This document shows, in pieces, positions 1-42,061 of a stretch of 42,061 nt of DNA. Position 1 is the stretch's first letter. Each line of letters begins with the position of its first letter. Under the pieces are notes generated by a model. It worked only from the letters and a program-made list of their open reading frames with translations. It was not told the origin of the DNA and did not search any database. A program made the translations under genes and the position numbers. Source of the stretch: Flavobacteriaceae bacterium (GTDB lineage: Bacteria; Bacteroidota; Bacteroidia; Flavobacteriales; Flavobacteriaceae); contig JAFMLQ010000019.1 in assembly GCA_017852075.1 (NCBI GenBank), positions 1 to 42,061 on the forward strand, written 5' to 3'.

Positions 1-21
1 TTTGTCTAATGCTTGGACAAA
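1..21. other. 9-bp hairpin with 3-base loop at window edge
   Basis: Positions 1-9 pair with 13-21 around the loop TGC, with one G-T wobble. No T-run follows on the plus strand. The left flank is outside the window, so a terminator for a leftward gene, or an operator, remains possible. Seen directly; function unknown. Confidence 0.35.
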
Positions 22-27
22 AATACA

Positions 28-38
28 GTTTTGTTTAA
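28..38 (+). repeat. GTTTTGTTTAA motif, copy 1 (upstream of small ORF)
   Basis: This 11-base motif lies about 22 bases upstream of the ATG at 61 and recurs exactly at 196-206, just after that ORF. In this copy a GTTTA/TAAAC inverted pair (34-38 and about 56-60) leads up to the start codon. It could be a regulated promoter or operator; this is inference. Confidence 0.3.
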
Positions 39-60
39 TTTTAGTAAAAAATTGCTAAAC

Positions 61-180
61 ATGGAATTGCAACGAAAAGAATACGCTTATTTTGATGTTC
101 GAGAGAAAAAAATCAAGTTTGACCGATACTCATGGTCAGAAACCATCAAATGGATGGTAGTGAAATTACTGCGTTTTTAA
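61..180 (+). CDS. small hypothetical protein (39 aa)
   Basis: An ATG-to-TAA reading frame of 39 codons. The protein is rich in charged and aromatic residues (Lys, Arg, Tyr, Phe, Trp) with no signal peptide. Its C-terminal third (around WSETIKWMVVKLL) could form a short amphipathic helix. The start sits right after an AT-rich segment with GTTTTGTTTAA and an inverted GTTTA/TAAAC pair that resembles a regulated promoter, and the same 11-base motif recurs beyond the stop. I do not recognise a family. It may be a real small protein or the tail of a decayed gene. Non-random composition and the promoter-like upstream region are the only support. Confidence 0.4.
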   Translation: MELQRKEYAYFDVREKKIKFDRYSWSETIKWMVVKLLRF

Positions 181-195
181 AAAAACCCAGTTGCT

Positions 196-206
196 GTTTT
201 GTTTAA
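196..206 (+). repeat. GTTTTGTTTAA motif, copy 2
   Basis: Exact second copy of the 11-base motif at 28-38, followed by CGTTTGTTATATTTTTAAC. No open gene follows on the plus strand until 430, so if it is a promoter its gene has been lost or it serves the downstream gene from afar. Seen directly; role is inference. Confidence 0.3.
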
Positions 207-253
207 CGTTTGTTATATTTTTAACATTCATAATAAAAACACTTGCATTAGTT

Positions 254-388
254 CTACCCTTTTTTTCTTAAATCAGGATTTTTTACTCTCTGGTCAGAAC
301 GTATGACCCAAGATTCATCAAAAAAGATCTGCCATAAAATTATAATAGACCCATAACGCTCTTCTCGTCCCTCTAGATCAGGGGTTTC
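254..388 (-). pseudogene. possible C-terminal coding remnant (44 codons, minus strand)
   Basis: On the minus strand a stop-bounded frame of 44 codons has protein-like composition (for example the run FFDESWVIRSDQRVKNPD) and ends in TAG near the lower edge. It has no usable start codon. It fills much of the gap between the small ORF and DUF2452. I recognise no family, and a chance open frame of this size is quite possible. The rest of 181-429 shows only the repeat motif and the promoter of the next gene. Confidence 0.15.
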
Positions 389-408
389 TCATTCAAAGGA
401 ATACTTCT

Positions 409-416
409 TATCTTTA
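409..416 (+). promoter_or_regulatory. Bacteroidota-type promoter for the DUF2452 gene
   Basis: TATCTTTA, one base off the TAnnTTTG -7 consensus, with TTTC 20 bases upstream at 385-388 as a -33 element. It lies 13 bases before the TTG start at 430 and supports that start. Confidence 0.5.
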
Positions 417-429
417 CAAAAAAATCGCT

Positions 430-825
430 TTGAAGAAAAAGAAGCCCGATGCAGTTGTTTGGGATGAAACCCATGAAACCTACTTTGCAAAACTCCTTCC
501 ATATGCCAGCTCTCTCAGTGGGCCAATTATTGAAGTGCCTAATGTAGATGCCTTTAAAAAAAAGGGGGTAGATAAGGTTTCTAAACAATTTCAAGCTGAG
601 CTTACCGACCTTCAAGAAAAAATTAAATCCTTTGTAGCACTCGCTGCAGATACCCAACAGGTGTATAACGCCCATTTTAAATTTGAACCTATTGTGGGAG
701 AAACCTATTTTCTGTATCAAGGCAAAAACAACACCTTTCTCTCACTTATAGAGCCGAGTCATTGGGACAAAGAACACTTAGGTGCCTTTCGCCTCAATAG
801 CGATTATAAGTGGGAACGTCTCTAA
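430..825 (+). CDS. DUF2452 family protein with TTG start
   Basis: A soluble 131-residue protein resembling the DUF2452 family common in Flavobacteriia. The family pattern shows as KKKPDAVVW near the N-terminus, a conserved middle stretch around FKFEPIVGETYFLY (residues about 80-95), and the C-terminal LNSDYKWE signature. Its function is not known; the family name rests on recall of the pattern. The only possible start is TTG at 430: no ATG or other methionine codon occurs in the frame, and a -7 box ends 13 bases upstream. The gene stops 27 bases before rbfA, whose own -7 box lies in that gap. Length matches the family, so it looks intact. Confidence 0.75.
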   Translation: MKKKKPDAVVWDETHETYFAKLLPYASSLSGPIIEVPNVDAFKKKGVDKVSKQFQAELTDLQEKIKSFVALAADTQQVYNAHFKFEPIVGETYFLYQGKNNTFLSLIEPSHWDKEHLGAFRLNSDYKWERL

Positions 826-840
826 GCCCTTTTTTCTCCC

Positions 841-848
841 TATTTTTG
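841..848 (+). promoter_or_regulatory. TATTTTTG -7 box before rbfA
   Basis: A perfect TAnnTTTG element ending only 4 bases before the rbfA ATG, so a transcript from it would have almost no leader. No clear TTTG -33 element is seen at the expected spacing. Confidence 0.5.
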
Positions 849-852
849 TAAA

Positions 853-1254
853 ATGGAAAAACAAGAAACGCCTCGGCAAAAAAAAATAGGAACTGTGCTC
901 CAACAAGAAATTGCCGCTTTATTGCAAAAAGCCATTCGCAAAGGAAATGTTTCAAACCTAATGATTTCGGTTACCAAAGTAAATGTCACTTCTGACCTGT
1001 CTATTGCCAAGGTGTATCTGAGTATTTTCCCAAACGACCAGGCCTCAAACTATTTTCAAAACCTCAAAGAAAATAAAAGTCAATTGCGCCATGACCTTTC
1101 CCAAAACATGAAAAATCAGTTACGGCGAATTCCTGAACTGAACTTTTATTTAGATGACTCATTGGACTACATCGAGAGAATTGAACAAGAACTGAACGAA
1201 GGAAAAAATCCCATCAAAAATCCCGAAAATTTAGAGTCTCGTCAGAAAAGATAA
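853..1254 (+). CDS. rbfA: ribosome-binding factor A
   Basis: A 133-residue RbfA, the KH-fold protein that binds the 30S subunit and helps mature the 5' end of 16S rRNA. The N-terminal RQKKIGTVLQQEIAALLQ helix and the middle segment with SVTKVNVTSDLSIAKVYLSI match the family, and the region ending ELNFYLDDSLDYIERIEQEL is the usual RbfA tail (the family's P-x-L-x-F-x-x-D pattern). The short Lys/Arg-rich C-terminus is normal. The ATG at 853 follows a -7 box. The permease gene begins 14 bases after the stop, so the two are probably co-transcribed. This pair is commonly seen together in Flavobacteriia. Identification is strong. Confidence 0.95.
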   Translation: MEKQETPRQKKIGTVLQQEIAALLQKAIRKGNVSNLMISVTKVNVTSDLSIAKVYLSIFPNDQASNYFQNLKENKSQLRHDLSQNMKNQLRRIPELNFYLDDSLDYIERIEQELNEGKNPIKNPENLESRQKR

Positions 1255-1268
1255 ACACGAAACATCCC

Positions 1269-2480
1269 ATGTCCTACACCTTTAAAATCGCTTGGCGTTA
1301 CTTTTTTTCAAAAAGCAAGCAAACGGTAATCAACCGGATTAACAGTTTTGCTTTTTTTATGGTAGTTGTCGCTTCTGCAGCGCTGTTTGTCGTACTAAGT
1401 GCCTTTGCAGGGCTCAAAGACTTTGGTCTTTCGTTTACCAATACCTTCGACCCGGACTTTGAAATACTTCCAGAACGAGGGAGTTACTTTTCTGTTCCAG
1501 ACAGTACCTTAGTACAATTGCACTCCCTTCCTGAGGTCATCGCTGCCGCACCTGAAATAGAGGAAAAAGTGTTTTTGTCATTTAAAGACAAAACCCAAGT
1601 GGCCTTTCTCAAGTCTGTCTCTCCAGAGTACACCACTGTGATTCCCATAGATAGTTTAATTGCTTTGGGTGACTGGCTCTCTTTTAATGGTCCCGATGTT
1701 GTAGCTGGATTTGGTATTGCGGGAAGTATGGGGCTGGGAATTTATGACTACAACACCTTTTTAAACATTAGCGTCCCTAAAAAGAAAAAACAGACCATAC
1801 TCAACCAAAACCCTTTTACCACATCTTCTAGTGTGATTTCAGGCTTGTTTCAAATCAGTGAAGATCTCGATAAAAAATACCTCTTTTCTGATATGAGATT
1901 TGGACAGCAACTTTTGGAACTCCAGCCCAATCAGTTCTCTTCAGTTGTATTAAAAACTCATGCCCAAATCGATAAATCTATTTTAGCAGAAAAACTTAAA
2001 CCTCTTTTTAAAAACCCTGTTCGTATTGTTTCCAGATTTGAACAAAATGCCGCTCTTTACCGGATGCTGAATGTGGAACATTTGGCCATCTATTTTATCT
2101 TTACACTGGTAATGATAATAGCTTTATTTAACGTAGTGGGTGCGCTAATCATGATGATCTTAGACAAACAAGGACAGTTAAAAATCTTGTTGACTTTGGG
2201 TGCAGAGCCCAAAGGAATTCACAAAATCTTTTTTCTTTTAGGACTTTTAATCTGTGGTGTAGGGGGTCTCGTTGGCTTAGTTTTGGGTATCATTTTGGTT
2301 TTGATACAATCCTCATCCCCTTTTATTTACGTTCCTGGTACCAGCCTTTCTTATCCAGTCCTCTTCGAATTCAAAAACCTTTTCCTCGTTTTGGGCACAT
2401 TGATGCTTCTAGGGACATTGAGTACGGCATGGGCCACAAGAGGATTAACAAAAAAAGTGCGAGATTATAGAGCCTCCTGA
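1269..2480 (+). CDS. FtsX/LolE-like ABC transporter permease
   Basis: An inner-membrane permease of 403 residues in the FtsX/MacB/LolC-E class. It starts with a cytoplasmic AWRYFFSKSKQTVINRINSFA segment typical of Bacteroidota LolE-like proteins, then one transmembrane helix (about 27-50), a long periplasmic domain (about 50-265) and three C-terminal helices (about 270-395). The segment LDKQGQLKILLTLGAEPKGI between the second and third helices is the typical coupling region for the ABC ATPase. By family the role would be lipoprotein release toward the outer membrane or a related mechanotransmission task. No ATPase gene lies next to it, so the partner must be elsewhere. The 3' end overlaps the convergent dusB gene by 16 bases. 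Confidence 0.85.
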   Translation: MSYTFKIAWRYFFSKSKQTVINRINSFAFFMVVVASAALFVVLSAFAGLKDFGLSFTNTFDPDFEILPERGSYFSVPDSTLVQLHSLPEVIAAAPEIEEKVFLSFKDKTQVAFLKSVSPEYTTVIPIDSLIALGDWLSFNGPDVVAGFGIAGSMGLGIYDYNTFLNISVPKKKKQTILNQNPFTTSSSVISGLFQISEDLDKKYLFSDMRFGQQLLELQPNQFSSVVLKTHAQIDKSILAEKLKPLFKNPVRIVSRFEQNAALYRMLNVEHLAIYFIFTLVMIIALFNVVGALIMMILDKQGQLKILLTLGAEPKGIHKIFFLLGLLICGVGGLVGLVLGIILVLIQSSSPFIYVPGTSLSYPVLFEFKNLFLVLGTLMLLGTLSTAWATRGLTKKVRDYRAS

Positions 2481-3457
2481 GTGGCAAATGTGTCGAGAAC
2501 TTCATCCAATACAGCATATACCTCTTCCGCTTCATTTGAAGTTACCATCCTTGTGCGGTAGGGCTTAAAATTAGAATATCCTTTAAAATAATTCGTGTAG
2601 TGTCTTCTTGTTTCTAACACGCCTAGTACGGGGCCTTTCCAAGCTACGGACATTTCAAGGTGTCTTCGTGCTACCTCTACACGCTCCGCAATAGTGGGGA
2701 GCACACGATGAGTTCCCGTTTCCATAAAATGCTTGACCTGATTGAAAAACCAAGGGTTTCCGATACTAGCTCTGCCAATCATTGCACCATCCAGACCGTA
2801 TTGATCTCGCATTTCAACTGCCCTTTCTGGACAGTTTACGTCTCCATTTCCAAAAACAGGAATGTGCATTCTTGGATTGTTTTTTACCTCTGCAATAGGA
2901 CGCCAGTTGGCATCTCCCTTGTACATTTGTGCACGCGTACGCCCGTGAATGGAAATCGCAGCACAGCCTACATCCTGAAGTCGCTCCGCTACTTCAAGTA
3001 TCCTGATAGAGTCATGGTCCCAGCCCAATCGGGTTTTTACTGTGATTGGTAAATTTGTGTGCTTCACCATGGCTTGGGTCAGTTCCACCATTTTGGGAAT
3101 GTCTTTTAAAATGGCCGCACCTGCACCTTTGCATACTACTTTTTTGACCGGACATCCAAAATTAATGTCAATAATGTCTGGTTTTGTCGCCTCAACTATT
3201 TCTACAGAACGTAGCATGGAGTCCAAATTAGCTCCAAAAATTTGAATCCCTACAGGGCGTTCTTTTTCATAAATATCAAGCTTTTGAATACTTTTTGCTG
3301 CATCGCGAATCAATCCTTCGCTAGAAATAAACTCTGTATACACGACGTCCGCACCCCCTTCTTTGCACAACGCGCGAAAAGGCGGATCGCTCACGTCTTC
3401 CATCGGGGCAAGAAGTAAAGGAAAACAACCCAATTCAATATCTCCTATTTTGACCAA
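2465..3457 (-). CDS. dusB: tRNA-dihydrouridine synthase (DusB-type)
   Basis: A 330-residue flavoenzyme that reduces uridines to dihydrouridine in the tRNA D-loop, using FMN and NADPH. The TIM-barrel signature LLAPMEDVSDPPFR is at about residues 15-28, TEFISSEG follows at 41-48, and the catalytic cysteine is Cys102 in INFGCPVKKV. ISIHGRTRAQMYKG and the phosphate-binding GNGDV and IGRASIGNPWFF motifs complete the family pattern. It converges on the upstream permease with a 16-base overlap. Downstream of its start (higher coordinates) lies a gap with a decayed gene fragment. DusB rather than DusA or DusC is favoured by the overall motif spelling. Confidence 0.93.
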   Translation of the reverse strand: MVKIGDIELGCFPLLLAPMEDVSDPPFRALCKEGGADVVYTEFISSEGLIRDAAKSIQKLDIYEKERPVGIQIFGANLDSMLRSVEIVEATKPDIIDINFGCPVKKVVCKGAGAAILKDIPKMVELTQAMVKHTNLPITVKTRLGWDHDSIRILEVAERLQDVGCAAISIHGRTRAQMYKGDANWRPIAEVKNNPRMHIPVFGNGDVNCPERAVEMRDQYGLDGAMIGRASIGNPWFFNQVKHFMETGTHRVLPTIAERVEVARRHLEMSVAWKGPVLGVLETRRHYTNYFKGYSNFKPYRTRMVTSNEAEEVYAVLDEVLDTFATQEAL

Positions 3458-3496
3458 CGCTCTTAATTTTTGTCAAAAATAGGGAAAAGTATAAGC

Positions 3497-3694
3497 TTAC
3501 TTGACCTCTTCCTTAATTTCCTGCCAGTTGAGTCCAAGTTGTTTGCCTGAAAAAGAATCTTTGACCGGGTAGTTTAGTGATCTTTTAATTCGAGCACTAT
3601 TATGTGGATGAGTCATTATGAATACTATGTTTTCATTGTATGCGCGATTTTCACGATTCCATTTACAAAAAAAATTAGCCCACTCAAAAGTTCC
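3497..3694 (-). pseudogene. C-terminal remnant of an unidentified protein
   Basis: The gap between dusB and lepA (3458-3757) holds a minus-strand stop-bounded frame of 65 codons. It reads like genuine protein (for example GTFEWANFFCKWNRENRAYN, and near the end KQLGLNWQEIKEEVK) and ends in a normal TAA. It lacks a sensible full-length start: a TAG precedes it and the only internal ATG would leave 39 residues. Composition is balanced, with Trp, His and Cys, which is unusual for random AT-rich DNA. I do not recognise the family. The likeliest reading is the surviving tail of a gene whose front was lost; a short real gene is the alternative. Confidence 0.4.
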
Positions 3695-3725
3695 CTAAAA
3701 TAGATTTTCACAGATGACAATCTCG

Positions 3726-3733
3726 TATATTTG
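3726..3733 (+). promoter_or_regulatory. TATATTTG -7 box before lepA
   Basis: A perfect TAnnTTTG element 24 bases before the lepA ATG. A TTTTC at 3705-3709 could be the -33 element, though at 16 bases the spacing is on the short side. Confidence 0.6.
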
Positions 3734-3757
3734 TACCGCTATGAATGACGGCGTCGT

Positions 3758-5554
3758 ATGAAAAACATCAGAAACTTTTGCATCATTGCCCACATCGACC
3801 ACGGTAAAAGTACTTTGGCTGATCGTTTGTTGGATTTTACTGGAACCGTCACCGAGCGCGAAAAACAGGACCAACTTTTGGACAATATGGACTTGGAACG
3901 CGAACGTGGGATTACCATCAAATCACATGCGATCCAGATGGAATACACCCATGAAGGAGAAACCTACATTCTCAACCTCATCGACACCCCAGGACATGTA
4001 GATTTTTCTTACGAAGTTTCTCGTTCCATCGCTGCTTGTGAAGGCGCATTGCTCATTGTAGATGCCGCCCAAAGTATTCAAGCACAAACCATTTCAAACC
4101 TATACCTTGCCCTTGAAAATGATTTAGAAATCATCCCCGTGCTCAACAAAATAGACCTGCCTTCTGCCAATCCTGAAGAGGTTACTGACGATATCGTGGA
4201 CTTGTTGGGCTGTACCCCAGAGGAGGTTATCCCCGCTTCTGCCAAAACGGGTCTTGGGATTCAAGAAATCCTAACTGCCATCATCGATCGGATTCCGGCA
4301 CCCAAAGGAAGCCCAGACGAGCCTTTACAAGCGTTAATTTTTGATTCAGTATACAATCCTTTTCGCGGTGTAGAAACCTACTTCCGTGTCATTAACGGAA
4401 CCATTAAAAAAGGGCAGAAAATTCAGTTTATAGCTACTCAAAAAAATTATTTTGCAGATGAAATTGGAACCCTCAAGCTCAAGCAAGAACCAAAAAAACA
4501 AATTGCTGCCGGTGATGTAGGCTACTTGATCACAGGTATTAAAGAGGCTAAAGAAATTAAAGTCGGTGATACAATAACTGACCCCGAAAACCCTACTCAA
4601 GAAGCTATTGAAGGTTTTGAAGAGGTAAAACCTATGGTCTTTGCAGGAATATACCCTGTAGATACAGAAGAATATGAAGAGCTTCGTGCTTCCATGGAAA
4701 AATTACAACTCAACGACGCTTCGCTAGTTTTTTTCCCAGAAAGCTCTGCTGCACTTGGCTTTGGTTTCCGTTGTGGATTCTTAGGAATGCTTCATTTAGA
4801 AATTATACAAGAACGGTTGGAGCGTGAGTTTAACATGACTGTAATCACTACGGTTCCCAATGTATCCTATCAAGCCTTTACGAAAAAGAATCCTGAAGAA
4901 ATTCTATGGGTAAATAACCCTTCCGACTTGCCCGACCCTTCAGCTCTAGACCGAGTAGAGGAACCATATATCAAGGCCTCCATCATTACTAAAGCAGATT
5001 ATGTAGGAAATGTAATGTCACTGTGTATCGAAAAACGCGGACTGATCACAAACCAAACTTATCTGACAACAGAGCGTGTGGAGTTAACTTTTGACATGCC
5101 TTTGGCAGAAATTGTGTTTGACTTTTACGATCGTTTAAAAACAGTCTCCAAGGGGTACGCCTCTTTCGATTACGGTCCTATTGGTTTGCGCTCTTCAAAA
5201 CTAGTTAAAGTTGATATATTGCTCAACGCCAATCAGGTGGATGCACTCTCCGCTTTAGTTCACGCAGACAACGCATACGCCATCGGTAAGAAAATGTGTG
5301 AAAAATTGCGCCAACTTATTCCCCGTCAACAATTTGATATTCCCATTCAAGCCGCCATTGGAGCAAAAATTATTTCCAGAGAAACCATTAAAGCGCTTCG
5401 TAAAGACGTGACTGCCAAATGTTATGGAGGAGACATCACCCGAAAGCGCAAACTTCTAGAAAAACAGAAAAAAGGGAAAAAGAAAATGCGCCAAGTAGGA
5501 AGCGTGGAAATTCCCCAAGAAGCGTTTATGGCAGTTCTTAAGCTAAACGATTAA
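3758..5554 (+). CDS. lepA: elongation factor 4 (LepA)
   Basis: A 598-residue translational GTPase related to EF-G that back-translocates or remodels stalled ribosomes. G-domain motifs are clear: AHIDHGKST at about 11-19 (P-loop), RGITIK in switch I, DTPGHVD at about 76-82 and NKID at about 130-133. EF-G-like domains follow, then the LepA-specific C-terminal domain ending in [25 protein letters not shown], the hallmark separating LepA from EF-G. Length is that of the family. Two other ATGs at 3741 and 3745 are out of frame, so 3758 is the start, and a -7 box lies 24 bases upstream. The gene sits between two decayed gene remnants. The plus strand here is strongly C-rich. Confidence 0.97.
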
Positions 5555-5582
5555 TTTTATTTATTAAATCCTCTTTTTATTT

Positions 5583-5774
5583 CATAGTGCAAGTGACATG
5601 GCTATTACTGTAGCAAACAGTTTACTGTTCTATGATACTTTGATAGAAAATGGCTTTCCTGCAGAAATGCATCTCTATCCCGAAGATGGACACGGTTTTG
5701 CCTTAGCGCGGGGGATAGGGGTATTGTAGGACTGGCCCGAATTAATTTACCGTTGGATTCTTGATTTGGAATAG
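5583..5774 (+). pseudogene. C-terminal remnant of an alpha/beta-hydrolase (acetyl-xylan esterase-like)
   Basis: Starting 28 bases after the lepA stop, the plus strand encodes HSASDMAITVANSLLFYDTL, then IENGFPAEMHLYPEDGHGFA, then LARGIGVL, an in-frame TAG at 5727-5729, and DWPELIYRWILDLE before a second TAG. This matches the C-terminal end of BD-FAE/dienelactone-hydrolase-like esterases: the segment carrying the catalytic Asp region (usually HASDDxxVPVENS) and the catalytic His in the P-E-x-G-H-G-F motif. The first two thirds, including the nucleophile Ser, are missing and the reading frame is broken. It is a deletion remnant, not a functional gene. The rest of 5555-5905 holds only the upstream region of the next gene. 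Confidence 0.7.
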
Positions 5775-5880
5775 GACGAAATTTGTATGCTGATAATCCG
5801 TAATTGAGTTAATAAGGATAAAAAAATTCGTTCTTTGAAAACCGTTTTGTTTTTGGAAATCAATTATATTAGGAAGGAAC

Positions 5881-5888
5881 TATTTTTA
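5881..5888 (+). promoter_or_regulatory. weak -7 box before the SulP gene
   Basis: TATTTTTA, one base from TAnnTTTG, 17 bases before the ATG at 5906. A TTTG at 5852-5855 is 25 bases upstream, a little far for a -33 element. Confidence 0.35.
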
Positions 5889-5905
5889 ACCGCTCTAAAA
5901 GAAAA

Positions 5906-8125
5906 ATGGAACAAAAGCCAAAAGAAGGATTTAAAGGGTTAGTAGAAAATTTTCAAAGTGATCTAATCGCAGCAATAAGTGTTTCTCTTATTGCCTTGCC
6001 GCTTTCATTGGGTATTGCTTTAGCTGCAGGGGCCCCAGCCATGTCTGGGATTCTTTCTGCTGTGGTAGGCGGGGTAGTAACCACTTTTTTTCGAGGTGGA
6101 CATATCTCGATTAATGGCCCAGCTAAAGGGGTTATCGCTGTAATACTGCTAGGTATCGCATTAATGGATGACGGTACAGGGCAGGCGTTTAATTATGTCC
6201 TTGGCGCCATTGTTGTTTCGGGTGCCATTCAAAGCCTCTTAGGGCTTCTCAAACTAGGGCGATTTGCGGACATTTTCCACTCTTCCGTGATTCTCGGTAT
6301 TTTGGCTGCAATTGGAATTATTATTTTTGCGAAACAAATTCATGTTGCTTTGGGAACTCACTCGGAAAGCAGCAGTATTGTACAAAATCTAATTGATGCG
6401 GTGCTTCTGCTCCCTCAAGCCAACCCTTTTGTTGTGCTTATTTCCTTAACAGGGTTGATCATCTTATTATTTCACTCAAAAATATCTTTTCGTTTTTTTC
6501 AGTTTTTCCCCGCACCAATTTGGGTCATTACACTTTCCATTCCCTTCGTGTATTGGTTTAATTTTTTTGATGCGCAAACCCTCAGTTTTTTTGGAAAGCC
6601 TTATGAAGTTGGCCCTAAACTTCTGTTGGAAATTCCCGAAAACATTATGGACTCTATTATGTTCCCTAATTTTTCGAAAATTAACACTGTCGAGTTCTGG
6701 ACTACGGTATTCTCTTTATTAATAATTACAAGTATTGAGTCTTTAGCCATTGCGAAAGCAGTAGATAAAATTGACCCTTATAAGCGTAAGACTGACTTAA
6801 ATAAGGATTTGACTGGAATTGGGCTTAGTACTGTCGCTTCAGGGTTTATTGGAGGGTTGCCAATTATTTCGGTTATCATCCGAAGTACTGTGAATATCCA
6901 TAATGGAGCGAAGACAAAATGGTCTAATTTGTACCAAGGTATTTTACTGCTTGTTTTAATCGTTGTGTTGGGCCCTTTGATGAGGCAAGTGCCTCTCTGT
7001 GCCTTTGCAATATTACTCGTCTTTACCGGCTTTAAATTAGCTTCTCCTGGCGTTTTTAAACAAGTCTATGACCACGGTCCCGAACAATTAATATTCTTCG
7101 TTTTTACTATGGTATTAACACTCTATACAAACTTGCTTGTGGGGCTAATTGGGGGGTTGTTATTGGCTTTGGCGACTCATATGTTGTTAGCAAAATTGCC
7201 TATAAGTCAGTTTTTTAGAATGGTCTATAATTCGGGTTCCGGATTAACCCAAATCTCCGAAAATCGCTATGAACTAAAAATCAAAGGAATTGCTAATTTT
7301 TTAAGCATCCCTCGAATCGACAAATTAATCAAAAAAATCCCAGATGGTGTTGATGTAAGGGTCGATCTAAAGGACACTAAGCTCGTTGGGATTACATTTA
7401 TGGACTATATCGTTGATTACTTAAAAGTTCAAAAAACCTTAGGAGGCAATGTCGTATTGGAAGGCTTGGGTTCACATGTTTCTTACTCTACCTTCAATAG
7501 AGCATTAAAAATATCTTTAAAAAATTCTGTTGTGAAACTCTCCCCAAGACAGAATCGTTTAAAAAACCTTGCTGATGAAAGGGACTATCGTTTCAATCAT
7601 GAGGTAGACTGGGACACCAACTATCTAAAACAGTTTCATTTTTTTGAAATCCGTCCCATAGAACGAAAATCAAATTGCCTAACAGGACAATTTGATGAAA
7701 CTGGGGTTTCTTGGGAAATTTCTGATGTAACATTCAACGAAGGAGACGCTTTCTCGGCAGAAACTTTTAACACCACGCTCATTGTACTCAAACTGAATAA
7801 GAAAATCCCCGTCTTTACTATGGAAAAGGAAGGTCTTTTTGAGAAAATTTTTGACCGGGTGATGGCTCTTACAGGATATAAAGACATCGACTTTGAAATG
7901 TATCCGGACTTTTCAGGAAAGTTTCTAATTACTGGAAAAAATGAACCTGAGATCCGATCCTTTTTTACAAATGAGATTGTAACCTTTTTTGAAAAAAATC
8001 ATATTTATCATATTGAAAGTAACGGAGAAGCAATAATTATTTTTGATAAAATTAAGTTGGCTCGAACGGATGAAACAATTTCCTTAATTGATTACGGCAG
8101 AAAGCTTGTCAAACTCTTAAATTAG
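5906..8125 (+). CDS. SulP-family anion transporter with STAS and extra C-terminal domain
   Basis: A 739-residue inner-membrane protein. Residues about 10-430 are the SulP/SLC26 transport core with many helices; family hallmarks include DLIAAISVSLIALPLSLGIA at the start and SINGPAKGV in the third helix. Residues about 440-545 form a STAS-like domain (RVDLKDTKLVGITFMDYIVDYL). SulP proteins move sulfate, bicarbonate or other anions, often with Na+ or H+; the substrate cannot be read here and no carbonic anhydrase gene is adjacent. The remaining 190 or so residues are an extra soluble domain with IPVFTMEKEGLFEKIFDRV, KDIDFEMYPDFSGKFLITG and YHIESNGEAIIIFDK. I recall similar stretches in other membrane-linked proteins but cannot name the domain. 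Most SulP proteins end near 560-600 residues, so this is long. It appears to be a single-gene unit. Confidence 0.88.
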   Translation: MEQKPKEGFKGLVENFQSDLIAAISVSLIALPLSLGIALAAGAPAMSGILSAVVGGVVTTFFRGGHISINGPAKGVIAVILLGIALMDDGTGQAFNYVLGAIVVSGAIQSLLGLLKLGRFADIFHSSVILGILAAIGIIIFAKQIHVALGTHSESSSIVQNLIDAVLLLPQANPFVVLISLTGLIILLFHSKISFRFFQFFPAPIWVITLSIPFVYWFNFFDAQTLSFFGKPYEVGPKLLLEIPENIMDSIMFPNFSKINTVEFWTTVFSLLIITSIESLAIAKAVDKIDPYKRKTDLNKDLTGIGLSTVASGFIGGLPIISVIIRSTVNIHNGAKTKWSNLYQGILLLVLIVVLGPLMRQVPLCAFAILLVFTGFKLASPGVFKQVYDHGPEQLIFFVFTMVLTLYTNLLVGLIGGLLLALATHMLLAKLPISQFFRMVYNSGSGLTQISENRYELKIKGIANFLSIPRIDKLIKKIPDGVDVRVDLKDTKLVGITFMDYIVDYLKVQKTLGGNVVLEGLGSHVSYSTFNRALKISLKNSVVKLSPRQNRLKNLADERDYRFNHEVDWDTNYLKQFHFFEIRPIERKSNCLTGQFDETGVSWEISDVTFNEGDAFSAETFNTTLIVLKLNKKIPVFTMEKEGLFEKIFDRVMALTGYKDIDFEMYPDFSGKFLITGKNEPEIRSFFTNEIVTFFEKNHIYHIESNGEAIIIFDKIKLARTDETISLIDYGRKLVKLLN

Positions 8126-8225
8126 AAAAGCAGGCTTCTTCCTATTGTTTATTTTTATTTTGAAGGGACAAAACCAATCGCCATCATAACTCACCTAAAT
8201 GCGTTAAATTAAAACCTAACAAAAA

Positions 8226-9080
8226 ATGAAACTCTACCCCATTGAAGCAGGAAATTTTAAACTTGATGGAGGCGCTATGTTTGGTGTCGTGCCAAAGGTA
8301 CTTTGGGAGCGATCCAACCCTGCCGATCAAAACAACCAAATAGAAATGGCAAGCCGCTGCTTGTTGATCGAAGATGGAGCTCGTTTGATTCTCATTGATA
8401 CCGGCATGGGCAACAAACAGAATGAAAAGTTTTTTGGGCATTACAATCTTTGGGGGTCCCACTCTTTGGATAACTCACTTGAGAAAGCAGGCTTTCATAG
8501 AGATGATATTACAGATGTGTTTCTTACGCACCTTCATTTTGACCACTGTGGTGGTGCTATCGTCCGATCCGAATCGGGTGTGCTACAGCCTGCCTTTAAA
8601 AACGCCTTTTTTTGGGTACACGAGGCGCATTGGGATTGGGCAATCCATCCAAACCTTAGAGAAAAAGCTTCTTTTTTAAAAGAAAATATTCTCCCCCTCC
8701 AAGAAAGTGGACAACTGAAGTTTATTGAAGGTGAGGGTCCTTTGCTCACACAGAATCCCCTTCCCTTTTCTGTTTTATTGGTCAGTGGGCATACTGAAAA
8801 ACAAATGCTTCCTGTAATCGAATATCGGGGAAAGCGAATTGTTTTTGCGGCTGACCTCATTCCAACGGTTGGACACCTGCCTATCCCGTATGTAATGGGA
8901 TATGATACAAGACCCCTGCTTACACTAAAAGAAAAAAGCACTTTCTTGGAAGACGCTTTTCAAAAAGAGACCTTATTGTTCCTTGAACACGACCCCTATC
9001 ACGAATTAATCTCTTTAAAACAAACAGAAAAAGGTATCCGAATGGACGATCATTATCAATTGGATTCTTATTTTAGCTAG
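8226..9080 (+). CDS. MBL-fold metallo-hydrolase
   Basis: A 284-residue metallo-beta-lactamase-fold enzyme with no signal peptide, so cytoplasmic. The metal site shows as HLHFDHCGG with His102, His104, Asp106 and His107, followed by a later His in SGHTEKQML and Asp in AADLIPT. An early aspartate in LIDTGMG is also typical. The overall shape (DGGAMFGVVPKVLWER start, then the two-metal site) resembles the AHL-lactonase/YtnP-like branch, but substrate cannot be inferred from sequence alone. Fourteen bases separate it from the M1 peptidase gene, so co-transcription is likely. The gap of about 100 bases upstream of the ATG shows no clear promoter box. Confidence 0.85.
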   Translation: MKLYPIEAGNFKLDGGAMFGVVPKVLWERSNPADQNNQIEMASRCLLIEDGARLILIDTGMGNKQNEKFFGHYNLWGSHSLDNSLEKAGFHRDDITDVFLTHLHFDHCGGAIVRSESGVLQPAFKNAFFWVHEAHWDWAIHPNLREKASFLKENILPLQESGQLKFIEGEGPLLTQNPLPFSVLLVSGHTEKQMLPVIEYRGKRIVFAADLIPTVGHLPIPYVMGYDTRPLLTLKEKSTFLEDAFQKETLLFLEHDPYHELISLKQTEKGIRMDDHYQLDSYFS

Positions 9081-9093
9081 AAATAAACATAAA

Positions 9094-10917
9094 ATGAAAC
9101 ATTTTGTTCTTCCCCTGCTCCTATTTACAGCATTTTTTCAGAGTAACGCACAATACTGGCAACAAGCGGCAGACTATACCATGGAGGTCTCCTTAGACAC
9201 TGAAACTGCAAACTACTCTGGCGTTCAAACGTTGGTGTATACCAACAATTCTCCTGAGACACTTCACAAAGTTTTTTATCATTTGTATTTCAACGCATTC
9301 CGACCTGGGAGTGAAATGGCAGTAAGACTGAAGAGCTCACCCGATCGCAATGGACGTTTTAAAGTAGACTTGGACAGTTTGACAAAAGAACAACAGGGTC
9401 TATTAAAAGTTTCAAACCTCACACAAGATGGTGTGGCTGTTCAAACGGTTGATTCTGAGACAATACTAGAGGTTATTCTAAATCAACCCATTCCTCCAGG
9501 GGGAACGACAACTTTTGAACTTGACTTTGAAGGTCATGTGCCTGATGTCATTCGTCGTGCCGGTAAAAACTCTGCAGAGGGTGTTGCTTTTTCCATGGCA
9601 CAATGGTATCCTAAAATGGCGGAATACGATTTGGAAGGGTGGAACGCCGATCCTTACACAGGAAGAGAGTTTCATGGGGTCTGGGCAGACTTTGACGTAA
9701 AAATCACTTTGAACAAAGACTTTATGGTAGCGGCTAGTGGTTATCTTCAAAATGCGGATGAAATCGGTAAAGGATACTCTGATCGCAAAAAGCCTAAAAC
9801 CAAAAAGGGGGAGATCACCTGGCATTTTGTAGCTCCCCAAGTTCATGATTTTACTTGGGCTGCAGACCCAGAATATATTCACGATACCCATCCCGGTCCC
9901 AATGGTGTAACTCTTCATTTTTTCTATAAAAACAATCCTGAAATCATTGAAAACTGGAAAAAGCTTCAGCCTCACACTGCTCAAATGTTCGAGTTTTACA
10001 ATGAAAAAATTGGCCCTTACCCATACCAACAATATTCTGTGGTTCAGGGTGGCGACGGAGGCATGGAATACGCCATGCTAACCCTAATTACTGGAGGACG
10101 AAATTACGAATCCCTTTTTGGTGTTACTGCTCATGAACTTGGACATTCTTGGTTTCAACATGTGTTGGCTACCAACGAAACGAAACACGAGTGGATGGAT
10201 GAAGGGTTTACCTCTTTTATTTCTAGTCTTGCGAGTAATGAAATTTTAGAGCAAAATAGAGACTTTCCTTTGGAAGGGTCTTATCGTGGCTATTACCAGT
10301 TAGCTTCTTCTGGTGGAGAGATGCCTCAGAGCACCAATGCCAACCGCTATCATCACAACTACGCTTACGAACGTACCGCCTACAGTAAAGGAGCTGTATT
10401 TCTAGGTCAATTGGGCTATATCATTGGGTTTGATAAATTGTTTGAAACACTACAAACTTATTTTTCTGAATGGAAATTCAAACACCCCTTACCCAATGAC
10501 TTTAGAAGAATTGCAGAGCGTGTTTCTGGGCTTCAACTGCAATGGTATTTGACAGACTGGACTCAAACGACCAACAAAATTGACTATGCTTTGACAGAAG
10601 TAAAAGATAACGGGACGTCAACTGTACTTCAGTTAGAACGAAAGGAGTTGATGCCTATGCCTCTTGAGATTTTAGTCGTATTAAAAAACGGTGAAAATGA
10701 ATTGCATTATATTCCAATTTCTCTCATGCGAGGAGAAAAAGAAAATACATATCCAATATCGTGGTCTGTTCATCCTGACTGGTCTTGGGCACATTTAAAT
10801 TACAGTTTGGAAATAGACCACCCAAAAGAAACGATAGAGGCAATTATAGTCGACCCAAGTAATCTTATGGCCGACGTTGATAAAAGCAACAACTATTATG
10901 CTCCCGATAAGGAATGA
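9094..10917 (+). CDS. M1-family zinc aminopeptidase, exported
   Basis: A 607-residue metallopeptidase with an N-terminal signal peptide (hydrophobic VLPLLLFTAFFQSNA, likely cut after the Ala-Gln region), so periplasmic or surface-exposed. The zinc signature HEXXH-x18-E is intact: HELGH at 347-351 and Glu370 in HEWMDEGF. The exopeptidase loop, usually GAMEN, appears as GGMEYAM just before it. M1 enzymes remove N-terminal residues from peptides; in Bacteroidota such exported forms probably serve peptide nutrition. The last 20 bases overlap the likely start of rnpA. No T9SS C-terminal sorting domain is visible. Confidence 0.9.
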   Translation: MKHFVLPLLLFTAFFQSNAQYWQQAADYTMEVSLDTETANYSGVQTLVYTNNSPETLHKVFYHLYFNAFRPGSEMAVRLKSSPDRNGRFKVDLDSLTKEQQGLLKVSNLTQDGVAVQTVDSETILEVILNQPIPPGGTTTFELDFEGHVPDVIRRAGKNSAEGVAFSMAQWYPKMAEYDLEGWNADPYTGREFHGVWADFDVKITLNKDFMVAASGYLQNADEIGKGYSDRKKPKTKKGEITWHFVAPQVHDFTWAADPEYIHDTHPGPNGVTLHFFYKNNPEIIENWKKLQPHTAQMFEFYNEKIGPYPYQQYSVVQGGDGGMEYAMLTLITGGRNYESLFGVTAHELGHSWFQHVLATNETKHEWMDEGFTSFISSLASNEILEQNRDFPLEGSYRGYYQLASSGGEMPQSTNANRYHHNYAYERTAYSKGAVFLGQLGYIIGFDKLFETLQTYFSEWKFKHPLPNDFRRIAERVSGLQLQWYLTDWTQTTNKIDYALTEVKDNGTSTVLQLERKELMPMPLEILVVLKNGENELHYIPISLMRGEKENTYPISWSVHPDWSWAHLNYSLEIDHPKETIEAIIVDPSNLMADVDKSNNYYAPDKE

Positions 10918-11248
10918 GTTGAAAATAAAAAAATTAAAGGGCAAAACAACTATTGATTTCCTTTTTAAAAGAGGAACGGTCTATCAAACAAAAAACCTCT
11001 TGCTTCGCTTGGTCTTAGACACAGAAACGTCTGTTTTAAATTTTGGTGTTTCCGTGTCAAAAAGAAATTTTAATCGTGCTGTGGACCGAAATCGAATTAA
11101 AAGACAGCTAAGGGCTGTTCTCAAACATCACGAGCAAAGTTTTAGTATAGGAGGGAAATACATGCTACTCTATACGGGAAAGAATATGCCAGAGTTTGCC
11201 ACCCTAATCGATGAAACAAAACTAATAATAAACAATATTCGTGTTTAG
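10898..11248 (+). CDS. rnpA: ribonuclease P protein component
   Basis: The small basic protein subunit of RNase P, which binds RnpB RNA and helps process pre-tRNA 5' ends. The conserved RNRIKRQLR motif (family RNxxKR) is present, preceded by FGVSVSKRNFNRAVD, and the N-terminal KLKGKTTIDFLFKRG matches the usual start of the fold. I chose the ATG at 10898 (MLPIRNELK) because the alignment with flavobacterial RnpA begins there; an ATG at 10877 and a TTG at 10919 are in-frame alternatives. It overlaps the M1 peptidase gene by 20 bases and the convergent acetyltransferase gene by 4. In many bacteria rnpA lies near the replication origin beside rpmH and dnaA; here neither is adjacent. Confidence 0.92.
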   Translation: MLPIRNELKIKKLKGKTTIDFLFKRGTVYQTKNLLLRLVLDTETSVLNFGVSVSKRNFNRAVDRNRIKRQLRAVLKHHEQSFSIGGKYMLLYTGKNMPEFATLIDETKLIINNIRV

Positions 11249-11697
11249 CTTGACCTTCTAATCATTCCTATATGAGGTATTCCGTCTTCTAAATATGGTT
11301 TTCCTGTTTTTTTGAATCCATGTTGCTTATAGAATTCTTCCAGATGGGCTTGTGCAGATATTCGAATGGCTTCTTGCGGTTTTCTTTCTTCTATTAACCG
11401 TATGCAAAAACGCATTATTTCGTGACCTATTTTTTTTCCTCGATAAGAATTGGCTACTGCAACTCTTCCTATGGCCACAGAATCTGGGTAAGATACTCCT
11501 TTGTTTAATAATCGCGCATAAGCAATGATTTGGCCATCCTTTTTCCCTAGCACGTGGAGTGCTTCATGATCTTTACCATCAATATCTTGATATACACAGT
11601 CTTGCTCTACCACAAAAATCTCTGACCGTAGTGCCAGCAATTCGTATAGCTCAACCGCATCAAGTTCATTAAATCTTTTAATAAAAAAGTCTACCAT
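11245..11697 (-). CDS. GNAT-family N-acetyltransferase (ElaA-like)
   Basis: A 150-residue GNAT acetyltransferase of the ElaA type. The family N-terminus is clear: LYELLALRSEIFVVEQDCVYQDIDGKD, with the ElaA-typical R-x-x-F-V-V-E-Q-x-C-x-Y-x-D-x-D pattern. The acetyl-CoA binding motif A appears as IGRVAVANSYRGKKIGHEIM, and KQHGF closes the fold. The natural acceptor is unknown for the family. The start codon overlaps the rpiB stop by one base (TAATG), so it is translationally coupled to rpiB. Its 3' end overlaps the convergent rnpA by 4 bases. Confidence 0.9.
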   Translation of the reverse strand: MVDFFIKRFNELDAVELYELLALRSEIFVVEQDCVYQDIDGKDHEALHVLGKKDGQIIAYARLLNKGVSYPDSVAIGRVAVANSYRGKKIGHEIMRFCIRLIEERKPQEAIRISAQAHLEEFYKQHGFKKTGKPYLEDGIPHIGMIRRSS

Positions 11698-12128
11698 TAA
11701 TTACATGGTATTTTATCTATTCTTCCTTGGTGTCTTCCTCCTTCAAACTCTGTATTAACAAACGTTTCAACCATTGCTATTGCTTGTGGTATTGAAAGAA
11801 AACGTGCGGGTAAACTTAAAATGTTGGCGTCATTATGTTGGCGAGCTAAAAAAACCAGCTCTTTATTCCAACATAACGCTGCACGTACTTTTTGATGTTT
11901 GTTGGCTGTCATTGCTGCTCCGTTCCCGCTACCACAAATAATAATTCCTAATTGTGCTTTTCCTTGGCTTACATCCTCAGCAACGGGATGGATAAAATCT
12001 GGATAATCAACACTTGAGGTTGTGTCTGTACCATAATTTTTTAATTCATGTCCTTGATTTTTAAGGATTTTCATAATTGCTTCCTTGTACTCTGGTCCTG
12101 CGTGATCGTTACCGATGCTTATTTTCAT
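11697..12128 (-). CDS. rpiB: ribose-5-phosphate isomerase B
   Basis: A 143-residue RpiB that interconverts ribose 5-phosphate and ribulose 5-phosphate in the pentose phosphate pathway. Asp8-His9 in GNDHAG, Cys65 in IIICGSGNG (the catalytic base with the anion-binding loop) and SVDYPDF match the family, as does the C-terminal HQGRIDKI. Length is normal. It heads a two-gene minus-strand unit with the ElaA-like acetyltransferase and reads away from the adjacent AT-rich non-coding block, which I suggest is the replication origin. I see no consensus -7 box immediately upstream. Confidence 0.95.
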   Translation of the reverse strand: MKISIGNDHAGPEYKEAIMKILKNQGHELKNYGTDTTSSVDYPDFIHPVAEDVSQGKAQLGIIICGSGNGAAMTANKHQKVRAALCWNKELVFLARQHNDANILSLPARFLSIPQAIAMVETFVNTEFEGGRHQGRIDKIPCN

Positions 12129-12202
12129 AACTTGTTCTTTGATATAAAATTATAAAAAGATCATTTCTTGTTTACAAAGTGTTTACTTCTTTATTTATTT
12201 TT

Positions 12203-12213
12203 TGTTGACAACA
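12203..12213. repeat. palindrome TGTTGACAACA
   Basis: An 11-base palindrome with a single central base inside the candidate origin. It could be a protein-binding site. Seen directly; role unknown. Confidence 0.4.
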
Positions 12214-12273
12214 TTTATTAAAAAAGAATTCTTTTAATTTTATTTTTTTACCTAGAAAATGAAATGAAATATC

Positions 12274-12303
12274 AGGTGAAAATCAATCTCTTTTTATTCA
12301 CCT
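12274..12303. repeat. inverted repeat AGGTGAA...TTCACCT
   Basis: Perfect 7-bp arms (12274-12280 and 12297-12303) around a 16-base spacer. The right arm overlaps a near-match DnaA box (TTATTCACC, 12294-12302). It lies within the candidate origin. Confidence 0.45.
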
Positions 12304-12430
12304 TTATCTTCAAAAATAACGTCAGTTTTAAACAATAAATAAATCCCAAAACGAACTTTTTTATTCCAACTCTCTTTTATCAACCGTTTGTTTATAAATG
12401 CTTATTTGGTTGATTTTATGAAAGTAACGT

Positions 12431-12439
12431 TGTGTATAA
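12431..12439 (-). other. DnaA box (TTATACACA)
   Basis: TGTGTATAA on the plus strand is a perfect TTATNCACA match on the minus strand. It lies in the middle of the candidate origin. Confidence 0.55.
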
Positions 12440-12508
12440 CCAATAAAAAGATGTGGAAAGTTTACTGTTTTTTAAAAAAGATTTTATTACTAAATATTTT
12501 TTTCAGCA

Positions 12509-12517
12509 TTATTCACA
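12509..12517 (+). other. DnaA box (TTATTCACA)
   Basis: A perfect TTATNCACA match, followed within 20-55 bases by an almost pure A/T segment that could be the unwinding element. Confidence 0.55.
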
Positions 12518-12608
12518 AGCCATATACATCAACATTATTTTTAAAATTAAATTAAAAAGAATAATAATAATGTTAATGGTGTTAATAACAAACAGAAAAG
12601 CATTATCG

Positions 12609-12616
12609 TACCTTTG
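12609..12616 (+). promoter_or_regulatory. TACCTTTG -7 box before rnr
   Basis: A perfect TAnnTTTG element. It decides the start of rnr: the in-frame GTG at 12619 lies only 2 bases beyond it, so the ATG at 12634 (17 bases beyond) is the start. Confidence 0.6.
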
Positions 12617-12633
12617 TTGTGAAGAACAAATTC

Positions 12634-14790
12634 ATGTCTAAAAAGAAAAAAGAATACAATAGAATAGAACGACAAATATTAAGTCTATTTAAAAGCCAAC
12701 CAAAGCGTATTTACAATCACAAGCAATTGGCTGCCCAATTAGAAATAAAGGATACCCAAGGAAGAAACAATATTATTCGTGTTCTAAATGGGTTACGTAA
12801 TCAGAAACAACTTAGTGAAGTAAACCGAGGGCAATATCGATATAATGCACCACGAATTAAATACTATGAAAGTCTTTTAAATGTTCTCCCTACAGGGAAG
12901 GGAAAAGTGGTTATAGAAACACATGAAGAAGAGATCCTGGTTCCAAAAAAGCAACTAAATAAAGCACTTGATGGAGATCTTGTTGTAGTTAGCTTACACA
13001 GGAAGGAAAATGAATATGTGGCACACGTAGAAGATATTATAGAAAGGGGAAAAAAAGAGTATATAGGAATATTTGAAAGACAAAAAGATTTTGGTTTTGT
13101 ATTGTGTAGAAAAGGTGCTATGTATACAGATCTGTTTATAGAACCAGGAGAATTACATAATTTTAAAGATGGAGAAAAAGTTGTCGCTGTTTTTAAAAGT
13201 TGGGATGAAGGAAGGGATGCGCCAAATGGAAAAATTATTAAGAGTTTAGGAGAACCTGGAACGTCAGAAACTGAAATTCATGCAATTCTTCATGAATATG
13301 GTCTTCCTTATGAATTTCCTAAAGAAATTGAAGCAGCAGCACAACACTTAAATATAGAAATAGAACAATCAGAAATAAAAAAAAGGAGAGATTTTAGAAA
13401 TGAATTGACCTTTACTATTGACCCTATAACTGCAAAAGATTTTGATGATGCGATTTCTTTCAAAAAACAAAAAAATGGAGAATATGAGATCGGTATTCAT
13501 ATAGCTGATGTTTCTCATTATGTGCAGCCAAACACCATTTTAGATAAAGAAGCTTATGATCGGGCCACGTCTGTTTATTTGGTTGATCGTGTTGTGCCAA
13601 TGTTACCAGAAGTTCTTTCTAATGGTCTTTGTTCTTTACGTCCAAAAGAAGAAAAATATACGTTTTCAGCTGTTTTTACATTAAATGCACAAGCAAAGGT
13701 TGTAAGCGAATGGTATGGAAGAACAATAATATATTCAGATTACCGCTTTTCTTATGAAGAGGTTCAATATATGTTAGACAGTGAAAGTCCACATGTGGAT
13801 TCTCAGATCGCTCTTTCTGGTGAATCGTATAATGTTCCTGACCCTGTTTTTGATGCGTTAACAACTTTAAATACTCTTTCTAAACTGCTAAGAAAAGAAC
13901 GCATGAAAAATGGAGCAATTTCATTTGACCGTGTGGAAGTAAATTTCAATTTAGACGACGAGAATAACCCAGAGTCTGTTTTTTTTAAAACCTCTAAAGA
14001 TGCCAATAAATTGATTGAAGAATTTATGTTGCTTGCAAATAAAAAAGTGGCACAATTTATAGGCAAACAATCACCTCCTACACCTTTTGTGTATCGTGTC
14101 CACGACGACCCAGATGAAGAAAAACTTTTTAATTTAAAACAGATTATTTCTTCTTTTGGGTATTCTTTTAATCCAAAAGGAAAAAACATAAACAAAGAAA
14201 TTAATAAACTTTTAGAAGATTGTAACGGAAAACGAGAACAAAACCTTATTGACACTTTAACTCTGAGAAGTATGTCAAAAGCCGAATATACAACAGACAA
14301 TATTGGTCATTATGGTCTTGCGTTTTCTCATTATACCCACTTTACATCCCCAATACGAAGATACCCAGATGTGATGGTACACCGTCTTTTGCAACAATTT
14401 TTAGACAAAGCAAAGGCGGCATCCAAACAAACACTAGAAGAAGCATGTAAGCATGCATCTCAAAGAGAACAACTAGCAACAAAGGCGGAACGCGATTCTA
14501 TAAAATTCATGCAAATGGTATTTATGGAAGACAAAGTAGGAGAAGAGTTTGAAGGTGTTATTACAGGGGTTACCGACCGTGGTTTGTATGTTGAAATTGT
14601 TGAAAACAAATGCGAAGGGATGATTCGGATGGTAGACTTAAAAAATGATTTTTTTCAATACGACATGCAAAACCATACAATTATTGGAAGGAAATCAAAA
14701 ATCATATATCAGCTCGGCGACCCACTCAGAATTAAAGTAAAAAAAGTAAATATACAAAGGCGGTTTTTGGATTTTATTCCTGCAGAATAA
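12634..14790 (+). CDS. rnr: ribonuclease R
   Basis: A 718-residue 3'-to-5' exoribonuclease of the RNB family, which degrades structured RNA and helps in rRNA and tmRNA quality control. It has an N-terminal winged-helix segment (about 5-60), two cold-shock-like OB domains (about 75-230), the RNB catalytic domain whose metal-binding aspartates lie in ITAKDFDDAI (about 264-273) and whose later signature is TSPIRRYPDVMVHR, and an S1 domain at about 630-715 (GEEFEGVITGVTDRGLYVEI). The start ATG at 12634 was chosen from the promoter box just upstream. It reads away from the candidate origin, and its plus strand is markedly G-rich, unlike genes left of the gap. The DUF2807 gene follows 17 bases after the stop. 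Confidence 0.96.
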   Translation: MSKKKKEYNRIERQILSLFKSQPKRIYNHKQLAAQLEIKDTQGRNNIIRVLNGLRNQKQLSEVNRGQYRYNAPRIKYYESLLNVLPTGKGKVVIETHEEEILVPKKQLNKALDGDLVVVSLHRKENEYVAHVEDIIERGKKEYIGIFERQKDFGFVLCRKGAMYTDLFIEPGELHNFKDGEKVVAVFKSWDEGRDAPNGKIIKSLGEPGTSETEIHAILHEYGLPYEFPKEIEAAAQHLNIEIEQSEIKKRRDFRNELTFTIDPITAKDFDDAISFKKQKNGEYEIGIHIADVSHYVQPNTILDKEAYDRATSVYLVDRVVPMLPEVLSNGLCSLRPKEEKYTFSAVFTLNAQAKVVSEWYGRTIIYSDYRFSYEEVQYMLDSESPHVDSQIALSGESYNVPDPVFDALTTLNTLSKLLRKERMKNGAISFDRVEVNFNLDDENNPESVFFKTSKDANKLIEEFMLLANKKVAQFIGKQSPPTPFVYRVHDDPDEEKLFNLKQIISSFGYSFNPKGKNINKEINKLLEDCNGKREQNLIDTLTLRSMSKAEYTTDNIGHYGLAFSHYTHFTSPIRRYPDVMVHRLLQQFLDKAKAASKQTLEEACKHASQREQLATKAERDSIKFMQMVFMEDKVGEEFEGVITGVTDRGLYVEIVENKCEGMIRMVDLKNDFFQYDMQNHTIIGRKSKIIYQLGDPLRIKVKKVNIQRRFLDFIPAE

Positions 14791-14807
14791 ATGCGTTATT
14801 TTACTAC

Positions 14808-15488
14808 ATGAAAAAGTTTCAATACATACTAATCCTTTTTTTAACAACCCTTACTCTTTGGTCTCAGGATACAGACAAAAAAGTTCTCGCCATAAGTCCT
14901 TTTCAGGGTCTAAAAGTGTTTTCTAATCTAGATGTTGAGTTGATACCTTCCGACGTAAATAAAGTGGTCGCTTTTGGTAAAAACTCTGACTTTGTAGTCC
15001 TGTCCTTAAAAGGGGAAATTCTAAAAATGAAGGTTTCAGGAGGGAGTTTATTAACACCAGGGAAAACGAAAATAAAAGTATATCATAGCCTTCCTCTTGA
15101 TCAAATTTATGTATATCAAGGAAGTCATTTAACGTCGAATACACGATTAACACAAACAAGTTTGACCCTGGAAGCCAAAAACAATGCTGTCGTAGACCTG
15201 GAAATTCAAGCAGATCGTTTAGACACCAAAGCGAGTTTTGGAGGAAGGGTTTTTTTAAAAGGAAAAGTGACCAATCACGAAGTGTCTATTGTGAGTAGTG
15301 GGGTTTGTGAAGCAGAACAACTCCTAACAGAACAAACTAAAATAAAAAGCTATGGAGGAGCATACAGTTACGTCTTTGCTACTTCCCTAATAGATGCAGA
15401 TTTATATGGTGGTGTATTACGGGTTTCGGGTAGCCCGAGCAAGCGGATAACTCAAAAGCGGATAGGCGCAATAGTTTATATTCAATAA
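14808..15488 (+). CDS. DUF2807 family exported protein
   Basis: A 226-residue protein with an N-terminal signal peptide (YILILFLTTLTLWSQ) and a beta-helix-like body of the DUF2807 type, also called the putative autotransporter adhesin head GIN domain. Typical features are FQGLKVFSNLDVELIPSD after the signal and later repeating short strands with Gly/Ser turns (ASFGGRVFLKGKVTNHEVSI). It is expected in the periplasm or outer surface; its function is unknown. It lies 17 bases after rnr and is probably co-transcribed. Confidence 0.85.
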   Translation: MKKFQYILILFLTTLTLWSQDTDKKVLAISPFQGLKVFSNLDVELIPSDVNKVVAFGKNSDFVVLSLKGEILKMKVSGGSLLTPGKTKIKVYHSLPLDQIYVYQGSHLTSNTRLTQTSLTLEAKNNAVVDLEIQADRLDTKASFGGRVFLKGKVTNHEVSIVSSGVCEAEQLLTEQTKIKSYGGAYSYVFATSLIDADLYGGVLRVSGSPSKRITQKRIGAIVYIQ

Positions 15489-15496
15489 ACAAAGAG

Positions 15497-15567
15497 AGGC
15501 ATCGAGCGGATTCGAACCGCTGTACAAGCTTTTGCAGAGCTCTGCCTAGCCACTCGGCCACGATGCC
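15497..15567 (-). tRNA. tRNA-Cys (GCA)
   Basis: On the minus strand the 71 bases fold as a standard tRNA. The acceptor stem is GGCATCG with CGATGCC, the D-arm reads TGGCCGAGTGGCTAGGCA, the anticodon arm GAGCT-CTGCAAA-AGCTT holds GCA for cysteine, and the T-arm has GGTTCGAATCC. The discriminator is U, as expected for tRNA-Cys. CCA is not encoded (the next bases are CTC), so it must be added enzymatically. It stands alone between the DUF2807 and folB genes. Confidence 0.95.
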
Positions 15568-15581
15568 ATGGCGCAAAAGTA

Positions 15582-15962
15582 CTAATATAAATCCAAATTT
15601 AACTCAGATCTTTGTAGTTCTCTTTCAACGGCAACCTCTTCTACATTTCCTCCAATGGGTGGGTTTTTTTTGGCAACTTTTACCGAGGCTTTTTTAACCG
15701 CAGGAAAATCAATCATTATTTTATTGATGATTCGATCCGCTACGTGCTCCAGAAGCTTTGCCCTTTCCTCCATTTCTGCCTTAACAATGGCGTGCAAAGC
15801 GACATAGTCCACAGTATCTTTAAGATCATCCGTTTTCGAAGAGCGATTTAAGTCGGTGTCTACAACCAGGTTAACGACATAGTCACTCCCTATTTTTTCC
15901 TCCTCGTCCATACAGCCGTGAAAGGCATACAAACGTATGTTTTTCAAATAAATTTTCCCCAT
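15582..15962 (-). CDS. folB: dihydroneopterin aldolase
   Basis: A 126-residue FolB, which cleaves 7,8-dihydroneopterin to 6-hydroxymethyl-dihydropterin in folate synthesis. The start IYLKNIRLYAFHGCMDEEEKIGSDYVVNL matches the family (the YAFHG-x-x-x-x-E segment), the middle has DTVDYVALHAIVKAEM, and KKNPPIGGNVEEVAVE carries the conserved catalytic Lys-x-x-Pro region. I placed the start at 15962 (MGKIYLKN) rather than the longer in-frame ATG at 16016, because a perfect -7 box lies at 15970-15977, inside the would-be extension, and the family begins here. Its promoter is back-to-back with that of glnS. Confidence 0.93.
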   Translation of the reverse strand: MGKIYLKNIRLYAFHGCMDEEEKIGSDYVVNLVVDTDLNRSSKTDDLKDTVDYVALHAIVKAEMEERAKLLEHVADRIINKIMIDFPAVKKASVKVAKKNPPIGGNVEEVAVERELQRSELNLDLY

Positions 15963-15969
15963 AACACCA

Positions 15970-15977
15970 CAAATATA
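15970..15977 (-). promoter_or_regulatory. TATATTTG -7 box for folB
   Basis: A perfect TAnnTTTG on the minus strand, only 7 bases before the folB ATG, with a TTTG (CAAA at 16001-16004 on plus) 23 bases upstream. Predicts an almost leaderless message. Confidence 0.6.
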
Positions 15978-16016
15978 AAGACTGTTTTCTTCTTTCCGTT
16001 CAAAGAAAGCATTCAT

Positions 16017-16024
16017 TATCTTTG
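16017..16024 (+). promoter_or_regulatory. TATCTTTG -7 box for glnS
   Basis: A perfect TAnnTTTG element with TTTC at 15993-15996 (20-base spacing), 19 bases before the glnS ATG. Its -33 region overlaps that of the divergent folB promoter. Confidence 0.65.
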
Positions 16025-16043
16025 TCTCAAATAAAAAAGAGTC

Positions 16044-17714
16044 ATGGAGCGTTCATTGCATTTTATAGAACATATTATTGAAGAAGATCTGACTCAAGAT
16101 TATAAACGGGATCAGTTGCGTTTTCGTTTCCCCCCCGAACCTAATGGTTATTTACACATAGGTCATGTGAAAGCAATATGCCTCAACTTTAACTTAGGGC
16201 AGCGATACAATGCTCCTGTCAACTTACGGTTCGACGACACCAATCCCGCGAAAGAAGAACAACAGTTTGTAGATGCCATTAAGGAAAACATACAATGGTT
16301 GGGCTACCAATGGGACTCAGAGTGTTATGCATCAGATTATTTTCAACAGCTCTACGAATGGGCAGAAAAACTGATAACCGAAGGAAAGGCATATGTTGAT
16401 TCTCAAAATTCGGATACGATTGCGGAACAGAAAGGGACACCCACAAAACCAGGGGTAAATAGTCCCTATAGAAATCGCTCAGTAGAAGAAAACCTAGAGC
16501 TATTTGCCCAAATGAAAGCAGGAAAACACAATGAAGGAGCTCATGTACTCCGCGCTAAAATTGACATGGCATCTCCCAATATGCTTCTTCGAGACCCTGT
16601 TATGTACCGCGTTTTATATAAAACACATCATCGTACTGGAGACGATTGGTGTATTTATCCGATGTATGATTGGACTCATGGACAGTCGGATTATATTGAA
16701 CAAGTTTCCCACTCTTTATGCTCTTTAGAGTTTAAGCCTCACCGGGACTTATATGATTGGTTTTTGGACGCTTTAATGCCATTAAAAAAATTACGTCCCA
16801 AACAGCGTGAATTCGCTCGCATGAACTTGTCTTATACCGTTACAAGTAAAAGAAAATTATCAGAGTTAATTGAGGATGGGCACGTAACTGGATGGGACGA
16901 TCCGAGAATGCCAACTATCGCAGGCCTAAGAAGAAGAGGCTACACCGCGAGATCGTTACGCAACTTTGTGGATGCAGCAGGAGTTGCCAAACGTGAAAAT
17001 GTTATTGATATGTCCCTTTTAGAACATTCGGTTCGTGAGGATCTTAACGCGATAGCACCAAGAGTTATGGGGGTTTTGGATCCAATTAAACTCACATTAA
17101 CTAATTACCCTGAAGACAAGACCGAATTGTTAGAAGGAGAAGTTAACCCAGAGCAACCTGAAAAAGGGAAACGAAGTTTTCCTTTCTCAAAACACCTTTA
17201 TATTGAACGTGAAGACTTTAAAGAAACAGCGAATCGAAAATTCTTTCGTTTGACACTAGACAAAGAAGTAAGATTAAAAAACGCGTACATTATAAAAGGT
17301 GAATCTGTTGTCAAAGATGCGCAAGGGAATATTACCGAAATCCTTTGTACTTATGACCCTGAAAGTAAAAGCGGAAGTGGCACTGAATCAAGCCAACGCA
17401 AAGTAAAAGGAACCTTACACTGGGTAACACAGAAGGAAGCACTAAAAGTACAGGTACGTCTCTACGACCGTTTATTTAACGTGCCTTCACCAGACCAAGA
17501 TAAAGAGAAGGACTTCAAAGCCTTTGTGAACCCGAACTCATTACAGGAAATATCAGCATTTGTAGAGCCTGGTCTTTCGGAGGCCAAAAAGGGAGACTTG
17601 TTCCAGTTTCAGCGCTTAGGTTACTTTGTTTTAGACCAAGATTCTACCGCCCAGCAACTGGTTTTCAATAAAACAGTTGGCCTTAGAGATACTTGGGAAA
17701 AACAAAACCAGTAG
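16044..17714 (+). CDS. glnS: glutamine--tRNA ligase
   Basis: A 556-residue class I aminoacyl-tRNA synthetase that charges tRNA-Gln. The HIGH motif is HIGH at residues 38-41 in PEPNGYLHIGHVKAI, and the KMSKS equivalent is VTSKRKLSELI near 266, followed by GWDDPRMPTIAGLRRRGY, which is diagnostic of GlnRS rather than GluRS. The C-terminal beta-barrel anticodon-binding part is complete. Because glutaminyl-tRNA is made directly, the indirect GatCAB route may not be needed for Gln. It is transcribed from its own promoter and converges on the SPFH gene, with stops 3 bases apart. Confidence 0.96.
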   Translation: MERSLHFIEHIIEEDLTQDYKRDQLRFRFPPEPNGYLHIGHVKAICLNFNLGQRYNAPVNLRFDDTNPAKEEQQFVDAIKENIQWLGYQWDSECYASDYFQQLYEWAEKLITEGKAYVDSQNSDTIAEQKGTPTKPGVNSPYRNRSVEENLELFAQMKAGKHNEGAHVLRAKIDMASPNMLLRDPVMYRVLYKTHHRTGDDWCIYPMYDWTHGQSDYIEQVSHSLCSLEFKPHRDLYDWFLDALMPLKKLRPKQREFARMNLSYTVTSKRKLSELIEDGHVTGWDDPRMPTIAGLRRRGYTARSLRNFVDAAGVAKRENVIDMSLLEHSVREDLNAIAPRVMGVLDPIKLTLTNYPEDKTELLEGEVNPEQPEKGKRSFPFSKHLYIEREDFKETANRKFFRLTLDKEVRLKNAYIIKGESVVKDAQGNITEILCTYDPESKSGSGTESSQRKVKGTLHWVTQKEALKVQVRLYDRLFNVPSPDQDKEKDFKAFVNPNSLQEISAFVEPGLSEAKKGDLFQFQRLGYFVLDQDSTAQQLVFNKTVGLRDTWEKQNQ

Positions 17715-17717
17715 CTG

Positions 17718-18653
17718 TTATTTGTCTTTAGCTCCTGTGCCTTTCAAATTCTGATTTTTCATTGCTTCACCGATCTGATTACTCGCTGTAAATGAGGCGA
17801 CCATATCATTTAGCATTTGACTTCCTGCTTGCGGTGAATTTGGCAAAAGAATCAAGTTGGAATTTGTTTCTCCACCAATCGCTTGAAGTGTGTCATAATG
17901 TTGGGTGACCACAATTAACGCAGAGGCCTCTTGGGAGTTAATTCCCACTTTGTTTAACACATCAACAGACTCTTCTAGACCTCGGGCAATTTCTCTCCTC
18001 TGATCTGCAATACCCTGCCCTTGAAGACGTTTGCTCTCGGCTTCTGCCTTTGCTTTTTCAACAATTAATATACGCTCTGCATCACCGTCATATTGAGCAG
18101 CAACTTTTTTGCGTTCTGCAGCATTAATTCGGTTCATCGCCGCCTTTACCTCTGGGTCGGGGTCAATGTCGGTAACCAAAGCTTTGATAATGTCATAGCC
18201 GTAGTTTGTCATAGCATCATTAAGCTCTCCTTTTACGGCATTGGCGATATCGTCTTTTTTCTCAAACACATCGTCCAGCTTCATCTTTGGAACTACTGCA
18301 CGGACAACGTCAAAAACATAGGAAGTGATTTGGTCTTGAGGGTAATCCAATTTATAAAAAGCATCATATACGTTTTCTCTCACCACTTGATATTGTACAG
18401 AGACTTTCAGTTTTACAAAAACATCATCTTTGGTTTTGGTCTCTACAATTACATCCAGTTGGAGAATTCGAAGACTGAGTCTTCCCGAGATACGGTCAAT
18501 GATTGGAATTCTATAGTGTAAACCTGACTGACGGATGGATAAGAACCGACCAAAACGTTCAACTATAGCGGCAGTTTGTTGTTTCACCACAAAAATTCCT
18601 GATAACAGAAACAGAATGAATAAAAGGGTAATTACATAGGAAAAGATAGTCAT
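17718..18653 (-). CDS. SPFH/band 7 (stomatin-like) membrane protein
   Basis: A 311-residue membrane-anchored protein of the stomatin/prohibitin class. One N-terminal transmembrane helix (about 5-25) is followed by the band-7 domain: QTAAIVERFGRFLSIRQSGLHYRIPIIDRI, then ILQLDVIVETKTKDDVFVKLKVSVQYQV, and an extended Ala/Glu-rich coiled coil (about 175-240, AERKKVAAQYDGDAERILIVEKAKAEAESKRLQGQG). Such proteins form cage-like oligomers in membrane microdomains and interact with proteases. A NfeD partner gene is not adjacent. It lies 15 bases after gltX on the minus strand and is likely co-transcribed with it. Confidence 0.88.
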   Translation of the reverse strand: MTIFSYVITLLFILFLLSGIFVVKQQTAAIVERFGRFLSIRQSGLHYRIPIIDRISGRLSLRILQLDVIVETKTKDDVFVKLKVSVQYQVVRENVYDAFYKLDYPQDQITSYVFDVVRAVVPKMKLDDVFEKKDDIANAVKGELNDAMTNYGYDIIKALVTDIDPDPEVKAAMNRINAAERKKVAAQYDGDAERILIVEKAKAEAESKRLQGQGIADQRREIARGLEESVDVLNKVGINSQEASALIVVTQHYDTLQAIGGETNSNLILLPNSPQAGSQMLNDMVASFTASNQIGEAMKNQNLKGTGAKDK

Positions 18654-18668
18654 GGGAAAAAGGTTTAA

Positions 18669-20144
18669 TTAGGATAAATACTGAATAAAATTTTGCACTC
18701 TTTTTAAAGATACATTTTTTCCTAATAGAGTACAAATTTCAAATAAATCAGGACCCGTTAATTTTCCAACGAGGCTCAATCGGAAAGATTGCATTACTAG
18801 GCCTAAAGGCACGTCATTATTTTTAGCCCACTGAAACAAAGCGTTTTTAATGGTTTCGCCCTCTTTTTGATTTACTAAAAGCAATGCAATTTGTTTTAAA
18901 ACCATTAGGGGGTTTTTATTTTGAATCTTGGCAACACTTTTCTCATCGTAGGGATACGGGTTTCTCAAAAAGGCAATTTCTTCCTCAAGATCGTTAATTG
19001 TATAAAGTCGCTCCTTGAACAAGTTGATGATTTGTAACTGTTTTTCCTCCTCAAAGTCGTTCAGAACCTCTTGTGCCTTTTGCATGACCAGCAAGGTCCC
19101 TGCATCCGCTTTTGAAAGGTATTGATGGTTCACAGATTTTGCTTTTTCGTAGTCAAAACGAGCCCCTGCCTTTTGTACCCCTTCTACACTAAATGCAGCT
19201 TCTAACTCGGTTAAAGAGAAGAGCTCTTTTTCACTTCCATCGTTCCATCCCAATAAAGCGAGATAGTTGACGAGCCCCTCCGGTAAAAACCCCATTTCTC
19301 TAAACCCCGGAGTATCTTCTCCCCATTCTAATGGAAATACAGGAAAACCGTCCTTATCTCCGTCTCTTTTCGATAGCTTCCCTTTTCCGTTGGGTTTTAA
19401 AATTAATGGCAAGTGCATAAATTTTGGAGTTTCCCAACCAAAAGCATCGTAGATAAGCTTGTGCATAGGCAACGAGGGAAGCCACTCTTCCCCTCGGATG
19501 ACAGTTGTGATTTCCATTAGCCTGTCATCTACTACATTAGCAAAATGATAAGTAGGCATTCCATCACTTTTCATAAGTATCTTGTCGTCTAGCAGATCGG
19601 ATTCAACCGTTACATTCCCACGAACTTCATCAGTAACACTCACGCGTTGTCCGGGAGTCACCTTTAGGCGCACAACATAGTCACCCTCTAAGGCTGCCTT
19701 TATTTCACTATCACTTAGAGTAAGGCTATTTCGAAATTGCATTCTGTTATGACTGCCATATCGAAAAGTTTCCCCCTTCTTTTCTGCTTCTTTTCTAGAA
19801 GTGTCAAGCGTGTCCGTTAAATCAAAAGCGTAATAAGCGGTTCCAGATGCAATAAGTTGATCGATGTGTTTTTTGTAAATTGACGTCCGCTCGCTTTGTC
19901 TATAAGGACCATAAGCCCCCCCATTTACAGGCCCTTCATCAGGGACCATACCACACCATTCTAGCGCTTCTTGTATATACGCTTCGCTTCCACTTACGTA
20001 TCGGTTTTGGTCTGTATCTTCAACACGTAAAATAAAGGTTCCCTTGTGTTTTCTCGCATATAGATAGTTGAAAAGGGCGGTACGCAACCCACCTATGTGT
20101 AAAGGCCCTGTTGGGCTGGGCGCAAAACGAACACGTGTTTTCAT
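18669..20144 (-). CDS. gltX: glutamate--tRNA ligase
   Basis: A 491-residue GluRS. The HIGH motif appears as SPTGPLHIGGLRTALFNYL at about 8-26, and the KMSKS motif as KLSKRDGDK near 256. FRYGSHNR and EDTDQNRYVSGSE are further class I signatures, and the C-terminal helical anticodon-binding domain is present. I start it at 20144 (MKTRVRFAPSPTG); a longer in-frame ATG at 20195 lies upstream of the perfect -7 box at 20155-20162 and is not used. It is divergent from ybeY. glnS is also in the window, so both amino acids are charged directly. Confidence 0.96.
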   Translation of the reverse strand: MKTRVRFAPSPTGPLHIGGLRTALFNYLYARKHKGTFILRVEDTDQNRYVSGSEAYIQEALEWCGMVPDEGPVNGGAYGPYRQSERTSIYKKHIDQLIASGTAYYAFDLTDTLDTSRKEAEKKGETFRYGSHNRMQFRNSLTLSDSEIKAALEGDYVVRLKVTPGQRVSVTDEVRGNVTVESDLLDDKILMKSDGMPTYHFANVVDDRLMEITTVIRGEEWLPSLPMHKLIYDAFGWETPKFMHLPLILKPNGKGKLSKRDGDKDGFPVFPLEWGEDTPGFREMGFLPEGLVNYLALLGWNDGSEKELFSLTELEAAFSVEGVQKAGARFDYEKAKSVNHQYLSKADAGTLLVMQKAQEVLNDFEEEKQLQIINLFKERLYTINDLEEEIAFLRNPYPYDEKSVAKIQNKNPLMVLKQIALLLVNQKEGETIKNALFQWAKNNDVPLGLVMQSFRLSLVGKLTGPDLFEICTLLGKNVSLKRVQNFIQYLS

Positions 20145-20154
20145 CTTTTTTGGG

Positions 20155-20162
20155 CAAATATA
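20155..20162 (-). promoter_or_regulatory. TATATTTG -7 box for gltX
   Basis: A perfect TAnnTTTG on the minus strand, 10 bases before the gltX ATG; it rules out the longer start at 20195. Confidence 0.6.
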
Positions 20163-20205
20163 AGGGCTTCTACCCGAATCCACTATCCGTACCAAGCAAA
20201 TCGTT

Positions 20206-20213
20206 TATATTTG
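20206..20213 (+). promoter_or_regulatory. TATATTTG -7 box for ybeY
   Basis: A perfect TAnnTTTG element. It is 14 bases before the ATC at 20228 and 17 before the ATT at 20231, but 74 before the first ATG at 20288, which supports a non-AUG start. Confidence 0.55.
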
Positions 20214-20227
20214 CAAAAAAATAGAAT

Positions 20228-20653
20228 ATCATTTCTTTTCACAACATACCGGAGTTTTTAAAAAATGCAGAACTTGAAAGCGCGTTAATGGATTTCGTTC
20301 GTGAGTATAACTATACCATTGGAAAGCTGTCTTATAACTTTGTTTCCAAAGAAGAGCTGCTGAAAATGAACCAAGAATATTTAAATCACGATACACATAC
20401 AGACATCATTACGTTTGATTATTCATCACAGAAAACGCTGAGTGCAGAAATTTTTATTTCCATGTGGGCTATACGCCAATCTGCTAAAGATGAAAACCAA
20501 ACAACTGAAAATGAGACACTTAGGGTTATTTCACATGGTGTATTACATTGTATGGGGTTAAATGACAAAAACAGAGAAGAAAAAGCGATGATGCGTAAAA
20601 GTGAAAATAGATTCATAGAATTGTTCCACGTGAAACAAAAGAAATATGTTTGA
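20228..20653 (+). CDS. ybeY: endoribonuclease YbeY, apparently non-AUG start
   Basis: A metal-dependent rRNA-processing endoribonuclease. The zinc site reads ISHGVLHCMGLND, with His, His and Asp in place of the third His, as is usual in Bacteroidota. LNHDTHTDIITFDY is the other hallmark. From the first ATG (20288) the product would be 121 residues and lack the first strand and part of helix one. The frame continues upstream as ISFHNIPEFLKNAELESALM, matching the family's usual M-I-x-F start, up to a TAG at 20222-20224. The only codons available are AAT, ATC (20228) and ATT (20231), so ATC or ATT is the likely start, giving about 141 residues, the normal size. The 3' end overlaps mnmG by 8 bases and carries a parS-like site. 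Confidence 0.85.
   Translation: MISFHNIPEFLKNAELESALMDFVREYNYTIGKLSYNFVSKEELLKMNQEYLNHDTHTDIITFDYSSQKTLSAEIFISMWAIRQSAKDENQTTENETLRVISHGVLHCMGLNDKNREEKAMMRKSENRFIELFHVKQKKYV
20622..20637 (+). other. parS: parS-like ParB-binding site, copy 1
   Basis: TGTTCCACGTGAAACA, a perfect match to the widely conserved parS consensus TGTTNCACGTGAAACA. It lies within the last codons of ybeY (LFHVKQ). parS is bound by ParB, which with ParA/Smc segregates newly replicated origins. Confidence 0.85.
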
Positions 20654-22517
20654 TACGCAATATGATGTTATAGTTGTAGGAGCTGGCCATGCAGGCTGTG
20701 AAGCTGCTGCTGCTGCTGCCAACTTGGGTTCAAAAACATTGTTAATTACAATGAATTTACAGAATGTTGCCCAAATGTCTTGTAACCCAGCTATGGGAGG
20801 TATCGCAAAAGGACAAATTGTAAGGGAGATTGACGCCCTAGGGGGATATAGTGGAATTGTTTCCGATCGTAGCGCGATTCAATATAAAATGTTGAACCAA
20901 TCCAAAGGCCCCGCTATGTGGAGCCCAAGAGTACAATCCGACCGCAGCTTATTTTCACTAGAATGGCGCTCTATGCTAGAGCAAACCCAATTCGTTGACT
21001 TTTATCAAGACATGGTTGTTGACTTAATAGTAAAAGAACATCAAGCTGTAGGAGTGGTTACCTCTCTAGGATCTAAAATTTATGGCAAGGCGGTAGTGCT
21101 TACGAATGGAACTTTTCTCAACGGCCTTATTCATATCGGAGAAAAGAATTTTGGAGGAGGACGCGCTGGAGAAAAGGCAGCAACTGGCCTTACCAGCGCC
21201 TTGCAAAAATTAGGGTTTATCGCAGGGAGGATGAAAACAGGCACTCCCCCTCGGGTGGACGGAAGGTCCCTAGATTTCTCTAAGATGACTGAACAACCCG
21301 GAGACGTGAACCCATCCAAATTTTCATTTTCCGATAACACAGAACCCCTTACCAAACAACGAAGTTGTTATATTACCCACACCAATCTTGAAGTACACGA
21401 CATACTGAGGGATGGTTTTGACCGCTCCCCAATGTTTAATGGCGCTATTCAAAGCACAGGGCCACGGTATTGTCCCTCCATTGAGGATAAGATTAATCGT
21501 TTTGCCGACAAATCTCAACACCAAATATTTGTAGAACCTGAAGGATGGAATACAGTGGAAGTGTACGTCAACGGATTCTCTACCTCATTGCCAGACGATA
21601 TACAATACGAAGCACTAAGGCGGGTAAAGGGATTTGAAACGGTAAAGTTTTTCAGACCAGGCTACGCCATTGAATACGATTACTTCCCCCCCACTCAGTT
21701 GTTTCACAGTCTAGAAACAAAACTTATACAAAATCTGTTTTTCGCTGGACAAATCAATGGAACAACAGGATATGAAGAAGCCGGCGCACAGGGAATTATG
21801 GCAGGAATCAATGCCCATCTCAAGCATATGGAGCAAACTCCATTTATTCTAGGAAGAGAAGAAGCCTACATAGGCGTTTTAATAGACGATCTTATTCTAA
21901 AGGGAACAGAGGAGCCTTACCGTATGTTTACCTCGAGAGCAGAATACCGAACCTTGTTACGTCAAGACAATGCAGACGAGCGTCTTACGGCCAGATCACA
22001 TAAGCTAGGCCTAGCATCTGACGATAGATTAAAGAAGGTAGAGGAGAAAACTAAAAAACGCATAAGTTTAGTGAACTACCTTAGAAAAGAAAGCTATCCA
22101 TTAGACGCCACCAATACACTTTTAATTCAGAAGGAAGCAATCCCAGTGACTCAAACTGATAAATACGCGAAACTCCTAGCACGACCAAACATCACCCGAA
22201 AGGATTTTAAGACATTTGAGCTGTTGAACAGCTTTATGTTGGAGAATCAAATGGATGATACCATCTTTGAGCAAGCAGAAATCGAAGTAAAATATGCGGG
22301 CTATATAGAAAAAGAAAAAAGGAATGCCGACAAACTCAAACGTCTTGAAAACATCAACATTCCCAAGAACTTTGATTTCGATGCTCTGGCATCATTATCG
22401 TATGAGGCTAAAGAAAAGCTAAATAAGTTACGACCTGCTACACTAGCACAAGCATCGAGAATTAGTGGCATTAATCCAAGCGACATAAGCGTGCTGTTGG
22501 TATCAATGGGAAGATAA
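20646..22517 (+). CDS. mnmG: tRNA uridine 5-carboxymethylaminomethyl modification enzyme MnmG
   Basis: A 623-residue FAD protein that with MnmE modifies wobble uridine 34 of several tRNAs. The FAD-binding VIVVGAGHAGCEAA is at residues about 9-22, CNPAMGGIAKGQIVREIDALGG at about 47-68 carries the conserved Cys, and GLTSALQKLGFIAGRMKTGTPPRV, the IEYDYFPPTQL segment and AGQINGTTGYEEAGAQG are family signatures. Length is normal. The first 8 bases overlap ybeY. Sites matching parS flank the gene on both sides, and mnmG is a known origin neighbour in other phyla. mnmE is not in the window. Confidence 0.97.
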   Translation: MFDTQYDVIVVGAGHAGCEAAAAAANLGSKTLLITMNLQNVAQMSCNPAMGGIAKGQIVREIDALGGYSGIVSDRSAIQYKMLNQSKGPAMWSPRVQSDRSLFSLEWRSMLEQTQFVDFYQDMVVDLIVKEHQAVGVVTSLGSKIYGKAVVLTNGTFLNGLIHIGEKNFGGGRAGEKAATGLTSALQKLGFIAGRMKTGTPPRVDGRSLDFSKMTEQPGDVNPSKFSFSDNTEPLTKQRSCYITHTNLEVHDILRDGFDRSPMFNGAIQSTGPRYCPSIEDKINRFADKSQHQIFVEPEGWNTVEVYVNGFSTSLPDDIQYEALRRVKGFETVKFFRPGYAIEYDYFPPTQLFHSLETKLIQNLFFAGQINGTTGYEEAGAQGIMAGINAHLKHMEQTPFILGREEAYIGVLIDDLILKGTEEPYRMFTSRAEYRTLLRQDNADERLTARSHKLGLASDDRLKKVEEKTKKRISLVNYLRKESYPLDATNTLLIQKEAIPVTQTDKYAKLLARPNITRKDFKTFELLNSFMLENQMDDTIFEQAEIEVKYAGYIEKEKRNADKLKRLENINIPKNFDFDALASLSYEAKEKLNKLRPATLAQASRISGINPSDISVLLVSMGR

Positions 22518-22522
22518 TATAT

Positions 22523-22538
22523 TGTTTCACGTGGAACA
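22523..22538 (-). other. parS: parS-like ParB-binding site, copy 2
   Basis: TGTTTCACGTGGAACA on plus, the exact reverse complement of copy 1. It occupies most of the 23-base gap between mnmG and the methyltransferase gene, ending 2 bases before the ATG at 22541. Confidence 0.85.
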
Positions 22539-22540
22539 AA

Positions 22541-23398
22541 ATGAACTTTAAAAACAATTTTATCGAAGCGAAAGATCATCTGGTAAGCGGAGAGATCTTT
22601 AAAATAAAATGGGACCCAACAAAAGGGAGGGCCGCTACTCAAGTCAAGCCTTCGCTAGATCTTTCAGCATACTATAACTCGCAGGACTATACTTCTCACA
22701 AAGAGAGCGACTTCTCTTTTATTGAAAAAATTTATGTATTCGTCCAAAACAGGATGTTTCGTTACAAAGCTTCAATTGTAAAGCAAACGACAAGAGACAA
22801 AACTCTATTAGACTTTGGTTCAGGGATTGGTGCTTTTTGTTCATTTATGCAGGAACAAGGATATAACGTTAGTGGCATAGAGCCAATGAATCGCCCACGA
22901 ACGATCGCAAAGGAAAAAGGGCTTAATGTTTTTCAATCTCTAAAAAAGATTCCTAAAACTGTACATTATGACATCATCACTCTTTGGCATGTACTTGAGC
23001 ACCTTCCTAAGCCCGAAAAAACAATAAATAAACTGGCTAAACTTCTACATACAAAGGGAGTGATAATTGTGGCAGTTCCTAACTTAAGTAGCTATGATTC
23101 AGACTTTTATGGCCAAAAATGGGCTGCGTTAGACGTGCCAAGGCACTTATGGCACTTTACCTCAAGAGGGGTATTAAATCTGATGCAATCAGAAGGGTTC
23201 TTTTTAAAAGAAACGCATCCCCTATGGTTTGATGCACTATATATCTCTTATCTCTCGGAAAAACATAGCGGTTCGTATTTCCCTTTTCTTCGAGGGGTAA
23301 TAATAGGGTTACTCTCCAATTTTAAGGCCTTGTTTACAGGAGAGTATTCCTCACTGATTTATGTGTTTTCTAAGAGCGAGCCTTATCAGGAAGATTAA
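22541..23398 (+). CDS. class I SAM-dependent methyltransferase
   Basis: A 285-residue protein with a Rossmann-type methyltransferase core. The AdoMet-binding motif is LLDFGSGIGAFCSFM at about 90-104, motif post I reads VSGIEPM, and IITLWHVLEHLPKPE is the characteristic Methyltransf_23 HVLEH segment. The DVPRHLWHFTSRGV motif is also typical of the group. The substrate is unknown. It follows mnmG with a parS site between them, probably in the same transcript, and overlaps the convergent holB gene by 29 bases. Confidence 0.87.
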   Translation: MNFKNNFIEAKDHLVSGEIFKIKWDPTKGRAATQVKPSLDLSAYYNSQDYTSHKESDFSFIEKIYVFVQNRMFRYKASIVKQTTRDKTLLDFGSGIGAFCSFMQEQGYNVSGIEPMNRPRTIAKEKGLNVFQSLKKIPKTVHYDIITLWHVLEHLPKPEKTINKLAKLLHTKGVIIVAVPNLSSYDSDFYGQKWAALDVPRHLWHFTSRGVLNLMQSEGFFLKETHPLWFDALYISYLSEKHSGSYFPFLRGVIIGLLSNFKALFTGEYSSLIYVFSKSEPYQED

Positions 23399-24494
23399 TT
23401 AAGCGCGTTAATTTTAAGGCGAGATCAGCAAACAGCATTTTTGCACTACCATTACGCAAAATATGATAGTGGGTTTTTTCAAAAAGCGAAATCAATTCTG
23501 AAATGTTTCCTGAATGTACATAAGGAGCAAATTTAGATAGTTCAAAACCTGTTTCGGATCGAAAATGAACGAGATCATTTACGGGATAATTTGTGAGAAA
23601 AGAGTCTCTAAAAAATTGAATTCCGTAGGATAAAAAGGCTTTTTGTTCTTCCCTACCTAGAGAGGCCAATTGTGAAGCCCATTCCATTAATTCTAGAACT
23701 ACTGCTTTGTTTCCCTTGGCTTTAAAAGCATTTCTCAATCCCGAAATCAAAAGCATTTCTCGTTCTTTATTTTCGCTTTGATCTAACATTAGAAGAAGAC
23801 GGCCATAATCCCCTTCTGCCTGAGTCACCAGTTGATTGGGATTTGGCGTAGTTTCTGGAAGGGCTAATTTAAGCGCTTCTTCCTCAATGGGACCTAAGAC
23901 AAGCTGTTGACAACGAGATAAAAGCGTGGGCAAAACAAGCTCTACCTCCTCAGCGAGAAGTAGAAAGAAAGTTTGCTCGGGGGGTTCTTCCAATAACTTT
24001 AAAAAAGCGTTCGCCGCTTGGGCATTCATTTTTTCCAACCCCCAAAGGATGCAGACCTTGCGTTTACCATAAAAAGCTTTGAGATACATCTTATGATGTA
24101 GCTTTTCAATTTCTGCAACACTTATGATCCCTTGTTTGTTTCCCACCTCAATTGCATCAAACCAAGAGGTATAATTTCCATAAGGCTGCCGGTCTAAGAA
24201 CGTCGACCATTCTGAGGAATAATCCTGAGCATATACATGTTTTTCATTACTCTTTTTTACTACAGGGTAGACGAAATGAAGGTCGGCATGTTGGCTTATT
24301 TTCCCCAATTCACTTGGGCGAGGATCAGACGACTCATATTCCAAAAGACCAAGGGCAAATTCAATAGCTAAAGGAAGTCCACCATACCCAGAAAGACCCG
24401 TAAATAGTTGTGCATGAGGAACTTGACTAGAAGAAAAAAGATATTCAAGCTGTTTTTTTAGTCGTTTTTGTCCGATAACGTGAGACCAAATCAT
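23370..24494 (-). CDS. holB: DNA polymerase III delta' subunit
   Basis: The clamp-loader delta' subunit (about 374 residues), an AAA+ family protein that helps load the beta clamp. The start SHVIGQKRLKKQLEYLFSSSQVPHAQLFTGLSGYGG is the typical beginning, and NAQAANAFLKLLEEPPEQTFFLLLAEEVELVLPTLLSRCQQ carries the conserved SRC motif. The P-loop is degenerate (GLSGYGGLPLA), as is common for delta' in this group. I used the ATG at 24494 (MIWSHVIGQ) by family alignment; an ATG at 24515 is the alternative. A -7-like TATCTTTA at 24498-24505 is only 3 bases upstream. Its end overlaps the convergent methyltransferase gene by 29 bases. Confidence 0.88.
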   Translation of the reverse strand: MIWSHVIGQKRLKKQLEYLFSSSQVPHAQLFTGLSGYGGLPLAIEFALGLLEYESSDPRPSELGKISQHADLHFVYPVVKKSNEKHVYAQDYSSEWSTFLDRQPYGNYTSWFDAIEVGNKQGIISVAEIEKLHHKMYLKAFYGKRKVCILWGLEKMNAQAANAFLKLLEEPPEQTFFLLLAEEVELVLPTLLSRCQQLVLGPIEEEALKLALPETTPNPNQLVTQAEGDYGRLLLMLDQSENKEREMLLISGLRNAFKAKGNKAVVLELMEWASQLASLGREEQKAFLSYGIQFFRDSFLTNYPVNDLVHFRSETGFELSKFAPYVHSGNISELISLFEKTHYHILRNGSAKMLFADLALKLTRLINLPDKARS

Positions 24495-24497
24495 AGG

Positions 24498-24505
24498 TAA
24501 AGATA
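24498..24505 (-). promoter_or_regulatory. TATCTTTA -7-like box before holB
   Basis: One base from TAnnTTTG on the minus strand and only 3 bases before the ATG at 24494. If used, the message would be leaderless. Confidence 0.35.
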
Positions 24506-24570
24506 CATTTTCCAAACCGCACTATTTTAGAGAAGTTTAAAAAATGAGTTGCATCCCTCTTCGTTTATTG

Positions 24571-24578
24571 TATTTTTG
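24571..24578 (+). promoter_or_regulatory. TATTTTTG -7 box for pgk
   Basis: A perfect TAnnTTTG element with TTG at 24549-24551 (19-base spacing), 12 bases before the ATG at 24591. It shows the in-frame TTG at 24549 is part of the promoter, not a start. Confidence 0.65.
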
Positions 24579-24590
24579 AAAAAAACAAAA

Positions 24591-25772
24591 ATGCGGACCT
24601 TAGATCAAATCAATTTTAAAGACCAACGTGCAGTAATCCGGGTAGATTTTAATGTTCCTCTAAATGAAAAACTGGAGGTTACTGATCCAACTCGAATTCA
24701 AGCAGCCCAACCTACGATACAACATATTTTAGCCCAAGGAGGGAGTTGTGTTTTGATTTCGCATTTGGGAAGACCCAAAGCAAAAGATCCGAAATTATCG
24801 TTAGGAAACATTACCAATACGGTAGCGGAAATTTTAGGTGTACCAGTCTCTTTTTCTGAACATTGCGTGGGGAGTGAAGCGGAAGCTCTTACGGCAGCTT
24901 TGCCTGCAGGGGGGGTTTTGTTGATGGAAAACTTGAGGTTTCATGAAGAAGAAACGAAAGGGGACCTAACTTTTGCTGAACAACTTTCTAATTTGGGAAC
25001 AGTATATGTAAACGATGCCTTTGGAACCGCACATCGAGCGCATGCCTCCACCACGATAATGGCGCAGTTTTTTGAAAAAAAATGTTTTGGAAAACTCCTT
25101 GAAAAAGAAGTTCTAGCTATCGAAAAGGTAATGTCAAATGGGGAAGCTCCAATTTTAGCGATACTGGGTGGAGCAAAAGTTTCTTCAAAAATTACCATCA
25201 TAGAAAGCCTCTTAGACAAGGTAGATCATCTGATTATAGGCGGCGGAATGGTTTATACTTTTACAAAGGCTCTAGGAGGAAAAGTGGGAAATTCGATTTG
25301 TGAACCCGACTTTTGTGATTACGCACTTGAATTACTTGATAAAGCAAAACAAAAAGGCGTGGAAATCCACCTCCCTGTGGATGTTGTGGCGGGTGACGCT
25401 TTTAGTAATGATGCCGAACAAGAGGTTTTTGATGTTATGGAAATTCCAAAAGGATGGGAAGCAATGGATGCTGGACCTAAGAGTTGTGAAATATTTGACG
25501 AACTGATTTTAAAATGTAAGACTATTCTATGGAATGGCCCTATGGGTGTTTTTGAATTTCCCAACTTTGCCATGGGCACCATTGCCGTAGGCGAATCTAT
25601 CGGTAGAGCAACTCAAAAGGGAGCTTTTTCGTTAGTGGGAGGAGGAGACTCTGTAGCAGCGGTAAAACAGTTTGGTTTAGAATTTAAAATGAGCTACATT
25701 AGTACAGGAGGAGGCGCTATGCTTGAAAGTCTAGAAGGGAAAACCCTACCTGGAATCTCTGCCTTAGATTAA
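24591..25772 (+). CDS. pgk: phosphoglycerate kinase
   Basis: A 393-residue glycolytic enzyme transferring phosphate between 1,3-bisphosphoglycerate and ADP. The N-terminal signature RAVIRVDFNVPLN is at about 13-25, SHLGRPK at about 59-65, ENLRFHEEETKG at about 110-121, and AILGGAKVSSKI near 190. The nucleotide-binding end is SLVGGGDSVAAVKQFG and STGGGAMLE. Length is typical. I chose ATG 24591 from the family start (MRTLDQINFK) and the promoter box. It is followed 4 bases later by the DUF4837 lipoprotein gene. Confidence 0.97.
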   Translation: MRTLDQINFKDQRAVIRVDFNVPLNEKLEVTDPTRIQAAQPTIQHILAQGGSCVLISHLGRPKAKDPKLSLGNITNTVAEILGVPVSFSEHCVGSEAEALTAALPAGGVLLMENLRFHEEETKGDLTFAEQLSNLGTVYVNDAFGTAHRAHASTTIMAQFFEKKCFGKLLEKEVLAIEKVMSNGEAPILAILGGAKVSSKITIIESLLDKVDHLIIGGGMVYTFTKALGGKVGNSICEPDFCDYALELLDKAKQKGVEIHLPVDVVAGDAFSNDAEQEVFDVMEIPKGWEAMDAGPKSCEIFDELILKCKTILWNGPMGVFEFPNFAMGTIAVGESIGRATQKGAFSLVGGGDSVAAVKQFGLEFKMSYISTGGGAMLESLEGKTLPGISALD

Positions 25773-25776
25773 GAAA

Positions 25777-26748
25777 ATGAAAAAATACAGTTTAATTTTT
25801 CTTGCCGTATTAACACTTTCGTGTAATTCTAAAAGCGATCGATCACAAGCCTTTTTTCCCACTTCAAGTGGAAATTTAAATCACGTTACTGTCGTGATGC
25901 CAAAGGCAGACTGGGAGTCTAGTTTAGGGAAAACCGTGCGTGATCAGATGGGTAAAATCTATGAAGGTCTTCCGCTAGATGAAGCACAATATTCGCTAGT
26001 TTACCTGAATCCTAAAGCGTTTACTGGTTTTGCCCGCCAAAGCCGAAATATTATATGGTTTCAAAAAGATTCGATCTCTAGATTTCAATTGGGAAAAAAC
26101 CAGTTTGCAAGGCCACAGATTGTAGCTTCCATTACTGGCGAAGATTCAGAAGTCCAAGCCTTTTCTTTTGAAGAAAACGCAACTCTTTTGAGACAAACCC
26201 TCGCAGAAAATGAACGCCAAGAAAAGCTTCGTAGAATCAATAAATCTCCTACGACAGAGACTAATTTAGATACTCGTTTTGGAATTCATTTAACATATCC
26301 TTCTGCATACAAAACAGTAAGAGATACTACAAATTTTATCTGGGTTCAAAAACAAGTCCAAAAGGGGCATTTAAACATAATAGTGTATACCTTACCCGAA
26401 AGAGCGCTAGAAGGAAAGTTTAACGAGAAGATATTAAATATACGCGACTCTATTGGAAAACTATACATTCCAGGGCGTTTGCCAGGAAGTTATTTGATTA
26501 CAGAAAGGGCATTTCGACCCTATTTTTATAAAGCTTCTTTAGATGGAAAACAAGGGTTTTTGACCAAAGGTACTTGGGAAGTCGCAAACGACTTTATGGC
26601 AGGCCCCTTTGTAAATTATATGCTTCGAGACAGCGTTAAAAAAAGATGGATAGCGGTAGAAGGTTTTGCTTTTGCGCCCTCAATGAGTAAACGGGAGTAT
26701 ATGTTTGAATTAAACACAATACTCAGCACGTTGAAAGAGGTGAATTAG
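25777..26748 (+). CDS. DUF4837 family lipoprotein
   Basis: A 323-residue lipoprotein: the signal peptide [16 protein letters not shown] ends in a lipobox with Cys16. The remainder is soluble and resembles the DUF4837 family of Bacteroidota, with [26 protein letters not shown] near the start and [14 protein letters not shown] in the C-terminal part. Function unknown. It lies 4 bases after pgk and overlaps the convergent tatA gene by 4 bases. Confidence 0.82.
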
Positions 26749-26939
26749 TCTTTCTTCTCTTTTTCAACTTTTGGCGTTTGCTCTTCTTCCTTTGTTGCAT
26801 TTTTAAATTCTTTAATTCCGCTGCCTAGCCCTTTCATTAGCTCGGGAATTTTACGCCCTCCAAAGAGCAACAAAATTACTGCGATAATTAAGATTATTTG
26901 TGGTGCACCAATCATACCTAAAAATGTTAAAACCAACAT
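26745..26939 (-). CDS. tatA: Sec-independent translocase TatA/E-type subunit
   Basis: A 64-residue TatA-like protein. One N-terminal transmembrane helix ([17 protein letters not shown]) is followed by the amphipathic helix [20 protein letters not shown] and a charged C-terminal tail. The FGGRKIPEL motif is diagnostic. TatA forms the pore for folded, twin-arginine proteins; TatC is not here. The -7 box at 26958-26965 supports ATG 26939, and an internal ATG (MIGAPQ) is a shorter alternative. It converges on the DUF4837 gene with a 4-base overlap. Confidence 0.93.
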
Positions 26940-26957
26940 GATTTATCTTATTTAAAA

Positions 26958-26965
26958 CAAATGTA
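26958..26965 (-). promoter_or_regulatory. TACATTTG -7 box for tatA
   Basis: A perfect TAnnTTTG on the minus strand, 18 bases before the tatA ATG. Confidence 0.6.
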
Positions 26966-27031
26966 CTGAAATATTTAAGTTTTCAAAGCACGAAAATTAA
27001 AGGGGAGTATATTATGCACTTTAGGAATCCG

Positions 27032-27039
27032 TATCTTTG
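27032..27039 (+). promoter_or_regulatory. TATCTTTG -7 box for the M23-GH3-glycosyltransferase operon
   Basis: A perfect TAnnTTTG element 8 bases before the ATG at 27048. It probably drives all four genes to 31456, as they overlap or abut. Confidence 0.6.
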
Positions 27040-27047
27040 TTTTTAAT

Positions 27048-27923
27048 ATGGCGCAACAAGAAAAAAAGAGAAAACAATTCTTTCAAAGGCTGTTAAATCC
27101 TTATTTGGTGATGATCATTGATGAGGAAACTTTTGAGGAGCAAACTCAAATTCGTTTTTCCCGACTTAAAATGATTTTTGTGGGGGTACTTTTGTTTGGA
27201 CTTTTTGGAGGTTTTTTCTTTTCTATGATTGCGTATACACCAATTAAAGAATACATTCCAGGCTATGATTCTTCAGAATTGAGAAAAAAAGCGCTTCAAA
27301 ATTTATTTTTAACGGACTCACTTATTACACTTTATAATCAAAATATTCAATATTTAAATTCCGTTAGAAAAGCCCTGTCAGATGATATTTCCTTTGAGGA
27401 ACCAGAGTTTTCCTTAGTAGAATTTGAGAATCAAAACCAAGATACCACATCTTTTACTTCGCCAATTTTGGAAGATTCTCTTTTACGTGCTTTTGTTTCC
27501 AGGCAAGATAAATACAACCCAATTGTAACCGATAAGGTCGAAATCAACAGCTTGTTGTTTCCTCCAGTTACGGGGCCTATTTCTCAGCCTTTTGATATAG
27601 AGGAGTCCCACTATGCTGTAGATATTGTTGTGAAAGAGAATACACCTATCAAGGCCATAGCAGATGGCACTGTTATTTTTTCAGAATGGACTGCGGAGAC
27701 CGGTTTTGTAATCATCCTTGAACACAGTTTTGGAGTTTTATCAATATATAAACACAATGCGACTTTGGCGAAAAAACAAGGGGATGCCGTTCTAAGTGGA
27801 GAAGTCATTGCTACTGCGGGAAATACAGGAGAGCTTTCAACAGGATTTCACCTCCATTTTGAATTATGGATCGATGGTTACCCTATGAATCCAGAAAACT
27901 TTTTTAATTTTTCTGAAGAATGA
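27048..27923 (+). CDS. M23-family peptidoglycan endopeptidase, membrane-anchored
   Basis: A 291-residue protein with a basic cytoplasmic start, one transmembrane helix (about 45-65) and a C-terminal LytM/M23 domain facing the periplasm. The zinc ligands are His188 and Asp192 in SHYAVDIV and His270 in HLHFELW (268-274). The domain is intact and therefore probably active on peptide cross-bridges of the cell wall. The stretch between helix and catalytic domain (about 80-160) is likely helical. It overlaps the GH3 gene by 4 bases (ATGA), suggesting translational coupling. In Bacteroidota this type is often found beside tatA and a GH3 gene. Confidence 0.92.
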   Translation: MAQQEKKRKQFFQRLLNPYLVMIIDEETFEEQTQIRFSRLKMIFVGVLLFGLFGGFFFSMIAYTPIKEYIPGYDSSELRKKALQNLFLTDSLITLYNQNIQYLNSVRKALSDDISFEEPEFSLVEFENQNQDTTSFTSPILEDSLLRAFVSRQDKYNPIVTDKVEINSLLFPPVTGPISQPFDIEESHYAVDIVVKENTPIKAIADGTVIFSEWTAETGFVIILEHSFGVLSIYKHNATLAKKQGDAVLSGEVIATAGNTGELSTGFHLHFELWIDGYPMNPENFFNFSEE

Positions 27924-29422
27924 TTAAAGCTTTGGGCGCAAAAATATATGCGGCTTGGTCCCATTATAAAAATCAGAAGTGGATAAATTCACCTCTGGAA
28001 ACACAAGAGAAATTACTTCAAAATTTGCTTCATCATGGCGCTCAAACGCGTTTTGGAAAAGACCACAATTTTAAGAAAATAAACGACCTAAAAACGTACC
28101 AAAAAGAAGTGCCTGTTCGAGATTATGAGGGGTTAAAACCTTATATCGAGGAGGTGCTCGAAGGCAAAAAAGACATCTTGTGGAAAGGAAGACCCTTGTA
28201 TTATGCCAAATCCAGCGGAACCACCTCTGGTGCTAAGTATATTCCCATTACCAAAGCCTCGATGCCTCAACACATTCGTGCAGCACGAGAAGCTCTATTG
28301 AATTACATCTATGAAACAGGGAATGCCTCTGTAGTCAGAGGCAAACACATTTTTGTTCAAGGCAGTCCCGTTTTAGAGGAATTCAATGGGGTAGCCCTAG
28401 GACGTTTATCGGGAATAGTTGCCCACTATGTTCCTAGTTACTTACAAAAAAACAGAATGCCCAGTTGGAAAACCAACTGTATTGACGATTGGGAAACCAA
28501 GGTAGATGCGATAGTCCAGGAGACTTATGCACAGGACATGACTATAATCGGAGGAATACCCTCTTGGGTACAAATGTATTTTGAACGTTTGATGGCTAAA
28601 ACAGATACAACTGTAGGTGAACTTTTTCCTAACTTCTCCCTTTTTGTGTATGGAGGAGTCAATTTTGAACCTTATCGAGGAGTATTTGAAAAGCTTATAG
28701 GTCGTTCAACAGACTGCGTTGAATTTTATCCCGCTTCAGAGGGGTTTTTTGCCTATCAAGACCAGCAAAAGGAACGTGGGTTACTACTGCTTTTGGATCA
28801 TGGGATTTACTATGAGTTTATCGTTGCACAAACCTTTTATGAGGAAAAGCCCACGATTCACAGCCTTGCAGAAGTTGAACTTGGGGTTAATTATGTGATG
28901 ATTATTTCTACTACTGCAGGTTTATGGCGTTACAATATTGGCGATACTGTTCAATTTACGAGCACTCATCCTTTTCGTATCATCGTAAGCGGAAGAATTA
29001 AGCATTTTATTTCCGCTTTTGGAGAACATGTCATTGTAAGTGAGGTGGAACAGTCTTTAGAAGAAGCCATTACTCAAAATGAAGAGGTCATTCGTGTTAG
29101 GGAATTTACGGTAGCTCCACAGATTCAACCCAAAGAGGGGCTTCCTTATCACGAGTGGTTTATCGAATTTGATACACCACCTCAAGACAAAAAGGCGTTT
29201 GCCTTACAAATTGATCAGGCAATGCAATCTAAAAACATTTATTATCAGGACCTTATTGTAGGAAAAGTCCTACGCCCCTTGGTGATTCGAGAAGTGGCAA
29301 AAGAGGGTTTTACTACTTATATGAAAAGTATAGGAAAATTAGGAGGACAGAATAAGGTTCCTCGGGTTGCGGATGACCGAAAAATTGCGGATGAACTGGA
29401 AGCCTATCTAGTAAACACTTAA
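27920..29422 (+). CDS. GH3-family acyl-adenylating/amido synthetase
   Basis: A 500-residue protein of the GH3 (auxin-responsive) family in the ANL superfamily. The ATP/AMP-binding motif is SSGTTSGAKYIPIT starting at residue 98, YPASEGFFAYQ lies at the centre of the fold, and YNIGDTVQFTS and GRIKHFISAFGEHV complete the set. Plant members join amino acids to hormones; bacterial ones have no clear role. Here it is translationally coupled to an M23 peptidase and followed 2 bases later by a glycosyltransferase, which hints at activation of a small acid for the cell envelope. That role is inference from position only. Confidence 0.9.
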   Translation: MIKALGAKIYAAWSHYKNQKWINSPLETQEKLLQNLLHHGAQTRFGKDHNFKKINDLKTYQKEVPVRDYEGLKPYIEEVLEGKKDILWKGRPLYYAKSSGTTSGAKYIPITKASMPQHIRAAREALLNYIYETGNASVVRGKHIFVQGSPVLEEFNGVALGRLSGIVAHYVPSYLQKNRMPSWKTNCIDDWETKVDAIVQETYAQDMTIIGGIPSWVQMYFERLMAKTDTTVGELFPNFSLFVYGGVNFEPYRGVFEKLIGRSTDCVEFYPASEGFFAYQDQQKERGLLLLLDHGIYYEFIVAQTFYEEKPTIHSLAEVELGVNYVMIISTTAGLWRYNIGDTVQFTSTHPFRIIVSGRIKHFISAFGEHVIVSEVEQSLEEAITQNEEVIRVREFTVAPQIQPKEGLPYHEWFIEFDTPPQDKKAFALQIDQAMQSKNIYYQDLIVGKVLRPLVIREVAKEGFTTYMKSIGKLGGQNKVPRVADDRKIADELEAYLVNT

Positions 29423-29424
29423 AA

Positions 29425-30486
29425 ATGCAAGGAGAAAAAATCACCTTGATTTGTAATCTTAAAAACACCTTTGTAGTCAAAGACATAGCTCTGTTGGAAC
29501 AAATGGGATATCGGGTTTTGTTGATTCATTCACCGACCTATAGCGATCCGTTGCGTTTTTTTGGAAACCGTCTAAGAGAATTGATATTATGCCTAATTTA
29601 CCTTCCCCAATCCAAAGCGTGCTTCAGTTGGTTTAACGATTATCACAGCAGTATTCCTTTGTTTCTTTCGCGAGTATTGAACATCCCATTTACCCTGATT
29701 GTAGGGGGCTATGATGCGGTATCAAGTCATCGTTTGAACTATGGAATTTTTTTAAAAAAGAATTTCAGACAAAGATTAGCACGCTGGAATTATGCCAAGG
29801 CAAACACCATTTGGGTGGTTCATAAAAGTCTTGCTGAAGGATGCCCGAATGCCGAAGAAGACTCGGGTGCCCAGTCAGGAATACGTTTTTTCATGCCTCA
29901 TTTAAAAACAAAAATCGAAGAAGTTCCAACCGCATACGATTCCAATTTTTGGAAAAAAACGAATTCAAAAAAACCAAAAACGGTCCTTACCGTTGCCAAT
30001 ATTTCTGATCAACGTACTTTTGAAAGAAAGGGTATTCCTCAATTTATTGAGATTGCCAAAGCATTACCCGATTTCGAATTTACCGTAGCAGGTATTGAAA
30101 AACCAATTAAAGCAGTTCATACTTATCCCAAAAACATAATTCTTTTAGGAAAACAATCACGGGAAGCGTTAAAAACTCTTTATGGGTCACATCGCTATTA
30201 TTTTCAAGGATCACAAGTTGAAGGGCTTCCCAACGTTTTGTGTGAAGCGATGCTATGCGAGTGTATTCCCATTGGGAAAAATGTTTTTGGAATTCCAGAC
30301 GCAATAGGCGAAACAGGGTTTTTATTTGACTCCGCTACACCTATTGAAAAAATCACTTCCTTTTTTGACACAGAAAATAAAGGTTTGGGAGTAAAAGCAA
30401 GAGAGCGTATCATAGAACAATACCCGTGGGCCAAAAGAAAAAACGCCTTTAAAAACAACATTCCACAAAACGACGAAAATGAATAA
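29425..30486 (+). CDS. glycosyltransferase (GT4-like)
   Basis: A 353-residue cytoplasmic glycosyltransferase with a GT-B fold. The C-terminal part shows the GT4 pattern EGLPNVLCEAMLCECIPI (E-x7-E), following QGSQV, with ILLGKQSREALKTLYGS before it. The N-terminal part begins with ITLICNLKNTFVVKDIALLEQMGYRVLLIHS. Donor and acceptor sugars cannot be told. It sits in a four-gene envelope operon and overlaps the pyruvyl transferase gene by 8 bases. Two hydrophobic stretches near 50 and 80 may contact the membrane. Confidence 0.83.
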   Translation: MQGEKITLICNLKNTFVVKDIALLEQMGYRVLLIHSPTYSDPLRFFGNRLRELILCLIYLPQSKACFSWFNDYHSSIPLFLSRVLNIPFTLIVGGYDAVSSHRLNYGIFLKKNFRQRLARWNYAKANTIWVVHKSLAEGCPNAEEDSGAQSGIRFFMPHLKTKIEEVPTAYDSNFWKKTNSKKPKTVLTVANISDQRTFERKGIPQFIEIAKALPDFEFTVAGIEKPIKAVHTYPKNIILLGKQSREALKTLYGSHRYYFQGSQVEGLPNVLCEAMLCECIPIGKNVFGIPDAIGETGFLFDSATPIEKITSFFDTENKGLGVKARERIIEQYPWAKRKNAFKNNIPQNDENE

Positions 30487-31456
30487 AACCTTTGGTGTTT
30501 TGGCGTATCCCCATTCGAATAATTTGGGAGATTTTATCCAAAGTCTTGCTGCAGAACAATGGCTAAAAGGCAAAAAAGTTGTGGCATTGGATCGAGATTA
30601 TCTTCACAATTACGTTGGGCAACCCGTGTATTTGGTGATGAACGGTTGGTTTATGGAAAAACCTGATAATTGGCCGCCTTCTGACCAGATCATTCCTCTT
30701 TTTATTTCTTTTCACCTAAACCCGACAGCTAGAAAAGGCATGCTAGATGTAAAAGGAATCGCCTATTTAAAAAAACACCAACCCATAGGTTGCCGAGATA
30801 ATTACACCCAAAAACTGCTAGAAAGTCATGGAATTAAGACCTATTTTTCAGCCTGTCTTACACTTTCTTTAAATCGCAATGAATATGTTCATCAAAATCA
30901 AAAGCGCGAAGGGATTTTTGTGATTAGTCCATTGGAACGTCTGAACCCAGAAAGAGACCCTGTGCCAAAAGGAATTATAAGCAAAATGATGCAAGCGCTC
31001 AAAAAGCCTCAAAAGAGAAAGCGCTATTTTCAAGCGATCAGACGATTGGAAAACTTTCTTGAGCAGCAAAGCGAAACGGTACACTACAGTTCTCAATTAC
31101 GAGATCCCTTGGCTTTTTCTGAAGAAGAACGTATGGAGGAAGCAAAACAACAGCTTAAAGCAATCGCACAAGCCAGTTTGGTGATTACTTCTCGGATACA
31201 TACGGCTTTACCTGCTGTAGCTTTTGGAACTCCTGTCTTATTTTTGTCAGATGGGTTAGAACATCCAAATCAGAAAAGCCGCTTAGAAGGGTTGGAATCG
31301 TTTTTCCCAATTTTCAATTCAACCGAATTAGCACAATGGAAATCTAAAACTCCAGAACCAAGCCAAGCACATCAACCTTTTATTGAACGGTTCAAAAAAG
31401 AAATTTCTCGTTTTTTTAAAGAATACACTTTTGGCAAAGCGGGAAGCGGGGAATAG
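30479..31456 (+). CDS. polysaccharide pyruvyl transferase family protein
   Basis: A 325-residue protein of the CsaB/WcaK polysaccharide pyruvyl transferase family. The N-terminal NLGDFIQSLAAEQWL, IGCRDNYTQKLLESHGIKTYFSACLTL in the middle and SLVITSRIHTALPAVAFGTPVLF toward the C-terminus match the family core (R-I-H-x-A-x-P). Members add pyruvate ketals to sugars of surface glycans. Position after a glycosyltransferase supports a role on the same surface polymer. It is the last gene of the operon starting at 27048; purD follows with its own promoter. Confidence 0.85.
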   Translation: MNKTFGVLAYPHSNNLGDFIQSLAAEQWLKGKKVVALDRDYLHNYVGQPVYLVMNGWFMEKPDNWPPSDQIIPLFISFHLNPTARKGMLDVKGIAYLKKHQPIGCRDNYTQKLLESHGIKTYFSACLTLSLNRNEYVHQNQKREGIFVISPLERLNPERDPVPKGIISKMMQALKKPQKRKRYFQAIRRLENFLEQQSETVHYSSQLRDPLAFSEEERMEEAKQQLKAIAQASLVITSRIHTALPAVAFGTPVLFLSDGLEHPNQKSRLEGLESFFPIFNSTELAQWKSKTPEPSQAHQPFIERFKKEISRFFKEYTFGKAGSGE

Positions 31457-31460
31457 GTAT

Positions 31461-31468
31461 TATCTTTG
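31461..31468 (+). promoter_or_regulatory. TATCTTTG -7 box for purD
   Basis: A perfect TAnnTTTG element 16 bases before the purD ATG, in the 28-base gap after the pyruvyl transferase gene. Confidence 0.6.
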
Positions 31469-31484
31469 TTAAAAACGTATAAGC

Positions 31485-32750
31485 ATGAATATATTGGTAA
31501 TCGGAGGCGGAGGGAGAGAGCACACCTTATGTTGGAAATTAAGTCAAAGCCCACAATGTAAACATCTTTTTGCTGCTCCTGGAAACGCCGGGACAGCCAC
31601 TTGCGCTACCAATTTAGCACTTGGGGTTACTGATTTTAATGGAATTAAAGCAGCTGTGCTCGAACACCAGATCGATATGATTGTTGTAGGACCTGAAGAT
31701 CCACTGGTATTGGGAATTCACGACTTCTTTATTCAAGACCCTCTTTTGGCAGATGTGGGCGTCATTGGACCTCAAAAGGCTGCAGCGACTCTGGAGGGAA
31801 GCAAGGCTTTTGCAAAAGCGTTTATGAAACGGCATGACATACCTACCGCAGCCTATGCTGAATTTACCTCTGAAACCGTGGGAGAAGGCGAAGCCTTTTT
31901 AGAGCAAAGTCAACCGCCTTACGTTCTAAAAGCAGATGGATTGGCGGCAGGAAAAGGAGTACTCATTTTAGAGGACCTCAATGAAGCCAAAAAAGAATTG
32001 AGACAAATGCTTTTAGAAAACAAATTTGGAAAGGCTTCGAGCAAGGTCGTGATCGAAGAATTTTTAAAGGGAATTGAACTTTCTTGCTTTGTGTTGACCG
32101 ATGGAGAAAACTACATTACTCTTCCCATGGCAAAAGATTACAAGCGCATAGGCGAGGGAGACACAGGCTTAAATACAGGAGGAATGGGAGCGATTTCACC
32201 CGTACCTTTTGTGGACGATTCATTTAAAGAAAAAATTGAAAAGCAAATTATCATACCTACCATTGAAGGCCTTCAAAAAGACAAAACGCCTTACAAAGGA
32301 TTTATTTTTATCGGACTAATCAAAGTCGAGGGAGCTCCCAAAGTAATTGAGTACAATGTCCGTTTGGGCGACCCTGAAACTGAGGTAGTCATTCCGCGCA
32401 TTAAAAATGATTTAGTAGAGGTATTTAAAGCGGTTCAAGATAACCGTTTGGACAAAGTGAAACTCGAAGTAATTCCCGAAACCTCAGCCACAGTAATGGC
32501 TGTATCCAAAGGATATCCAGAGGCATACGAAAAAGGGAAAGTGATTACGGGTATTTCGGAAGATGAAATGATCTTTCAGGCTGGGACACAGCTTATAGAA
32601 GGAAGCATTTTAACTTCAGGAGGGCGTGTGTTGACAGTGACTTCCTTTGGTGAGAATCACCACAAAGCAGTACAAAAGTCGTATGAAACCCTTTCAAAAG
32701 TTAACTTTGAAGGGATTACTTACAGAAAGGATATTGGGTTTGATTTATAA
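31485..32750 (+). CDS. purD: phosphoribosylamine--glycine ligase
   Basis: A 421-residue ATP-grasp enzyme of purine synthesis (GAR synthetase). The N-terminal ILVIGGGGREHTLCWKL is the family start, KADGLAAGKGV at about 145-156 is the ATP-grasp loop, DYKRIGEGDTGLNTGGMGAISP at about 218-239 is diagnostic, and RLGDPETEV near 293-301 binds metal. It is complete and single-domain, not fused to purM or purN. The 3' end overlaps the convergent small membrane protein gene by 6 bases. Confidence 0.97.
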   Translation: MNILVIGGGGREHTLCWKLSQSPQCKHLFAAPGNAGTATCATNLALGVTDFNGIKAAVLEHQIDMIVVGPEDPLVLGIHDFFIQDPLLADVGVIGPQKAAATLEGSKAFAKAFMKRHDIPTAAYAEFTSETVGEGEAFLEQSQPPYVLKADGLAAGKGVLILEDLNEAKKELRQMLLENKFGKASSKVVIEEFLKGIELSCFVLTDGENYITLPMAKDYKRIGEGDTGLNTGGMGAISPVPFVDDSFKEKIEKQIIIPTIEGLQKDKTPYKGFIFIGLIKVEGAPKVIEYNVRLGDPETEVVIPRIKNDLVEVFKAVQDNRLDKVKLEVIPETSATVMAVSKGYPEAYEKGKVITGISEDEMIFQAGTQLIEGSILTSGGRVLTVTSFGENHHKAVQKSYETLSKVNFEGITYRKDIGFDL

Positions 32751-32972
32751 AAAAGAATGTGCTGAGGGATCTTTGTCTTCTTCGCCATTTTTATCGAAAA
32801 GATTCAGTTGGAGAACCCAGTATACCATGGCAGAAAAACCTACAATCAAAAAAAGCCAGTTGACGGAATTTGCCAAAGCCCAGTTGGTAAGCTCAAGTTC
32901 TCTTAAGATGCTGTAGGGAAGAAAAAGGATTTCTTCAAATAACCACGCGATTCCTTCAAAAAAGTTTTTCAT
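32745..32972 (-). CDS. DUF6341-like small membrane protein
   Basis: A 75-residue protein with one clear transmembrane helix (about 38-57, NWLFLIVGFSAMVYWVLQL) following an amphipathic start with Trp and Phe (FFEGIAWLFEEILFLPYSIL), and an acidic C-terminus ending PSAHSFL. The pattern corresponds to the small flavobacterial family I recall as DUF6341; function unknown. Its -7 box is at 32995-33002 and the 3' end overlaps purD by 6 bases. Confidence 0.78.
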   Translation of the reverse strand: MKNFFEGIAWLFEEILFLPYSILRELELTNWALANSVNWLFLIVGFSAMVYWVLQLNLFDKNGEEDKDPSAHSFL

Positions 32973-32994
32973 AATTAGTAGTTTACTTACCTTG

Positions 32995-33002
32995 CAAATT
33001 TA
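32995..33002 (-). promoter_or_regulatory. TAAATTTG -7 box for the DUF6341-like gene
   Basis: A perfect TAnnTTTG on the minus strand, 22 bases before the ATG at 32972, in the gap before the divergent DUF6427-like gene. Confidence 0.5.
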
Positions 33003-33014
33003 AGGGAAACCAAG

Positions 33015-33926
33015 ATGCTAGCCAACCTTTTTCGAAAAACAAAAATCATTTCCCTTTCCCTTGGGACGGCTTTGCTTTTTTTGACTTTTATTTTCTATCA
33101 CAATTCTTTTGAATCACTCTCTGAAAACCCATTAAAACTTCTGGGAGAATCGGCAATAAAAACCTTTATTTTGATTGTAACGCTGATCTTTTTAATGGTA
33201 CAAGAGATTCGGTATCGACATGTTAATGTTTTTCCAATACACAGTTTGAGTGCAGTGCTTATTGTCCTGTTTTTACCTCAAGGGAGTATAGGGTTTAATG
33301 GTTTGATAATTCAATTCTTTTTGGTGATGACCTTGCATTTCATTAGTTTGATTTGTAATACCAAAGACACACTCAAGCCCTTTTTTAATCTAACCCTTGT
33401 GCTCTCGGTATTGGCGATATTTGAACCCTTATTTCTTTGGTTATTTGTAGGACTGGTTTTTTTGTTATTGGAGGAGCGGTTTCGGAACTTAAAAAACGTA
33501 ATGGTTATAGTTATCGCGTTTTTTATTTGTTTTATTTGGGCGAGAACAATTGAGCATTATTTTCAACTTGAACCCTTGTTTCAAAGGACAAACTCGATGA
33601 ACTTTTTTGACATAAAAAAAATTGCTCGGGATGAGTTGTTATATATTGCGCTAATCGGATCGCTTGTTTTGATTCCAATAAAGAAAAGCTTAAGAAGAGA
33701 CTACATTTCAAATTCTTTGATACTCAGCTATCTATTTATCTGGTTGTTTTTAGGAATTTACATTTCCTTTTTCAGAGGCACAACCCACCTTAATCCTTGG
33801 GAATTAACCCTTTTTCCACTTCTCTATCTGTTTGGAATTTTTCTAAATGCAGCTTCAGACAAAAAAGTAACAGTTGTGGTCATTCTCCTTTTGACAATTA
33901 AGGGATTGAGTTTAACTGTCGGATAA
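33015..33926 (+). CDS. DUF6427-like integral membrane protein
   Basis: A 303-residue polytopic membrane protein with about nine or ten hydrophobic helices and little else: basic start MLANLFRKTKIISLSLG, repeated Leu/Ile/Phe-rich spans and short loops. I recall the flavobacterial family DUF6427 as the match, mostly from the N-terminus and overall shape. Function is unknown. It converges on the flavin reductase gene with 5 bases between the stops. Confidence 0.72.
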   Translation: MLANLFRKTKIISLSLGTALLFLTFIFYHNSFESLSENPLKLLGESAIKTFILIVTLIFLMVQEIRYRHVNVFPIHSLSAVLIVLFLPQGSIGFNGLIIQFFLVMTLHFISLICNTKDTLKPFFNLTLVLSVLAIFEPLFLWLFVGLVFLLLEERFRNLKNVMVIVIAFFICFIWARTIEHYFQLEPLFQRTNSMNFFDIKKIARDELLYIALIGSLVLIPIKKSLRRDYISNSLILSYLFIWLFLGIYISFFRGTTHLNPWELTLFPLLYLFGIFLNAASDKKVTVVVILLLTIKGLSLTVG

Positions 33927-33931
33927 GGCGC

Positions 33932-34972
33932 TTACACATCGTCGTAATCCACGCTTATATTTTCAGTTTGAGCAATGGCTTGACAGGTTAGCACCAAACC
34001 TTCTTCAACTTCTTCATTGGTGAGAATTTGATTGGCTTGCATTTCGGCCTTTCCTTCTGTTATTTTACCAATACAACTACTACAAACCCCACCTTGGCAA
34101 GAGTAGGGAACATCAAGTTTTGCTTGAAGCGCAATGTCGAGAAGGGTTTTATTAGGAATCAATTTTACCGTATGTACAGTTTCATCACAGGTAATTTTCA
34201 GAAGACCTTCTGCAGCGGCATTAGTGACTTTAGCGGCTTGACTACTGGCTGTAAAAAGTTCGAAGAGGACATGCTGCTTGGCAACCCCCTTATCGGCTAG
34301 AAGCTGTTCAGACGACCGAATCATAGCCTCTGGACCGCAGAGGTAAAAACGTTCAGGCGCTTCAGAGTTTTGATTTAAAGCATAATTCAAAAGTGCCGTA
34401 TCAATCCGTCCAAAATGAGCGTCTTTTTCATTTGATTTACTAAAGACCCAGTGCACTTTGAGTTGTTCAGGGTATTTGTCTTCAAGGTCTTGTAATTCTT
34501 TATAAAAAAGGGTTTCTTCAGGCGTTTTGTTTCCGTAAACTAAAGTAAAAGGGTTGAGTGAACTGCCGTGTAAAACCGTTTTTAATATGGACATTATTGG
34601 GGTGATTCCGCTTCCTGCAGCAATGGCCATTATTGGAATTGGGTCTTGTCTTTCTTCAAAAGTAAAGCGCCCTTCGGGAAGCCCCACTTTTATGGCATCA
34701 CCAACTTTTATTTGTTGATTGATATAGGTAGAAAACAAACCTTGCGGAACTTCTTTGACCCCTACCTGAAGAGTCCCCTCGTGAGGAGCTGAACAAATCG
34801 AATATGAGCGACGTACTGGTGTACCATCAATGACAAGTTCTAGTGTAACGTATTGTCCTGGAAGAAATGAATACAGGGGCTTTACCGATTCGGGAATCTC
34901 TATGGTGAGAACAACGGCTTGTGAAGTCATTCGTTTTATTGCTGCGATTTGCAATGAGTGAAATTCAGACAT
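33932..34972 (-). CDS. 2Fe-2S flavin oxidoreductase (PaaE/Hmp-like)
   Basis: A 346-residue electron-transfer protein with three domains. The FAD-binding domain has FLPGQYVTLEL and RRSYSICSAP (about 38-62), the NAD(P)H domain has AIAAGSGITPIMSIL (about 113-127) and YLCGPEAMI, and the C-terminal plant-type ferredoxin domain has CQGGVCSSC with a further Cys in VLTCQA, giving C-x4-C-x2-C and a distal Cys. Family members pass electrons from NADPH to oxygenases or other acceptors. The partner is unknown: no oxygenase lies next to it. A TAAATTTA box, one base off consensus, is 13 bases upstream of the start. Confidence 0.9.
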   Translation of the reverse strand: MSEFHSLQIAAIKRMTSQAVVLTIEIPESVKPLYSFLPGQYVTLELVIDGTPVRRSYSICSAPHEGTLQVGVKEVPQGLFSTYINQQIKVGDAIKVGLPEGRFTFEERQDPIPIMAIAAGSGITPIMSILKTVLHGSSLNPFTLVYGNKTPEETLFYKELQDLEDKYPEQLKVHWVFSKSNEKDAHFGRIDTALLNYALNQNSEAPERFYLCGPEAMIRSSEQLLADKGVAKQHVLFELFTASSQAAKVTNAAAEGLLKITCDETVHTVKLIPNKTLLDIALQAKLDVPYSCQGGVCSSCIGKITEGKAEMQANQILTNEEVEEGLVLTCQAIAQTENISVDYDDV

Positions 34973-34985
34973 AGCTTTTTTTTGG

Positions 34986-34993
34986 TAAATTTA
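34986..34993 (-). promoter_or_regulatory. TAAATTTA -7-like box for the flavin reductase gene
   Basis: One mismatch to TAnnTTTG on the minus strand, 13 bases before the start at 34972. Confidence 0.35.
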
Positions 34994-35038
34994 GGGAAAT
35001 GATTATCATTGGTAAATCAATTGTAGAAAAACAAATTC

Positions 35039-36520
35039 ATGGCCTCATTTTCTGTAATAGACTCCTTCAAATTATCCAAAAAGAAATTTTTTAGAGCTCC
35101 TCAATGGGAATTGAAACTGGCCATCCGAATTTTAATTGGCTTTTTGGTTTTATATTTTCTTGCTGCGTTTTTATTTCTAGGAATAGGAATTTATTTTATT
35201 GTTCAAAAAACTGTTCCAGATCAAAACCCTGTTTTTTTCGTTAATGAATTTTTAATTTACTATTTCGGTATTGAGCTTTTGATCCGCTATTTTGTCCAAA
35301 ATCTTCCTATTACTGACATCAAACCCCTTTTAGTCCAACCGATTTCTAAAAACAAAATCGTTCAAGGAGTCATGCTTCGCTCTTTGGGCTCTTTCTTTAA
35401 TTGGATTCCTATGGTTATTTTGGTTCCTTTTGGCATTGTGTACTCCCTAAACGAACCCACCACCTACACCCTTTGGATATGGGTTATTGGAGTGCTGTTT
35501 ATTTCGGGAATTAATAATTTCCTTGTGTTTTTTATCAATAAAAACCGTGTAGTTGCACTCAGCGTTTTCCTACTATTACTTGCGGGTTCTTTTTTCCAAC
35601 ATGTATTGGGCATACCTCTTTTATCTTTTTTTGGCAAGGGATTTAATTATCTTTATTTACATCCTATATCAATCGTTGTCCTACTCGCATTATTTTTTGG
35701 GATAGTATGTGCACAATACTTTTTTTTAAAAAAACAATTGTATCTCGACAAGGGCTTCAGCCAAAAGAAAGAACGGATTGTGGGTTCAGATCTGAAGATT
35801 TTTGATCGGGCAGGAATATTAGGGCTTTTTATTAAAAACGATATTCGATTGATTTTACGAAACGTACGTGCGCGTCAGGTCGTTTTTGTGGGCTTTTTAT
35901 TTTTATTTTATGGAATTATCTTTTTTAGTCAGAAGGTATATTTGGAATCTTATGTCATGTTGATTTTTGCTGGGGTTTTTACTACTGGTGGGTTCATGCT
36001 CTCTTTTGGACAATTGGTGCCTGCCTGGGATAGTGAATATTATAGTTTTTTGATGTGTCAAAACATTCCTTATCGAAAATACCTTGAGTCCAAACTGTAT
36101 CTGATGATGTTTTCTGTAGTCATCTCTATGGTATTGTCTTTGCCCTACCTCTATTTCGGTTTAAAGATCATGACAATCATTATAGCATGCGCTATTTTCA
36201 ATTTTGGCATGGGTAGCTTTATCACTCTCTATTCAGGGGCATTCAATGCGACCCCAGTAAAACTAAACGTCAAAGCCAAGGCTTTTGAAAACACACAAAA
36301 CTTTAGCCTTACCCAATTGCTATTTACCTTACCGAAAATTGTATTACCTGTTTTGGTGTTTTATGTTCCCTTTCGGTTTTTCGGATTTTCTGCTGGGATT
36401 CTTGGATTGATCCTGACAGGACTTTTGGGCTTGTTGTTTAGGGGTTTTTTACTCAGAGCTATAGAAAAGACGTATCAAAAAAGAAAATATAAAACTCTTT
36501 CCTCATTCAAAAAAACATAA
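35039..36520 (+). CDS. DUF5687 family ABC exporter membrane protein
   Basis: A 493-residue polytopic membrane protein with about 12 hydrophobic spans. The start SFKLSKKKFFRAPQWELKLAIRILIGFLVLYFL and the internal IKNDIRLILRNVRARQVV segment match the DUF5687 family, a Bacteroidota group of ABC-2-like membrane components. The ATPase gene follows with 1 base between, so they form a transporter pair. Substrate unknown. I see no convincing -7 box upstream. Confidence 0.82.
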   Translation: MASFSVIDSFKLSKKKFFRAPQWELKLAIRILIGFLVLYFLAAFLFLGIGIYFIVQKTVPDQNPVFFVNEFLIYYFGIELLIRYFVQNLPITDIKPLLVQPISKNKIVQGVMLRSLGSFFNWIPMVILVPFGIVYSLNEPTTYTLWIWVIGVLFISGINNFLVFFINKNRVVALSVFLLLLAGSFFQHVLGIPLLSFFGKGFNYLYLHPISIVVLLALFFGIVCAQYFFLKKQLYLDKGFSQKKERIVGSDLKIFDRAGILGLFIKNDIRLILRNVRARQVVFVGFLFLFYGIIFFSQKVYLESYVMLIFAGVFTTGGFMLSFGQLVPAWDSEYYSFLMCQNIPYRKYLESKLYLMMFSVVISMVLSLPYLYFGLKIMTIIIACAIFNFGMGSFITLYSGAFNATPVKLNVKAKAFENTQNFSLTQLLFTLPKIVLPVLVFYVPFRFFGFSAGILGLILTGLLGLLFRGFLLRAIEKTYQKRKYKTLSSFKKT

Positions 36521-36521
36521 C

Positions 36522-37223
36522 ATGATAACCGTTACAGATTTGTCCAAAAAATATGGTGGAACACTAGTCTTACAGCTCCCCGAATTGAATATTCCTAAAG
36601 GTCAACGCTTCGGTCTGGTAGGAAATAATGGTGCTGGTAAAACCACTTTTTTTAGCTTGATCTTAGATTTGATAGAGAGCACTAGTGGTCGCATTACAAT
36701 AAATGAGATTGATGTCAAATCTAGTGAAGACTGGAAACCCTTTACTGCCGCATTTATTGATGAAAGCTATTTGATCGGCTATTTAACGGTCGAAGAATAC
36801 TATTATTTTTTGGGAAACCTTCGTGGTTTGAGCACAAAGGAAATTGACACCTGGGTCTTGAATTTTGAATCGTTTTTTAATGGAGAAATTTTGGGAAAAA
36901 AGAAATACCTCCGAGACCTTTCCAAAGGAAATCAAAAAAAAGCAGGAATTGTAGGAAGCTTGATCGGATCTCCAGATTTGGTGATTTTAGACGAACCTTT
37001 TGCTAACCTCGACCCGAGTTCGCAAATCAGGTTAAAAAAATTAATTGAGAATATTGCGAAAAACAGTGAAATTACCTTTTTGATTTCGAGTCATGACTTG
37101 ACCCATGTAACCGAAGTTTGTGACCGAATCGTATTATTAGAAAACGGAACAATATTAAAAGACATTAAAACAACTTCATCTACCCTAAAAGAACTCGAAT
37201 CCTATTTTTCACTTAAAGAATGA
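36522..37223 (+). CDS. ABC transporter ATP-binding protein
   Basis: A 233-residue ABC ATPase. Walker A is GNNGAGKTTFF at about 34-44, the signature is LSKGNQKKAGI (a lysine-rich variant of LSGGQ) and Walker B is LVILDEPFANLDP, followed by the H-loop SSHD. It has the CcmA/ABC-2 export type layout and pairs with the DUF5687 membrane protein immediately upstream. Substrate unknown. Confidence 0.92.
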   Translation: MITVTDLSKKYGGTLVLQLPELNIPKGQRFGLVGNNGAGKTTFFSLILDLIESTSGRITINEIDVKSSEDWKPFTAAFIDESYLIGYLTVEEYYYFLGNLRGLSTKEIDTWVLNFESFFNGEILGKKKYLRDLSKGNQKKAGIVGSLIGSPDLVILDEPFANLDPSSQIRLKKLIENIAKNSEITFLISSHDLTHVTEVCDRIVLLENGTILKDIKTTSSTLKELESYFSLKE

Positions 37224-37276
37224 TGGCAGATACTAAATCACATCTTTTTTAGTTATTATCTAGCAACCTTATACAG

Positions 37277-39736
37277 ATGTCCTCAATGCGATATGTTTTT
37301 TCATGTACGATAGTGTCATTCTTTTTTTTGCTCTCCTGTAGTACGACAAAAAAGGGAGTGTTCAACAAGGGGTATCATACCTTGACTACCAAGTATAATG
37401 TATTGTTTAATGGGAAAGAAGCGTTTTCCATAGGCGAATCCATTTTAGAAGAAACCTTTGAAGACAATTTTTATGAGTTACTGCCTGTAGAACCGATCAA
37501 TCTTCGAGGGGAAAACATCGACGAAACAACGATTGTTCCTGGTTTTGATCGCGCCGAAGAAAAAGCGGTAAAAAGCATTCAAAAACATTCCATCAAAATC
37601 AACGACATTCAGTACAACGGTCAAATGGATGATGCGTATCTTCTGTTGGGAAAAGCACGTTATTTTGACAGGCGCTTTTTCCCAGCTTTGGAAGCCTTCA
37701 ATTTTCTTTTAGAGAGCGAGGCCAGTAGAGCCAATTTTGTTGAAGGAAAAATTTGGAGAGAAAAAACAAATATCAGACTCAGAAATGTAGAGCTTGCCAT
37801 TGACAACCTGACGCCCCTTGCCAGAGCACTGTTCCAAAATAACACCTTCTATTCACAGGCAAATGCGACTCTTGCAGACGCTTATATAAATTTAAAGCAG
37901 TTGGATTCCGCAGCCTTCTATATCAAAAGGGCGGCTTTGAAAGAACCGAAAAGAAAAAATAAAGCACGTTATCTTTTTATTACTGGCCAACTTTTTGAAA
38001 CCCTAGGAAAAACAGATTCTGCACAATGGGCCTATTCTGAGATTCTCGCATTAAAAAGAAAAGCGCCTAGAAAGTTTTCAATTCAAGCTGAAATCAAGAA
38101 AAGCTTGGTTGACACCGAAATTGATTTTGAAGATCGGGTAGTTTTTTTGCAAAAAATGCTGAAAAATTATGAAAACCAGCCCTTTGAACATGTGTTAAAT
38201 CGAGCAATTGCAAACCTCTATTTACAACAGGAGAATGATAGTGTGGCATTGGAATATTTTAATAGGTCGCTTGAGTCTCCCTCTCTAGATTCGTATACTG
38301 AAATAGAAAATTTTCGGGATCTCGCAGAGTATCATTTTACAAATGGCGCTTACTTGAAATCCGGAGGATATTTAGACAAATTACTACTCCTTTTTGATGA
38401 GTCCACCAGTACATATAAAAAATTAAAAAGAAAAAGAGACAATTTGGGGGAAGTCATAAGTTATGAAAATACCGTTCAAGAAACCGACAGTATTTTGGGC
38501 TTGCTCCGATTACCTCAAAGCGAACAACTGGCCTATTTTGAAAACTATTTAGAACAAAAGCAACAAAAACAGGCCTTGATTCTTCAAAAGCAGAATGAGC
38601 AAAAACGATTTCAATTTTTAGACGGAACGAAAACAGCTTTTTATTTTTACAATCCAAACCAATTGTTGCAAGGGAAACAGACGTATTTGGCAAATTGGGG
38701 TAACCGCCCAAATGTGGATAACTGGAGAAGTGCCAATACGATATTAAACCTCAATTCACAAGATGAAGATGCCGCTCCCTCAGACGAACTCACCGCTTCC
38801 ATTATTCAAGAAACACCCGAAAGCTTTGTATCCCAATTACCCAAAACAAAAAAGGAAAAAGACAGTCTGATATTAATCAACCAAAAAGCCTATTTACAGT
38901 TAGGAATGATTTACAAAGAAAAGTTTAAAAACTATCCTTTAGCACATGAACGTTTAGAGAAAGTAATGTCCTTAAAACCTAAGGATGAAATCGCAGTTCA
39001 AGCACTTTATCATTTGTATCGAATGAACGAAGAAGAGGGCTCGTTAAAAGCGAAAATGTACAAAGAACAACTTATAACAAAGTATCCAGAGACCGCCTTT
39101 GCAAGTTTGTTGTCAGACCCCGAAAATTACGACAACTCAGTAATGATTACACCAGAAACCTTATATGTTGAAGCGCTTGATTTGTTTAATAAGCAACAGC
39201 TTCTAGAAACCTTAGAAGCGCTTGAGAAACTGACTGTATTGGCAAGTGGCAGCTCAATTGAACCTAAAATCAATTTGCTAAAAGCCCATACGTTGGGCCG
39301 TTTAAATGGAGTTACAGCTTGGAAAGCTTCATTGAATGAAGTGGCCACAAATTTTAGCGCTGTAGAAGAAGGTATTCAAGCAAAAGCCCTTCTAGAAAAG
39401 ATTAATGCATCCAATGATCTGGAAGAAACAGGGGTGATTTATAAAAATTACAAATGGGTTTTCCCTTTTCCCATAAATCAAAAAGAAAACGCTCAAAACC
39501 TTCTTAAAACTCTAGAAAAAGACGTTTTCTCCTACAATAAATTTTGGAGTGTGAGTCTGGACCCCTACAACAAAGAGTTTGTTTTTGTGGTGGTTCATGG
39601 AATTCGCAGCCCCAAAGAAATTGAAAATTGGAAAACACAGTTACAGCTCAATACAAACAATCATAATTTTGTAACTTTGGCTTCCCAATACCGAGAATAT
39701 CTGAAAAACAAAACCTGGAAAAACATTTTAAAATGA
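37277..39736 (+). CDS. sprE: SprE/PorW-like TPR lipoprotein (type IX secretion/gliding)
   Basis: An 819-residue lipoprotein with the signal peptide ending FFFLLSC followed by STTKKG, so membrane-anchored through Cys. The start KGYHTLTTKYNVLFNGKEAF and NIDETTIVPGFDRAEEKAVKSIQKHS match SprE/PorW, needed for type IX secretion and, where present, gliding. Tetratricopeptide-like helical pairs run through about 110-390 and again at about 545-690. ATG 37286 (MRYVFSC) is a plausible alternative start, since it gives a shorter signal. The gene leads an operon with bactofilin (4-base overlap) and atpZ. Other T9SS genes are not in the window. Confidence 0.85.
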   Translation: MSSMRYVFSCTIVSFFFLLSCSTTKKGVFNKGYHTLTTKYNVLFNGKEAFSIGESILEETFEDNFYELLPVEPINLRGENIDETTIVPGFDRAEEKAVKSIQKHSIKINDIQYNGQMDDAYLLLGKARYFDRRFFPALEAFNFLLESEASRANFVEGKIWREKTNIRLRNVELAIDNLTPLARALFQNNTFYSQANATLADAYINLKQLDSAAFYIKRAALKEPKRKNKARYLFITGQLFETLGKTDSAQWAYSEILALKRKAPRKFSIQAEIKKSLVDTEIDFEDRVVFLQKMLKNYENQPFEHVLNRAIANLYLQQENDSVALEYFNRSLESPSLDSYTEIENFRDLAEYHFTNGAYLKSGGYLDKLLLLFDESTSTYKKLKRKRDNLGEVISYENTVQETDSILGLLRLPQSEQLAYFENYLEQKQQKQALILQKQNEQKRFQFLDGTKTAFYFYNPNQLLQGKQTYLANWGNRPNVDNWRSANTILNLNSQDEDAAPSDELTASIIQETPESFVSQLPKTKKEKDSLILINQKAYLQLGMIYKEKFKNYPLAHERLEKVMSLKPKDEIAVQALYHLYRMNEEEGSLKAKMYKEQLITKYPETAFASLLSDPENYDNSVMITPETLYVEALDLFNKQQLLETLEALEKLTVLASGSSIEPKINLLKAHTLGRLNGVTAWKASLNEVATNFSAVEEGIQAKALLEKINASNDLEETGVIYKNYKWVFPFPINQKENAQNLLKTLEKDVFSYNKFWSVSLDPYNKEFVFVVVHGIRSPKEIENWKTQLQLNTNNHNFVTLASQYREYLKNKTWKNILK

Positions 39737-40143
39737 GAGTAACAGAAAACAACGGACAATACAGCAAAATAGATAAAAACACCATTTTCAAAGGGTCTAT
39801 AAGTGCAAAAACAGATATCCGAATTGACGGTACGGTAGAAGGAGACGTAAATACGACAGGCAAAGTGATTTTTGGAAAAGAAGCAAAAGTGATGGGAACT
39901 GTGTTGTGCGGTAATGCAGATATTGAAGGTACATTCGATGGGGAACTTACCGTATCTGGAATTTTGAATTTGAAAACAGGATCCAATGTCAAGGGAAAAG
40001 TTCGCATTCAAAAACTTATTGTCGAATCGGGAGCAACCTTTAACGCAAACTGTTCCATGCATTCTGCAGAAGAAGGTGTGAAAAAGCTAAAAAACACAAA
40101 TGAAAAAGAGGGAAAAGCCGAACCGATGGCTAATATTCTCTAG
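39733..40143 (+). CDS. bactofilin
   Basis: A 136-residue bactofilin (polymer-forming cytoskeletal protein). The beta-helical core (about 18-110) has the repeated pattern of Gly, hydrophobic and charged residues: TIFKGSISAKTDIRIDGTVEG, then KVIFGKEAKVMGTVLCGNADIEGTFDGELTVSG and LKTGSNVKGKVRIQKLIVESGA. Bactofilins form non-nucleotide filaments linked to cell shape, stalks or motility. It overlaps sprE by 4 bases and atpZ by 44, so all three are probably made from one message. Confidence 0.93.
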   Translation: MRVTENNGQYSKIDKNTIFKGSISAKTDIRIDGTVEGDVNTTGKVIFGKEAKVMGTVLCGNADIEGTFDGELTVSGILNLKTGSNVKGKVRIQKLIVESGATFNANCSMHSAEEGVKKLKNTNEKEGKAEPMANIL

Positions 40144-40321
40144 CCTCGCTTTTCAAATTGCGCTCATCATGTGGTCTGCTATTCGTTTGGGACAATATCT
40201 TGATGAGAAATTTCTGTCCACTGAAAATCAATTTGTACTGCTATTGTGCAGCGTGGGTTTGGTAGCAATTCTGTGGATGATTTACAAGCAAAGCAAACGT
40301 TTTTGGAACGAAGAAAAATGA
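40100..40321 (+). CDS. atpZ: AtpZ/AtpI family protein
   Basis: A 73-residue protein with two transmembrane helices (about 10-30 and 43-62) of the AtpZ/AtpI class, which helps assemble or regulate F1Fo ATP synthase. The loop RLGQYLDEKF between the helices is the family signature. The first 44 bases lie inside bactofilin in another frame. ATG 40100 fits the usual Lys-rich start, and no better downstream start is available. It ends in an ATGA overlap with the next gene. Confidence 0.88.
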   Translation: MKKREKPNRWLIFSSLAFQIALIMWSAIRLGQYLDEKFLSTENQFVLLLCSVGLVAILWMIYKQSKRFWNEEK

Positions 40322-40677
40322 GAAAAAACGCAACGTATACAGTCTTCTTTTTTATCACTTTAGGCCTCGCTTTTACTATTCACCTACAGGCACTTCCCAA
40401 CGCAAAATTTTTTCTTATTCAAAGCTATTCCATCAATGCAGTACTCGCATTGGCCGCATTACTTCTTTTGGGTTTTGGAATGGAAAAGAAGAAAAATAAT
40501 TTAGCCAATCTTTATTTGATCACCGTAGCGATGAAACTTATCGTATATTTTCTTTTTTTTCATCCCCAATTTAAGTTGGACGGTACAGTAAACCGAAGTG
40601 AGTTTTTCATGTTTTTTATTCCTTATGCCCTAGGGCTTTTGGCAGAAATCATTTTGTTAGCTAGGCGGTTTACTTAA
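40318..40677 (+). CDS. DUF6168-like small membrane protein
   Basis: A 119-residue protein with four hydrophobic helices. It lies between atpZ and atpB, the position usually taken by a small membrane protein (DUF6168 in flavobacteria, by recall), reminiscent of AtpI in other phyla. The start ATG 40318 is fixed by the 4-base overlap with atpZ; a longer in-frame ATG at 40246 lies inside atpZ and is unlikely. A role in ATP synthase assembly is inferred only from position. Confidence 0.72.
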   Translation: MRKNATYTVFFFITLGLAFTIHLQALPNAKFFLIQSYSINAVLALAALLLLGFGMEKKKNNLANLYLITVAMKLIVYFLFFHPQFKLDGTVNRSEFFMFFIPYALGLLAEIILLARRFT

Positions 40678-40776
40678 ATAGGAAGCTTTGGAAAGGAACT
40701 TTTCCCAAGTGAGGGAACACACTAAAAAAGAAGTTTAAAAAAACATTTAAAAGTTTCTTTATTTATCCGAAAGCCT

Positions 40777-40784
40777 TACATTTG
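40777..40784 (+). promoter_or_regulatory. TACATTTG -7 box for the ATP synthase operon
   Basis: A perfect TAnnTTTG element with TTTC 19 bases upstream (40754-40757). It precedes the atpB ATG by 33 bases and probably drives atpB-atpE and the genes beyond the window. Confidence 0.7.
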
Positions 40785-40817
40785 CAGCGCTAAAAACACG
40801 ATTTAAACCATTGTTTT

Positions 40818-41918
40818 ATGCTGTCTATGCAACACAAAACCAACGCCAATTTATTTTTATTCCTTGCGTTGTTTTTTGCGCCCTTTTTTCTTCAAGCAAA
40901 TGACAGTAAACCTTCAGGAGATTTAAAAACTGAAATAAAAGAATACATTTCACATCACTTAGAGGATGCGTACGATTTTAGTTTGTTTTCTTATACAAAC
41001 GCTTCTGGGGAACATATATATATTGGGATTCCTTTGCCAGTAATATTATGGGATGACGGACTTCAAATTTTTTCTTCTTCAAAACTACATCATGGAGAAC
41101 ATGTCGCACAGGTAGGAACAAATTATTACAAGCTGGATCACGGAAAGATTTACAAAACCGATGCCGAAGGCACAATCAATTACGACGAAACACAACACGC
41201 AACCAATGTTGCTCCAATAGACCTTTCTATAACCAAGGGCGTTGCAAGCATGTTATTGATAGCGATATTGATGTTCTATTTGTTTTCTAGTCTTGCTAGA
41301 TCATATTCAAAAACAGGAGGTGTACCTGCTGGGATTGGACGCTTTTTTGAACCCATTGTACTATACATTCGAGACGACATAGCCAGACCCAACATTGGCG
41401 AAAAGAAATACGGAAAGTACATGAATTTCTTATTGACGGTTTTCTTTTTCATTTGGTTTTTAAACCTTATGGGTCTTACTCCACTTGGCGTAAACGTAAC
41501 TGGAAATATTGCCGTTACATTTGGTTTGGCCTTGCTGACTTTTTTGATTACAAACCTTACGGGAACAAAAGACTACTGGCTTCATATTTTTGATCCTCTT
41601 GGTGCATCGATGAAGTGGTATGCTAAGATTCCGTTATATATTATTTTAATTCCCATCGAAGTTTTGGGAATTTTTATCAAGCCATTTTCTCTCTTGATTC
41701 GTTTGTATGCCAATATGCAGGCAGGACATATCGTTTTAATGAGCTTGATAGGTTTGATGTTTATTTTTAAAAGTTGGTTGGGCAGCCCTCTGTCCTTTGG
41801 ACTAGCTTTTGCAATATCAATTATAGAATTGTTAGTGGCCTTATTACAGGCCTATATATTTACGATGCTTTCTGCACTTTATTTCGGTTTTGCCGCTGAA
41901 GAACATGAGCATCATTAA
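40818..41918 (+). CDS. atpB: ATP synthase Fo subunit a
   Basis: A 366-residue a subunit of F1Fo ATP synthase. A signal-like hydrophobic start (LFLFLALFFAPFFLQA) and a periplasmic N-terminal domain of about 110 residues precede the usual membrane core (about 145-360), as is typical for Bacteroidota. The essential arginine is Arg295 in LLIRLYANMQAGHI, and ALLQAYIFTMLSALYFGFA is the final helix. ATG 40827 is an alternative start 3 codons in. It follows the strongest promoter in the window and is separated by about 50 bases from atpE. Confidence 0.96.
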   Translation: MLSMQHKTNANLFLFLALFFAPFFLQANDSKPSGDLKTEIKEYISHHLEDAYDFSLFSYTNASGEHIYIGIPLPVILWDDGLQIFSSSKLHHGEHVAQVGTNYYKLDHGKIYKTDAEGTINYDETQHATNVAPIDLSITKGVASMLLIAILMFYLFSSLARSYSKTGGVPAGIGRFFEPIVLYIRDDIARPNIGEKKYGKYMNFLLTVFFFIWFLNLMGLTPLGVNVTGNIAVTFGLALLTFLITNLTGTKDYWLHIFDPLGASMKWYAKIPLYIILIPIEVLGIFIKPFSLLIRLYANMQAGHIVLMSLIGLMFIFKSWLGSPLSFGLAFAISIIELLVALLQAYIFTMLSALYFGFAAEEHEHH

Positions 41919-41972
41919 CCTAAAACACAATAGTGTGTCAAAAAAAGAGTGTTTAATTTTAAATTTTAGTAT

Positions 41973-42061
41973 ATGGAAATTCCAGTAATGGTAGGTGCCG
42001 GTTTAGTAGTAATCGGTGTAGGTATGGGTATCGGTAGAATCGGTGGTTCTGCAATGGAGGC
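41973..42061 (+). CDS. atpE: ATP synthase Fo subunit c (5' part, cut by window edge)
   Basis: The first 29 codons of the c-ring subunit: MEIPVMVGAGLVVIGVGMGI and the following GRIGGSAMEA match the first helix of Bacteroidota AtpE. The essential carboxylate of the second helix and the ion-type residues are beyond the window, so H+ or Na+ use cannot be judged. Confidence 0.9.
   Translation, partial: MEIPVMVGAGLVVIGVGMGIGRIGGSAME

Follow-up and report, generated by a model that had tools for sequence, protein, structure and literature searches.

Two 16-bp near-palindromes flank the mnmG gene of a Flavobacteriaceae bacterium within the 42,061-nt stretch of DNA analyzed here as a whole (the window). 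The question raised by this locus is whether they are the centromeric parS sites of the chromosome and how they are placed relative to the partition genes and the replication origin. The mechanism of the ParABS family, in which ParB forms CTP clamps and ParA acts in segregation, is established. Both sites very probably function as parS, and the reading as chromosomal parS centromeres of a ParABS system, with a mechanism transferred from the family, was assigned a probability of about 0.94. By analogy, ParB dimers would recognize either 16-bp site, close into clamps with CTP bound and slide away from it, covering the mnmG region; after replication, ParA would pull apart the ParB-coated origin-proximal DNA.

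Sequence, position and uniqueness of the two sites

Positions 20622-20637 hold site 1, TGTTCCACGTGAAACA, on the plus strand; at 22523-22538, TGTTTCACGTGGAACA is its exact reverse complement, and the same 16-mer is read there on the minus strand (site 2). Both are exact matches to the 16-bp parS consensus TGTTNCACGTGNAACA, which was used as reference, and both are imperfect palindromes with one mismatched pair each. The position of site 1 is kept within the genus and site 2 is kept in relatives. The first-pass annotation had described exact reverse complements, full consensus matches and near-palindromes, one in the end of ybeY and the other in the gap after mnmG, about 1.9 kb apart; all of these statements agree with the coordinates.

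Site 1 encodes the final ybeY codons L-F-H-V-K-Q and ends 8 bp upstream of the mnmG start codon (ATG at 20646). The ybeY gene (rRNA maturation RNase; 20240-20653, plus strand; TIGR00043, 76 bits, over the cut-off) has its stop codon at 20651-20653; the first ATG of the open reading frame is at 20288 and the start codon at 20240 is provisional. Between both sites lies mnmG (gidA; tRNA modification; 20646-22517, plus strand; TIGR00136, 817.8 bits, over the cut-off). The gap from its stop codon (22515-22517) to the next ATG (22541) measures 23 bp, 16 of which are site 2, whose end is 2 bp upstream of that ATG. The gene directly downstream (22541-23398, plus strand) is methyltransferase-like (TIGR01983, 45.2 bits, below the cut-off). 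To the left of mnmG, gltX, glnS, folB, rnr, rpiB and rnpA were found, to the right holB-like and pgk-like genes. None of the 30 window ORFs scanned for families (up to 37.2 kb) was named parA, parB or dnaA.

The draft genome of the window comprises 1,914,576 bases on 79 contigs and is 88.9% complete. The two 16-mers are the sole places with 0 or 1 mismatch in these 1.91 Mb, which makes two copies 1.9 kb apart, clustered and not dispersed over the genome. With two mismatches, seven more places were found, while the backwards control pattern gave eight with up to two mismatches. With the window as training sequence, the number of exact matches expected per genome is 0.0078 from the base composition and 0.0061 from a first-order Markov model; for two exact matches no more than 2 kb apart, the expectation is about 6e-8. 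In a search of 60 genomes allowing no mismatch, the real pattern was matched in 45 genomes and the backwards control had no hit. The proposal of the first-pass annotation that the pair is very unlikely to have arisen by chance is borne out by these values.

Conservation of the sites at mnmG

The genus was represented by the genome of the window and 36 others, of which G002, G009 and G028, whose assemblies lack an mnmG match, were left out. Both sites were present with 0 or 1 mismatch in 33 of the 34 genomes with mnmG: both exact in 21, one exact in 10 and both with one mismatch in 2. In the 34th genome (G003) a contig ends inside mnmG and the upstream site alone is visible. Exact pairs on one contig are spaced by 1,897-1,907 bp, about the length of mnmG, and the flanking bases differ among the same-genus genomes where flanks were read. 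In the window and a subset of the same-genus genomes mnmG was read beside both sites, including G008, in which mnmG is divided between two contigs with one site on each. For most other two-site genomes of the genus it was read beside one site and the second was assigned by the spacing of 1,897-1,907 bp; G016 was counted by spacing alone. G026 has its two exact sites on two contigs, with mnmG read beside one of them and the second counted by its exact sequence alone.

The presence of the sites at mnmG in other flavobacteria, suggested for checking by the first-pass annotation, was observed in the genus, in other families of the order and in named records. In other families of the order (G037-G059), a site within about 300 bp of mnmG was found in 20 of 23 genomes with up to one mismatch and in 22 of 23 with up to two. 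The exception, G051 (0.3 Mb), has neither a site nor a parB match. The survey of named records covered the best 80 of 588 confirmed mnmG loci, including one record titled Limnohabitans; since these are the best-scoring loci, near relatives are over-represented. Among these 80 loci, a site with up to one mismatch occurs within 300 bp of mnmG upstream in 64, downstream in 48, on both sides in 46 and on either side in 66. The remaining 14 comprise 8 with a nearby two-mismatch site and 6 with none within 300 bp. Counted over the same best 80 of 588 loci, 136 sites with up to one mismatch lie in 47,550 bp by mnmG, compared to 33 in 1,535,586 bp elsewhere, 9 of the latter in one Flavobacterium array extending further upstream; the backwards control gave none in either part. 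In the 159 sites with up to two mismatches, 75 of 94 mismatches affect positions 1 and 16, the outermost ones. In some relatives, sites are found on one side of mnmG only.

Some records showed further parS-like sequences near mnmG. In Flavobacterium sp. MC2016-06 (L152, upstream of 10001), the 1.2 kb preceding mnmG contain 12 parS-like sites with up to two mismatches; six of them are 116-118 bp apart, and five of these six carry ACATG in place of ACGTG. The parS-like word TCTTCCACGTGAAACA is common to four flavobacteria (L144, L155, L158 and L163) at 5.1-5.6 kb past mnmG, which may be a coding coincidence or a third site.

Among nine genomes chosen for a weak or missing mnmG site, parB was found in eight. 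With parB present, G066 and G067 have no site genome-wide at up to one mismatch and G065 has one, equal to its control count; each of the three has at least one two-mismatch site at mnmG. Five genomes lacking an mnmG site at up to two mismatches (those of L203, L204, L211, L215 and L221) were searched as a whole. In four of the five, two to three parS-like sites with 0 or 1 mismatch are located at the 3' end of thrC, encoding threonine synthase (L291, L292, L293 and L294, around position 1500). In these four genomes the centromere seems to have moved to another gene. The ORFs beside the exact site of the fifth genome (L203) matched no family.

Partition proteins, replication origin and condensin

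The genome of the window contains a single parB match, in a parA-parB operon on contig C44, and a single dnaA match, on contig C63. This agrees with the earlier statement that parAB is missing from the window, and a missing parB gene, named in advance as a finding that would speak against parS, was not encountered. ParB matched TIGR00180 with 173.8 bits and stayed below the cut-off of 315 for the Noc model TIGR04285 (231.5 bits). The ParA candidate adjoining it is a 254-aa ORF that overlaps the parB start and matched ParA-superfamily models below their cut-offs. ParB itself contains the motif GERRLRA, which we take to be its CTP-binding motif.

This ParB (L010) aligns with solved ParB structures over the N-terminal and HTH domains. 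It keeps Q162, G170, K171, R173, N178, G201 and R204 in the numbering of the Caulobacter co-crystal, and both R173 and G201 equivalents, which belong to the recognition residues, are among the residues kept. Position 172 is K (S in Caulobacter), and positions 179 (Y) and 184 (K) both differ from Caulobacter. The roles of the parS-reading residues were taken from the relevant passages of the ParB-parS co-crystal study, according to which positions 179 and 184 vary among ParBs (PMC7383237). In a comparison of 15 ParBs of the order, all have R173 and N178, and 14 (all but that of G047) keep G170 and G201; the GERR pattern is found in 14, the exception being L071. A second, weak hit in G001 (L074) yielded no alignment and is not among the 15. 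The first search for parB was positive in 15 of 16 genomes; both sites are present in the miss, the G010 assembly of 100 contigs (88% complete). In G047 (L073, L232), a ParB with S170 and A201 coincides with the edge-variant parS-like sites AGTTTCACGTGAAACT, which have two mismatches. This single case is suggestive of a possible co-change of protein and site.

Three relatives assembled as a single contig (G038, G049 and G053) and one long contig (G010) were sampled for GC skew. In G038 (3.07 Mb) both the coarse and the dense sample place the skew minimum about 20 kb away from the sites. For G049 (2.84 Mb) the dense sample places the minimum at 768 kb, at a distance of about 20 kb; the coarse sample alone would place it at 800-900 kb, 50-150 kb from the sites. 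On the 1.06-Mb contig of G010, which belongs to the same genus, the minimum is about 35 kb away. G053 (4.38 Mb) is ambiguous, with a broad coarse minimum about 240 kb off and a nearly flat curve around the sites. The origin-proximal location proposed at first is thus supported by a skew minimum 20-35 kb from the locus in three of the four relatives. For the genome of the window itself, the skew was profiled over the 42-kb window and is lowest at 18-20 kb (2-kb bins).

The partition and initiator genes are located elsewhere. The positions of parS, parB and dnaA are 1436, 256 and 280 kb in G038, 749, 2797 and 2155 kb in G049, and 2764, 1471 and 4188 kb in G053. A parB far from parS is therefore not peculiar to the genome of the window and is also observed in all three single-contig relatives. 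An oriC at mnmG has been predicted in Flavobacteriaceae by Ori-Finder and skew in passages of two taxonomic papers (PMC11278836, PMC12843772), the first of which has one figure legend with swapped labels.

A scan for DnaA boxes (TTATCCACA, up to one mismatch) in the window, G038, G049 and G053 revealed no shared cluster. Five boxes lie within about 430 bp in G053, about 2.7 kb past the second site, and four within about 400 bp in G049, about 36 kb from the sites; in the window and in G038, no 500-bp stretch holds more than two. The AT-rich gap between the divergent rpiB and rnr genes (12129-12618; 490 bp, GC 0.216) is a candidate oriC or a long promoter region. A gap of 500-509 bp with a GC of 0.15-0.20 is present in all five other same-genus genomes for which both genes were fetched, and the gap of the window contains no DnaA-box cluster. 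It stays unproven as oriC because the skew minimum of G010 is about 26 kb from its copy.

Smc-ScpAB is the usual second client of parS-bound ParB, and its loading is a common but not a defining role of parS. Full Smc gave no match over the cut-off in any of five genomes (G000, G001, G038, G049 and G053), and no ScpA match was found in any of the 12 Flavobacteriales-type genomes searched (G000, G001, G037, G038, G040, G043, G046, G047, G049, G053, G055 and G068), nine of which are at least 90% complete, with 89% for the draft of the window. Some ScpA misses are possible since the search detected ScpA in 9 of 14 control genomes. Algoriphagus and Chitinophaga yielded ScpA and, in addition, an open frame of about 1180 aa that matches SMC_N. 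The five SMC_N hits that were classified (two in G000 and one each in G001, G040 and G043) are RecN or RecF, those assigned to RecN being partial translations below the curated cut-off; in the window's own genome, one hit is RecN and the other RecF. For the remaining SMC_N hits of the 12 genomes, the length of the open frame (at most 697 aa) was the sole criterion. A search for MksB/MukB (PF13555) gave weak matches in the Flavobacteriales-type genomes, with 1e-7 as the best among the matches listed, and a strong match in Chitinophaga G070 (1.2e-21, open frame of 1128 aa). A distant condensin in the Flavobacteriales-type genomes is possible. Neither Smc nor ScpA, which would accompany parS as an Smc-ScpAB loading site, was found in these searches, and with no Smc over the cut-off in five of five and no ScpA in 12 of 12 genomes, loading of Smc-ScpAB at the Flavobacteriales parS appears doubtful.

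In the passages considered of a Hi-C study of the OMM12 community, ParABS is described in all 12 genomes, and no known condensin was found in two Bacteroidetes with ParABS, B. caecimuris and M. intestinale (PMC10197239). The parS sites were mostly clustered and were used together with GC skew for origin placement, the origin not being systematically at dnaA; in B. caecimuris a secondary diagonal remains, in which the authors see a hint of unidentified SMC complexes (PMC10197239). These passages name neither mnmG nor Flavobacteriales. The missing Smc-ScpAB in the genomes studied here supports this already existing open question. More tentatively, and with well under even odds, the parS pair around mnmG could represent a lineage-specific centromere of the Flavobacteriales that works without Smc-ScpAB, either independently of condensin or with an unknown one, with parAB and dnaA off the origin.

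Alternative readings and comparison with known systems

Because each site ends 2-8 bp upstream of a start codon, the sites could be parS at which bound ParB additionally controls mnmG and the methyltransferase gene. The window sites end 8 and 2 bp before their ATGs, and in the best 80 of 588 loci the nearest upstream site has a median position of 18.5 bp before the mnmG match start (64 loci) and the nearest downstream site of 11 bp past the match end (48 loci). However, the upstream distances in the same best 80 of 588 loci range between 5 and 152 bp, and sites are one-sided in some relatives. Moreover, no regulatory effect of ParA/ParB was detected in E. coli on a cloned gidA promoter region from P. 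aeruginosa (unpublished work cited in a passage of PMC3909081). Such an additional control is considered unlikely. Near-palindromes at the 5' ends of genes would also fit operators for another transcription factor that shares the parS sequence, a very unlikely explanation given the perfect parS match in just two copies in the genome of the window and the gathering of mismatches at positions 1 and 16 (75 of 94). Furthermore, G051, the sole complete genome found without parB, is also without the site, whereas the genomes of L204, L211, L215 and L221, which have parB and no mnmG site, carry clustered parS-like sites elsewhere.

Transcription terminators or intergenic RNA hairpins are an extremely improbable reading of the sites: site 2 folds as a 7-pair hairpin of -5.1 kcal/mol, but it reaches a z-score of -1.45 only, site 1 lacks such a structure (z-score +0.75) and neither site is among the hits of the terminator scan. 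For non-functional remnants or chance matches no supporting point was found, and their probability is close to negligible. Only 0.006-0.008 exact matches are expected per genome, and the sites are kept at no more than one mismatch in 33 of the 34 same-genus genomes, the flanking bases differing where read; this conservation argues against chance matches. The reading of both sites as parS centromeres is therefore preferred.

The element is of a known kind; what is added here is that parS is arranged around mnmG across the group, also in genomes that yielded no Smc-ScpAB. No description of parS at mnmG in flavobacteria was found in the literature searched, which comprised few subscription papers and excerpts rather than complete texts. 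In flavobacteria and many of their relatives, dnaA is a misleading guide to the origin region; here the mnmG-parS locus provides a marker at the sequence level and would aid assembly orientation and replication-rate estimates from metagenomes. It is also a natural test of the role of parS-bound ParB where Smc-ScpAB seems absent.

The oriC predictions for Mariniflexile and Algorimicrobium are similar in that mnmG as origin marker agrees with the GC skew, and in Mariniflexile dnaA is out of line with the skew; the passages concerned are confined to predicting the origin, without mention of parS (PMC11278836, PMC12843772). Noc and its binding site NBS are alike in combining a ParB-like protein with a 16-bp palindrome. 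In contrast to Noc, which has Q173 and R201 and prefers NBS according to the part of the study consulted (PMC7383237), L010 ParB has R173 and G201. The chromosomal ParABS systems of Bacillus (Spo0J), Caulobacter (ParB) and Pseudomonas share with the present locus the 16-bp site in few, clustered copies near the origin, as well as ParA and ParB encoded together. The parAB genes of P. aeruginosa are located about 7 kb from oriC according to the passage cited (PMC3909081), whereas in the three single-contig relatives a long distance separates parS from parB and dnaA.
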